A DNA stretch of 64,000 bases from Isoetes taiwanensis (lineage: Eukaryota; Streptophyta; Lycopodiopsida; Isoetales; Isoetaceae): assembly GCA_021234155.1 (NCBI GenBank), contig JAJEKV010000098.1:53742-117741 (forward strand), in the 5' to 3' direction. The position numbers and the translations under genes are program-made. Each line of letters opens with the position of its first letter. The stretch's first letter is position 1. The notes beneath the pieces were generated by a model. That model saw only the letters and a program-made list of their open reading frames with translations. It made no database searches and was not told the DNA's origin. Shown piece after piece: positions 1-64,000 of this stretch.

Positions 1-2640
1 CACTCACCAAGTTGGCACTTCACGCCTCGTTTTCCATCGGTCATGTCCACAGCCACACCCATGTCATCGTTTCTCCTCCTCCGCTACACCATCCACTTCA
101 CACCATTTTTCCCAAACATCCCAAACTGTGCAAAGAAAGTTTCCACCACCACAACACCCTCGCAGCTTGTTGTATCAAGATCGCCAGGAGGCTCAAGCCG
201 CCGCTTCAAGTTACAAGAATCCCAAGAAGCTCTTATGAGCTGGGTTCAATCCGCACTAGAGGCCTCCCGATGCGGTCCACCAGACCTTCAAGCCGCGAAT
301 CGCCCAAGTTGCAGCTTTGAGGCCAAACTTCAAGACAAGCATGAAGCTCTCTTACGTGCTCATGCAGATCTCAAAAGTACACAAGCTCAAGTCAGCCAAC
401 TCGCAGATCAACAGTGCTCAGCTCTAGTCAGAAATTCAGACTTTATTGGAGCACAACAAGTCCAAAGCCGCCTCTCCCGAAAGTACCAAAGACGCAGATA
501 TTGCTAAACTCAATGCCTTGTACTGAATCGCGGTGAGAATTTCAGCACTCAAGTTCAAAAATCTTTCAGCCCGACGCCAAGTCGCCTCCTTGACGGCCAG
601 CCTTTCTACGCTAGACCTTCAAATTCACCTCTCTTCAAGATCACTTACGAGGTGCGTAAACGTAAGATACTGGATGACGCTGGAGATTGCCGTGCTTCGC
701 CCTCAATACACCGGGAAATCTTCCTCCCAGTCCATCCTTTCGAACGGGTCCGCGGACTACCACGCCGCCGCCGAAAGGGACAATCGATCCCGGATCTCGA
801 ACAACAACAGCAAAGAAGTTATTCGCCACGATGAGGCTCAAGCAAAACTTGACGCCCATACCGCAATTCTTCACGACGCCTGTTGACTTCCCAGCCCTCC
901 TCGCGCTATCATGATTATGTGGTTGCTCGACGCCACCTCTTCCTTTCGGAAGTGGCATGCGGCCGATGGCCCCGCGGGATATCCCCCCGAGAAAGGCAGA
1001 TTTTCTTCGGATTTGGCCGTAACTCTCCATTGAAGACAAAGGGTTGTGGCCGCAGGCCTTTGTCGCCTTTTGATCTCATACATCGTGGCCGATCCGCATT
1101 TTATCACATTCAGAGTGGTTCAGCCCATGGCTTACATATTTCATGATTTCTATCCGGGTGATACACGTGAAAACTTTGAAATGGGCCACGCCAGCCTTTT
1201 CCGTGGTGACCCCATCGCGGTAATGGGTGCTTCGTGATAACAATCCATATCTTTGGCGGATCCCGCCGCACTCCAAACTCTTCATCGAGTACATGCCCGA
1301 GCTTGCCAATCATTTATCTCTCTCGGGCAAGTTTAAGCGCCGCAGAACAAATCAAGAAGTATCTAGGACATCCCCAGGATCTTCCCTATGCACAAATCTA
1401 TATGCAAGCCCTCGCTGGTTACAATCACCGCCATAAGCTCGTTGGATAGCAAGACGGTCCCCACGGATGGGATAGCCCTCCCCGCCAACTCTCGCTCTCT
1501 CGCTTCTTTGGGATCGTTGGTGTCGCACTTGATCCGCATCTTGTCGGGCCAATCTGTGGAGACCGCCAAGAACCCACCCACGGCATGGTTCCTTCTCCCT
1601 ATGCTTCCCTCGGGCTGCATTCTCCACGCCCCTGTGTTCCCCGGGACTTCTGATTGGCTTTCCTTTTTGGACCAAGGTCATGGATGGTCATGCAGTGCCG
1701 GACACCACCTCAGATCTCGACGGATCTCCTGGGGGGATCCACGCTTTGTTCGGCCGCCACATTGGGAAGAAGGTGCCACCGACAACACCACCAATTGATC
1801 TACATTGCTAATGAGCTGGTTGGCAAATAGCCCGCTGGATGCGCTTTCATGGTCTCAAACAACTTTTTGCAAAATGCCTCCACCTCACCTCGATCCTTCC
1901 GCCCATCTTCAAGCGTGATTTTGCGCCCTCAAATGCATTTTGCCGAGCTTCTTAAATCGGCAAATTGGGCCCCATTTTTCATCAGAATCCAAATGCGGGC
2001 CGGTGCTGCCTTTGGCCTTCAGACTGCCTCCTCATGGAATGTCAAGACATTTCTTCCGGACGCCCACGCGCGCCCTTTGAAGACATGGTACGCCTCGCTT
2101 TATTGATGCTGATCCCGCCTTTGGACAAAACACACCTCAAGCTCTTCAATCACGCCAAGATCTCATCAGCCAAGCATCATAATGGTGCCCGCCCTCACTC
2201 CCGTGAGGATCACTTTCAGACAGATGGCTTCCCCGCCCTCCAAACGCCTTTCCTCCTTTTTCTTCACGAAAGTGTCGCTTGGTGGGGAGTGTTAGTCCCG
2301 GCCTCCCGGTACAGGACTATTCATGCATACCACGCATGCACAGGTCAAGCTCAAGGATCCTGGCCAACCACGGGTCAGACATCCAAGGCTCCACGTACAC
2401 CAAGCAGACCACGCTCTACCAAAGCCTTTGGCTGTCAACAAGAGGCGCCGCCAGACAAGTGATGACGCCCGTCCACCGCCAAGGCGTGTCCAGCGTGATT
2501 CTAGGCACTTCAAGAGGCACCGCCAACATTCCTCGAAGAATCAGCCTCCTTCCGTGAGTCGCACCCAGATCATCCGAGTGTCTATATTGGGCCCAAGGCC
2601 ATTGTACTATATATATGAGTAGAGTTAGCACATAAGTTTT
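1..2640 (+). other. GC-richer degraded stretch, unidentified, possibly transposon-derived
   Basis: I do not recognise a gene here. The stretch is richer in GC than what follows and holds only short open frames on both strands. The best one on the plus strand (about 300-507) has Gln/Ala/Leu-rich heptad-like spacing (LQDKHEALLRAHADLKSTQ, then AQVSQLADQQ), which could be a coiled coil as in a retroelement gag or LINE ORF1. A TATA-like run (TATATATATGAG) sits near 2608. No reverse transcriptase, integrase or zinc knuckle was visible. The segment leads into a LINE-like 3' end at 2960-3064, so it may be part of that element; this is inference. Confidence 0.3.
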
Positions 2641-2959
2641 TAGATGAGTTTTGAGTCTTGTCTCCTTCAGTTTTCTCTATTGCGAGAGCTCATGTATTTT
2701 CATCATTGATATCAAGGAAGTTTTATCATCTTTCTCTCATTTGTTCCGCTTTCTTTCTTTTTCTTTCTCTTTCAAAGAAATCCAGTGGACATAGTCCCCC
2801 TGACTTCCCTGTTAGATCCATCGGTCCTCACAGAGGGTTGTCTTCCAGAGTTCCCCAACCCGCACCCCAAAACAATCTTCGTGATTCACACCTACTCATA
2901 GCAAACATTTGTGCTCATGGTCATCTGTATTCTCTGCTTTTCTATGTTAGGTATGTGGT

Positions 2960-3064
2960 GGGTAGTGTTGCTCTAGTGGATATCTTCTCCACTGGGTTTT
3001 GAGTCCCCCATGTACTCTTTGTATTCTTTTGAGTAATAAAGGCCCACGTTCATCAAAAAAAAAA
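2960..3064 (+). mobile_element. LINE-like 3' UTR with poly-A tail
   Basis: The stretch ends in TAATAAAGGCCCACG, then TTCATC and ten A residues. The same layout (GTCCCC, a TGTACTCT word, then ATAATAAAGG, a short pyrimidine block and poly-A) ends the clearly recognisable LINE at 19882, so the two tails look like related families. The body upstream is not recognisable as LINE ORF2, so the element is either 5'-truncated or badly decayed. Confidence 0.55.
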
Positions 3065-3101
3065 CAAATGAATTTAATGTTAACCAAAAGACCAATAATG
3101 A

Positions 3102-3310
3102 TTTTTTTTTTTTTTTGAAGGATGAAACTAAATAATATTAATATAGAGAAAGTACAAGAAGAGCGATACTAGGGTACCCCTGCCCAAACATGAGCGAGCA
3201 CCCACACATCACATATAGCTACCTATGACTCATGGGATAAATCTACCAATGCTGTCTACAATGAAAAGGGTCCTTTCCCAAACCGCTGCCTTAAACTGCT
3301 CCTTCCGAGG
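3102..3310 (-). mobile_element. LINE 3' end, minus strand
   Basis: A run of 15 T followed by GAAGGATGAAACTAAATAAT is the reverse complement of a typical plant LINE 3' end (ATTTAGTTTCATCC, TTC, poly-A). The 200 bases beyond it hold no open frame and look like 3' UTR. It is a short 5'-truncated copy in the opposite orientation to its neighbours. Confidence 0.5.
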
Positions 3311-4289
3311 AGACGCCAGGTACGAGAGATATAACGTAGAGCACGTTTAAACGTTGAGTGAATTTTAATGATGACTTCTAAACGTTAATGTAGAGTACAT
3401 TCCAATGTTGAAAATGAAAGAATGCTATGTCTTCAAGATGACTACTGTTGGAGCAGGTTCTAGAGTTGATCTGGCGAATCAAATGCGCCCCTAGCAACAT
3501 TATGGGTTCACTTTGACCATGTAAAGCATATAAGTGGGTGGACAACAATGGCATGTCATGTGTATGATCCCATGTAAGTAGGACGTCTCATAATGTGTTT
3601 ACTATATTGTAACCTCCATGACTAATAGAAGGATTCCTTAGTTGTTTACTTATATTGTCAACTTATGGCTATGGTCTTTAATAAGTTACGTGGTCTAAAA
3701 ACAATCGCAATACGTGAAATGATAACAGAAAATATTGGAATATCAAAAAAAGATTCCTCCAACACAATTTCATGGTTTTAAGGCTAATAAGGCCCAGGCA
3801 AATTGGAATTCTATTCAGAGGTCTTCCTCAGTAATAAAACATATCCAAAGAAGGCAAGATCTTGTGTTCTTTACATTGACCAATGCTTGCATAGGCAAAC
3901 CAAGAAGCACCTCAGACTCTGAGAACAGGCAACAGTTCTTGAACCGTTGCAAAACTTGACGGCTATGTGCTAGCTTCAAAGAAGGAAAAAACCAATTTCA
4001 TTTCATTTTTGAGTGGCTTCCATTAAAGCCATCAAGTTCAGATAGCATTGCATTATCTTCATAGTTAGCATGGTGGCATTAAAGGGTTGATAGAGGGATT
4101 TTATGAAACCCAAAAGCAATATAGCAAGTGCAACGCATGTCCCTGATACAAATTTCTCTGAATCTAGACATGAAAGTTGGATGGCTGCAACTAACTCTTG
4201 ATTAGTATCATGCTCCTCCAATGATATTATTCTCATTTTGCTTTAGTTTTCTACTATAAAAAAAGGGACCAAAGTACCCATGAAAAAAG
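3311..4289. other. Spacer without a recognised gene
   Basis: AT-rich sequence. A minus-strand open frame at 4003-4236 (77 residues) has a hydrophobic centre (GTCVALAILLLGFIKSLY) that could span a membrane, but it has no context, no splice signals I trust and no recognisable family, so I do not call it a gene. Confidence 0.5.
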
Positions 4290-6253
4290 ACCCTACATAA
4301 ATTTACACTCGGAGATCAGCTGCAACAAAAATTTTAGGGATTCCCCTGGCAATAAATGGCACTATCCATGGTCTTTGGGATCCAATTGTGTCCAAAATTA
4401 AGAGGAAGCTTCAATTGTACCCTTCCACTCTATCTTTAGCAGGAAGAGTTGAAATTGCCGCTGCTCGTGAAACAGGGGAGGTCTTGGTTGCAAGGACCTT
4501 TTCATCCGTGCCCATGCCTTAGGCGCCAAGATAACTGGAGGGGGGCATACTCTGGACACTCCCCAACTCTAAAATTGATCAAGTACTAGGTTGAAGAATC
4601 ATTACCTGTGGGTAACAAAACTACAAAGCACCTTCTTCCAGATTCAACATTCTTTAAGGTAATCCCATGCTCAAATACTTCTTCCATAGTTAGGAGAATG
4701 CTTGATGCCTGGAACCAAGCTGCTCTCGCCCTGTGCCTCCAAAGTGTTGGATGCAAGATGCAAGGAAATTAATTTTTTCTGGCACCCCGATTTAGCACCA
4801 GAAAATTGTGGATGTTTGGCCCTCCAACATCCCCAAAAATATATGCAGTGGTTACAAGCAGGATTTAGAACCTTTGGGGACTTAAGGACTGAGGAGGAGA
4901 ACAGATGGATGACATGGCAGGAGATAGAACCAAGACTGAAAGGATCAGCTTTAGACAGAGAAATCTACAATAGGGTTATGGAAAAAATGGCCCCTCAGCA
5001 GGATCTAGCCTCTAACTCAATGGTTGGACACAAAATAGGAAAGACTGTTATGTAGTCAGACATTTACTCTGCTCTTATTCAACAGAGACCTTCCAGAGCT
5101 TGTGGATTATGGAATTGTGAGGAAGATGCTTTGGCCAAAAACTATGCAAGGGGTTGGAGAAACTATGGTGCACCAAAAATTACTCTTTTTAGATGGATAA
5201 CCCTGCACCAAAGCCTTCAAACTAATGTCAGGAGAGCCAAGTATGACCCTGGTACCTCTAGTTTATGCCCTTTGGGATGTGCGATGAATGAGGATTCCAA
5301 TCATGTCTTCTTATGCCCAAATATTGAGGAAATATGGACATGGACTTCTCAGCTTAACTTAGGGACTCCAAGTAATATTTTTCAGTTCCTAAACACAGGG
5401 TCTAGGCTTATTAACACTTGTAGAACTCTTATCTGCTGGATTATATGGAGGCATAGAAATAGGGTCTGTGTGGAGGGGAAAACACCTGATATTATATGGA
5501 TTAAAACCAATCTGCCCACCATTATTCAGCAAACAGCTTCAGCTCATAAAGCTCTCAGAGGAGCTAAATATGATAAAGAATGGGATCGAATTGAGAGGTT
5601 TAAGGACATTTCCAATTTCTTCTTTTTAATTCTAATTGATTATGATGGTGTGTTACACAAAGCAGCAGAGGAGATTGAAGAATCTGGGAGCCCCTCTCAG
5701 ATGGTTGAGCAACAATGAAGATGATGATTTTTACATACCCAAGATGGAGCTTGAACAACATTTCATACTTCTAAAAAAGGAAATGATTCATTCTATGGCA
5801 ATTAAGAAGGCCGATCGAATTCGAGGTCCGAGGTTCAATAGCTTGAAGCCTTTTTTCCAATCACTCTTCCACAAGTGGCAGCAGAAAAGGGAGGCCCGGG
5901 TGCTTATGTTGATGGACTATACCACATTCACAGTGGAGGAGTTAGACGAGCTCTTGAATATTTTTGGCAAATCTGATGTGGCCGAATTTACATGCTGTGG
6001 TGATGTGCTTGAAGCCAATCAGTGACTTAAGTTGGATGTCGATTTTGTCTAATGGGCCTATCTAATCCTTCTTCTTTAGGTTTAACATATCAGATGCGTA
6101 CCAATATGGCTTATGTCCTTTCTTATGCTTTTTCATAAAGGGAGGATCATAGTTTTTGTGACACATATATATCTTCCTAGTATGGAAGATTCTGACATGA
6201 TGTATTCCATGTAAAATGAATACAAAACCCACCTTGCCTTCAAAAAAAAAAAA
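4290..6253 (+). mobile_element. 5'-truncated L1-type LINE (ORF2 C-terminal half)
   Basis: A degraded copy of a plant L1-type retrotransposon. At about 4330-4460 the thumb of the reverse transcriptase is visible (LGIPLAINGT, then PSTLSLAGRVEIAAA, matching the family's YLGIP...LSLAGR block). At 5131-5718 lies the zinc-binding RT-associated domain (CPLGCAMNEDSNHVFLCPN: Cys-x3-Cys-x7-His-x3-Cys), followed by the usual Trp-rich stretch with ICWIIWRHRNRVC. A further frame at 5700-6025 carries an acidic and basic C-terminal part. A 3' UTR and 12 A residues close the copy at 6242-6253. The 5' part, including endonuclease and most of the polymerase, is missing, as expected of incomplete target-primed reverse transcription. 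Stops and frameshifts make it inactive. Confidence 0.85.
5131..5718 (+). pseudogene. LINE ORF2 zinc-binding RT domain fragment
   Basis: An open stretch of 195 codons in the C-terminal third of a LINE ORF2. It begins with the KNYARGWRNYG and LFRWITLHQSLQTN blocks that precede the zf-RVT domain in plant L1 proteins, then the Cys/His cluster (CPLGC...NHVFLCP) around residues 48-66, then WTWTSQLNLG and the Trp/Arg block. It has no start of its own; the upstream frame (4702-5055) belongs to the same protein but is separated by a stop near 5053. It is a fragment, not an independent gene. Confidence 0.8.
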
Positions 6254-6254
6254 T

Positions 6255-7047
6255 AACGAGTCATATGGCCTCTAACAGACAGATCTTTGCTAATTACCAA
6301 TTGTCGACACGTCCTTGAGTTATTAGAATGGGGAATTTTCACACTCAGGAAGCAATTGGTATTGAGGGATAATTGAGATCCATTTTGAAAATATTATCAA
6401 CATTGTCATAGACGTCTTGCATATTCCTAGTTTGCAAAAAAAATTGTTGCCTATTAACAGCTCACCAATGCAGGCTATGGGATTAAATTACGTACCTTTA
6501 ATTGTAAGACTTTGGATCAAAATGGGGAAGTTTTGCTTCGAGCAGTAAGTAAAGGAAATCTCTACTAAATTCTTGGCATTCCTAAAGTGATTGAATATGC
6601 ATGTTATGTTGGAGAGGTACCAAGTGCACCGGCATTACAGATTAGGACACATTGCTTCTTCTCGATTACAATGCTTAAGAAGCCAAGGTCTTCTTAAGAT
6701 TGTTAAGTTTTTCTGATAAGCCATGCAAAATTTGTCTGCAATGTAAGGTCACAAGGAGAAAGTTTCTAATATTCACATCTCATGCTGAAAGAAGGCTTGC
6801 ATACACTCCAGCTATAAGTCTGGATCAAGGTACTTTCTTGTATTTCTAGATGATTTCTCTTAAAAGGTGTTTGTGTACTTACTCAAATGTAAGAGTCAAT
6901 GTTTTGAGTACTTATGTATCTTCAAGCAACTAGAAAAGGGAACAGTGATCAAATTGTGACCTTGAGATCTGACAATGGAAGGGAGTTATGCTCCAAAGCG
7001 TTTGAAGACTTCTGTGTAATGAATGGCATAGAACACCAGTTATCTGT
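6255..7047 (+). mobile_element. Copia retrotransposon fragment, protease to integrase core
   Basis: Starting just after the LINE poly-A, decayed frames give the end of the protease region (NAGYGIK, then LDQNGEVLLRAVSKGNLY), the GAG pre-integrase block (YRLGHIASSRLQCLRSQGLL near 6620-6700, then a CKICLQCK-type Cys pair) and the integrase core: FLVFLDDFS near 6840, SDNGREL then CSKAFEDFCVMNGIEHQLSVP at 6970-7047. The copy has stops and frameshifts. The frame stops making sense after the SVP motif, where a foreign insertion begins, and resumes at 8684. Confidence 0.8.
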
Positions 7048-7228
7048 TCCAATATGTAGCACAATAACAGGGGGTTACTTTTAGATTTTTATACGCTTTT
7101 TCACATGGTTTTTCTATGATTTCGTTGTTGTATTCGTTGAGGTGTACTAAATAGTATTTCTAGAGTGCACCCTTTATGGGCCGTTGATTTTCGTTGGTTG
7201 GAACAATCCGAGGGTTGTTGTCTTTCTC

Positions 7229-7371
7229 TGCATGTGTTTGTGCATGAACACTGCGCATGTGTATGCATGTGCATGTGCACATGCATGTGCATGTGTATTG
7301 TGCATGTGCAAGTGCAAGTGCATGTGCATGTGTGCATGTGTGTGCATGTGTGCATATGCATGTGTACTTGC
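7229..7371. repeat. TGCATG/TGTGCA microsatellite
   Basis: About 140 bases made of TGCATG and TGTGCA steps with scattered substitutions. It is open in several frames on both strands (Met-His-Cys or Cys-Met-Val runs), which is a by-product of the repeat and not evidence for a protein. Confidence 0.9.
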
Positions 7372-7479
7372 CCTCTTGGATTCTTATTACCGGAGTGGAT
7401 TTTACTACCACGAGATGGATTTTTTGCTCACACTTACAAAGGTATTTATTTTTTAATGTTTCTTCAGCTAGCATAATGT

Positions 7480-8081
7480 AAGATTTGCTGCAGATTCAAG
7501 TTTAGGCCCTCTGTTTGCTTCCAAATCTTGGATATTCCTGGCTTCCGGATTGTTCATAGCAGCCAGCCTTTTAGCTTCAATCAACAAACGATTCTTATGC
7601 ACACAAAGTGCAGATTATTCCACGCCTTTTCCATGTCACGCAGATCACCAAACAAAGGCCACAAGAATGCATTTATATTGTAGGTTTGGAACTTTAATCG
7701 AACCATAAGGTACCTTTAAGCTAGAGATGGAGCATCCAAAATCATATGGATTGATAAACAATGGCCCTTTGTTTCCTTCCTAAGATTTGCTGCAGATTCA
7801 AGTTTAGGGGCCCCCTGCTTGCTTCCAACTCTTGGATATTCCCGGCTTCCGGATTGTTCATAGCAGCCAGCCTTTAGCTTCAATCAACAAACGGATTCTT
7901 ATGCACACAACAAAGTGCATTATTCCCGCCCTTTTTCCATGTCATGTGATCACCAAACAAGGGCCACAAGAATGCATTTATATTGTAGGTTTGGAACTTT
8001 AATCGAACCATAAGGTGAATCATGCATTACCTTTAAGCTAGAGATGGAGCATTCAAAATCATATGGATTGATAAACAATGG
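7480..8081. repeat. Tandem duplication, about 300 bp unit
   Basis: Two head-to-tail copies, 7480-7764 and 7782-8081. Both start AAGATTTGCTGCAGATTCAA and end ATATGGATTGATAAACAATG. They differ by small indels (for example an extra GTGAATCATGCATT in the second copy). The period is 302 bases. No coding function seen. Confidence 0.9.
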
Positions 8082-8400
8082 TGTCATTGTGAAAGAGAAA
8101 TAGTTGTAGCGGAAGTAACAATATGTAGTATAATAACAGGGGGTTTTCTTTGTGTTGCAAACTTTTTGACTTTCAGAATAATGGGATCAATCTGCTCTAT
8201 CTTTATGGTAACTTTTACTTATGTTCTATTTGTTTTATTGTGATCAAATTCAAAAGCTACACGTGATGAAAGCCTCAAATGAATTCTAGTTTTTTTTTTG
8301 TTTGAATTCTAAAATTTTTGTCACACCGGGGAGGGGAAGGGGGGGTGACGTGGGCCAAATAAAATTTTTTGCAACACAAACCATTAAGGTCCAACATATA

Positions 8401-8510
8401 AAAAATAAATCCCCCAACACATAACAACCAACACATAACAACCATTGACATTAACAACCAACACATAACTATCATTGACATTAATTAACACAACCATTGG
8501 GTCCAACACA
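8401..8510. repeat. ACAACCAACACATAAC minisatellite
   Basis: The words CAACCAACACATAAC and CATTGACATTAA repeat three and two times with small changes. A longer word pair (CAACACAAACCATTAAGGTC at 8374 and CAACACAACCATTGGGTCC near 8489) brackets the block. Simple repeat expansion within the insertion at 7048-8683. Confidence 0.7.
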
Positions 8511-8683
8511 TTTAAATTAAAATCCCCCTTAAACCCCCTTTGGTTTGGGTGCATATTCACACGGGGGGTGACTCCGGGCAACGAGAGCTGTTGGATAGGC
8601 ATATTCATCCCTTATTCCTTAATCTATACCATACGTAAAGTTCCTCGTTTGTGGGGTATGCAATTACAAAATTTGCTATACTG

Positions 8684-9340
8684 TATACCAATGATAAAAA
8701 TGGTAGGGCAGAGAGAGTTAATCAAACCCTTAACTTGGGATGAGAATTCTAGCACATTTCTGGGGGGATGCAATTGCCACTGCAGCATACTTCATAAATA
8801 GGGCTCCACATGCCAAACCTGATTTCAAGATGCATGATGAAGTGTGGTCAAATAAGTCTCTTGTTTTGAAACATTTTAAAGTGTTTGGTCGCAAGGCTTT
8901 TGTCCAGATAAACACTTATGTTCCCAAAGTAATAATCAAGCAAGAACTTGTATGTTCATTGGTTACTGCAATAACAGGAAAGCATGTAGATTTATTGATT
9001 TTGAGACCACGATGATTAACTCACATATACAGAGTTTAATGAGGATGAGAATCGTTTTCAGCAAGCAAGATCAGAAGCTTCAACCTTTGTGATTTTGGCA
9101 GATATAAAAATTGTGAAGCATTTAAATGTGGCACCACTGAAGGAGATAGCAAACTCTGAAGGAAACATCATCACTCCATCTGCTGTTGAGAATGGTGATG
9201 ATGCACCTATTGAGTATACTACAGAAAGAAATGATGTTGAGCATGAATTCGGCGGTGCATTTCAACATAATTTCTTGGCATCAATATTGTCCAAAGTTGT
9301 TCATTTATCTGCCTTGTACTTCAAAATACAAGGCTCCGAT
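8684..9340 (+). mobile_element. Copia fragment, integrase C-terminal part (continuation)
   Basis: Continuation of the element that breaks off at 7047. After NGRAERVNQT comes a stop, then an open frame from 8740 with the conserved C-terminal integrase pattern (FWGDAIATAAYFINRAPHA, then a FKVFGRKAFVQINTYVPK block). A frame to about 9300 contains the variable linker between integrase and reverse transcriptase (FNEDENRFQQARSEA). No reverse transcriptase or RNase H follows, so the element is 3'-truncated at an A/G-rich tract (9341-9378). Confidence 0.75.
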
Positions 9341-10534
9341 GGAAAAAAAAAAAGAAAAGAAAAGAAAAGAGGGAAACAAAGTTAGACATCTTATCTCTTG
9401 TATGTTTCGCCCTTTGGCCATCGTCACTCTGCATGCCGAATTGCATTCAAAGCTTCAATTTCTTACCTTATTCTCTTTCAGCCAGGACCCGCATGCATTT
9501 TCAAGCAAAGAATTATGTCACCATCTTCAGAGCTCTGGGCTGATATGAGCATTCTGCCTTCTCTATTTTCGATATAATGTGTTTATGTTATCTCATTTCT
9601 AGATCTATGCTTATCTCATAGATAAATCATCTATAGACAGTTCTTTACTTTACCAAACAGTTTTTATCTATAGACTAGAGTTTGTTAACATTTGCTTTTG
9701 TATTTGCAATGCTTGTGACATGGTTGAGTACACACGGACAAGGTGTTACACAAGGAGGCCTGATCAAGGACGGATTTGAGAATGCACCTAAGGTAGGTAT
9801 TGCTTATCTGGATAGGCATGGGTTTGAGCTTTCTTATATTTTTAATTCTGCCTCAAGTCAAATGCATTAGGACTCTCACTTGTGGTGCTTAACACAAAGT
9901 TGCTTAAAAACATCACCCTTAAAAGTATTTTGCAGTTTGAGGTTTGCTTCAGTCAATTGTTCTTCATCTTGTGTCCCTGCATTGTTAGACTAAAATGATT
10001 GTTATAAGATTTAGTTTAAGCAATCTGACTTCACATTGCAATATTTGGTTAATTCTTGTCAATGGTTACAATAGTTTGTAACATGACGTTATTTCACAAT
10101 GGATATGTACTTATTGCTCCTTCTGATTTCTTATATTCAGGTAATACCCTCTATGCTTTTAAGATGTCTTCTTCATATAATTATTCTAAACCTCACACCC
10201 TTCGTCCAAGCAGATATAACAACCACAATTGAATAACAAAGTCTAAATGAATGATTTTAAGCTTAAATGCCTGACAAATTTGACCTTGCCTAAATAACCT
10301 AACTAGTCTTGTCTTGCTAAAGCCTTCTAGTGTGCTTCTTGCTAGTTTCTTACTTTTTCCATTTTTTTTTTCTTTTTTCTCCTTTTCCATTTCGTAGCCT
10401 TTGCCTCTCTATGTTCTGTTGGATGCAAACAGAAGCTCGGCCATAGGCCAGGCCAGGGTAGGGTTAGAAGAATTGTTGTATAGAGGAAGGACCATTTCAT
10501 CATGTAGAGAGGGGTCCCGCAATCGATGGCAGCT
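9341..10534. other. Spacer with purine tract and one unidentified open frame
   Basis: Begins with an (A)n(GAAAA)n tract at 9341-9378. A plus-strand frame at 9682-9870 (THGQGVTQGGLIKDGFENAP, then K before GTAGGT, a possible splice donor at about 9792) looks protein-like, but I cannot place it. No promoter or other gene feature stands out. Confidence 0.4.
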
Positions 10535-10681
10535 AAGAGCGGATATCTCGGAGTGGCAGAATGGTGGTCCAGACACCATTCCCCTATAAAACAGAAATAG
10601 GAGCGCCGATTGTTGGGGGTGGATCCCTTGGAGTGGAGGAATGGTGGACCAGACACCATTTCCTAGAAAATAAAAATAGGA
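10535..10681. repeat. 84-bp direct repeat, two copies
   Basis: Copies at about 10535-10600 and 10619-10681 share GGAGTGG, then GAATGGTGG, CCAGACACCATT and an A-rich end with AAATAGGA. The copies are diverged. A looser GAAGATCCAACA word follows three times to 10800. Confidence 0.7.
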
Positions 10682-10964
10682 AAATGATTTTTGATGCCTG
10701 GCAGATTGGGTAAAGAAAACCATCCGCGAAGATATAACATTGAACCACGAAGATCCAACATTGTGTTGTGAAGACTATTGAACTGCGAAGATCCAACACC
10801 AAATTAAACTCATCTGATGAACCTGCTGAAGTACATTCACCTGATGAACTCGTCTGAACTCGTGTGTGTCTGCTCAAAGAACTCCGCCGCATGAAGCCTG
10901 TGTAACTTTGTTGCGGTGATTGTAACTTAAAAACAAGCCCTAAGAAAAAAGAAAAGGGAAAAAT

Positions 10965-12027
10965 TTCTAAAAATGCCCTTGTATTTTGCAATAATTATGA
11001 AAATGCCTTATATTTCTTGGTATTGTCAAAATGCCCTTGGCGTGGTGAAGTCCAAAGATCCAACTCCATCTCCATGTTTAGTCTAAATGGTCGTTTCATC
11101 TCCTCAGCTTTTCTTTTACTATTCCATTCTAGAATGTAAATGTAGTTGGGAAAGCAGATCGTGTGTGCAAAATCCCGGTTGGAGATTTGGACCATTTCCA
11201 ATTATACGAAACTACCCTTCTTGAATGAGATGCTGGAAAGCTTACAGATCATATGAATAGCATTCGGGCATGTCCGTCCAAAAGAAGGCACCAAACCCAT
11301 TCTTCTGAACTTACCAATGCAAACCAGTAAGCTGCTAAGAAATGGAGCTAGACACAAAAGAAGCAGAAGTGTTGCAAGGCTATTAACATGCAAATCCGTA
11401 GTCTGATGTTGGAATTTACGACTAAAAGCTGCTATAAAATTAGGATTACCTGATATGATCTGTGGAGCAGGGCCGGATGGAGTTGAAGCTCTAACACCGA
11501 GCCAAATCGCCCAACATTTGCCTCTCATCCCATTTCTAACGTCCCAAGCTGTTTACGTTTAGGCAATTTCCAGCAGGTACAACACAAAAGATCATGCATT
11601 AGAGACAGGAACAGGCAAATTGTTCTGAGTGAAAAGGCAAAACACATTTGGCAGCAACTTCAAGCGATGGATCTAATTTCGGATTTGATAAGCCAAGAAA
11701 CCAATAGTTGTAAAGATGTATTCAACAAAGGAGTTGGATTATGATGAAAATTGATAGAAATCTCTGAATATCTTTTGATATGTATCGATTGCTTCTAATT
11801 TTAGTTATCACGGATCAATAAGATGTTATTTTTCATTGAAGTAGAAAACATGCACGAAATCAAGGCGGCAAAAGAACATGCACTAAATCAATGAGGCAAA
11901 AGGACAGGACGGAGAGTAGCATATCATTCGCTATCTTTCTACAGTAGAAAAATTGGGGGCATTTTGACAATTAAGTAAAATACAAAGGCATTTTCACAAT
12001 CATTAAAATACAAGGGCATTTTTAGAA
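10965..12027. mobile_element. Non-autonomous DNA element with about 75-bp terminal inverted repeats
   Basis: The left end (10965-11037) starts TTCTAAAAATGCCCTTGTAT. The right end (11951-12027) is its reverse complement with few differences. Each terminus is itself built from about 30-base sub-repeats that begin AAAATGCC. The 1.06 kb length and lack of a transposase mark a MITE-like or cargo-carrying element. The interior holds a minus-strand frame at 11202-11528 (108 codons, hydrophobic LATLLLLLCLAPFLSSLLVC) that could be a captured gene piece. I found no convincing target duplication. Confidence 0.75.
11202..11528 (-). other. Unidentified frame inside the inverted-repeat element
   Basis: 108 codons without a stop on the minus strand, with one hydrophobic segment of about 20 residues near the middle (residues 50-70) that could cross a membrane. 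It lies wholly within the inverted-repeat element at 10965-12027, which makes capture of a host exon possible. No family is recognised and chance cannot be excluded. Confidence 0.25.
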
Positions 12028-12629
12028 CTTTGCCAAAACAAAACAAGATGCTAACGCATCAATGGGTTGTCCTTTAAAGGAGCAGCACATCGAGAACATC
12101 ACGATCAATATAGTCGTCATATTGGAGATTGTTTCTCCAATGATATTCAAGATGGCACTTAGAAGACTTCTGCTGCAATCTGCATATTGGCTATAACAGC
12201 TTCTCTTTTGACTTACTCCTGTTTCTACAACAAACATCCAACAATACTTGGGCTAGGTTCCTCATCCGTTAATGCTAAAGTGAATAATAAGCTGCCTGAA
12301 AACAAGGATATTGCACTATAGATGTCTGAGTCTTTCAAAGAAAGCCAATGGATACATCTTCCAAACGCACTCAAAATAAACATCATCCCAGACAGATGGA
12401 TCACGTTTTAAATGAGCATAACAAAGAAACCACAAAATAGAGTCCATAACCGGCCCGCCATTTAATCTCCAAATTTCCCTTGCTTCACCATTTCTCAGTC
12501 AAGCAAATTTCCATCTCATAGAGGGAAGAGTAAAAGTGAACATTGGACAACTGGCATTAGGAAGAGTCACATTCAGATGTTTTCCACGGAACCATGCATA
12601 TCTCTTATAAGACAGGTAATAGGGATGAT
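12028..12629. other. Spacer, nothing recognised
   Basis: AT-rich sequence with short frames only. The minus-strand frame at 12022-12237 begins within the inverted repeat and shows no domain. Confidence 0.5.
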
Positions 12630-14527
12630 TAGGTGAACTACCGCGCATGATCATGGTGAGCCCACTACCGCAAAGCTTTTAGCGGTGTGGTGGAGAAGAA
12701 GTTAACTCGTGGCCGAGGAAGTTGGAGGCGCAGGATTGGCCGGGGGTTTACCGCCCACTCTACAATCGACCATATATTCACTCTCGAGAATCCTTATGGA
12801 AGCTACCGCAATGCGCCGCGGCGTGACCTATACCGCCGTTTTCGTAGATTTCAAGGCGGCATATGATACGGTCCCTCGGGACTGTGTAGTGCAAAGATTT
12901 GCGGTATTTGCATGCCCCACATGACTTACAAAATGTCATCTATAGACTCTATGATGGGATATATGCTTTGCATTGCCCGCGATCGATCAGCGAGTTGCTA
13001 GCACCATAGGGTTAAACAGGGGATGTCCAAGTTATCTCCAACGCTCTTTGGACTCTTACATTGACAAGTTGGAGACCCGGATGCAAGAACATGGGGGCGG
13101 TGGCCCGCAACTACCGTGAGGCATACAAAGATAAGGCAATTGCTCTACGAGGGACGATGTAGACTTGCTATCCCATACAGCCAGGAGTATGCAGCAGCAT
13201 TTGGACGCTCTTAGTGGGTTCTGTGACACAACAGGAATGACGGTGAACCTGCAGAAAACTAAGCTCTGGCAAAGTCCTCTCCGCGCATCATGATATCCCG
13301 GATCTCTATTACAGAGGACGTAAGGTGGATGTTGTAAGGACCTTCAAGTATCCGGGAATCGACTTTTGCGCTTAGCATGTTATGGGATGATTTGTGTGGA
13401 AAGACGGTCGGGTCGTAGCGGGATGGAAAGCCCCGTATGCTATCGCGAGAAGCTGCTGAGTAATAGACCTATGTGATTGGCATTAGAGCACACTGCTCGA
13501 AAGCACTCGTTGAACCGGTATTGTTGTATGGGGTAGAGGTCCGGGGGTCCAAAGAATTAGCAAGAACACACGGGATAAGCTAGAGAGGGTGCGTAAGGCC
13601 TTCTTAACATACGACTTAGATATCAAGGACACGCAAGTGCCTTATCGATTTTGCTATATGAGACGGGTTTCGCCCCCGCAACATTCCACTATGCGCCAGA
13701 CATCTTGCATATTTTCACAAGGTCACCAGCATGGATGCACAACGCCTTCCCCGAGGGCTTTGTTATTGGCACAAGAGCCACAACGATGAAGAGGGTATGG
13801 CAGAGCACCGCCGGGGTGGTTCGCAACATGGTCTATAGACTATCGCCAGATTGTGGCTATGCGATGCCCGGGGCCGCACACTGAATGAACGCTTTGCCAC
13901 CACTCGCGGAATGCAGACCACTGCAAAGCCCGAAACAGAGCACTACCACACGCAAGTTAATCCAACACCTGGAACATGGCCCACACCAAGTGCTTGAAAG
14001 CGCATATATCTATGAAGAAACAAAGAGCTATTGCCTCCGCGGAGGACGGGTCCCATCATCTCGAATTGAGACAGTCGTTGGACCATGGATGGGGCGAGAA
14101 TCCCAAGATGAGCATGAGAGAATATGCCGAATGTTGCCACGCCGACGGTAGAGGATGAGCACCATGCTCGCAAGAGTGTCCGCATATACGCATATCCGAA
14201 AGCAACACATGCTGATCTTAGATGCTCGTGGGCACCGGCCAGATCAACCGTCGGGCATCGCCAATGGTTGCATCGCCTCAAGATCCTACATTTTGCAAGT
14301 CTACCGTCAGGAGAATCCCTTACGGGGACAAGGGATCCGAGAGCCTACTACCGGGTTTTTCCTCCCATGTGGGGGTTTTTTCATCCCAGTAGTAGGGGCA
14401 CATTGTATAGTAGCATTTGTCTTTTTGGTGTGGTTTTGTCTGCTTTGTGTACTGCATGTACCGTCTCATAGGTCAGTTTGGCCTCCGCGAACGTTAAAAT
14501 ATACTTCCTTCCTTCCTTCCTTCCTTA
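12630..14527 (+). mobile_element. Non-LTR retroelement with (TTCC)n tail, degraded
   Basis: Reverse transcriptase blocks are visible across frames: a start like NYRAIMVSP near 12635, then the palm block with motif A (TAVFVDFKAAYDTVPRD at 12830-12890), a broken GCPxSPTLFGLYIDKLE block near 13020-13080, a decayed motif C where ADD reads RDD (about 13155), and the thumb (LSGFCDTTGMTVNLQKTKLW, 13210-13270). The C-terminal part follows (FAPATFHYAPDILHIF near 13670, then HISMKKQRAIAS near 14005). The 3' end is a run of TTCC units at 14507-14527. The same C-terminal and 3' sequences recur at 55190-55738 and, inverted, at 60196 onward, so this is one family. Many stops; inactive. Confidence 0.8.
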
Positions 14528-15093
14528 TCAATTTGCTACTTCAAAATTCACAACATAAGAAAAAGGTGCATCACCAGGAAGCTCAGAAGCACGTCAACCA
14601 TTCATGTCTTTACACATTTGTCATATTACAGTTCTACTGACAAAAACCACATTGCCATGTTCTACCAATGGCTATAAACACTTGGGATTGGAGTTGTAGG
14701 ATCATGCTTACAGACCAAACAATGAAAATAATTAAAAAACTAGGAATTGCAATTTACGTTGCTTAGTTAAACTTTCTTCAATTAAAGGTCACATCTAATT
14801 ATTATCACTAAAATATTATCTTAACCATGCTACTGGCAAGTCAACTTTAAATATTGCAGAGGAAAACCCAAAATATTCTTCAAATTTTGCCAAATTGCAC
14901 ATTTATCAATTCGCATTTGCCCATTTGCGGTTTCTCTTAGAGGTTATTGGCCTGCATTGATATAATACGGCGAAACTCAAGTATGACTGTCTAGCTCTAA
15001 TGATTAATGTTAGAAAAATGTGTCATATGCAAATCAACTCCGTTCAATGCAAATCCAAAATTTGTTGAAAGAGCAGGGTCAATTTCCGTATAG
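14528..15093. other. AT-rich spacer
   Basis: No gene or repeat recognised between the (TTCC)n tail and the LINE that follows. Confidence 0.5.
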
Positions 15094-15289
15094 ATGTGGG
15101 CTATGGAGAAGCAAACAACAGAAGGGAAAGACTACTTACAACAAACAAAAGTATTGAATTCACCGGAGGTAGCAGAACAGCCGCAAAGCCTGACCGATTT
15201 AGAGGAGACTCCAATTTGTACTTTCCGTAGACATATTTCCAAGCCAAGCCGTGTCGAGCGGGCCACAACAGGTCACATTTGTCAGAAAC

Positions 15290-15900
15290 AAAACGATACT
15301 GGATTGGTGGACTGCATATCCAAGAGGTCATGGTGGAGACCCAAATAATCTCACTCTATTGTGAATGGTCCTCGTATTTGTGTCTCTCTTCCAGCAGATG
15401 CATCCCTCCCAAAATCTGTTGTGGTCAAAAGTGGTCCACTGTTCTTCAAATATGGTTTGTGACTACTTAATGGTCCTGAGCTTGCAGACATGTTTCCTGA
15501 TGCTGAGGCATTCTCTAGTTTTTGCATCAGAAGAACACCTCCCTTTGCTCCTGCAACATCTGCAGCCCATGGCCAAGTGTCTCCATCTTCCTTTGATCCC
15601 TATCCAGTCTTGGCAGCTTCGGGTCCTAGCTTGTACCGCTTCGCCTCGTGGTCTATTCCCGCCCCTTTTTTCTCCCTCCTCTCCTCCTCCTCTCGCGTCC
15701 CAAGCTGCTCTTCCTCGATGAGCAACGGAGAGGCTTGGTAGTCATTGCCGCAAAACAGGAACGACCGGAAGCATCTCGAGGTGAGTGGTCCATCCCTCAT
15801 ATGAAGAGAGTTGCTCGCCTGAGAAACACTATTGCACCACAATCTCTTCCTCGGTGAGTGTGCTACTCCAGAATTGAACCAAAGAGTGGCTACCATTGTT
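15290..15900 (+). pseudogene. LINE ORF1-like fragment
   Basis: Protein-like frames (CVSLPADASLPKSVVVKSG, then FPDAEAFSSFCIRRTPP and a Ser/Pro-rich part) precede the endonuclease ATG by about 100 bases. Position and composition fit the C-terminal half of a plant LINE ORF1. No zinc knuckle was seen. The assignment rests mainly on position. Confidence 0.4.
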
Positions 15901-16009
15901 ACAACCCTTCCGCATCCTCCGGACTGACTTGGGCTGATCAGGTGGAAGTATCATCTGCTAATAGTGACTCCATGGATTTGGAACACCGTCCACCAGACCC
16001 CCCTGCATT

Positions 16010-16780
16010 ATGAAGCTGGTTTCTTGGAATGTTCGGGGTGTTGCTTCCTCCCCAACTAAAAGGAGCAGACTTTCCATGGCTCTTGCTAGAATGAATTCAG
16101 ATTTCTATTGTCTACAAGAGCACAAGTGCAAAAAAGAGGATGTGCAAAAGGTAGCTTCGTGGATCGGTAGGGAAATATAACGCCTTGGTGGCGGGCAGCA
16201 CTGACTTCAAAAGCGGGGTTCTTACAGCATGGAGACATGATATAGCAGTTACATTCAGTCATGCTGACTGATTTGGTCGCTGGATCATTATCAAGTGGTT
16301 TGATAAGGGTCAAGAGTGGGGACTAGTGAATGTGTATGCACATAATAGACTTCATCAGAGAGGTGCACTCTGGGCTGCTTTGAGATCTAAACTAGTTCGA
16401 CTCGGGGCCCATGTTGCATGGTTGCTGGTGGGTGACTTCAATATGGTGGAGTTGGAAGTTGATCGGTGCGGCAGAGGATCAGAAGTCATCCAAGGCTTTG
16501 AACGTGAACAATGGCGCCGCTTTGATACATGACTGCGGGCTTGGTAGAGGTGGATGGCGATGGAACCTTCACTTGGTGCAATGGCTGGCTTGGGGCTGGT
16601 AGCGCATATGCACGCGTCATGCATGGGGGCTATTATAATGCATTGGCAAACTACATATTTGCATAATTTCTCTCGCCAAAACATGCTTGACAGATCTATT
16701 TCAGATCACAATCCGCAAAGTATTTCTCTTGTTCTCGGGGATGGGGCATATAGGGGACCAAGACTTATTTCAAGTTAAAC
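16010..16780 (+). pseudogene. LINE endonuclease domain (APE type), broken
   Basis: ATG at 16010 opens the standard LINE ORF2 start (MKLVSWNVRGVASSPTKRSR), followed by the metal-binding Glu motif (CLQEHKCKK). Frameshifts follow near 16180. Later blocks are recognisable: WGLVNVYAHN region at 16320, LLVGDFNMVE (the Asp/Asn catalytic pair) at 16425-16450, and the terminal SDHNP motif at 16705-16720. The order and spacing match the family; at least two frame changes rule out a working enzyme. Confidence 0.85.
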
Positions 16781-17339
16781 ACTTTATACTTGAAGGATGA
16801 GGAGTTTAAAGATGGATGCAAGCAAGCTTGGTCCTCTCGTGATTTGTGAGAAGGAAAGGAATGGCTGGGATTGTTGATGCTCTAGTTGCCGTGGAAGTCC
16901 TTTGCTAAGAATTGGGGTCGCCCCGAGTTGTCGCTAATCGAGGGATTTTGATTGCTCGTACTCAACAATTAGTGGTTTGCGTGTCCGTTGTCCCATCGAT
17001 GCCCCCAGAGAAGCAAATTTTGGCCAAGATTAGACAGATGGAAGCCGAGCAAGTTCATCACGCCGAAGTTAAAGCGGGCCCGCAATGGTTCAAAGAGGGG
17101 ATCATGTACGTGCTTCTTTTTTAGAGCTGCAAAGATTTGGACACAAGCTTCTCGTGATTGGTGTCTCTCCAAGTTCAAGATGGGCCTCTCATCCTCGATC
17201 CTCGAAGAACTTCCACTTTTCTTTTCCTTTTTGCTTCTCGCCATCTTCCCTTCCAATCAGATTTTCAGAGGCATTATCGCAAAGATACATCCTATTATAT
17301 CCGAGGAACAAAGAGCTACTCTAGAAGCGTAGATTACGT

Positions 17340-18600
17340 GAATGATTTAGCAGATGCTACCTTCCTTTTGAAGAAAGGAAAGTGTCCCGAATTAATGGTA
17401 TTCCGTGGAGTTCTTTTCAGAGTTATGGGATTGTGTTGGCGATGTGTACGACGCGCTTCGTGATTTCAAGAGGCAAAGGCGCCTAGACAAAATTCTCAAC
17501 TCGGCTGTATTTCTCTTATTCCTAAGTGTAAGGAACCCTCAACAATTTCGGATGCCCTATCACCTTACTATCTTCAGGTAATAAGATTTTTTGCCAAAGC
17601 TTATGCACAAAAGCTTCGGGATATTCTTGCTGATTCCATATCCTCTACACAGTCAGGATTTCTGCCACGACGATGCATATTAAACAATGTAGCTGCTGCC
17701 TATGAAGGTATTTACTGGGCTCGACTTCATGGCCATGAAATTGTATATTTGAAGTCGGACTTTGCAAAAGCATATGACAAGTGTTGACTGGCCTTCTTAG
17801 AGAAATGTCTCTTACGCTTTTGGTTTTGGTGCACAATTCATACCTGATGTCATGAGGCTTCATTATTTCGCTTCGCTCTTCTATTCTCTTCCAAGGGGAA
17901 CCCTCAAAGATTCTTTTGTGTGGGTCGTGGCATCCGCCGAGCTGCCTTTAGCTCCATTGTTATTTACAGTTTGTGGCTGAGGTCCTTGCAATGTGTCTTC
18001 TCTCTTGCCGCATTGTGAGGGAATCTTGCATGGACTTCCTATGAACAATAGGTCGCAGGAGGTCCAGAATCAATATGCGGATGACACTTTCCTTTTCCGA
18101 GGGCGGATGAGCAAAATTTTGCACGCCATTTCCTTTGTTGGATTCCTTTTCCCTAGCATCCGTATTTTTGTGGGTTGGCGTATGTACAGCACTATGGGCA
18201 TTGGACTCTCCAGTTCCACCATGTGTAGCTACCTTTCCATGGAAGATCCTTCACCATGGTAAAGCAACCAAACTTCGGTATCCCCTCAGAGGTGTTCATA
18301 TCTCATCGAGATGTGTGGAAGGCAGCTTGATTAAGGGCTTGGAAAAGCACCTTTTTGGTGATCCACAAATAAGCTTTCCATGGCGTGACTAATTGTTGTG
18401 GCTAAGTCAGGTTTTAAGCAAACCCATGTGTATATGGATTCGCTCATGTTGGCTCCACACCAAAGATACAACTTCGCCGGGGTTGTGGGGAACTTCATCC
18501 GGGGGAACAGAGGAGGGTGTCTTGTCAAAGTCGGCTTGGGAAAAGTGCATATTACTAAAGCATTTTGGCGGCCTTGGAATGATTAATTTTCTTTTGCAGA
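17340..18600 (+). pseudogene. LINE reverse transcriptase domain, broken
   Basis: Visible blocks in order: LIPKCKEP and PYYLQVIRFFAKAYAQKL (fingers, 17515-17610), QSGFLPRRCILNN (17650-17690), motif A as YLKSDFAKAYDK (17745-17783) and motif C as NQYADDTFLF (18070-18100). The YADD pair is intact, but the frame breaks repeatedly (a stop follows directly after the motif A block). Known family role: target-primed reverse transcription. Confidence 0.85.
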
Positions 18601-19039
18601 GAGCAAGGTGATGATTTCTAAGTTCATTTGGAGAATTTTGAATAATGTGGATGAGTCCCTGTTCCCGCCTTTGTTTATCATCTTTGCAAATGTGCATTTT
18701 TTTTGGATCTCGGTCTATTAGACCACTTTTCCCCCGGCTCTGTTCTATCCATCGACGGCAAGATACCCTAGTGCATCCCCATTTCTTAGAGGATTGCTAG
18801 TTGCATGGGAGATCACAATCTGCGGTCATTTTCACCATCTTGCGCATTACTAGCATGAGTGCAAGTTGTTGGTGGATTCCATTGGATGGTGGTCCTCCGT
18901 TGCTTCAGTCCACCCATTGACGCAGTTGGTCGGCGATGGAGAGCGCAGGTGTGCATATGATATCCGATTGGTATAATAATCAAAGGCGCATCGACATGGG
19001 AGGAGTTTAGAGCTAAGTTCCTCCTTTTAAGGTGGGATC

Positions 19040-19690
19040 GAGCTATTTGGCAGAAGGTGTCTTCAATTCTTCCCCCAGTAGCACAAGTGGATGACTCCCA
19101 GCCGTGGGTAGTTCATGAGCATGTCAAAGCAGATAAGTTGGTGAATTCCATGTACAAGGTCTTGCTTGATGCTGACGTCTTGCCTCCTTCGTCCAAGTGG
19201 CCTTTGGTCATTCCCAGGGATCGCAGAAGAGATGGAAGTGGGTATGGGATAAACTACTCCATCCCAAAGTATCTGTTTTATGGTGGCAAGTCACTCATCG
19301 TTGTTCAAGGCTGCGTTAATATTCTCGGTGCGATTTCGGCCCAGAGGTGTCTGCGTGACTTTGTCCCTTATGTGCACAGAGGGACGAGACAATTGAGCAT
19401 TGCTTCTTCCTATGTAGACATGTCAGACATGCTTGGTTGTGGCTTGAAGGCCTCTTTCATTGCAATTTGAATAGCCAGCAGGTGTTATTAGCAGTTTATC
19501 CAAGTAGTTGGGATAATTTGGCAAAAAGGGCCTTTCATTTGGCTTCTGCATGGATCATCTGGTCCATTTGGAAAAGAAGGAATCTTCTCATATTCAAAGG
19601 TCTTGCTTGTTCGGATGCACAAAGGTCCTTCTTGATGCCCAACAACCTAATTGTCAAAGCATTCAGTGTGCTCATCAATTGCTAATGAGG
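19040..19690 (+). pseudogene. LINE zinc-binding RT domain and C terminus
   Basis: Two overlapping frames give one domain. RDETIEHCFFLCRHVRHAW, with the His/Cys cluster, lies at about 19380-19440; it continues in the frame at 19437-19685 with the conserved tail (ASAWIIWSIWKRRNLLIF). The frame at 19057-19470 covers the upstream part. A single frame change separates them. Confidence 0.7.
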
Positions 19691-19882
19691 TGAAGAGCCG
19701 TATTTGGGAGCACTATCTTGATTCATACTTATGAGTTTTTGCTTGCTCTTTCGTATTGTTTAGATGTTGTATTTGAGTGGGGTGGTTTTGCTCGTGGACA
19801 TTCTCTCCATCGAAAGTTATTAGTCCCCATTGTACTCTGAACTTTCTCGGATAATAAAGGCTCAAGTCCTTCAAAAAAAAAA

Positions 19883-21607
19883 TCTCTACCATCTGAGACA
19901 TCCCAAACAAATCTTTGTCGTCTAAGTGTCACGGAAGCCACAAAACCCTAAAAATCCCTGCAATTGCAAACGTGTATATGGAATATTCTATAGCATATTA
20001 TACTCAGAACAAATCGAGGCCTTCTATACGTCACTCCAGCCTCCAACAAGAGGGTTGCCCCCTACAGGCAACCCAAAAAACTAAAGAACCAAAATGCAAA
20101 ACTGGGGACCCAATTTCCTATAGAGGGCGCCACTTGGTGCTACAAAATACATCCAGGAGAAAATTGCAATCTTATTTCTATTTATAGGCATTCATCCTTT
20201 TTCTTAAATTTTGGACCTTCATCTTGCGGCCTCCCCTGAGGGATCCAAGTTTCCCCCTGCGGTATCAATATTAAGTTGATGAAATTAAATGCCGAATTTG
20301 AACTGATCCGCCAATATTCAATAAAAAAATTTAAAGCGAAGGAAAAATTCCGATGACTGGTTCTGTATGAAATCTATGCTTAGCTCATTCTTGCACCTCA
20401 GAAGGTTCTCCTTTGTCCCATTTGGCACCCATCCCATTTAACACCAAGCAGGATCGAATACTGTACGGGAGTAGACATCATTGACTCTGCAGGTAAACCA
20501 CAGCGTTTGGGATGACTCAGCTGGGTGGGATCGTGCAAAAAAGCTAAATATCATTTTTTTTTTCAGGATTTTCAGGATACCCAATTGAAAATCAAGAGGA
20601 ATCTTGACTTTATAGCTGCGGCTGGATGGTAGCTTGGAGGCTTGTGTTGAATTCTTGATGGATTAATCGAGTTGGTCTTTTTTTTGGTCAAATATTAAAT
20701 GCTTCAAGATTGTACTCTGATTTTTCCTAGTGAATATTTTTATGCATGTTCAAGTGTTTTTATGTTTTCATATGTCTACGTACAAGTATTTTGAAATAAT
20801 TTTGGTGGATCCGTTCCACACTGCAAACGTTCTTGAATGTTAATAAATCAGATTTCTATGCAGCTTCAACTTAAATTCTACCGAGTTAAAATCGACATCC
20901 AAGTACTAGATTTCTCTTCCTTACTAGCACTACCACCTATGAAACTGGGTCTATACATGAGCGCGGTGGATTCACACCGTTCTCTGCTACAGAAGTTGTA
21001 AAATTTTGTTTCATTGTACACTCTTTCAAGGCCCCACGTGAGCATGATAAATAAATTAAAATTAAATTAAATTAAAACTACTTATATATGTTTAGGAATA
21101 GAAGTGAACCATCCCAATCAAGCACATCAAAAACTATGCTTTAAGACTATCGACCAAGTCTTTAATGAATGTGCACAACCAAAGATAATGTCAAAATAGA
21201 GAGAAAAGGAAAGTAAAAAACACTTTCACGCACACATAGATGATCCACATCATAAAGGAGGCATAGGCAGCCCTAGCTTTCTACTCCAAGCTCCATTAGA
21301 ATTGAGGAAATGAAAGAAGCCAATAAAACCCCTCAGTCAGAATCATGAGTTAATTTTTGGACCATGAACAAAAGAAGCCGACCAAGAACTCTCCGATTCC
21401 ATAAATGTAGAATTAGATGGGAGACAACACAAATTCATGGATGAATTTCCCCATATCAAGAAGCTTTTACAGCCCTAATCCGAGGCCCTAAACATATATA
21501 TCTCTATCATATCTCCTTTGTCTCTCAATCTCTCCACAATATCCTGCAAAATAAAAGCCATAGCATCTCATGAAGGTCTTGAGCTTATATCTAGCACCAA
21601 GCATATG
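19883..21607. other. Spacer with AAATT microsatellite
   Basis: No gene recognised. A short (AAATT)n run lies at 21051-21076. The stretch between the LINE tail and the Copia element is otherwise AT-rich and featureless to my reading. Confidence 0.5.
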
Positions 21608-21612
21608 AGATC

Positions 21613-21909
21613 CGTCCTTCGATTAAAAAAAGAACCCCGATAGCCCAAAGCACTTCTTCTGAGAACAAAACCGGATCCAGACAACCCAAGCTTTTCCTTT
21701 ACGGTTTGAATCTTCCCCGATCTGATTCACATCAAAGGGATTCGCAATAACCCGCCCTTCTATCGGCAAATCGATCACTCTTCTTCTACGGGATCGCGGG
21801 GTTGTTCGTTTTCCTTCCTTATATTGATTAAATGCGAAGGGCCACCGCTTTTCGGGCGTCTACATGGCCCATAGACTCCATGGCAGTGTAATTTGGATTT
21901 TATCTAACA
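21613..21909 (-). repeat. Copia 3' LTR
   Basis: 297 bases that align along their length with 26218-26510, with substitutions and small indels. Shared landmarks are CTTCGATTAAAA, AACCCCGATAGCCC, TTCTATCGGCAAATCGATCA and the outer end TTTTATCTAACA (TGTTAGATAAAA on the coding strand). Confidence 0.93.
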
Positions 21910-21924
21910 TTCTCCCCTCATTTT
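21910..21924 (-). other. Copia polypurine tract
   Basis: On the minus strand, AAAATGAGGGGAGAA lies directly before the 3' LTR start TGTTAG. It is the expected primer for plus-strand DNA synthesis. Confidence 0.85.
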
Positions 21925-21989
21925 GTACAAATCATGATTCCCATTTGCCTCTTTGCAACTATTAGTTTCGGGTTCAGTAAGAACCTTAG

Positions 21990-23102
21990 TTAAAAATCTG
22001 CCTCCCGCAATTTAGTGGGTATATATTTCACATCTATTTCTCCCTTCTCTACCTCATCTCGAATAAAATGGTGATGGACTTCTATATGCTTAGTTCGTGA
22101 ATGGCAAACTGGATTTTTGCTCATTGCTATCCCACTTTTGTTGTCACAATAAATTGTAGTGGCATCCGCACATGACTTCCCTAACTCTCTGAGCATTCTT
22201 CGCAACCAAACGATGTCTGATGTCGCCAGAGAGCCGCCATATTCTCGCCTGCCTTTGGACTTTGCTACACATTCTTGCTTTTACCGCCCATGATATTGCC
22301 GTGTCTCCAAGTTTGCAAAGATATCCGGATGTTGACTTTCTATCATCAATGTCTCCTCCCCAATCAAGACCGCATATCCAACTAAATTATTCTCCATACT
22401 CTTTGAAAAACGTAGTCCATGGGTTAAGGTACCCTTTAAATACCTAAGAATTCTTTTTGCAGCTATCCAGTGCTCCCTTCCAGGATTATTCAAAAATCTA
22501 CTGAGTAGATTAACAGCATAAGCAATATCTGGCCTTGTGCTATTCGCTGCATACAACAAACTCCCAACCAATGACCTATAAGGTCTGCTTTTCATTTCCT
22601 TTTCCTCTTCAGGTGTTTTCGGACACATCTTTCCTGATATTTTTACTCCTGCAACCAATGGTGTTTTTGCTACATTACAGTCAAGCATCCTGAATTTGAC
22701 TAGCATTTTCTTGATATATTGCTCCTGGGTAAGATATAACACACCCTGAGCTCTGTCCCTTCTTACTTCCATTCCAAAGTTTAGAAGATCTCCAAGGTGG
22801 GTCATTTTTGGCTTCTCAACAACAATTTATACTTATCCAAAGGCTTTGTCATTACTAGCAATGGCGCAATCATCAACATATAATGCCATTATTGCGCTTT
22901 ATCTCCTTCCTTTTTCATGTAAAGGTTTCCTGCTTTTCAATTTGATGAATCCATTAGTAACCAAAAACCATTTCATGCATAAGTACCATTGCCTAGACGC
23001 ACGCCTAAGTCCATAAATGGCCTTTCTTAACGCACACCATATCATTACCTTGTTCGCCTCCATGAGGCTGCTCCATATAAATTTCTTCTTCCAAGTCTCC
23101 AT
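21990..23102 (-). pseudogene. Copia reverse transcriptase and RNase H, broken
   Basis: Reading from right to left: RT fragments near 23102-22899 (KAIYGLRRASRQWY, matching the KALYGLKQAPRAWY block), the catalytic YVDD motif on the minus strand at about 22873-22890 (ALYVDDCAIA), a long frame at 22805-22281 with SRPYRSLVGSLLYAANSTRP, then DIAYAVNLLSRF and HWIAAKRILRYLKGT (RT/RNase H connection), and RNase H end with IYCDNKSGIAMSKNPV and HIEVHHHFIRDEV at 22205-21990. At least two frame changes separate these parts. Confidence 0.9.
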
Positions 23103-24007
23103 TCAAAGCGGTCTTGACGTCCATATGACTTAGTTCCATGTCATTCTCAGATCGCAATCGCTATAAGGGCCCTCAAACTAGTCATCTTAACAATAGGCTA
23201 AAAGTGTCTTTATAGTCTATCCTTCCAATCAACGTGATATCCCTTAGCAACTAAGCGAGCCTTGTACCTTTCTAATGATCCATCGCTTTTTTAATTTTAA
23301 AACCCATTTACTACCGACCACGTTCTTATCATTTGGTCTCGGCACTAAGTCATATGTCGTTACGCTTTTTGAATGAATCTAATTCATTCTTCATTGATTC
23401 CTTCCACAAGTTTGCATCCGCCTCGCCATCGCTTCCCCTCTTGCTTTTGGTTCTAAAATACAAGACAAGACTTTAGGTTTTCTAGGTCTTGTTGTTTTGC
23501 CACTTTCCTTTCTCGCCATAGGTATCCGTGATCAAACGGGGTGAGACTTTAGACGTTCAACCTCAACTGGGCCGGTGCTACTCACTACTCCTTTGGGTTT
23601 CTTGATGACAGCCTTTCATCTCCTCCCCGTTCCTTTCGGCTTGCCTTTGCCGGTCTCTAAGACCTCATGCACCTCCTCCTCGCCTGCAAGATCTTGCCCA
23701 TGCAATGCACTATCGATCTCTATGACTTCATGCACCACATCGGACTCTATGTTTGCTTCATGCATCACATCCGCTCTATGCCTACACCGCTCCTCACAAC
23801 TTGGTCCTCGTCACCTTCAAGCTCAAATTCATCTTCCTTCGCAAGTGTTTGTTTCCTTTGAACTGCCCATTGGCTTCCTCGCTGTTTTGAATTATTATCT
23901 TCCAAATACTAACTCGTATCCATTCCATTTGTCTCCGCGCTGTTAAGCAATTTCTGCCTTTGTACAAAATGTTTTCGTTAAATATCACATCTCTACTAAC
24001 ATGTATT

Positions 24008-25438
24008 TTACGGTATTGGGATCATTATAACTTTTTTGTAACCATTTGTTTCTTCATCATAACCCACAAGAAAGTTGAATACGCTTCTATCGTCCAATTT
24101 CTTCCTTAGCTCCCTCCGTATCAACATATAAGCCAGACATCCATAAACTCTGAAACGCCTCACTGACTGCTTTTGTCCAGTCCAAAATTGTTCTGGTACA
24201 CCTCCCTTTACTGCTGCACTAGGCAATCTATTTTGGATGTGACAAGCTGCCGCCACCGCTTCTCCCCACAAGCTATTAGGTAGGCCTGCATGTTTAAGCA
24301 TAGATCTCGCCGCATTCATGATGGTGCGATTCTTTCGTTCCGCCACGCCATTTTGCTGTGGCGTATATCGACATGTGTATTGTCTTCTTATCCCATGTAC
24401 CTGACAAAACCTGCAAAATTCACTTGACCTATATTCCCCTCCAAGGTCAGATCTTAAACATTTAACCTTAAATGATGTTTCTCTTTCAACTTCCGCAACA
24501 TAGAGTCTAAAGGCATCAAATACTTGGTCTTTGGACCGCAAAAAGTAGCACTTAGTCCTTCTACTATAATCATCAATAAATGTCGCGAAATAAGACTTTG
24601 ATCCAAGGCTTTGAACTTGCATTGGACCACAGACATCCGAATGCACTAATTCAAGCAATTTATGTGCCCTCTTACCTTTATTTCTGAAAGGTATTCTACT
24701 CTGTTTGCCTAACATGCATGCCTCACAAACATCATCATGACTTTCGTCTTCACACACCAAGTCATCCAAAAGATTATGTTGTTCTGCAATTTTAATACTA
24801 TTGTGATTTGCATGCGCCAATCTCAAATGCCAAGTATGCAACTTATCTATGGGAGATATCTTATTAATCGACTTAATATCAAATTCAAATAGATTTCCCC
24901 TTCTTTCAGCATCAAATAGTTTCACACCATCCTTAATAAACTTGCAACCATGTTTATGAAAAAACAAATCATAACCATTATCAACAAGATTGGCAACTGA
25001 GACCAAGTTAAATAACATTTCGGGTGCAAACAAAGTATCTGGCAAATTTAAAACTTCCTTGCCTTCTCTTGATACCTGCAACTTCCCCTTTCCATACACC
25101 TTTTGTGTTGCGCCATTTCCCATTTGCACCTTTGAACCACCTCGACTTGGCTCAACATTTCTCAACAAGTCAGATGAATTGACTATGGAGACTTCAGCTC
25201 CCGAATCTACAGTCAAAGTGTTAGTTTTATCCAATCCCCCTTTTAAATCAACATTTGATACTACATTTCTCATAGATTTTATATTGGAGTTTATTACCTT
25301 ATCCTCAGCAAGCATTCCTACCGCTGCTAAATCTTCTTTACCATCATCGGTTTCACTTATGGATGCTACAAATGGCTCTACCTCTTCCTCGTGCATATGA
25401 CCCCTCGTCCACGACCCCATTTTTTTCGATTGGGACAC
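24008..25438 (-). CDS. Copia polyprotein segment: protease and integrase
   Basis: 476 codons without a stop, the largest open frame of the window. The aspartic protease motif is TVDSGAEVSIV (about residues 76-86). The GAG pre-integrase block follows (WHLRLAHANHNSIK, then CEACMLGKQ), then the integrase core with HSDVCGPM, FIDDYSRR, LRSDLGGEY and PQQNGVAERKNR, carrying the D-D-E residues, and the C-terminal GYDEETNGYK block. The frame has no true start: it continues gag and is out of step with the zinc knuckle upstream, so it is a piece of a broken polyprotein. It could still encode a stable fragment but not an active element. Confidence 0.93.
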   Translation of the reverse strand: MSQSKKMGSWTRGHMHEEEVEPFVASISETDDGKEDLAAVGMLAEDKVINSNIKSMRNVVSNVDLKGGLDKTNTLTVDSGAEVSIVNSSDLLRNVEPSRGGSKVQMGNGATQKVYGKGKLQVSREGKEVLNLPDTLFAPEMLFNLVSVANLVDNGYDLFFHKHGCKFIKDGVKLFDAERRGNLFEFDIKSINKISPIDKLHTWHLRLAHANHNSIKIAEQHNLLDDLVCEDESHDDVCEACMLGKQSRIPFRNKGKRAHKLLELVHSDVCGPMQVQSLGSKSYFATFIDDYSRRTKCYFLRSKDQVFDAFRLYVAEVERETSFKVKCLRSDLGGEYRSSEFCRFCQVHGIRRQYTCRYTPQQNGVAERKNRTIMNAARSMLKHAGLPNSLWGEAVAAACHIQNRLPSAAVKGGVPEQFWTGQKQSVRRFRVYGCLAYMLIRRELRKKLDDRSVFNFLVGYDEETNGYKKVIMIPIP

Positions 25439-26203
25439 TCCGCTTTTATATGCCCAAATTCTTCACAACCATAGCAATCAATTTGTGTTCTTCCTCTTCC
25501 TGGGCTCCCTCGGCCCCGACCAGATACAACACAGTGGGGTGTTCCTCTCTACGAGATTTCTCCCTCGCACTTACCTCTGCAATCTTCTCTTGTTCCATTT
25601 CCGTTCTTATCGCCTCTGACTTTATCAAACGCCGAGAAATGCAGCCTAACTAGCACGAGCCAAATCTTTATAAGAATCATGAAAAGCTCTTGTCAAATAA
25701 TACCTTCTGTTGCTCGAATATTTTACTCCCGGCTCCCTCGAGATCATCATGAAACAAAGAACGATCCACAGATCAAATCCGTCACTTCTCCACCCTTCTC
25801 GAGCGTAGAATTCGCGAACTTGTATCTCCAAAGACTTCAATCTGGCGAGGAGGTTTTAAGCCTCATATCTTTCAGAAGATATTCCCACATCTCCCGAAGG
25901 AGATTTGTGCTGAATTTCAAGCACTATGTCTCCTCCTAATTTCGCCATAATGATCGCATTTAGCAATCTCTTCCTTTCATCCTCGTGAGATCTCTTCCTT
26001 CTTCTCTTTCCTCGAGCAGGCGAAGCCTCTCTCTTTACTTTGATTGGTGTCGCAGTAACTTTCCTTTTGACACAAGACCCCACATTTTTGTCAACCTTGA
26101 GAGCTTGTGAAATCATAGCTTTCCACAACCGAAAACCGGCTTCATCTCCCTCGAAAACTTTGGTGCCGCCGAGTACGTCGGTGCAAGCCCGCCGCCATGG
26201 CAC
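25435..26203 (-). pseudogene. Copia gag with CCHC zinc knuckle, broken
   Basis: The gag start lies just inside the primer site (VFEGDEAGFRLWKAMISQAL near 26150-26090, matching the family's F-G-D-x-x-x-W-K block). The zinc knuckle reads CYGCEEFGHIKAEC at about 25437-25478 (Cys-x2-Cys-x4-His-x4-Cys), followed by PNRKKWGRGRG. An A-run just after it is the likely site of the shift into the protease frame. Several more breaks occur between 25600 and 25900. Confidence 0.85.
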
Positions 26204-26205
26204 CC

Positions 26206-26216
26206 GCTCGATACCA
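26206..26216 (-). other. Primer binding site (TGGTATCGAGC)
   Basis: On the minus strand, TGGTATCGAGC follows the 5' LTR after one base. It resembles the initiator-Met tRNA site TGGTATCAGAGC common in plant Copia but lacks one base. The same 11-mer recurs at three other elements in this window. Confidence 0.85.
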
Positions 26217-26217
26217 C

Positions 26218-26510
26218 TGTCGACCTTCGATTAAAAGAACCCCGATAGCCCAAGCACTTCTACGTAACAAAACCGATCCCGACAACCCAAGCTTTTCCTT
26301 TCCGGTTTGAATCTTCCCCGATCCGGATTCACATCAAAGGGATTCCCTGAATAGCCGCCTTCTATCGGCAAATCGATCACTCTTCTTTCTCGGGATGCGG
26401 ATGTTCGCTTTTCCTTCCTTATATTGATTCTCGTCGGGCCACCTTTTCCAGCTCTACACATGGCCCATAGACTCCATGACAGGTGTGCATGTGCTGGATT
26501 TTATCTAACA
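26218..26510 (-). repeat. Copia 5' LTR
   Basis: 293 bases paired with 21613-21909. It ends TGTTAGATAAAATCC on the coding strand at 26510, with the target duplication AGATC outside. Confidence 0.93.
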
Positions 26511-26515
26511 AGATC

Positions 26516-28278
26516 AAGATCCGTGCTTAACAAAGTTGAAGAACATTTGTCATGATAAATAAGCTTTTAAAACTTCCGTACCACATACATCAATCGCTAG
26601 ATATACATCAATGAAATACTCCATTAGATGGTTTATGCATGCTTCCATTCCACTTCATCATTCTTAGAGTCAAAGAAGAATTGGCGTAAAATGGCAGGAG
26701 CCAAGGTAAGATGATTTACCAGCAAAGCATATCGCATACTCTGTACCAGCTACAAAAATGTTTCTCATACATTCAGCTCTCTCTACAACTTGTGTACTTC
26801 CACTTTTAGGCTAGTGGATATGTCTAGCTACAGCTTGTTGTGATACTACATTTAAGCTAGGAAATAGATATTTTTACATCGATTCGGGCAGTAGCACATA
26901 ACGTAAAACATCTCATCTGCACAGAAGGTAAAACATCTCATCTGGAAAGTTCCTGAAAGTAAGTTTGAATGGCATTTCTTGAAAGCATTCTGAATTTTCA
27001 CTGTCTTGCAATTTTACTCTTACAGAACATCTTACAGTGGACCCACAACAAAGAAAGGAACAACGGTTTAAAAGCTGCGTAAAACAAAATGAGCGCAGAT
27101 CTGACCAAGAACAGAAATACATACAAATCGCTATAAATACAAATCTGGAACTCCAAAGAAAATGAAAGGCTGGAAGTGGACTAAAAAATCGGGACCAATA
27201 TTTTAAATGATGAATAATGCCGAGGCAGAAGTTGAAAATGCCAGTTATGAGGCTGGATTAGCGTGGCAATATAGAAAAAATACACTACACAATTTCACGA
27301 CCACACTGCAGGCAGAGCATATACCCTTCGGGCAATGTAGAGAAATACAATATGATTACATTGATATTCCAATAAATAATGTACTTACATAGTTGTGGAC
27401 ACAGATCATTGTACAACAGTCTTGCAAAGAGGGATATTGATCAAGCTCTTGAATGGGCTCGAATATGGGCTCCCTCCAGTCTTCTCACAATAAATGGTGA
27501 TGTCAAATGAGCCAGTATATTTGGACGAGGCTACTTCAGCATTGGCTTACGTTGCTTCTTCAACCAGATCGGCTCCTGCTAGTGTCGAAAGATCTTGCGT
27601 ATGTGGAAAGGTCCGACATGCATAAGAACAACGAGGGAAGAACAGAGAGGGGTTTAGGGTTGGGCGAAAATTATCCCACATTCATAAGCGGATTTAGAAA
27701 GCCAGAAGTGAGGTATATAGCAAATGATAAAGAAAGAAAACTCAGATCCTTCAGGTTTTACGGGGGTATGATGAGTGGAGCAACACGCTCTATTGCGTGA
27801 GAGATGCTCGCCCAAAACTTGTTACGCATGGGCATCTTGCTTTCTGACCCTCCCCGCTCAAATGTATAAATCCAATAGGGCCAAATAGTAATTTTTGCTC
27901 TTCTAATTGATGGGTTTTTATTCTAACGTTGTCTCTAAGCCATTGATGGGCTGGATATTTGTGGCATTGTTCCGTAGCCGAGACATTTTACCACAATGCG
28001 AGTTTGATGCATAGATAGCTTTATGAACAGAAAAACTATACCTCAGTTATTGCTGGAGCTTCATCTCCACTCCTGCAGTTAATCGATGCATTTTGCAAGC
28101 CGAGTAGAGGATCCGTCGAGCAGAAAGCAAGCCGAGTGAGCAACCAAGCAGAGCAAAGCAAATTGAGCAGAGGATCCATGTAGTTTGCAAGCCGAGCAGA
28201 GGAACAGAGCAACGGCAACGGCCGCCGGAACAGAGCAAAGAGGGGGGAAAATGATGGAGATAACTTGGAACCACCACA
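26516..28278. other. Spacer, no recognised gene
   Basis: Short frames on both strands (for example plus 27207-27392 and 27507-27800, minus 28036-28296) show no domain. The sequence at 27100-27500 has modest complexity and could be untranslated gene remnants, but I see no support for a call. Confidence 0.4.
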
Positions 28279-28420
28279 GGGCGAGCTATCAACCATTAGA
28301 TTAGAATATTAGAATATTCGGAAGATTATTGTGATAACCTCTAGTAGAGATTAACAACTATTCGATTAGAATATTAGAATATTCAGAAGATTATTGTGAT
28401 AACCTCTAGAGATTATCATT
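28279..28420. repeat. 72-bp tandem duplication
   Basis: Two copies share GATTAGAATATTAGAATATT, then C(G/A)GAAGATTATTGTGATAACCTCTAG with few differences. The first starts near 28292 and the second near 28364. Confidence 0.85.
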
Positions 28421-28851
28421 CAGCTATTCCAAGTTCCATAATATCTAACGGTGGGAAACGATCTGATCATGATAGATTGCAAGACTTGTGGTTTAAGTTT
28501 ATATCTTTTTCTCACGTCGGTCTTTGTCTGTGATGCTTGTAATTTTCAGCTCTATTTTCATTTTCAGGCAAAAAGCAATTGCCTTTAACGTGACTTTCTA
28601 ATCCAAGAAATCCTCGCCGTTTTTGCGTGATAGAGCATAACAGGCAGCAGCGTGAGCCTGGGAGCCCCGGATGCATCTCTGAGCCCAAGATTTAGCCTCG
28701 GATGCTGATAATCCAGGCTGGGAACTGATAAGCCTGCATTAAACGATCTGGGGAGCTGATAAACGATCTGGGGAGCTATGGGTGCAGCTTTGGGTGAGGC
28801 AGGATATGATAATGCAGCTATGGATGCAGCAGGTGAAGTGAGGCAAAGGGG

Positions 28852-29025
28852 GTTAATCCCTTGCTTGCCCGTTATGGCAAATATGCAGCAGCCGGGTGAG
28901 GCGGCTTGCCTGCCGGTTAAGAGATTACCCCTTGCTTGCTGTTATGGCAAATAAACAGGCTCGCCCCTCCCGGGCTCGCCTGTTTATTTGCCATAACAGG
29001 CTTGCAAGGGAATTAACCTCCTACG
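28852..29025. repeat. Hairpin 1 (inverted repeat, GGCAAATAAACAGGC stem) with a third half-arm
   Basis: The arms 28915-28960 and 28978-29018 are inverted copies. The inner 21 bases (28940-28960 and 28978-28998) pair perfectly around a 17-base loop, TCGCCCCTCCCGGGCTC. The outer arms contain GGTTAA and CCCTTGC words with a few mismatches. A half-arm (GGGTTAATCCCTTGCTTGCC, then CGTTATGGCAAAT) lies just upstream at 28852-28893 and could pair with the right arm instead. Confidence 0.9.
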
Positions 29026-29076
29026 CCTATTTTAGATCGTAGCCGTTAGATCTAGACTGGTGATTAGCCGTAACAG

Positions 29077-29150
29077 GTGATCCTCTGCCTGGTTATCACG
29101 ATAAACCATCTGCAGCCTGGTTATCATGATAAACCATCTGCAGCAGCCAG
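29077..29150. repeat. 28-bp tandem duplication
   Basis: GCCTGGTTATCA(C/T)GATAAACC followed by ATCTGCA occurs twice in a row (29090-29117 and 29118-29145). A plus-strand frame of 152 codons begins here (29077-29535), but it starts inside this repeat and shows no domain, so I leave it uncalled. Confidence 0.8.
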
Positions 29151-29529
29151 TATTTCTGTTCTTTCTGATCAATCCTGGCTGCCAATGCTTCTGCATAAAC
29201 TGCCTGGCCACAACCGGTTCTGCTTGTTCAGCCTGTCACAGACTCTTCAGGATGTTCAAGAAGCCATGTTCTTAATTCAACGCATCATATCCCCTGTTTC
29301 GACCCGTGCTTCTGCAAGTCAGCTTGGCTCAGCTGCGTCATGGCTGCCATGGTTTCGGCTTGGCTCATTGAATAAGGTCCTGGCCGGATTTGCATGCCTC
29401 ATCCAAATTTGCTTTGAAAAAACACATTGCTGGCCGCATTTGTGCTGCCTGGCACATCTGCCTGAAAATCTCGCCAATATTTGCAAGGTGGGCAAGATCA
29501 TTGCCCAAAAAACAGTCTCGGACCTGCCC

Positions 29530-29656
29530 GGTTAAAGGGGTCAAACCCTGTGCTCGCCCATTACGACAAATAAATGGGCTCGCCCCTCCGGGCTCGCCCC
29601 TCCGGGCTCGCCCATTTATTTGCCGTAATGGGCTCTCACAGGGGTTTAACCCCTTC
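29530..29656. repeat. Hairpin 2 (inverted repeat, GACAAATAAATGGGC stem)
   Basis: The arms 29530-29579 and 29610-29656 are inverted copies with about one mismatch in the inner 23 bases. The loop at 29580-29609 is two copies of a 15-mer of the form CGCCCCTCCGGGCTC. The outer arms carry GGTTAAA and CCCTG words. The layout is the same as hairpin 1, 600 bases upstream. Confidence 0.9.
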
Positions 29657-29929
29657 TTCACCTTTGTCTTCTCCAAGGTAGGCCATGCTTAAGGCCTAGT
29701 AAACTATTTGCTGGGCCGTGCTCTGATTCTCTTTCTACTTAGGGTACCCAGGTTGACAGTACATTTTAGCTTTCTAAACAGGGCATTCTTTATTTTAAAT
29801 TCAATCCAAATGGTCGTTGAATGTATAGGCTGTGGAATTTGAAAGTACTTGGAAAATTCTATTTAATGTACTGGAATGGAGTCTCCAAAGCAAGTAGCAA
29901 ATTTTTATCGAATTAGAAACTAGTAATTA

Positions 29930-30190
29930 TAGAGTTAGAAACTAGTAATGGCCTCAAAAATACTGGTCCTTTGCCAAATTAGACTTGTTGCGAGTTAGAA
30001 ACTAGTAATGGCCTCAAAAATCTGTGTCCTTTGCCAAATTAGACTTTCTTTGATCAATCCACTGTGAGATAAATTGCTCGACCTAAACTAGTAACGACCT
30101 AAACTAGTAATGGCCTCAAAAATACAGGTCCTTTGCCAAAGTAGACCTGTTGCATCAATCCACAGCAGATAAATTGCTCGACCCGTGGTT
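29930..30190. repeat. Triplicated 60-bp repeat
   Basis: ACTAGTAATGGCCTCAAAAA and TCCTTTGCCAAA(T/G)TAGAC occur three times (near 29945, 30005 and 30103). The second and third copies also share ATCAATCCAC, then AGATAAATTGCTCGACC. Confidence 0.85.
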
Positions 30191-30716
30191 TAAGGGAGAC
30201 CAATCCTCCCCTCTTGCAGATCATGAAAAATAATGAAAAGTAATGAAAAGTACCCCAATCTCAGGGTTATTTCCCGTAATCCCCTCGAGGGGAGGGTTAA
30301 TCTCCTCAGAATGGTCTCGATTGGACATATGGTCTAAAAAGAGCATTGCTATAATAAACACAACTTTTCCAAAACCATGCTCTCAAACCCATGCGTTTAG
30401 ATGTGGCATGCACAAGGACCCATGGCTGATAATATTTTGCCAAAAAAAATTGCACGACTCAATTAACATATGGTTTAAAAGGAGCATTGCCTGCATAAGA
30501 TGTGGCATGCACAAGGACACACAACCCGAATAAATCACAGACAGCCCGAATGAGTCATCTCTTGTTGCTGCCCAAGAATCAAAGCAGCAGTTCAGAACGA
30601 ATCCTCAACGAATGAATCACAGACAGCCTGAATACCCCTCAATACCCAAAATTGCAGGACTGTAAATGACTTTACAAAATCCAACATAGTTGTAGTTTTT
30701 ATGGTTTCAATGGTTT
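30191..30716. repeat. Repeat-rich spacer with 142-bp spaced duplication
   Basis: ATATGGT(C/T)TAAAA(A/G)GAGCATTGC occurs at about 30329 and 30470, and GATGTGGCATGCACAAGGAC at about 30400 and 30499. The copies are diverged and interrupted. No gene seen. Confidence 0.7.
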
Positions 30717-30984
30717 CAACATGGCATAGGCCATGTTCTCCATGGTAACTTAGACCACTTTTTTTCCTCTTCTATCTTGCATAATCTTGTCCTTGTCGCT
30801 AATGCCAAGGCAACCATGTTAGATAATCTGTTTATGGTATAGTTTCTATGGCCTAGGCCATGTTCTCCATAGTAACTTAGACCACATTTTCTCCTCTTCC
30901 ATCCTTATCGCCAATCCATAGTAACTTAGACCACATTTTCTCCTCTTCCATCTTGAATAACCTTCTCCTTATCGCCAATGGTAG
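30717..30984. repeat. Tandem repeats containing GTAACTTAGACCAC
   Basis: GGCCATGTTCTCCAT(G/A)GTAAC occurs twice (near 30730 and 30856). The sub-repeat ATAGTAACTTAGACCACATT, then TTCTCCTCTTCCATC, occurs again at 30920-30955. Expansion of short units; no coding role seen. Confidence 0.8.
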
Positions 30985-31330
30985 CCATGTAATTGTAATT
31001 GTAATTGTATTAATCAAGCCATTTAGGCCCCCATGCCTCTATGGCAAAGTTTTACAAAACTAGTACTAGTAAGCGCTCATTCTAGAGCATTATTAAATTC
31101 ATATTCTTCCATAAGATTGAACAAGCCAATTATGTCTTCTCTTTCTTTCAACACTTCCCTAATGTACGAACTCAAGGTATGAGCAGGAATATCAAACAAC
31201 TCCTTCAAGGTAGACTTGTAAATTCCATGCTTGACCCTTATATGTTCATAAGAATAGCATTCCAATAAAGCATGCTGTTCTGTCTCTATCTTTGGGTCCA
31301 GACAACCAGTATATCCTAACATATATAATG
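30985..31330 (-). mobile_element. 3' fragment of a non-LTR element with (AATTAC)n tail
   Basis: On the minus strand the frame 31322-31077 carries a Cys/His cluster (TGCLDPKIETEQHALLECYS, then YEHIRVKHG) like the C-terminal block of many non-LTR reverse transcriptases (E-T-E-x-H-x-L-L-x-C-x-x-Y). It is followed by about 70 bases of 3' UTR and an ATTAC-type hexamer run at 30985-31005. It is 5'-truncated. The short microsatellite tail instead of poly-A separates it from the L1-type copies. Confidence 0.65.
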
Positions 31331-31373
31331 CAGTCTTATTTTTTGTTTGAGATGTAATATTTTTTTGAACAGC

Positions 31374-31482
31374 TCTTGTAGTGACACCTGGAGATGGAAG
31401 CTAAAGACTAAAAAAAGACCGTGACGTCATCTTGTAGTGACACCTGGAGATGGAAGCTAAAGACTAAAAAGGCGTGACGTCA
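31374..31482. repeat. 57-bp tandem duplication
   Basis: CTTGTAGTGACACCTGGAGA, then TGGAAGCTAAAGACTAAAAA and a GTGACGTCA end, occurs twice head to tail (31374-31430 and 31431-31482). The copies are almost identical, so the event is young. Confidence 0.9.
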
Positions 31483-31756
31483 ATTTCTGCACGTAACAAA
31501 AACTCCAGTTCTTGACGCCTTTTTCTGTCCTTTGTCCCTTCTTCTTTGCCTCTGGAGAAGAAGCCGCAACAACTCTAGTCGAATTGTCGAACTCAGCTTT
31601 CTTTGAAATTTTGTGAATCGTCCGGACTACAAAGTGCATCTGAGTTTTGGCTAGAAGGGAGAAGGCGGAGCGGGATAAAAACTTGATGATGAGAGCTAGG
31701 GCCGTTCTGGAGAAAGGAGCCAAATCCATTTGTTGGAAAGAAGCCCTAAGCTCCAT
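31457..31756 (-). other. Unidentified 99-codon frame
   Basis: Minus-strand frame with a basic C-terminal part (SSPEAKKKGQRTEKG). Its 3' end overlaps the 57-bp duplication. No domain is recognised, and there is no start context or neighbour that supports expression. It may be the first exon of a lost gene or chance. Confidence 0.2.
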
Positions 31757-32482
31757 ATCCGGTAGAAATAGAATACCGCGATTTCATCTGCCGGAAATCG
31801 AATACCGTGGCTTGGCTTAAGAAAGAGTTTTAATCAATTTCACTTGATTCATTTATGCAAAAAAATCGCTTACTGCAGTAGCTTGCATTGTGCCTAAAGG
31901 CATTCATCCAGTGAAAACCCCCTTCTGAAATTTTTTTGCGAACCTCCTGCTTTCAAACACAACAAAGCTATAGTGCCATGTCCTATTGTTGTTGCTCAAT
32001 TCCTTTTGGGCTAAAAAAACTTTTAAGTCTGAAAGCATTTAGGATTTTTTCTCTATGATATTTGTATCTGAGAAAACCTCTATTCTACTTCATTTCCTGT
32101 TAAGAAATGAAGCCTCTGGTGGATTGCACGTTTCCAAGATCCATAGGGCTTCTCCGGAGAATCGAAAACCAAAAAATCTCATCTAGCCCAAACCCAACCC
32201 TGTGCATGATGGGAAGGTTGGGGGTCATTATCTTTGAGGACGGGATCTCGAGAAGGAAAACCAAAGAAAATAGAATTGAATAGCATAAAAATCTGTTGCT
32301 AATCCTCCTCTAGAGCAGTTGCTAATCTGTTCCTCTCAAATTGTGCATCTCTTGCTCCAGAGTCTAAGATCGATGCGATAATCGATTTTCGAAGGTCTAG
32401 TCAATTCGATTATTTTAAATATGGCAACAAATCCTACGGTATAGTTTATATTCATGTCTAGCGGTGTTATACGCTCCGCTAT
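31757..32482. other. Spacer, nothing recognised
   Basis: AT-rich, no open frame with a domain and no clear repeat. Confidence 0.5.
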
Positions 32483-32663
32483 TATTGAAAATAGGCCTCG
32501 CATGTCCGTCCAGTCCCTCTGATCCGCCTCTTACGGTCGTGCCCTCTTGTTTACCGATCACGCCTCTAGAGGCATATATATGTGAAACTCGGTGAGGGCT
32601 CTTCTCACCATTCTATCTATTCATATCCATTCTAACCTGCTTTGTAGATCTCGATTTTCTACA
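32483..32663 (+). repeat. 5' LTR of gag-only element
   Basis: 181 bases aligned with 33801-33979. Shared landmarks: TTGAAAATAGGCCTC, GATCCGCCTCTT, CGATCACGCCTCT, GAGGCATATATATGTGA (a TATA-like box) and CTCTTCTCACCATTCTATCT. It ends TTTTCTACA before the primer site. Confidence 0.9.
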
Positions 32664-32674
32664 TGGTATCGAGC
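32664..32674 (+). other. Primer binding site (TGGTATCGAGC)
   Basis: Directly abuts the 5' LTR. Same 11-mer as in the Copia at 26206-26216, one base short of the usual initiator-Met site. Confidence 0.85.
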
Positions 32675-32989
32675 ACAGCTGGCTATTGAAGATGCAGGAG
32701 CATAATTGGAGCGGCGATTCAAAAGCTGTGGCGCATCCTTTCAAGAACAAGAAATCGCGGTTTGATATTATAAAAGCTTACGATTTTCTTTAAGTTTTTT
32801 ACCATTTGCCCAACCGGGCTCACGGCTTGCTTGGCCTTTGTGCCCTTGTCCTTAGTGGGTCTTGGTGGTTTGCTTTATCGAGTGGGGAGACTCTTTAAGC
32901 AAAGAATATAAAAAGAAGAAGATCTTGGTGGATATATATGGCAATTTACGGTGCAACAAACAAATTATTGAGTTCTATCTCACCGCTTG

Positions 32990-33750
32990 ATGGAAAAATT
33001 TGATGGAGATAAATTTTATATTTGGAAGATTCAGTATCAATTCTTTGCTGCTAGAAAGAGAGATTTGGTGAAGATTGTAGATGGCACATAAGCTAAACAC
33101 TGCAGATGCCGATCTTTGCAACTAAGTGGGAACACAAAGATGCCAAAGCCCGAGCTATTCTTCAGCAATGCTTGAGTGATAATCTCGCACCAACGGTGAT
33201 TGCTTTTACAACTTTGCTAAAGAAATATGGGACTTCTAAATAGCATTTATGGGGATAAAGGGAAGTCCACAATGGAATTATTCTTCGAACCAAATTATTG
33301 GATTTGAAACTGAAGTGGCACCAATGTAGTTAGTTTTGTAAGCCGGTATAATGCTTTCTGGTGACAATTAGCATCCATAGGTTCTCCAATTGGCGATGGC
33401 GAAGGAGTGGCTATACTTCTTAAAGATTTACCACAAATCTTTGATACTTTGTCATATAATCGCTAAGTAACAAAGCTTTAACGCCTCATGATGTAATTCA
33501 AGCTTTGCTTAAGGAGGATGCAAGGCAGAAAACAAAAGAAGGGCCATCGAATGCATTCATTGCTTTCGAAATCAGCCCGGAAGAGAAAAGAACTTGTTAT
33601 TATTCAAGAAGCGGCCATATGATTCTTTGTTTGTCGAAGAAGAAGAAGAAAAGAAGAGGAAGAGTCAAGGAAAAAATGGCTCTAAATTGTTTTAGCCTGA
33701 GTGGGAGCTATGTGAGTCCGGTGAAGATCTGTGTGCTTTGTGGTTCTTAG
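32990..33750 (+). pseudogene. Copia-like gag, broken
   Basis: KFDGDKFYIWKIQYQFFAAR near 32998-33060 matches the gag start block of Copia elements. After frame breaks, the frame at 33505-33750 holds a zinc knuckle with a changed core (CYYSRSGHMILC: Cys-x2-Ser instead of the second Cys, His kept, last Cys kept) followed by a lysine-rich run. The lost second Cys and several stops point to decay. Confidence 0.75.
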
Positions 33751-33800
33751 TGATCAGTCGTAAGTCATATGTAAATTGTGGACATTTGAGGCGTTGGGAG

Positions 33801-33979
33801 TGTTGAAAATAGGCCTCTGCATGTCCCGTCCAGTCCTGATCCGCCTCTTGGCACGATCGTGCCTCTTGGCACCGATCACGCCTCTCGAGGCATATATATG
33901 TGAGCTACGGTGAGGGCTCTTCTCACCATTCTATCTATTCATATCCATTCTTCTGCCGTAGATCTCTGATTTTCTCTGA
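33801..33979 (+). repeat. 3' LTR of gag-only element
   Basis: 179 bases starting TGTTGAAAATAGGCCTC. It is diverged from the 5' copy by several substitutions and indels, so the insertion is not recent. Confidence 0.9.
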
Positions 33980-33983
33980 CTAT

Positions 33984-34839
33984 GGCTAAAAGAGGTGAGC
34001 AATTTATCGAACTATTTCTTCAAATCTTAATCCACATTCATGCATCTTTGCGGTGACACTCCCATTTTTAGAAAAATAGATAGATGGATTGGGTTTTCTC
34101 AAATTTCAGATTATGGGTCCAATGAATTGGAGCATTAGTGGCAATCTATGGATGTGCAGGTGCCCATAGTTTACATGGGTGACACTCGAGATTTTCTTCC
34201 GGCAGAGGTCACAGATTTCCACCATAGCTCGCTTCAGGCATTGGGTAGAGTAAACCATTAAATGCTTGCCGCGAGTTCACATTACGTTTGAGGAGTTTAG
34301 ATCAGAGTTCATAAACTCTGCTTTTTTATTCTCTCGATTCGATAGAATGGTTGATTATTAATCTTTCCGAACAACAAAGAGGCCAAAATTGAGTCAATCG
34401 TTTATAGCTACAAGCATGCTTCAATGGTTTTGTTGCACTACTTTCTGAGGATGAAGCAACTGCAATATCATGTTACATTTCTAACTTTTTTTTGGATCGG
34501 CGACTTGCAATAGGACCTGGTTTCCTTCCATCTTATTAGAAGTCCGAAACTCTTGAGTGCGGGATTGAATCCAGTGACAAATCTCGATCTTCTTCCGCGT
34601 TCCTTCCGGCGGATAGACTCCATCTATCCGTCTCTGCGATACAAAAAGGATATAAAGCGATTCGAGGGCGGAAAAGCCGAGCAACCAAATTCAACTGAAG
34701 ACCAATTGGCATCGGACCAATCGAGGGCAACCATCATTGCACGCCACGGGCTCTTTGCTTTTCGCGGCGTATGTATTCTCGGAAGTCCAACAGTTGAAAG
34801 AAAAAGTAAACATAAATCCTTTGATTGAAGCTCCAAATT
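33984..34839. other. Spacer with no recognised gene
   Basis: Several overlapping short frames at 34480-34836 on both strands (GC-richer than the surroundings) but no domain, no splice structure and no repeat pairing that I can see. Confidence 0.4.
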
Positions 34840-34930
34840 GATTAGTAGGATTCTATTGGCAAGTAGGATTCTGGGTAGAATTTTGTTGGTAAGTAGGATT
34901 CAGTTGGTAAGTCGGATTCTGTAATGATGG
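34840..34930. repeat. About 20-bp minisatellite (AAGTAGGATTCTG)
   Basis: The unit GGTAAGTAGGATTC or close variants occurs about five times. The minus strand reads as a degenerate Leu-Pro-x-Glu-Ser-Tyr repeat; I take that as a by-product. Confidence 0.8.
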
Positions 34931-36061
34931 ACAAGCACAATCTGCTGGAAGAGACTGACCTGTAATTGATATTTACAAGCAAATGTAAAGAGGACAAATT
35001 TAAACGTAAAATAATTACCCTTACCAACAAATTTAGCTTGTTAAGGACAATTCTACTGACAATCAGACTGTTGCAAATGCAAAGAGCAATTTAAAAGCGA
35101 TGTTGTGCCTCTGAAATTTGAAAGTTCGCCTCTTTTGCAATGGGTTCAATGACTTTGGGCACCTCTTTTGCTTTTCCAACAGCAATGCTCAAGCCTGTCG
35201 CATCTTCTATTTCTTCAAATGATGAATTCCAGACTTCTCTCTCCTCTAGTACCAACACTTTCCTTGAAATTGTTGTTGGCACTTCAACATTCTTATCAGG
35301 CTCACGCACTATGAAAGCAAAGCAACAAAAAAAGGTGAATATACAAGGATTGAGAATGACAACGAAAGAAAGAACTTACTATTTTGGCGCAAGGAAGAAA
35401 TTGCGGACGTATATAAGATTCTCCACCAGCCTTAAGACTTGCTTGCATTGCCATCATTAGTTGTTTATCAGAATGATCATAATTGCGTAGTGTTTCTACT
35501 CGTTTGTGGCCAGTCAAGTCTTTCAGATTATCATAATACCTTGTAAATGACCCTTTGTAATGGCATAATGACGCAAGCAAACATTTGAGACACGAAAACC
35601 TGAAACAGAAAACAGAAGAAAAAACCATTTATTAAAGCTAAACATTAAGAATAATACACAAAAATAAAAACCACTTACCAAGTAAATTACTCATGTGTTT
35701 TTCGACAGTAGCAACTTTATTAATACCTAAATTGCAACTTGCATACCAAATTGCATTTCCTCCTGCTATGCTAGTCTTGGCTGCCAAAAGAAGATGACGC
35801 TCTGAAATATCCTCATGAGGAGCAATTGGTGGTAAACAAGAGAAATATTTTGTAAATGTCATATACACATCAGCATTCTATTCTATTCTATTAATGTGTT
35901 CATAAACCTCAACAGGTTTTCTAATATCTGATTCCTTGCAATTGTTAATATTTCCAGGGTGATTCTTTGAGGGCTTCTGCATAAACCTACAACATAAGAA
36001 AGGGATTCAGAAATAAATCAGAATATCAAATAGGGATAATAAGGAACAACAAAGAACTAAC

Positions 36062-36394
36062 CTTACAAAACGACCATAATGGTCTTCAAGAAGTTCAAAT
36101 TCAACAAATTTTGTCTCATATAACTTCCTACCGCCACGGATTAGAAAGTTTATCATGCAATAAAGCATAAAACGATTTAACAACCCATTTGGTGTTGATA
36201 ACGAAAACTCTTCTGCGGACAAAAGTTTCATAAGATTCAAGCGTTGCTTCCTTGACTGGGCAGCAACAATTTTTGCAATGACATGATTTGCTGCCTCCTT
36301 GGCAGCTGCAAAGAAGGGATGCTCAAAAATATTAATATCAGGCTCGTCCATTGCTGTTTCCCATATCCGAGTTCTACGTCCCTCTCTCAACAAT
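36062..36394 (-). pseudogene. Tyrosine recombinase exon with first catalytic Arg
   Basis: An uninterrupted exon between an acceptor (TTTGATTTCAG just before 36394) and a donor (GTTAGT at 36061-36056). It joins in frame to the upstream exon (donor GTAAGT at 36639) and to the downstream exon (acceptor TTATGTTGTAG just before 35986). It encodes the region from LLREGRRTRIWETA to LEDHYGRFV, including the Arg of IRGG. The matching phases at both junctions are good evidence that the introns are real. Confidence 0.85.
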
Positions 36395-36639
36395 CTGAAA
36401 TCAAATAATGCTTTGATAGCTACAATAATGTTTAAAATCTGCTATAAAACCTGCTATAAATCTGCTACAATAATACAATAAATCTATAATGCTATAAAAT
36501 CTGCTACAATCAATAGTGCTATAAATCTACAATAATACAATAAAATCTGCTATAAATAATCTGCTATAAATCTGCTACAATAATGTTTAAAATCTGCTAT
36601 AATAATGTCCAACAATAAAATCTGCTACAACAAACTTAC
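36395..36639 (-). repeat. Intron filled with CTGCTATAAAT-type repeats
   Basis: 245 bases bounded by GTAAGT and CAG on the minus strand. About half consists of CTGCTATAAA, TCTGCTACAATAAT and variants repeated ten or so times. Repeat expansion in the intron of the recombinase gene. Confidence 0.75.
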
Positions 36640-37399
36640 CTCCCAAAAGTGGTCAAGAAATCTTTAATTATCGTAGCTCTGTAGGGTTTCCCATTTTTTT
36701 GCACAATTTGTTGGATAAAGAAGACTAGATGCTGTCCAAATTCTCTCATGTCTGTTAGATTGAATTCTTGAATGCGTTTTTGGCATGTTGATGCACCAAA
36801 ATGAGCACCATATCTGTTCCTCCACTCATAATATCTTTGTGCATATGCCTCATCTTTCCTTTTTGTTGAAGCCTTCTTATCAAATCTAAGACACACCTAC
36901 TCATCAATCTCAAGAAATCCACATTTTTTGCTTTTTCCAAGCTCTTCATTTTCAAAGTCTGAGTCTGAATCAAGGAAATCAATTGGTAATGGTAGAGCCT
37001 CTGGTATTTCTTCCTCATTCACATGCTTTTGAATCCTCTCAGGCTTCTCTAACGAATTTCCATCCAAAGCAATGCCTTTCATCTTGGCTGCTTCTTTTTC
37101 TGTCCTTTTGCAGTCTCTCCTTGTTTTTTTTTTTGTCCTCCTAAGTTTTCTCCTACAGAGTCTTCAAACTCTTCTCCGATGGAAAATGATGGAACATCCA
37201 TAGTAGACTGCATAAAGCACATAAGAATGTTAAAGTCTAGTCTACAAACGAAAAAGCGATTAAAGATTTTGAAAGCAGAGCCAAAACTTACACAAATCGC
37301 CAAAAGCGGAGCTCAAAAACCTAAAACTGTTCAGAACGGCAAAAAAAAATGGAATAGGGAGTCTTCGGCATCAATCTTCCTCTAAAAAAGTAATCACAA

Positions 37400-37525
37400 G
37401 CTCGCATCCGGCATCTGGCATTCGGCATCTGGCATCCGGCATCCTGGTGCCTACATCCTTTGCCAGATTTGAGGCACCTACATCCTTTCCCGGATCAAAG
37501 GTAAACTTTCGGATCGGTTTGTTAA
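37400..37525. repeat. GGCATCTGGCAT short repeats
   Basis: CCGGCATC, CTGGCAT and TTCGGCAT words recur between 37405 and 37445, followed by two copies of CCTACATCCTTTGCC or CCTACATCCTTTCCC. No gene. Confidence 0.7.
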
Positions 37526-37642
37526 AAGGAATACGGCCTTCTCCCTCGTGTGTTATGCTAAAAAAATTGAGCCATTTTGTGCATGGCCAAAACGACCCTC
37601 AATTTTTTAGCATAACACACTCCGGAGTTAGGCCGTTATCCC
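37526..37642. repeat. Foldback element, about 115 bp
   Basis: Inner arms 37548-37571 and 37598-37620 (GTGTGTTATGCTAAAAAA, then TTGAG, against its reverse complement) pair with one indel around a 26-base loop. Outer arms at 37528-37539 and 37630-37641 share an ACGGCCT core. It has the look of a miniature foldback or MITE. Confidence 0.85.
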
Positions 37643-38234
37643 TCTCATATTTTCCCTTTCCACATAATTGTAACTACACAAAAGAAACCATTTTATGGTG
37701 ATCCATAATGGCCACAATCTAAGCCAGGAGGTAAGTTGGTAATTATCAGTAAGTAGGTTGGTAAAGTGCTTAGGTAGTGTATCAATGATCAATTCTCCAT
37801 AGGGTTTGTAGGAAACATCCACGAGTAAATTCTATACAATTGCAAATGTTGTTGTAGCAATTGTTGGAAGTACGTAGGTAGTATATCAATGATCAATTCT
37901 CTAAAGGGTTTGTACGAAACTTCCACGAGTAAATGTTATTAAATTTGCAAGCGTTGTCGTTAGCAATTGTTGGGGCGCTTTTGAACACGATATGCAAAAT
38001 CATCTCTTGATTATAAATTGCTTATGAAGCTAAATATCCAAAACCGCTTATGAAGAGGATTTTTTCAAACCTTTTTCAGATTTTCAATAGAACTGGTTTG
38101 TTGATTTCCCTCCTGGTTTGGGTAACATTACAATTATTTCGAAGTCAAATAGACGTAATCCTTTAAAAAGTAGGCAATGCAATGTCAAAGGTTATATGTT
38201 AATAGTGGGTCTAAACTGATAGGTTTGGAACCAA
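37643..38234. repeat. Spacer with 104-bp tandem duplication
   Basis: Copies at 37771-37867 and 37875-37974 share TAGGTAGT(G/A)TATCAATG, ATCAATTCTC, CCACGAGTAAAT and a GTAGCAATTGTTGG or GTTAGCAATTGTTGG end. The rest of the stretch is unremarkable. Confidence 0.85.
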
Positions 38235-38277
38235 AGAAATGTTCGCGGCGGCCAAGGCCGCCGCGATAAATTTCTTG
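38235..38277. repeat. GC palindrome in an AT hairpin
   Basis: CGCGGCGGCC, AA, GGCCGCCGCG (38244-38265) is a perfect 22-base inverted repeat. The flanks AAGAAAT and ATTTCTT extend the stem. A decayed copy with the same flanks lies at 51391-51435. Confidence 0.9.
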
Positions 38278-38713
38278 TATTTGATAATTTGTTTCATGAA
38301 ATTACAAACAAGTCATGTAAGATAACATATTTATCCCATTCCAAATTTATCGTCTATAGAATTCATAGGTTGTATTTCGTTGGTCTTCTTATGACCTTAT
38401 GGAGTGTGCCACGCCCTTATAAATGCTTCTATTATAGTATTGCTACTTAGTTTGATGTATCATGCTGCAGGTAAAATATCTAATACTTGACCTACTACTA
38501 TTTCCACGCATTTTTGCTCCCATCTTGACATATTGCAAGGTGTTTGAACATGGATGATTGCTTAGGATTAATATTCTTTCAAGTTAAAGCACATTAAGAA
38601 ACGTGCCGGGCATTAGTAGTGGACGTGTGAAGGCATTTATGTGTGTTAGTCGTGGTTGTATCATGAACGTGTGCAATGCATCCAAGGGAGTATATGCTTA
38701 GGGCAGTATATGT
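38278..38713. other. Spacer, nothing recognised
   Basis: AT-rich sequence without a domain or repeat that I can support. Confidence 0.5.
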
Positions 38714-39027
38714 TTAGGTGCAATAGACAGATATAGACATGGAACAAACTTTACCTTTAAAGTGTACACATATTATGAAGTATAAACAAAATCTTAAACA
38801 AATATACTGGGTCTTTATCATAAATACTGTATCGACTTTCCATGTCAGACAACTTTCGAGTTTCATAACAATTAGATGACCATCTTGCATCAAGATTGTG
38901 CCAAAGCCATACAACTTGCATCAACATATAACAAGTAAAGTAGACCAAACATTGACAAACGTAAAACGAAAGAATTAACCATGGCATCCTCTAAAACTTG
39001 AAAAGCCAATTGATGATTATGATTGCA

Positions 39028-39466
39028 TTAGAAAGGAATATCTTTTTGTAGCAACAAATAAAGATCTGAGGCTAGATGAGCAAAATTTTGTACAAACTTC
39101 CTATAATATCTGCATAAGCTCAAAAAGGAACGTAATGCAGCAACCGATGTCGGTATCAGTAAATCTAATATCTCATAAGCCCAAAAAAGAACATAATGCA
39201 GCAACCGATGTCGGTGGCAAATCCACAATTAATTGTACCTTATTGGAATCCACTTTAAGACCCTCAGTATGACCCAAATTTCAATTGCACTGAGTCATAG
39301 ACCCCTCCTTTAGTCGACGAAAAACCTCTCGCAAATGCAAATAATAGTCTTCCTTGGACTTACTAAGAACTAACATGTCATCAAAGAAAACAACAATATA
39401 AGCACCATGCGCATCTTCAAATCTTTGCCCCATTAACCTCGCAAAGAAGCTAGTGCAATCGAACAC
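39028..39466 (-). pseudogene. Gypsy reverse transcriptase fragment
   Basis: FFARLMGQRFEDAHGAYIVV, then FFDDMLVLSKSKEDYYLHL, carries the Asp pair of motif C (usual form FLDD or YIDD). After a frame break it continues with the conserved P-x-S-V-x-x-L-R-S-F-L block and YYRKFVQNFAHLASDL. A 61-bp duplication (39109-39154 and 39170-39215) interrupts the connection region. Inactive. Confidence 0.85.
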
Positions 39467-39519
39467 AAGCTACTTTCTTACTTTTGTCCTCTTTCTTAGT
39501 CCTTTACTTGAAAACATAC

Positions 39520-40427
39520 TTAAGGTCATTTCCCACTTGCCATTAAGTTAAGTTAAATAGGACAAATAACTGGAACTTGCTTTTCCACTGACCCTTAAGT
39601 TAATATCAGTTAAGTTAATTCCAGTTAATTTTTAACCGTTCATTAACTTAACGGAGCATCCTTCTCACTAGAAAAAGTTAAGTTATTTTTTTAACCAAAT
39701 TTAAAAATATTTAACTTAAGTGACCTAAGCAAGGTCCACTTAACTTTTAAATTTTTGGTTAAGCATTAAGCTAACTTAACTACAAGTGAGAAATGGTTCC
39801 AGTTAGGTTAGACTCTTAAATCGTAATTTTGACAAGGAGGCCAATTAGTTGACCGTGTCTTATTAGTTTGATAGATTGAATAAAAAACATTAAAATAGGA
39901 GGTGGATTTTAAGAATTTTATGATTAATTGACTGGTCACGTAGTACTTGACTAGAAAGTATTAAAATGGAGAGAGTTGACTACAAGTCAACTGATTGGTG
40001 AGAAAGTGTCTAAGTTAACCAAAAGTCAACTCATTGACTAGAGAGCCAACCACTTTACTAGATTTTACTAGGTAGTCAAACAATTCACAAAAATAGTAAC
40101 TTGACAAAAAGGTCATGTCCTCTATTTAACTTAACCGTATCTCTTAACTGAAGTGAGAAACGAACACATTTATCTCTAACCTAACAAAACTTCTTAACTG
40201 CTAGTGTGAAGCACAAGCTCATTATAAAGGTTAGGTTAAGTTGATTTCATGAGCTTAACCTAAGTGGTCCATAATTGGTATAGTGTGAATGCATATCTTC
40301 ACAATCTTTTAAGTTAGTCTTATCTTAATGACTTTAATGGGAAATCACAACCTACTTTCCGTTAAGTTAAGAGATAACCAATTGGTTAAGTTAACCTAAC
40401 CTAATTGCGAGTGGGAAACTACCCTTA
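39520..40427. mobile_element. 0.9 kb inverted-repeat element rich in TTAAGTTAA
   Basis: The left end (TTAAGGTCATTTCCCACTT, then GCCATTAAGTTAAGTTAA) matches the reverse complement of the right end (TAAGGGTAGTTTCCCACTC, then GCAATTAGGTTAGGTTAA). The interior has dozens of GTTAAGTTAA, TTAACTTAA and AACCTAAC words in both orientations, and inner copies of the GTGAGAAA word next to them. There is no open frame of note. It lies between the Gypsy zinc knuckle and reverse transcriptase, where protease should be, so it inserted into or replaced that part. Confidence 0.7.
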
Positions 40428-40446
40428 GTTTCTTTACTTTCCATTT

Positions 40447-40710
40447 TTACTTCTCGAGATAAGTAGGACATTCATAAAAATTATGGTCGGTTGAATAACA
40501 TACAAAACACTTATTCTCTCGCATTAGCAGGATCTTGTGTGCATGGTAAGATTCCTTCGGCTCCTTAGCCCCAAAGCCACTCGCCTCTTTCACAGACACC
40601 TTGAGGCCTCGTTGAGTGTTAATTGCTTTCATTATCTGCAAGCATGCGTGCAGTTGTTTGAATTGCCCCAGACCCTGTCGCAGACCCCATTGGTTTCTTC
40701 CAAAAGCCAC
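40447..40710 (-). pseudogene. Gypsy gag zinc knuckle with internal duplication
   Basis: The C-terminal part reads KCFVCYSTDHNFYECP (Cys-x2-Cys-x4-His-x4-Cys). A nearly perfect 60-base stretch (CCAAAGCCACTCGCC to AATTGCTTTCAT on the plus strand) is present at 40571-40632 and again at 40703-40762, so the gag frame carries a duplicated block. Confidence 0.75.
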
Positions 40711-41093
40711 TCGCCTCTTTCACAGACACCTTGAGGCCTCGTTGAGTGTTAATTGCTTTCATGAGGGCCAAACCTTCCTCTTCTACTTTCTCTGCCTATT
40801 CTGAGGCTTCGCCAAAAGAAATATTTGCAACTTGAAGAACGAACTTCTCCCCGCCCAAAGATGAGCGTCACCCATGAGTTTTTCGGACTTGTCGATTATT
40901 GTTTTACTAAGCTAGAGTCCCTTCTTTAAAACACGGGCAGCGAAGGCTCGAACTGTTTCCACGTTTCCTTGGGCCATTTATTCCATTCAGCGATAAGATC
41001 TCGGCTCCCAATTATGGCTCAAAAACAATCTTTAGATTGCTTTTCAAATTCGGCAAAAGGCATTAATGGGCGGAGATCGGTAGGTTGGTCCTT

Positions 41094-41369
41094 CTAGATC
41101 AGTCCCTTTGCAACACCATCTAGATGGAGATCAACGGAATATAATTGAGTGCTTCCGTCATCCTTGGTTTTGGCAAAATATGAATTCAAATCCCACAGCC
41201 ATGTGAAAAGCCCATCTGCATCAGAATATGTTTTGACTTCAATTTTGACATTGGCACAAATCTTGATGCCACTATGTGGACGCTCTGCGGCCCAGAATTT
41301 GCAAGCATGCCACCGTGCATTGAATAGACTCCAGCTCTTATAACTCAGCAAGAGCATCGGCAACTGCAA
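41094..41369 (-). pseudogene. Gypsy gag-like frame
   Basis: 91 codons with a Trp/Phe-rich part (LFTWLWDLNSYFAKT) resembling the retrotransposon gag pattern W-L-x-x-x-x-x-Y-F. Lies about 110 bases inside the primer site, which fits the position of gag. Confidence 0.6.
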
Positions 41370-41475
41370 GTTTCTTCTTCATGAGCGAATATCATTCTCT
41401 AACTCAAACAGTTTCTCCTTGAGTTCCTCTTCTTTAAAGTTAGGATTTAGGAAGAATTGACCATTGAAACTTGTT

Positions 41476-41486
41476 GCTCGATACCA
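41476..41486 (-). other. Primer binding site (TGGTATCGAGC)
   Basis: Minus-strand TGGTATCGAGC, the third occurrence of this 11-mer. It marks the LTR boundary of the Gypsy remnant near 41487. Confidence 0.7.
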
Positions 41487-41487
41487 C

Positions 41488-43095
41488 TAAAAGCGGACTC
41501 TTGGCGTTGCAAGCTATCTTACCACCCAAGCTGCGAGCTCGGCCCAAATATAACTACCCTTGAGCTTCTCCCCAAGCAATTGTATAGCTTGCATGCCCTT
41601 TGGTCCCAAAAGGACCATACCTTCCTTTGGACCAAAGGCCCAAAGACCCCACGTGACCCAAAAAGGCCCAAGGCCTTTCCATGCCCTTGGTATGTTGCAA
41701 TTGTGCTCTTTGTCATTTGGCTTACGTAGGTTCTTATTAGTAAAGGAGGCGATCAAAGCGGATGTGAAGCAACAACATGCTAAATTCGATGTCTCGGATA
41801 ATAGTTTTACGTTGATATATGGTTTTACAAATTCCACCCAATTTGCATCAATGAGAGATATACCGGTGGCGAGAGTGTGTTTTCATGTTTCTTCTTTGTC
41901 GTTTTCGTTTCATGGTTCTTGTTGGGTTTTGGGGTTATTAATGGTTTGAAAGGGGGTTTTGTTTTGTGTTGTATATTAGAGTTAGCAAAACAACCTGGAA
42001 AGAAGCAACAATGAGTGCAAAAGTCGACCTTGCATGAAGTTCCATGGCTTCATTCTATGCGTTGAAATTTGTTCTTGGGTTTGCCCCAAAATGAAGCAAA
42101 CGGACTTCCCCAATTCCTCGGATCAACGGGGCTCATTGTATACAATTTTTTTCTAATGCATCAGAATGAGAAAATGGAAAACAGGCACCTGAATCGTGCA
42201 AAAGAATGACGGGCACTTGGTAATGCATCGTGGAATTTTTAGCGAAGATGGAGAAACCCTGCATGGCATAGTTCTATTCAAACCCCTGCAATTTCAAAGA
42301 TGGTGACGACCACGGAGCCAATGTTCTTCCGGAGTCAACAAGGCTTTTACCGAAATTTCAAAAGAATCCAATCACGCATTCGACCACACAAGGCCTTTGC
42401 TTAGTTTTAGGGGTGCGGGCATTGCATTTTATATTTAACAAAGCGACAAAATGAGGAGCTCAAAGCTCCAAAACTGCAATCTTTAGGGAGCTGTAACATG
42501 TAACACAGTAACTGTTCCGGGATTCAGAACTCTGATGTTCAGAAACGGGCACATCAGCACAAAGGGCCAGAGAATGGGCAAAATCAATGTTTAACCTAAC
42601 CTAGAATGCGCCTCGATATTGTCGAACAATTGAAAAAAGCAAGCTTTGTGCATGTTTTTGCTGCACCCTTTGCTTGCTTGTTGCATGTCTTGAGTCTCGG
42701 GGACGGTCCGTCGCTGCTGCCGCTTTTCGCTTCAAAATTTGCTCTAAATGCAAAAATCGGGTGGCATTAAGCGGATCGGGGGTATTTGCGAGGGATATTT
42801 AGTGAGCAGGTGGGCCTTCAATATTTGGGTCAAAGATTAGTTGGGTGCGAACTCTGCCTGCGTTTTGCCGCCTTGGCGGGTGATCACGCTGTAGATTTGT
42901 CGCGAAAAGTTTTACACGATGATCTACATTTTGTGCAACAAAATTTTCAGAACCTCAAGTAAAGTGAATACGCCAATACACCGGCGGCCGCAAATCCAAA
43001 AGCCCTTTGCATGGCGGGGATATTGCAAAACTTCAATTTTGCCACGAGAGGCATCCGAAGTGAAGTTGGCGCACGGAATCCAAGCACGGAGTTAA
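41488..43095. other. Probable Gypsy LTR remnant, then spacer
   Basis: The stretch from 41488 should be the 5' LTR of the minus-strand Gypsy, but the paired LTR is not in view. Short frames at 41457-41949 on both strands overlap each other and show no domain. 41950-43095 shows nothing I can name. Confidence 0.35.
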
Positions 43096-43726
43096 GGCAA
43101 TTATCCCATTTCTAACCAACTTGGGTCATACAAAATGTGCTTGTTAAGTATACCCTTGAAAAACTTGGTAAGCTGAACTGTTGCACCGAAATGCAATTGA
43201 TATGTTTCTTTGTATTGCAGGGTCACTCAATTATTATTTACACCAGGAGCTGCTATTGTAGATGCAAATAGGAGGCAAAAAGTGCTTGAAGTTGTACGGT
43301 CCAGTAGAACTATGATACCAATTTGAAAATTGTGATTATTCTTAAAGAAGTCTTGTTTTCTTCTCAGATCTGTTGCCTTTCACAACAAACCAATGCACAT
43401 GTAGTTTTTAATGAGCTCCTCACATCATCTATAAAAGAACTTCATAGAAGGGATGGAACAATTAAAAGGCATCTCTATACGCCATAAATAAAGACATCAT
43501 AAGATCACAGTTATTGTCAACAAAAGGACTACCATGGGCACATTATTTATTCACATTGAACAACAATCTTTCAACAACGAATAAACTGCATCCAATGCAC
43601 ATATAGACAAACCATGCATTTGCAAGAAACAAAAAGTTATAGCCATGAGTAGAAAAAATGCAATAACAAGACCTTAATCATGGGGCAATTATCCCATTTC
43701 TAACCAACTTTGGGTCATACAAAATG
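43096..43726. repeat. 42-bp direct repeats 588 bases apart
   Basis: GGCAATTATCCCATTTCTAA, then CCAACTTGGGTCATACAAAA and TG, at 43096-43137 and again at 43684-43726 with one added T. The intervening DNA has one exon-like scrap near 43221-43305 (TTGTATTGCAG, then a frame VTQLLFTPGAAIVDANRRQK) that I cannot assign. Confidence 0.7.
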
Positions 43727-46138
43727 AGAGTTTGCTTTCGGTCTTCAAACATGTGTACTCTACATAAGCCCCAACAAAGCCGTTTGTGTTCTTATTCACC
43801 GTCGACACCTCAATAGACATCTAAAACTCCTTTGCACCTATTTGCAGCATAAAAATGTGGTTACAGTAAACATGTAATCAAGTCCATTTCCAATAAACTA
43901 CAGATGAGCTTTTAGCATGTCTCTAGATAATCTTGAAGCCGGTATTCCTCACCAAGCATTACACTAGTTGAGCTGCTATAAAAATTTGGTTGTTACAAAT
44001 ATTGGTGCAATCGAGCCTTCTTATGTGCAAGCTCGGAATCTTGAAGAGAAAGAGCCATTATCCGTAAGTTAGACTACTTTATTAATTACCACATTTAAGT
44101 TCATCAATCACATCTAGGTTCATCAATCTTGTCACACACAACAAGCATTGAATTAGATCCTATCATTATATATTAAGAATAATGAAAAAGCAACAACCTG
44201 GTTGAATTATTACAACAATAACATACACGTATTCTTTATTTGAAGCATTTACGCACCAACTGGGAAATATCGCCTAGGCTCATTTGAAGGTCTTCTTCTC
44301 ATCTTTCCAACGCATGCTCTTGCACGGAAAACGGAGGTTGTTTAAGAAAGTTATGGCCATGTTTCTAATTATCTCTCAAATTGAGACAAACAAATGTATT
44401 TCCATTTATTTGATATGCTTACCTTAGAAAATTGAAACATGCACCTAGCATCATTTTGGAACTCTCATTGAGCTCTCCAACAAAGCCCTATGTCTTTGAG
44501 AATGGAGCTTCTCTTTGAGATTTATACACATCCTTCTAATCTTTGCAGGTAAACCGGGTTGTTAGTTTCCTTTGAAGAACTCAAAGTAAAGATTTCTCCT
44601 TCATTTCATAGTCCAAAAATGACAGGCAACAAGATTGACTACCAGTCTATCAATATCAGTAATAGATAGATGTATTTTTATGCACAGATTTTACCCTTTA
44701 ACTTAAATGCAGCATCAAGTTTGAGGCCGAAACGTGGCCAGAAGGCTTAAGCTCACATCCATTCTCATCCATTCTTTGCTTTATGCGGAACCATAATGGA
44801 ACCATAATGCCTTTGCCGGATCCTATCCAATGATCTCGGAATTTATGGGTGTATGGGAACATGAGGGGCTCAAGCTGTCGCTAGGAGTCTGGATTACTGC
44901 ATTGCTTTTGGAGAATGTGTAGCAGGGGCTAAGCATCAAGCATCAACAATTGCTACTAATTACTAACTCCTAACCCTGTTTCTCGAATCAGAATCAGAAG
45001 CAAAATGTCAAATAGAACCCTATATGTATTGAAAAAATCACAGAGTATACAACGAACATTAACAGGTTTTATTCCTTCAAGAAATGGAAGCCACACATGC
45101 TCCGACGGTCCGATAAGAAGGCGATAACCTTGAATGCACGGTAGTAATGGCCTTAGAGCGAGAGATACCGGCTATTTCTTATTTGCCAAAACAGCAGTTG
45201 AATAGCTTTGAAGAATCCAATTGCAAAAGCTTGGATATGGCTGCTAGTTTTGCATGAGAGAAAGAGCAATGCAACATCATAAAATATATACGACCTTTGA
45301 AGAGAACCGATCACACAGAGGAATTCACAAATCTAAATTTAACCTTCTACCGTAAACAAAGCTGCCCAGGCAAGGAGAAATCCATCAAATTAAGAGAAGT
45401 TTTGGCAAAACGTCTCAGGAAGCACTCACGATATTTTTGCTTGCTCTAAAGATCTTGTATGCCCGGCAGATGGAGGCATCCGGGATATTTGGAAGGAGCA
45501 AACACATAGTAGGTAGCAGAATAAAACATACTTGAGGGGATATATAAGAGCGAGCTATCCAACTGTTTGACCTATGCTTGCTTTGCCTTTGCCGGTTCTC
45601 TTTTATGCGCATATTGATGCCTGCCAAAAGCTTGAAAGCTTTGAAATTTCTTTGGCAATACGAATTAGAAGGTTTCGCATACGCGAAAATCTTCCGATGC
45701 GGAATTTTTTTTTGCCGTATTTTTTACGTTTTATATGGAAAATTTGTGCCGTATCATACAATTCATACATATTTCAGTATAAAACGTATAGCGTATTGAA
45801 CCTATCCCTGAACCACGGGGCATAAGAACTGGAGCCTAGTGTTTTAGGTTGAAAGTAATATGGGTAATTCGATTGATGGAATTTGTTTATAGAGAGCATG
45901 GATTATTATTCTATATCCAATTGGGGAATGGTGAAAATTGAACCCACTTTTTGACCCAATACATCCAATGGTCTACATTTAGAGAAAAATAAGGAATTGG
46001 TAAAATCTGATGGAGGAGCAAATAAGACCAAGTGTATAAGGCAAAGAGCGAGCATCTTCGACTTCAACTCGCATGTGAGGCATACTTTAAGGTGAAAATA
46101 TTTGCTTCAGTGAGGCAATATCAAAACGTGTTAACACG
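43727..46138. other. Spacer with isolated exon-like scraps
   Basis: A plus-strand piece near 44004-44066 (GAIEPSYVQARNLEEKEPLS) looks coding but stands alone. 45574-45825 holds overlapping AT-rich frames without a domain. No gene can be supported. Confidence 0.35.
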
Positions 46139-46701
46139 GTGACCTAGCAAATGCACTAATGACCTGTGGTGCAATTGCAGATTCCTTTTTCAAAAACACA
46201 AAAATTCGGCACTTTTGACCTATTTGTATCAAAACATGTACTAAACAAATAAGTCGCATGTCAAACAGAGCAATACTAAGGGCGGAATACTAATGTTCAT
46301 TGTGCAAAATAATAAATACTGCATTTTGACTAGACTAGCCCAAAAACATGATTAAATTGTATATTCTGAATCATAAAAAGCATTAGTTTTAGCAAATAAT
46401 GAGTAATGCTAATTTTTTTTAATATCAAGGGGTGATTCTTTGTGAGCAAAGACTTCTTCATCTTCTTGTTCACTTTCTATGAGTATGTTAATAAAGGAAA
46501 ACACATCATCTGGTACCATTAATTCATTGTAGTTGACATGGATCTTAAGAAAACTAGATCAACAAAGTCAAAGGAATCATTATTTTTCTCGGTCAATAGT
46601 GACTATCCCCAGATCTAGTTGTGCACCCTAACAAGAGGTTCCTCATTTTAGCTAGATAGACTCTCTTATCCATGCATGCACTACATTTTACCTTAGTGTC
46701 T

Positions 46702-47017
46702 GTCTACGCGCGCATAGACAAGGCACAATTTAGATCCTTCCAAAAACCAAGGTTTTATGAAAGAATTATTAAAATAGCTTTTAACAATATTGTTTGCCTA
46801 TGTGCGTGCAACGAAATCAATATATATGACCATAATGAAAAATATCAAAAGCATGTGACATATTTGGATTCAAGTTGGGCTAGAGGAGAAGAAAATCAAT
46901 AGGTTAGGAAGCTCGATAGAAGGGTAGATAGGTTAGAAAGGTAGGTTGAAGGGTAGGTAAGAACAAAAAGTGGTGGGTAGTGTCTATGCACGCATAGACA
47001 TGCTATGCGCGTATAGC
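46702..47017. repeat. Palindromic 16-18-mers of the TATGCGCGCATA type, cluster 1
   Basis: GTCTACGCGCGCATAGAC (46702-46719), GTCTATGCACGCATAGAC (46982-46999) and GCTATGCGCGTATAGC (47002-47017) are near-perfect palindromes sharing a core. The last two are adjacent. Confidence 0.85.
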
Positions 47018-47185
47018 ATCAGTAATTTTTTTTTTTTTGGAAAACTAGGGTTTCTGCAGGCCGGCTGAATCCTTTCGTGTTCTCTTCAATCCGACCGTTT
47101 GCTTCTATCCTCAGGTGCGCAGATAATCTTCAATCTGACTTTTTGGCAGGCTAATTGACCGAATCTATCTCTATTGGTCAATTGT

Positions 47186-47326
47186 TTTGTTGCAGGGAAT
47201 AAGCCTGAGGTTTCAGGTGCCGATGATCTGTTGGCTTCTGTTATAGCATTTGTAAATAATGTGAGAGTTTCCAGCCTATTCCAGCAACTCAAATGGCATC
47301 TTCTTATGCACAAGACCTAATTATAT
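47186..47326 (+). other. Exon-like fragment, unidentified
   Basis: After GTTTTGTTGCAG (a good acceptor, ending near 47196) the frame reads GNKPEVSGADDLLASVIAFV, then NNVRVSSLFQQLKWH to a stop. Upstream there is a GGGTTTCTGCAG stretch and T-rich sequence typical of plant leaders or introns. The family is not recognised. Confidence 0.3.
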
Positions 47327-48222
47327 GGTAAGATTATGGCAAGTTATTGCAGATCATAGCGAAATATTACTCAAGATTCAATTAATATCTTATAAATTCA
47401 ATGAGTGGATTTGCCCCGTACACTGATCAAAATCAGCCTTTGGGCACATGCAGATTAAGTTCCAGTGATTCTGTCCTTGAATTATAGGTTAATCTGTTAA
47501 CAATTAGGTGGAGACTGTTAAATGTAGAGCACACACAAGGGAAGCAGCCTAACAAGTCTAAGGAAGCTAAATACATCTGCCATAGAGATTGGAAATGGAG
47601 TTAAAATGGATATGCTCAAGTGGACGTACAAGATGAAGCACAGTTGATATTCTGCAATCTGGTCTACAATCTGTCTCAAGAACTGTATTGTGGCATGATA
47701 CCTATAAGGCATGATACTAATGGCAAAACATTGCAGATTATATATTAACCCAGTTACATTTCTTCATAAGGCATTTGAGACTTTGGTGTTCTTTGCATTT
47801 CAACTGCCTTGCTCTAACTTGCACACCCTTTCCCAAATTTAGCATAGATCTGGTCATCTCATAAATTTGATAAGTTCTGATGCATGAAATATGATACATA
47901 TTTGGCTCAGAATTGCTGCTAATTCATAAGGATTCAAATCTTTTGGCTAAATATTTCTGAGCTTAAGCATTAATGCTACATTGCTATTAATTGCTAGAGT
48001 GGTATTGGGCATTACTAAAAAATATAGCCTTGCTCAAGCCCATATCTATCTGGCGCTTGAAGGAATTTCTTTGATTCAATCAACTCAATTTTTGCAGGTC
48101 GTATGCAAGGAATTAAAAGCTTTCCTTTGCAGACATGATGTGGTTTAGCTGAAAGATAACATGTTCGCTTCATGCTTGCTTGCTTCATGCTTTGTAGTTT
48201 ATTTAAAATGTCTCAATAAAAT

Positions 48223-48372
48223 GTCCGATCCAATGTATTATCAACCAATGTATTATCAGGATTGTAATGTTTTTACATCATATACAGGTTTAGTCCGATC
48301 CAATGTATTATCAGCTATTGTATGCCCGATCCAATGTATTATCAACCAATGTATTACCAGGATTTGTTATGC
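48223..48372. repeat. CCGATCCAATGTATTATCA repeats
   Basis: CCGATCCAATGTATTATCA occurs three times, each followed by ACCAATGTATTA(T/C)CAGGAT or a shortened form. Tandem expansion. Confidence 0.85.
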
Positions 48373-48560
48373 CGCATAGCCTTGATAGCTTCGTGATATT
48401 TTTTTAATATTGTTTTAGAGGTGAGGTTCTATGCGCGGATAGCTCATGATATTTTTCACTTGTCGTGTTGCTATGCGCGCATAGCATCGTGATATTTTTG
48501 CAATAGTGTTTCTTGTAGTAGAGGTGCTATGTGCCCATATTGCAATGATGTCTAGGAGCC
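48367..48560. repeat. Tandem array carrying TATGCGCGCATA palindromes, cluster 2
   Basis: About four units of roughly 50 bases, each with a palindrome (best copy GCTATGCGCGCATAGC, 48470-48485) followed by TCGTGATATTTTT or TCATGATATTTTT. Other copies, CTATGCGCGGATAG at 48429 and GCTATGTGCCCATAT at 48526, are imperfect. Confidence 0.85.
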
Positions 48561-49610
48561 TTATGGTTTTTACTATAATTTTCGTGGTCTTTTTGTTTTC
48601 GTATGTTATCCGAGTTTGTGGAAAAACTAAACATAGCTTAAGTATTATGGGTTTGGTTTGTGAGGTTGAATCACCGTGGATCCGGAGCATATTCTAAATA
48701 TGATGCGGAGTGGCCAGCAGATCTTTTGGAGAAAAATGTCCGCCATTTCCTAAGGTCTCCATCGAACTCATGGTGACCCAAGAAAAAGGTCCATGAACCA
48801 TGCATATCTTTGGATAGGTTCGAATCGCCCTTCCCCATGCCGCAATAAGCGACAATCGGCCGAGGCATCAATCTGCTCCTGATCCATCAACGGCAGCAGC
48901 TCTCGGGCCCAAGATTTACGTGAGATACAAAGAAAACAACAAATCCCCCTCAATCAGACCTAAGAAACCCCAAATCCGGCTATCGCAGGGTTTCCATGCC
49001 GCCGCCGAGCCGAGATCCACCTTCACGTCGGGCTTATTTGTGTAATTTTGTGGCCGGGCAGCACGACCTCTGATTAGAGATCCCGCTATAATCAGGCCCT
49101 TGCTCTGTTAGAACTGATAGAAACGATGGCTGCCCTGCTCGCTTCACCGCACGCAAAAACAAAGAACCCATCTTTGAAAAAAGCGGCTCGAAACGCTATC
49201 CACGCCCTACAATTTAGGATGAAAATTTGCCAACCATGGCAACAATGAACTTGCAAACAGATCGAAATTAGAAATTAGACATCTAAATGCCAACAAGCTC
49301 CTCAAATCCCTTAAATTATACGGTTTCTCATACTCTACACCAATCAAATCTTAGGCGGATCACTTGAGTTCCAAATACAAAACTAAAAACATGGAAGTTT
49401 ATTACACCCTTATAAAATGCATGTGAAATTTAAAACATGTCTATGTTCTACTTTTTGACCACACTAAAAAGGCACATCGTAATTAAAATCGACGGCCATT
49501 TTTAGAATTGACCCCCCAAAAAGGGCATATTTTAAGGGTATTTTAGGGAATCTTTGAAAGATGCTTTTTATTAGTGCAAACGCAAGTCATTAGTGCATTT
49601 GCTAGGTCAC

Positions 49611-50595
<985 letters not shown>

Positions 50596-51732
50596 GGAAT
50601 CCTGTCAGATTAAGGATGAAACATTTTTTAAAAATTTAACTCCTATATCAATACAACTAGTGACGATGGCTTCACCGCCGTTTAAAACTCTATAAAAACA
50701 AGAAGTATTTGTTTCAAGCTTGATTTGTTAATCATGCATAGATGTTTGTAAAACTCTAAATACAAGTATTCGTTTCAATCTCGATTTGCTAGTCGATAAA
50801 GATGTTTTAAAATACAAGTATTAATGGCAAGGGTTCGTTCTTTAGGTACAATTATTAGAATACTTGGGTTCTAAGCTATGTGCTTAGTGGATTAAACACA
50901 ATCCAAAACGAAAACTAGGTACATTTCTTGCATTGTTTACAACCACTGACTTGCAACTTTATTTCAAGATTGGAACATGCGGTCCGGCCATTATCATTGA
51001 AGCATGTGATGAAAGTGGCATGTGCCCGGAGATCAAATCATTAGAAAAGCTTGAATGAGGGATGGTCCCATTTTCTCAGTTCATTTATCATATACTACTT
51101 TCAAATAATTAATTTGCAAAAGCTGGGCTTGGGCTTGGTGCAACTATACTTAAAACTACATAACATAGAAGTCCATGTGCAAACAATCAAATATGACACA
51201 ACAATTGAAAGGACCTTCCAAATTGTTTAGCAAGTCGTGAAGATAAGCGTGGCTATAAATTTCAAAGCCCTCGAGAAAGTCTAAAGCGGAAATTCTCGAA
51301 TGTGATGTTATGACTAGGTTTAAGGTCATACCGCATAAAGCTTATGCCAAAGTTACACAAATCCCCTTTTTCAAGAGTGAGTGAGGCGAAGAGAAATGTT
51401 CAGTGCGCCTTGGCCCGCGATAAATTTCTTGTACATTTAAATATTATCATGGTCAAGGGGTTTCACATAGTTTTAGGCACATAATATAGGTGAGTGACCC
51501 AAAAGAGTTTATTTTGGGCTTGAACCATCATATACTCTTATCTAGGGTTTTCTTTTAGGTGACTCTGCAATAACACGTGGCTGAAATAGGGGGTCTTAGT
51601 AAGATTTCTAAGGTGTATACAAGGGGTTTTGGCGACCCTTTTGCGCAAATGAGGTGCCCCCATATGAAAGGTGCACCCCCCTCCCCAAATCATGGTTACA
51701 ACACAACATTAGGCGGTAACGTCTATGTATCA
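50596..51732. other. Spacer, including a decayed GC hairpin copy
   Basis: A plus-strand scrap near 50968-51057 (TCGPAIIIEACDESGMCPEI) looks coding but is unassigned. 51391-51435 has the flanks of the palindrome at 38235-38277 (GAAATGTTC and CGCGATAAATTTCTTGTA) around a damaged centre. Otherwise nothing. Confidence 0.4.
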
Positions 51733-53640
51733 TACAAACCAGAGCTCGCAATAGCTAGATGTGGCTTCCCTTCGTCTTCTCAACCATGTCATTGACTCAA
51801 CTAATCCAGAATACATAAGGAAAGCAAAGGTGTGTAGTGTGCCAAGAAGACCTCCTAAAGTTCCTGCACAACCTATTCCCCATGAAAGTAGCCTTTGCTT
51901 CTGGATAGTATAGCAGAGAAACCTAGGTTGAGGTATACTTTCTGATGCCGGGTTCTCCATGCTTTCAAAAGGCATCTTTGTTAATCTGGTGATATCTTCC
52001 TGTTAAATGACATAAACCACCAACTGAGCATGTAGTTTCCAGGTACTTTTCTTGGTATTTTACAACCTGCTGGTAGGTATTTGTACAAACAGTCCTCTCA
52101 TAACCTTTCTTGTTGTACTTGTCAATGTAACCTGTTAATTGAAAATACGTATCATCCTGCAAAATGCAAAATGATGGTGAACATATTTCTTGCATCAGGA
52201 AATTAACCCAAAACAATAATGAGGAAACCTCTGCTTGAGAAAATGCTGGTTGCCTTACCCCTGTAGGTACATCTAATTGCACACTGCTGTAAGACTTGAG
52301 GGCATAACCAGGTATTTCATTGCAATAATTTGTCTTCCACTTGCAAAGCTCTTGCAGCTCCTGCGAATTCAGCTTATTACTCTTCCATGCAAAAAGATCT
52401 TTGCATTGGTCATTTGACACGTTTGCGGGAATTTCTAAGCACTCCACATAAATGGGATCAGATGGATTGTTATACTGAGTCAGATTGGAGCATATATATA
52501 GTTGGCATAGAGCACACGGTTATCTGCTCAATGTCTTTGCATTGAGTACCAACATTGGGATATGAATTCTGTAATTGCAACCATGTTGCAGTGGCCTTTT
52601 CAACTTCCATAAAGTTGTAAGTTACCAGTTCATGATTACTTGAATTTTTCACGACAGCCAGCTGTAATTCTGGTAGGAGACTTATGGATGGACTGAAGAA
52701 CCCAGAATCGGAAATGATTCCGACATTCTTAATGGCGGAGTTGTTCAGAACTGTTTGCAGCAGATCTAAGTATTGGCTTTTGTCTTTGCTAGTAAATGCA
52801 GCCAACATGCAGCGGGCATGGTATTTGGACTTTGAGGAGGAAGGGCAAGAAGTGGCATTATTGTTCAATTTTTTGCAGAATATGGCAACTTGCATAAGTT
52901 GAGCACATTCATTTGCATTACAACAATCAAATTCTAACTCTGCTCCAAGGCCCCAGTCTTCAATGGTTCCATTGATTTGGGATATCAGAATTCGCTTCGG
53001 TGACACTGACAGTATAAAGTTATCAGGAACAAGAAGACTAGAGTAACACAAAGACAACTTGAAAATAAGTTAAAACAAATACTTACATGGAACCTCGAAG
53101 TTGTTAGGATCAATCTTGATAAGGAAATCCTTGCTAATAGACCAAGGCCTTGAAGTACCAGAAATATTGGCAAACCCTAACCATGAAACAGCATCCTGGC
53201 TTACAATAAGCCCATTATATACCTGCTTCTCTCTCACCTCCACACTCTGATCAATCTTTCTAACATTTTCTAAAAGCTCTGGAACGGTACCATTTGAGAA
53301 CTGCACAACATTAACAGTGGATACATCTCCATCCTTGACAGAATAACATCCCCTCAAACCAGATCTATTCTTCTCCAAAGAAGAAATGCCCTCAAGTGGC
53401 AGCTTACAGTCACAATGATACCCTACAGGCATGTTTTCTAAATCATGCATATTAGAGACATGTTTGTAGCGGATTTCGTCAGGTCTATTCTGGAACTGTA
53501 TTACAGCCACAGTGATAATTATTGCAATCACCAGAAGACAGTAGAGGAAAGTGAAGAAAAAATCAAAAAAAAGGGTAAGGGGAAGACTGGTAGGATGGGA
53601 TTTTGAATAAAGTCCATCCTCTTACAAGCTCGCCATTTTT
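51733..53640 (-). CDS. Unrecognised membrane protein with large Cys-rich outer domain, probably broken
   Basis: Minus-strand gene with good introns. First exon region to 53087 begins with a hydrophobic helix (FFTFLYCLLVIAIIITVAVI), then CDCKLPLEGI and N-glycosylation sites (NGT, NIS). Introns: 53006-53086 (GTAAGT, then CTGTCAG) and 52157-52258 (GTAAGG, then TTTTGCAG), both keeping frame. The middle exon has a Cys-rich part (DCCNANECAQLM, CKKLNNNATSC). The last part has many Cys and ends with a second hydrophobic segment (GIGCAGTLGGLLGTLHTFAF) and an Arg cluster. Two termini in the membrane with a looped outer domain is my inference. Frame changes near 52500 and 51990 and an early stop at the 5' side suggest a pseudogene or sequence errors. 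Family unknown. Confidence 0.6.
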
Positions 53641-53689
53641 TGAGGCAATATGATCTTAATCTCGTCATAGTTTCTACTTAAAGTATACC

Positions 53690-56530
53690 ATGGATTTATC
53701 AGATGCAATTATGGCGAAATGGAGCTATAAATATTGTATCTCGAGTTCGAGGCCACCCAATAGTGCGAAAGTCCACTAAGTTTTCTGCATGCGTTAAAAA
53801 AACTATCTACTTACCTATGCAATACATTTTTTATTTTTTCATCCTCCAAAGAGGTAGCTTCGTGTTGAAGTCGTTGTTCCTCCAAGGAGGTAGCTTCGTG
53901 TTGGAGTTGTTCCTTTCAATGGCAATAGTTTTATTTAATTTTACATGATGCAATTCGTTGTCTTTATTTGTATTTGATACAAAGCTCTTGTGGGCCTTTA
54001 GGCATGTAAGGGCCCTCGCCCCTTACATGACATAGCCCATTTAAGGGCCCTCGCCCCTTACATGATGTAGATCTTGCATGGCATAAAAGCCTACAATGGC
54101 ATTTTATAAATAAAATTTAAGTTGCTTAAAATGTAGGTTGGAAGACTACCATGGCTTTCTTATAAGATGCAGTTCTGAGGAGATAGTGCGTGAAATGGAG
54201 CTTTGGGTCCCGTGAATGTCCATATTACCATGAATAGACCTTCTATGAACGGCTAGTTAATTATGTCTCGAGTTCGAGACTGCTCAATAGTGCAAAAGTT
54301 GCATTATGGGTGAAATTACACCTGTGGCCACTCAAATTTGGTTTTTTTATGCCTTGGGCGGGTCTTAGAGATGCTCAAGACATCAATATCACACCTACAC
54401 CTAAGATCAAAGCGCCACATCCCGAAACTTGACGAATCGATGAACCCTAAAATTCTTCTTGTGTTACGATTTTTATTCTATGGAGCTTTGGGTATCGTTA
54501 ATGTCCATATACTACCATGAATAGATATACTACCATGAATAGAGCTTCTATGAACATCTAGTCAGTTATGTCTCAAGTTCAAGACCACCCAATAGTCGAA
54601 GTTGACATAAAAGTACTATCTTATTTTTTATTTTTAGTCCTTTTTTTGCTTCAAAAGGCTTCATTTTGCGGTGCTTGTTCATTTCAATGGAAATAATCTT
54701 GTTAATTTTTATTATACGGTTGTTTGTCTTTATATGCATTAGCTACAATATATTAAATACAAGAGCCCTCCTCCTTAGCCACAAGGCGCTATATGACCGG
54801 GCCACGGAGGTGAAGTCCGCGATCCCATACTAGATATCATTTGCAAAGCGGGTTTCTTGCCTCTTCAAAGGGGGCCCTTGACAAACACATCGTCTACTTC
54901 GGAAGGTCGTTAGCATGGATGATACTCATCTCCCTAACCTCGCTTGTCTTTGTGGCAATGGGGCCTCAATGCCTAAAAAGCATTGGCGAGAAAAGAGAAC
55001 TTCGGTGGGCGGCCAAATGGAATGTGCGAACCGCGGATGCATCACGAGTGCAAGCGGAGGCGGATCGCCACACTCTCGGGCGATTACCTTGACACATGCT
55101 TCCTCAACAAGCTATGTGATACCAGCACCCTTGAGCGGGTCAAGGCGGCACATTACTCGGCACCACATAAATCCCATGTGGGGCGGGGCTGCAATGCTTG
55201 CGCGCTCATCTACACATGAAAAAGCGCAGATCCATTGCCTCTATCCCTATCCTGAGGTGCACACCATCTCGATTGAGACATGGAGATGGATTGGAAGCCA
55301 GCGTCACAGAGGGTTTGCCAACACTACTACGGGTTGGGCTGTGGAAGATGAATGCCACACCCTTGGTACATCCCATCGCATATGATGACATTCGGATGCG
55401 CTATCTTTGCTGGTCGCCCTAGCCCGACCCGCATGAGATGCGGTGCACGAGCTCCATACGAAGGTTGGGATCATACCTTCAAGAGATCATGGATCGCCGA
55501 GATCAACTCGGTCTTCTGGCACTTACCTGATACGTGTATATATATATCTCCCCCATGATAAACGTAGTTTTGTATTTGTATTTATGGGTTTGTGACAAAC
55601 CTATTCCTACCCGGTTTTTTCTCCAAATAACGGGGGTTTTTAACCGGGATGAAGTAATACTCGCTTGCCGCCTCTGTTTGGGTCCCATAGGCCATTGGTC
55701 TCCGTGGACGATAGAAACTTTATTCTATTGTATTCTATTCTTACATGGCATAGCCCATTTAAGGGCCCTCACCCCTTACGTGACATAGCCCTTGTATGGC
55801 ATTTTATAAATAAAATGGATTTAAAATGTAGGTTAGAAGCCTACCTCGGCTTTCTTACAAGGTGCAATTCTGACGAGAAAGAGCGTGTAAAAATGGATTT
55901 GGGTGTATGAATGTCCATATTACCATGAATACATCTTCCATGAACATCTAGCCAGTTATGTCCCTAGTTCGAGACCGCCCAATAGTGCAAAAGTCGCACT
56001 ATGTATAGTTTTCTGGCATGACGTAAAAAGTACTATCTATCTAGCTATCTAATATAGTTTTGAATTTTTGTCATTTTTTTTTTTTTGCTTCAAGGAGGCA
56101 GCTTCGTGTTGGACTGCTTGTTTGTTTCAATGGCAGTAGTCTTTTTTGATTTTTCATGGTGCAAGTGGTTGTCTTTATATGTATTAGATACAATGCCCTT
56201 GTGGGCCTTTATGCCATGCAAGGGTCCTCGCCCCTTACATGACGTAGCCCTTGCATGGCATAAAAGCCTACAACGACATTTTATAAATAAAATATACATG
56301 TATGTTGGAAGCTTGCAATGGCTTTCTTATGAAATGCAGTTTTGAGGAGAAAGAGCATGCACGAAATGGAGCTTTGGGCGTAAATGTCCATACTACCATG
56401 GATAGACCTTCTACGAATAGCTAATCAATTATGTAGGCCCCGAGGCCCAATAGGGCAAAAAGTCACACTATGTATAGTTTTATGGCATGACGTAGAAAGT
56501 ACTACTATGTAATACAGTTTTTATTTTTCG
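53690..56530. repeat. Satellite-like array, 470-540 bp unit, about five units
   Basis: Four landmarks recur in the same order: (A) GTTCGAGACC(G/A)CCCAATAGT at about 53733, 54272, 54573, 55966 and 56440; (B) GGAGG(T/C)AGCTTCGTGTTGGA at about 53880 and 56094, decayed at 54650; (C) AAGGGCCCTCGCCCCTTACA at about 54008, 54040, 55757 and 56220; (D) AATGTCCATATTACCATGAA at about 54218, 55911 and variants at 54500 and 56390. Units differ by substitutions and indels. A non-LTR element (54775-55738) splits one unit. Confidence 0.85.
54775..55738 (+). mobile_element. 3' fragment of microsatellite-tailed non-LTR element, (TTCTA)n tail
   Basis: Inserted in the satellite array. The C-terminal block HLHMKKRRSIAS (55203-55240) corresponds to HISMKKQRAIAS of the element at 12630-14527. 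The 3' end GGGTCCCATAGGCC (55681 on), then TTGGTCTCCGTGGAC, ends in TTCTATTGTATTCTATTC. The same 3' sequence with a TTCC tail occurs, inverted, at 60196. Only the C-terminal third is present. Confidence 0.75.
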
Positions 56531-58145
56531 TCCCCTCCCCCATGTGTTTTTATTTTTATTTTTATTTTTTATGTATATATTTTTTCCAAAATTAACGACC
56601 TATGATAGTATTAGACAAGCTCGAAGTTTGGTAGCCGAACATAACACATTTCACGATATCTTGGGGCAACGGCCTTAGATCTTTCCTGACCGGGTTGGAT
56701 GGCAATTAATTTCAGGTATGCTTGATTGGCGGTTCAGTGATCATATACCTTGACTTGTTAAACTATTGTTAGCCTTCAAAGGGGTCTAATGGTCCGTGGA
56801 TTAAAATTTGAAATAACTCCAATAGTGCCTTGTAATCTATAACATGATTTACACGCCATAGGGATGAACCTTAATTATTTCCTTAGTAAGAGATATATAT
56901 ATATTTTTTTATTTGGCTAGTAAAGGGTGTGACTTGGAGTATATGGACTTATATAATAGCGTGAATATGTCTAACATAAACTATGAATATGAATCAAAAA
57001 CACTTTTTCCTTTGAATGAATCGTAGAACAATTTTGTGAACCCTAAGTTTTAGGGTATTTAAGTAACCTAATTGCTCACTCTATTTGGATGGAGGCCGAT
57101 GTCAACATAGCATACACGGAAATCTCTAACTACAGAGTTGAGGATGAGGCATGGCCGGATGGATGTTGCTTATACATTTGCGTAAAAGCGGCTATTTGCT
57201 ATAAAGGGTCTATTTGCGGGTTAGTTCTACTCCCACTGTATCGATTCATAAAAGTTTGCCCACCTTATGGAAGATTGGTTCTAACTTTGTGTATGGGTAG
57301 AAAGAAAGGGGGCTTCAATAAACCCGTTATTGAAAATGGAAGAAGAGAAGAAAAAGCTTGAAAAAGAAAGAATCTTTTTGATTACCACAAACCTGCAAAG
57401 GCACCAGGATTTATACGGAATCAAAAAATTGGACCTAAAAAGGTCAAAGGAGTTACACCAAAAATGTTACGTGCAAGATGGTTGAGATAGTTATGCACGG
57501 CTGGCAATATTCTTTGAAAGGCAATGACTTATTGTCCTATTAATGGATCCAGGCTCAAAATGTGCAACAACTAGGAAGCCATTAATAATCGGGTTTTCCA
57601 TTAAGTTTGAGTTGTTTAGACATAATCTTATCCCTCTAATATCTTGCTAGACTATAGAGAATCTAACCCCTTTTAGTTCCATAAATTGTTGTTTTAAAAT
57701 GGCCCTTATTCTTTGATTAACTAATAGTAGTATGGATAAGTTCCCCTTGTATAAAAGTATTTGGATCTGGTACGTTTTTGTCAAATGTTTTGATCTAAAA
57801 CTAGTCCCTCTAATTTCATTATGTTTAGAGGCTTCGTCCATTCTTATACCATAGGATTCTTTGTCTCTAAATGGCCTAAGCTAAAGTACAAATAGCCCGA
57901 TAGGGTAGTATATAATTTCGCTTGTTTATACTTGGTAAAGGCGCTTACGATTCATAAAACATAGCCTAAATTAATATACGGTCTACCCATGTGTGCATAT
58001 GTGATTTCGATGCGATTTTAACGATTTCCTCTTATTCTATTGTTCCCGGCTCTTTATCTTATATCTATGAAGTAAAAACTTCGTTTGGTTTCTTAAGTCT
58101 TCTTGCTTGCTTTAATAGCATAGGGATAAGGTTAGGATGGCCCAT
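56531..58145. other. Spacer with one short unidentified frame
   Basis: A plus-strand frame at 57089-57361 (90 codons) runs on after frame changes into a basic stretch (NQKIGPKKVKGVTPKMLRAR near 57418-57478). It could be a transposon ORF end. No family recognised and no other feature. Confidence 0.35.
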
Positions 58146-58531
58146 TGTTGGAAATATGTGATTAAGTTCATTTGCATAATAATAATAATAATGACAAGGG
58201 CTCGGACTTTATGCAGGTGTTATCTGCCTAAGAATTGTATGCAGGGGGACATCATTGAACATACATATTTATGGTGAGAAGATTTAAAACTAGGGAAGTG
58301 CCATGTTGATTCTTATAGTACCATGTTGTTCCATATAACCTTGATACTTTGTTGTTTGGTTAGGGGTTTCATTCGATCCCAATTACTCTGATTACCTTAG
58401 CTTGATTATTTTCAAAAGGTCTATATAGCATTGAAAAAGTTGAATTTTGCTTGAATACAATGATGGTTGTTTAAAGTTGTTTCTTGATACTTTATTGAGA
58501 AAAGGCTTAAACTAGAAGAATACTAATAAGC

Positions 58532-58542
58532 TGGTATCGAGC
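58532..58542 (+). other. Primer binding site (TGGTATCGAGC)
   Basis: Fourth copy of the 11-mer in the window. It defines the 5' LTR boundary near 58531 for this Copia. Confidence 0.75.
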
Positions 58543-60186
58543 TTGGTTGGTTGTGGTTGGCCGAGGATGTCTAAAGAGTTTTGGTTTGAGTTTATTGGCG
58601 GTGTTGATGTGTACAAAGGGAGGTCGAGGTTTTCAAGTCGGAAGGATGCCATAACTCATATTCTAGAGGTGGAAGACCTGCAGGATTTAGTGGATCCTGG
58701 AAATGTGTCTATTGTCGGGGACAAGTGAAAAGAGTGACTTTGAAGGATCAATGCATAAATCGAGAAAATGCAAGTGCCGATCTTGGAGAAGTGAACTCTA
58801 GGGAGTGTTGGAGGGCGACAAGTGCAAAAATTTGGAAGGTCTGAATAATGCAAGGATTAAGGAAGCTCAAGGAATAATAACCTCAAAGGTAAGTCCCACT
58901 ATAAATTTTGAAGTTAAGAAATAAATCACCAAAGAAATGTGGATTTATTTGCTTAAACACTGAAGAAAAAAACGTCCTCACGAAATTGATTTATTGGATA
59001 AGAACTTAGAACTCTAAAAATACAAGAAGATGAAGATATCTGAGGTTCTTTAACAAGTTTGATAACATTGTTCTTTGATTTGGGAGAGGCTGGAGTGGAG
59101 TTAAGCTGAAAGATATCAGGTTTTGGCCATTGCAAGAGCTGTATAGTTGAGAATGAACAGTTAGCTTTATTCATTAAAAATATAGCTAAAACTAGAGATG
59201 AAAGAATGGGAAAAAATTGTAAAGGGGAAGAAGAATGGGTTGAGATTCTATTCCTTTGGAAAGGGGGAAAATTTGGAAGTGAGAAAAACATTTGCTACTA
59301 TTGTCCTTTTGGCCATTTTAAAAAACAATTGCCACAAACTTAAAAGGGAGTTTAAGCTGCTATGCCTGTGGGGAGAGGACATGTAGCACAAAATGTCTAA
59401 CACCTAAAGATTCTAAAAAAGGAAAAGGTAGTACCCATAGGGTGGAAGAGGATAGATATAGGGGGAGAGGAGGAAAAAGATCACAGAAAGAGCTTTTATC
59501 AAATGGAACATGAGGAAGAAGACAAAACCATTGATGAAGATGAGGTAAAATGTGAATTTCTTTGTTCTTGATCAGAAGCAAATGCTAACAAATCATGTGA
59601 TCCATTTGTAGTTGATAATTGGGCTGAAAGATCGATTGAGTCAAACCTCGCGATCTTCTCAAGAAAGGTGTCAAAATTCATGCCAAAATGTTCAAGTTGA
59701 AATGGAGCTCTCCAAGCTATTGAAGCAAGAGGATTATTGCGACTAATAGACTTGGAAGGAAATGTAGTAGACATTGAAAATGTTCTTTATGTGCCTAGCA
59801 TTATAAAAATTTGATTTCGGTCGGCTCAATTGGTTGATTTAGGTTATAGTGTCAATTTTGACTCTCAAGCATATGTAATATTTACTTGGGAAATGAAATT
59901 TTTTTGAGGCCATGCGTGTTGGAAATCTTTTGGGTTGAAAAATCTAGAAGTGAATCATTAACTATTTCGGACTTTGCATTTTGGCACATGAGGCTTGCTC
60001 ATACTCATCACAACAATCTTAAACTCCTAGCTAAAAAGGATAGGATAAATTCAACAATGTAGATCGTAAAAGCATCTATGTGAAGGTTGTATGCCTTTGA
60101 AAGATCAATAAGTTACCTTTTTTAAATTCAAAAGCAAGAGCTCAAAGGCGTTTTAGATTTGGTTCAATAGTCTATGTGGCCCTTTG

Positions 60187-61694
60187 AATATAAGGAAGGA
60201 AGGAAGGAAGAATAGTTCTTTTTATAGTCCCACGAGAACCAATAGGTCTATGGGACCCAATACAAAAGGCTAGTACAATCATTACTACTAGGATTATTAA
60301 ACCCCACCTTCGAAGGGTTTTCAAAGGGAAAAGGTTGCGGTAATCGACTACTGACAAAGCGCTGTCCTAACATATAAAATGCGGCACCCAAATATATCTA
60401 GTCATGCACCACAGTAGTGCCTAAAAAAATGGCGAAGTCAGGGGGCAAAGGTGGACCTCGCCGGGTTATTACCGTGGAATGGATGCGACCCGATTAAAAA
60501 TCTTGGCGGTGTGTTCATCGGCAAATGCAAAGGGGCAAGTTTTGGCCGTACTAAATGAGCGGGCAACCTTCGGAAAGTGTGAGACTCATCCTCAATGGCA
60601 CGTTTAGCCCGGCGGCGGCAATGTCTGCGAGGGCTCCCAATCCGACTGTCTCGAAATCCGTGGCATGGTGGGACCCGTGCGAATGGATGCAATAGCTACA
60701 AGCTTTTCACGGACGGAAGCAACCGCAAATAAAATTTGTGGTGCCAAGGTGGGATTGATAATGCTGCATGATAATGGAGCCATTTTGGCGATGGGCCAAA
60801 ATGTCGGGGTCCCATATCTTTGAGAAACAAACCATACTGAGATATTGTTGCAAAGCTTCCGCGATCGAGCGGCAAGCATCTGAGGCGATTATCTCGGTTA
60901 CCTTCCGGGCAAACCGAATAGTCTGTCTCTTACCCCTCAAGGACCGTTTTGTATTTGCGGACCAGCGGCCATGGTAATAAGCCAATGGGGCCGGCATCAC
61001 CCCTAACATTCACGAAAATAGGCGATGTGTATCAAGGGCTACTCTACAGAGATATAGTGGCAAGAATCCGGTTTACTTGTAGTCCCGATAGGGGTGAAGG
61101 TTTTGTTGAAGTGCGTGCCAAAATGCCTTGTCTTTTGCTCAAGTCATTCAGTACCAAAGAAGCGGCCGGATTGTTCGACCTTTCGGAAGGGCCGGTGGAA
61201 GCCGAAAGCGACTTTTGCACCATGGCCCCTCATAAGCTCTCCCTGGCACTATTTGCACGCATGGCATAAAAGCTTTCCCGGACTTGCTGAACCATGGTGG
61301 ATAGGCGCCTCTGCAAAGGCGAGGAGGGAACTCCACCTAAGGTACTGTAGGTGGCCAATCCGCAATTCCCGATATGTGAAAACGGGGAGGCATGGGGTGG
61401 CGTGAAAGGATCCGGAACCACCCCGGTCTTGGCGGTTGTGGCATGTCTACGTTCGACAAAGTGTGTTCTTCGAGGTGAGGCTATACCAAGGTGTGGGCTA
61501 TCTACAACATCGTCAAGAGACCGGCGGATATCATAGTGCATATGCCATCCCCATGCTTTCCGGTAAAGATTGGGCTCCTAAGCGTCAAAAGGCCAAATCT
61601 TTTGGAGAGGGCTTTCCACTGCTGGGACCTCCACAAAATGAATGCCGAGCATGTAAATGTTGCTGCAAAAAAACTCTCATACAACAATATAAGG
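60187..61694 (-). mobile_element. Microsatellite-tailed non-LTR element inserted in Copia integrase, 9-bp target duplication
   Basis: AATATAAGG occurs at 60187-60195 and 61686-61694. Removing 60196-61694 restores an uninterrupted integrase frame. The insert (about 1.49 kb) is on the minus strand: its 3' end, at the left, is a TTCC run preceded by GGGTCCCATAGACCTATTGG, the same 3' end as at 55681-55738. Decayed frames fill the rest (minus 61541-61230, 61009-60707 and 60692-60438) without a clear catalytic motif, consistent with a 5'-truncated C-terminal piece. Confidence 0.9.
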
Positions 61695-61850
61695 GAACAA
61701 AAAAAGAGGTACTTTATTTCTTTTATTGATGATTACTCTAGAAAATGCAAATGTTTTTGTCTTGAAAGAAAATCCCACAAGCTCTAAATGCTTTTTAAAC
61801 AATATGTAGTGAAATGGAAAGATCTAATGTTTCTATTTTGGCACAGTACA

Positions 61851-62689
61851 AGATGCTTAAGAAAAACCTACTTGGTCTGTTGGCAATGGGGGCCAGAGAT
61901 AGGTTTGTTTTCTTTAGAAGGGTCTTGAATTGTCCCAATTTTTGCACAAGCGGGATCTTTGATCTTTGAATTTACCTACTTGATGATGGGTAGCAATGTC
62001 GAGATAAATTTAGAGCTTGGTTGCACAAGTCTTCGTTTTGGGAAACAATTGAGCAAAGGTGGCGGCGATATAGTGGATCAAAAGCGAGGTTTGGAGAGTC
62101 TCTCTTTTGCGGTTAAGCGATTCTTTTGTCTCGCGGCGCGAGGTTTGAGAAACAATTGAGCAAAGGTGGCAGTATAGTGGATCAAAGCAGGCGGGTTTGG
62201 AGAGTCTACGCTCTTTTAGGTTAAGCGATTCTTTAAAGTCTCCTTGTAGCAAGGTTAAAGGCGGATTCAAAGAAGGGCAGCGAGAATAAATCGTTGAAAG
62301 TTTAATTCACCATGGCTTTCTTTCTTGTTTCTTGACCGCCATTCTCTCCATGGGAGTACCACGTTGGTGAGAGAGCCATGCCACATGTACAATATCTATA
62401 TGGAAGCAAAGTCAAAACCAGCGGCGCACATTTTTAATTTTTTTTTAGAAATCCATTAGAGTCCAAGACCCATTAAACACCAAAACAAACTATATTCTAG
62501 CACTACATACAAGATATCAACTTTTGCAAGTTAATAGGTTAGAATCCATATTGCGTTAGATGGAAACCAAACGATTGTAATTAGCATCAATTGCAACCAT
62601 CACTTACTAGTCTTTACTGCCATGACATATTTTAAATAAATAGCATATGATAAAGAACACAATCTAATTAATAAGAATCACTCTCTTGT
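61851..62689. repeat. Spacer with 107-bp tandem duplication
   Basis: Copies at 62042-62126 and 62149-62233 share GAAACAATTGAGCAAAGGTG, TATAGTGGATCAAA, TTTGGAGAGTCT and GGTTAAGCGATTCTTT. The rest of the stretch is AT-rich and featureless. Confidence 0.8.
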
Positions 62690-64000
62690 AGTTGCGCCAA
62701 GATATCATCTCATCGATGCGTTCCGGGTGAGCGCAGGGCAGTCGGGATGAGTCATTTCGAGATCACCTCCCGCTATTTGAACTGGTTTGTGAGCAGCGAG
62801 ACCTTATGCCGACCCCTCGCCAGTCCTCAGTTGAGACTTCGATTATGGCGAGAGGATTTCTGGCAAGATGCTCATGGGCGCCCTCGGTAGTGCGGACCTC
62901 CACACTAGAAGCGGCCGGTGAACCGGTGACCGGCTATTACGGGATCACGGTGGGCGAGTCTTTAGCGGGCTTCGCGTTACCGTGAAGTCGGCAACATTCA
63001 GCATGTAGATGGTTTGATCACCGGGTGTAAAGCATAGCGACGCTTCCGTCACGATACGGATCAGTGCAGAAGCGAGGCCACCACGATCTGCGCCCATCGA
63101 AGGACACAAAGCGGTACCTTATAAGCATCGGGGAGATGTTGGCTGCAGACCTCATCCTCGAACCTTTAGCCTTGAAGTGTAGCCCGAGAGCCCGACCCGA
63201 CCCTACGAGGGACATCACACGCAGGCGTTAGGAGCGATGCCCCAACGTGACTCTATGACCCGCCAGAAGGGGCATGCGCCCATACCTGGGATGGCCCCAT
63301 TGTTAGTTTCGTGGGCCGAGGATGTTGAGGAAGGGGCACAGCGGCTAGCTAATGGGAAGCGTGACCTCGATGGTATCACGGTAGAGTTACTCAAGTGGGG
63401 CCCGAGGCGGCCAGCTTATGCCAGTCCTCACCTACCATTCAGAGCATTGCAGGGAGGTTCCCCAACAATGGACCACAAGCGGGGTTGTTCATTCCACAAA
63501 GTAGGCGACCCACCTTTGTCAGGCCAGTGCAGACGATCATGGGCTCGATTGATGTTGCCATTGGGCATTCTCGAGCAGCGATTGACATTTGAAGCGAAGC
63601 GGCCGGATGTCACGGGAACCCTCACCTGAAGGCGGGCTTCACGACCCGCCACTCAGCGATTGACCATATCTTTCTGGCTGGGCAGCGATTGAAAACGGCC
63701 CGAGTCATGTTTGAACTTATATTCTTGCTATTGGACTTAGCAAAGGCTTGCAATCGGTCCCAAGAGGAAAATTAGGCTAGGCTGCGTCAAAAGCCCCAGG
63801 GCTCCATTTGCTGTCGCGAGGGGAAATGCCATATCACAGTTGTATGAGAGTTAATTTTAGCGGGGATCACGTAGAAGCCGGGCCAAGCATTCACGGTAGT
63901 ATATCGAAGTCGGCGGTTACCCCCTCTACGCCAACACTTTTAGCCTCATTGATAAGGTTGAAATACGGCTTACTGAGCATGGGGAGCAATACGTAACGTA
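62690..64000 (+). mobile_element. Non-LTR element, endonuclease end and RT N-terminal part, cut by window edge
   Basis: AQRLANGKRDLDGITVELLK (63335-63395) is the N-terminal RT block of the family. It is followed after frame changes by KVGDPPLSGQCRRSW (63500-63545) and AGFTTRHSAIDHIFLAGQRL (63631-63690), then a damaged motif A (LLLDLAKACNRS, near 63727). The upstream part (62700-63200) is likely the end of the endonuclease but has no clear motif. The RT region corresponds to that at 12640-12890 and so belongs to the same family. The element runs off the right edge. Confidence 0.75.

Follow-up and report, generated by a model that had tools for sequence, protein, structure and literature searches.

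A degenerate, intron-containing tyrosine recombinase gene in Isoetes taiwanensis, very probably a dead Crypton copy

What kind of sequence is a decayed, intron-interrupted tyrosine recombinase (YR) gene in the genome of a lycophyte? The original prediction for this locus was a dead Crypton/DUF3504-like recombinase, which could be a mobile copy or a fixed old host gene. We examined the locus within its window, the 64,000-nucleotide stretch of Isoetes taiwanensis DNA that was analysed, which lies in contig C1109, and across the genome it comes from (1,658,258,908 bases in 1110 contigs).

On the minus strand at 35089-37201, reading frames together with motifs and splice signals delineate a degenerate five-exon gene for a DUF3504-type YR. 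Exon 1 (36640..37201) encodes the N-terminal part and the core-binding region and contains a frame break in a poly-A run as well as one TAG codon, and exon 2 (36062..36394) supplies the first catalytic arginine within the motif FLIRGGR. Exon 3 (35679..35986) contains a further TAG, exon 4 (35380..35599) carries box II (VxxR), the GHK motif, the final tyrosine, and one internal frame break, and exon 5 (35089..35308) encodes a C-terminal tail with no Pfam match at E 0.01. All four introns begin with GT and end with AG, in agreement with the four junctions first proposed: intron 1 (36395..36639, 245 nt, GTAAGT...CAG), intron 2 (35987..36061, 75 nt), intron 3 (35600..35678, 79 nt), and intron 4 (35309..35379, 71 nt). 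Phase is kept across introns 1, 2, and 3, and intron 4 shows a one-base discrepancy, so the earlier count of two matching junctions was too low. The introns are 68-76% AT, versus 59-65% for the exons. Within 35091-37303 the plus strand has no copy of the donor motif GT[A/T]AGT and the minus strand has five: each of the four donors carries one, and the fifth, at 37291, is perhaps a donor in the 5' leader. Because of the two TAG codons (exons 1 and 3) and the two frame breaks (the poly-A run of exon 1 and exon 4), the copy in the window is dead, as originally predicted from two TAGs and at least two frame breaks. Intron 1 consists mostly of short tandem repeats resembling AGCAGATTTATA.

The spliced protein of the window copy matches the Pfam family DUF3504 (PF12012) with E = 2.4e-5 and a score of 24.9 bits, short of the curated cut-off (29.7), and a six-frame Pfam scan of the unspliced frames of 31500-41400 gave no DUF3504 match at E 0.01. 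Three better-kept relatives were scored as spliced, X-joined proteins: A10 reached 27.1 bits, under the DUF3504 cut-off, and B24 and B27 each reached 30.8 bits, over it. Against Phage_integrase (cut-off 27.1) the same three scored 16.5, 23.3, and 27.5 bits, respectively, with only B27 above the threshold. A PF12012 search of the genome, with 16 candidates scored, yielded two loci, both over the cut-off, on contigs C31 and C606; these are loci L033 and L027 of a second family, family B, which is distinguished here from family A, that of the window copy. Comparison proteins were obtained with an animal-type DUF3504 query sequence, which matched 704 proteins; among the 120 of 704 matches listed, the named species are corals and anemones, and nearly all of the proteins carry PF12012 plus PF25561 or PF00589. 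A profile built from these 120 proteins gives the window protein 20.6 bits, compared with 6.3 for the best of 2000 shuffles, and reports no match to the reversed window sequence. The domain match on the spliced exons, though under the curated cut-off, the profile score, and 65 genomic matches (see below) bear out the prediction of a Crypton/DUF3504-like recombinase with introns in a plant genome.

In alignment with the animal-type DUF3504 proteins, IRGGR provides the first arginine in the window copy and likewise in B24 and A13, and these two relatives align over both the core-binding and the catalytic parts. The SNVCLR motif of the window copy falls on the HxxR box with valine in place of histidine, GHK falls on GHK, and the tyrosine of LRNYDH is the final tyrosine. 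The catalytic residues expected in related copies are thus partly present: the arginine of IRGGR, the box-II arginine, the histidine of GHK, and the final tyrosine are there, and the box-II histidine is replaced by valine in family A and by lysine in family B, leaving the R-H-R-Y set incomplete. The altered box-II position argues against a textbook enzyme. Some archaeal virus integrases have lysine at this place.

An AlphaFold2 model of one animal DUF3504 protein, of middling confidence (mean pLDDT 66), is closest in the PDB to QRICH1, Cre, XerA, and the integron and lambda recombinases, at low TM-scores of 0.30-0.34 by query length for the top matches. This model may be taken as evidence for the relation of the DUF3504 family, not for the window copy itself. 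The window protein was also compared with a protein collection in a search that requires shared 5-residue words and similar length; none of 3227 candidates reached E 0.1 and, in a further search, none of 223 reached E 10. Among viral contigs, one pattern-matching stretch in one search and 61 in another included no confirmed relative, and the same was true of 40 such stretches in prokaryote genomes. By sequence, the PDB returned no relatives, one further search giving only PmgA at E 1.3, which we take as a chance match. NCBIfam gave just two matches (E 0.06-0.08), far under their cut-offs, and Rfam gave none at gathering cut-offs.

The gene lies inside a longer unit with defined ends. With 65 DNA matches to the region in the same genome, the window included, the sequence forms a dispersed family, and sister copies share exact ends, a fixed 5' end (37645 in the window) and a fixed 3' end. 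The window copy (34792..37645, minus strand) therefore extends beyond the recombinase gene; its 5' end is complete and abuts a TATG core at 37646..37649, and it is truncated at 34792 with the 3' end missing, as it also is in L015 and others. The 5' end pattern occurs at 20 places in the genome with no more than two mismatches, and a reversed-pattern control occurs at none. We compared 20 5' flanks, comprising 18 of these 20 places (C912 and C930, with two mismatches, were left out), the window, and L012. All 20 ends are preceded by A[T/A]G, a motif with a background frequency of 0.046 in the window; the full cores are TATG (12 of 20), TAAG (three), GATG (two), and CATG, CAAG, and GAAG (one each). 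Three pairs share flanks (C1056a/b, C921a/b, and window/L009), which leaves about 17 independent 5' flanks, one of them a head-to-tail junction at L016. Because their 5' end is missing or altered, L013, L014, L015, L017, and L019-L023 do not enter the count.

In L010, L011, L012, L013, L014, L018, L019, three short derivatives, and C907, the 3' end is TTTGTTA[A/T]G with a G next to it; L016, the one other copy in which this end was read, has TAAAG and then A. These readings include duplicates, namely L011/L014, L012/L013, and C907, which repeats an insertion at C1056. An inverted counterpart of the 5' end motif is absent from the 3' end and from the rest of the loci searched, so there are no terminal inverted repeats. 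Just inside the 5' end, a self-match reveals a subterminal foldback, an imperfect inverted repeat at 37533..37636; folded as DNA, 37525-37650 gives -34.6 kcal/mol (z -9.65), and none of 200 shuffles is as good. The foldback is present in other copies, and family B, with a similar build, starts with a foldback carrying the same CATGGCCAAAATG word as family A.

Some copies are duplicates of longer blocks (window/L009, L011/L014 together with L023, and L012/L013), L009 duplicating the window locus over about 11 kb. Divergence was calculated for eight body sequences with gaps excluded. It is 2.0-5.0% in the 15 pairs formed by the window, L010, L011, L012, L013, and L018, and 6.2-14.6% in the 13 pairs that include L014 or L015.

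Three loci hold short derivatives of 792, 991, and 630 bp in which both ends are kept and the YR is absent; they match the long copies only outside the YR exons. For the derivative insertion at C1056, a search with the joined flanks gave 23 matches, and six of these places were fetched: five are paralogous stretches without the element, and the sixth is the same insertion. The five empty sites read TATG followed by GG, and the occupied site reads TATG, element, TATG, and then GG, so that the only repeated motif is the 4-bp TATG. One core copy at each end and a single core at the empty site, the arrangement by which a Crypton is recognised, is thus found at this insertion, the one for which empty sites are known. 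In the C1045 alignment, two additional bases precede TATG. The joined flanks of L012 returned no empty site. At L016, the 3' end of the element is fused head-to-tail to a 5' end through a single core, TTAAG running directly into AGAGGG, a sequence that fits derivation of copies from circles. The C1056 derivative insertion recurs at L059, on C907, where its 5' TATG is lost.

Family B, comprising loci L024-L028 and L033, allows the recombinase to be viewed over a longer time. The B27 and A10 proteins are 64% identical, and four A/B pairs compared over exons 3 and 4 give pS of 0.77-0.81 and pN of 0.23-0.25, which marks a constrained protein with saturated synonymous sites. Within family B, dN/dS is 0.09 for L024/L027 and 0.54 for L024/L028, and six pairs of recent family A copies give 0.26-0.81; both the value of 0.54 and those of family A rest on few changes. 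Introns 1, 2, and 3, read by eye, occupy identical positions in family A and in L024 and L027; the window was used for intron 3, since L013 has a damaged donor there. An extra intron seems to be present in exon 2 of family B. Retention of introns in two families saturated at synonymous sites argues for movement as DNA and not via spliced RNA. We infer that a second, long-constrained family in the same genome speaks against a single recent arrival.

Tyrosine recombinases are also used by DIRS and Ngaro retrotransposons (gag-RT-RNase H-YR), and the YR could be one half of such an element, with the reverse transcriptase (RT) remnant that lies 1.7 kb upstream on the same strand as its other half. 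The remnants at about 38.9-39.4 kb do stand in the order of DIRS and Ngaro: RVT_1 was the sole match at E 0.01 in the six-frame Pfam scan of 31500-41400, and a closer scan of the minus strand at 38500-39900 added a weak RT_RNaseH_2 match. Both lie outside the element, beyond a 5' end at 37645 that is common to other copies, and the best PDB match of the RT fragment (about 39.3-39.4 kb) is the Ty3 RT. We therefore assign the minus-strand remnant at 38899-39445 to a Ty3/gypsy-like neighbour that adjoins the element. Conserved intron positions do not fit movement through spliced RNA, and the window copy, with its introns kept, has no RT between its ends. Moreover, according to Kojima and Jurka (2011), DUF3504 is not matched by the YRs of DIRS and Ngaro. 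A DIRS or Ngaro origin, the refutation foreseen for an RT next door, is hence scarcely credible. By eye, a minus-strand frame of the 38899-39445 region also contains a zinc-knuckle-like CxxC...H...C stretch.

Alternatively, a host gene domesticated in the manner of KCTD1, ZMYM, or QRICH1 might have left this pseudogene, and segmental duplication might have spread it. Protein constraint between families A and B, their common introns, and the several copies that are duplicates of longer blocks would all suit such a gene. Against it stand insertions at different sites that share a core and have exact ends, together with empty sites and gene-less derivatives. Animal host genes with DUF3504 have, according to Kojima and Jurka, lost the catalytic tyrosine and the second arginine; the Isoetes copies retain the final tyrosine and the box-II arginine and are dispersed. 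Overall this explanation is extremely improbable, and for family A the empty sites and the derivatives rule it out, so the suggestion of a fixed old host gene falls there to a multi-copy unit with fixed ends. Very unlikely, too, is a passenger role for the YR gene within another transposon, such as one with hairpin ends or with a DDE transposase encoded elsewhere. The long foldback at the 5' end and derivatives that retain the end regions only are what such an element could leave; against this, the window copy holds no RT, DDE transposase, or other Pfam domain at E 0.01 between its ends, comparison with the empty site shows TATG, 4 bp long, as the only repeated motif, and a circle-type junction exists. 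Contamination, including the bacterial contig that would have undone the prediction, was rejected, since copies with introns lie on many contigs of a plant genome, some over 10 Mb. The same genome gives four LEAFY SAM domain matches above the cut-off, and open frames at L029 and L030 carry what we take to be the conserved LFY C-terminal start.

The explanation that we favour is that the window gene very probably belongs to a dead Crypton, a DNA transposon in which the sole recognised enzyme is a Cre/Xer-like DUF3504-type tyrosine recombinase, and that the element family probably moves with this Cre-like recombinase. A short common core, empty sites with a single core, a one-core junction, and gene-less derivatives are what would be expected from a tyrosine recombinase acting via a circle. 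By analogy with Cre and Xer enzymes, and with a proposal of circle formation and strand exchange for Cryptons relayed in the text of Kojima and Jurka, the recombinase, made from spliced mRNA, would join both element ends through the core and release a circle. Recombination of the circle with a TATG(G) at another place would then put a single core copy on either side of the element, and derivatives without the YR would move in trans. With its 3' end gone and its frame broken, the copy in the window cannot act. Going further, one may picture an old Crypton lineage of land plants' own, in which the altered active site (lysine or valine for histidine) works and the 5' foldback, an architecture retained by both families despite their saturated synonymous sites, forms part of the attachment site; we regard this extension as unlikely. 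Folded single-strand attachment sites are known from integrons and offer a comparison for the foldback.

Among described Cryptons, the Isoetes element shares its recombinase type with CryptonA and with animal DUF3504 proteins (KIAA1958-like and ZMYM2-like), and non-autonomous derivatives are reported for CryptonA, as they are found here. Of the features that define CryptonA, the DUF3504 domain is present, whereas the absence of terminal repeats and the animal host are not: animal Cryptons lack terminal repeats in the account of Kojima and Jurka, in contrast to the TATG core of the Isoetes element. The Isoetes element further differs from CryptonA in its several introns, its plant host, and the replaced box-II histidine. 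CryptonS, from oomycetes and a diatom, has terminal direct repeats, and most of its elements have TATGG termini, compared with a core that is mostly TATG here; in the Isoetes element, G adjoins TATG on the target side, and at the L016 junction it lies outside the element. The likeness to CryptonS is drawn from the ends, where 12 of 20 flanks read TATG, and the host differs, the Isoetes element itself bearing a 5' foldback and introns. On the best reading, these sequences are a land-plant Crypton that combines a recombinase like that of CryptonA with TATG(G) ends like those of CryptonS, and that has introns, a 5' foldback, and valine or lysine in place of the usual box-II histidine.

The host table of Kojima and Jurka (2011) lists animals, fungi, and stramenopiles and no land plant; a Chlamydomonas sequence appears in a figure legend of that paper, and a DUF3504 protein of a green-alga mitochondrion is mentioned in its text without being analysed there. 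One survey, in its table, has Crypton among the superfamilies present in every group that it covers, land plants included, a plant TE atlas table gives 535 under Crypton, and the repeat table of a Dracaena paper reports 24 Crypton pieces of 1,719 bp in all. A land-plant TE review omits DIRS, and a term search of it did not find the word Crypton. Among the matches listed in our literature search, which covered titles and abstract starts and had subscription journals and Repbase outside its scope, none described a Crypton element from a land plant. The assumption that Cryptons are not described from land plants consequently needs amending: the label has been applied to plants in one survey table and two repeat tables, and described elements are missing from the parts of these sources covered. 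With a land-plant family that has defined ends, a core, derivatives, and empty sites, what has been a loose catalogue label would become an element open to testing. The pairing of a CryptonA-like recombinase and CryptonS-like ends is also relevant to the question of a single origin for the Crypton groups.

The remainder of the window contains other repeats and open frames. A stretch at 32483-33973, with 182-bp direct repeats (86% alike) near both ends, is absent from the duplicate L009, where about nine bases overlap at the join; it is perhaps a short LTR-type element inserted after the window/L009 duplication. About 230 bp at 38498-38730 are likewise present in the window and absent from L009, as a small insertion or deletion. 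A Ty1/copia element occupies 22281-25462 on the minus strand, with gag pre-integrase, integrase, and weak RVT_2 matches, and a zf-RVT match at 5056-5718 on the plus strand marks the remnant of a LINE-like reverse transcriptase gene. At 51965-53621 on the minus strand, three long adjoining open frames with no Pfam match at E 0.01 are possibly exons of one gene.
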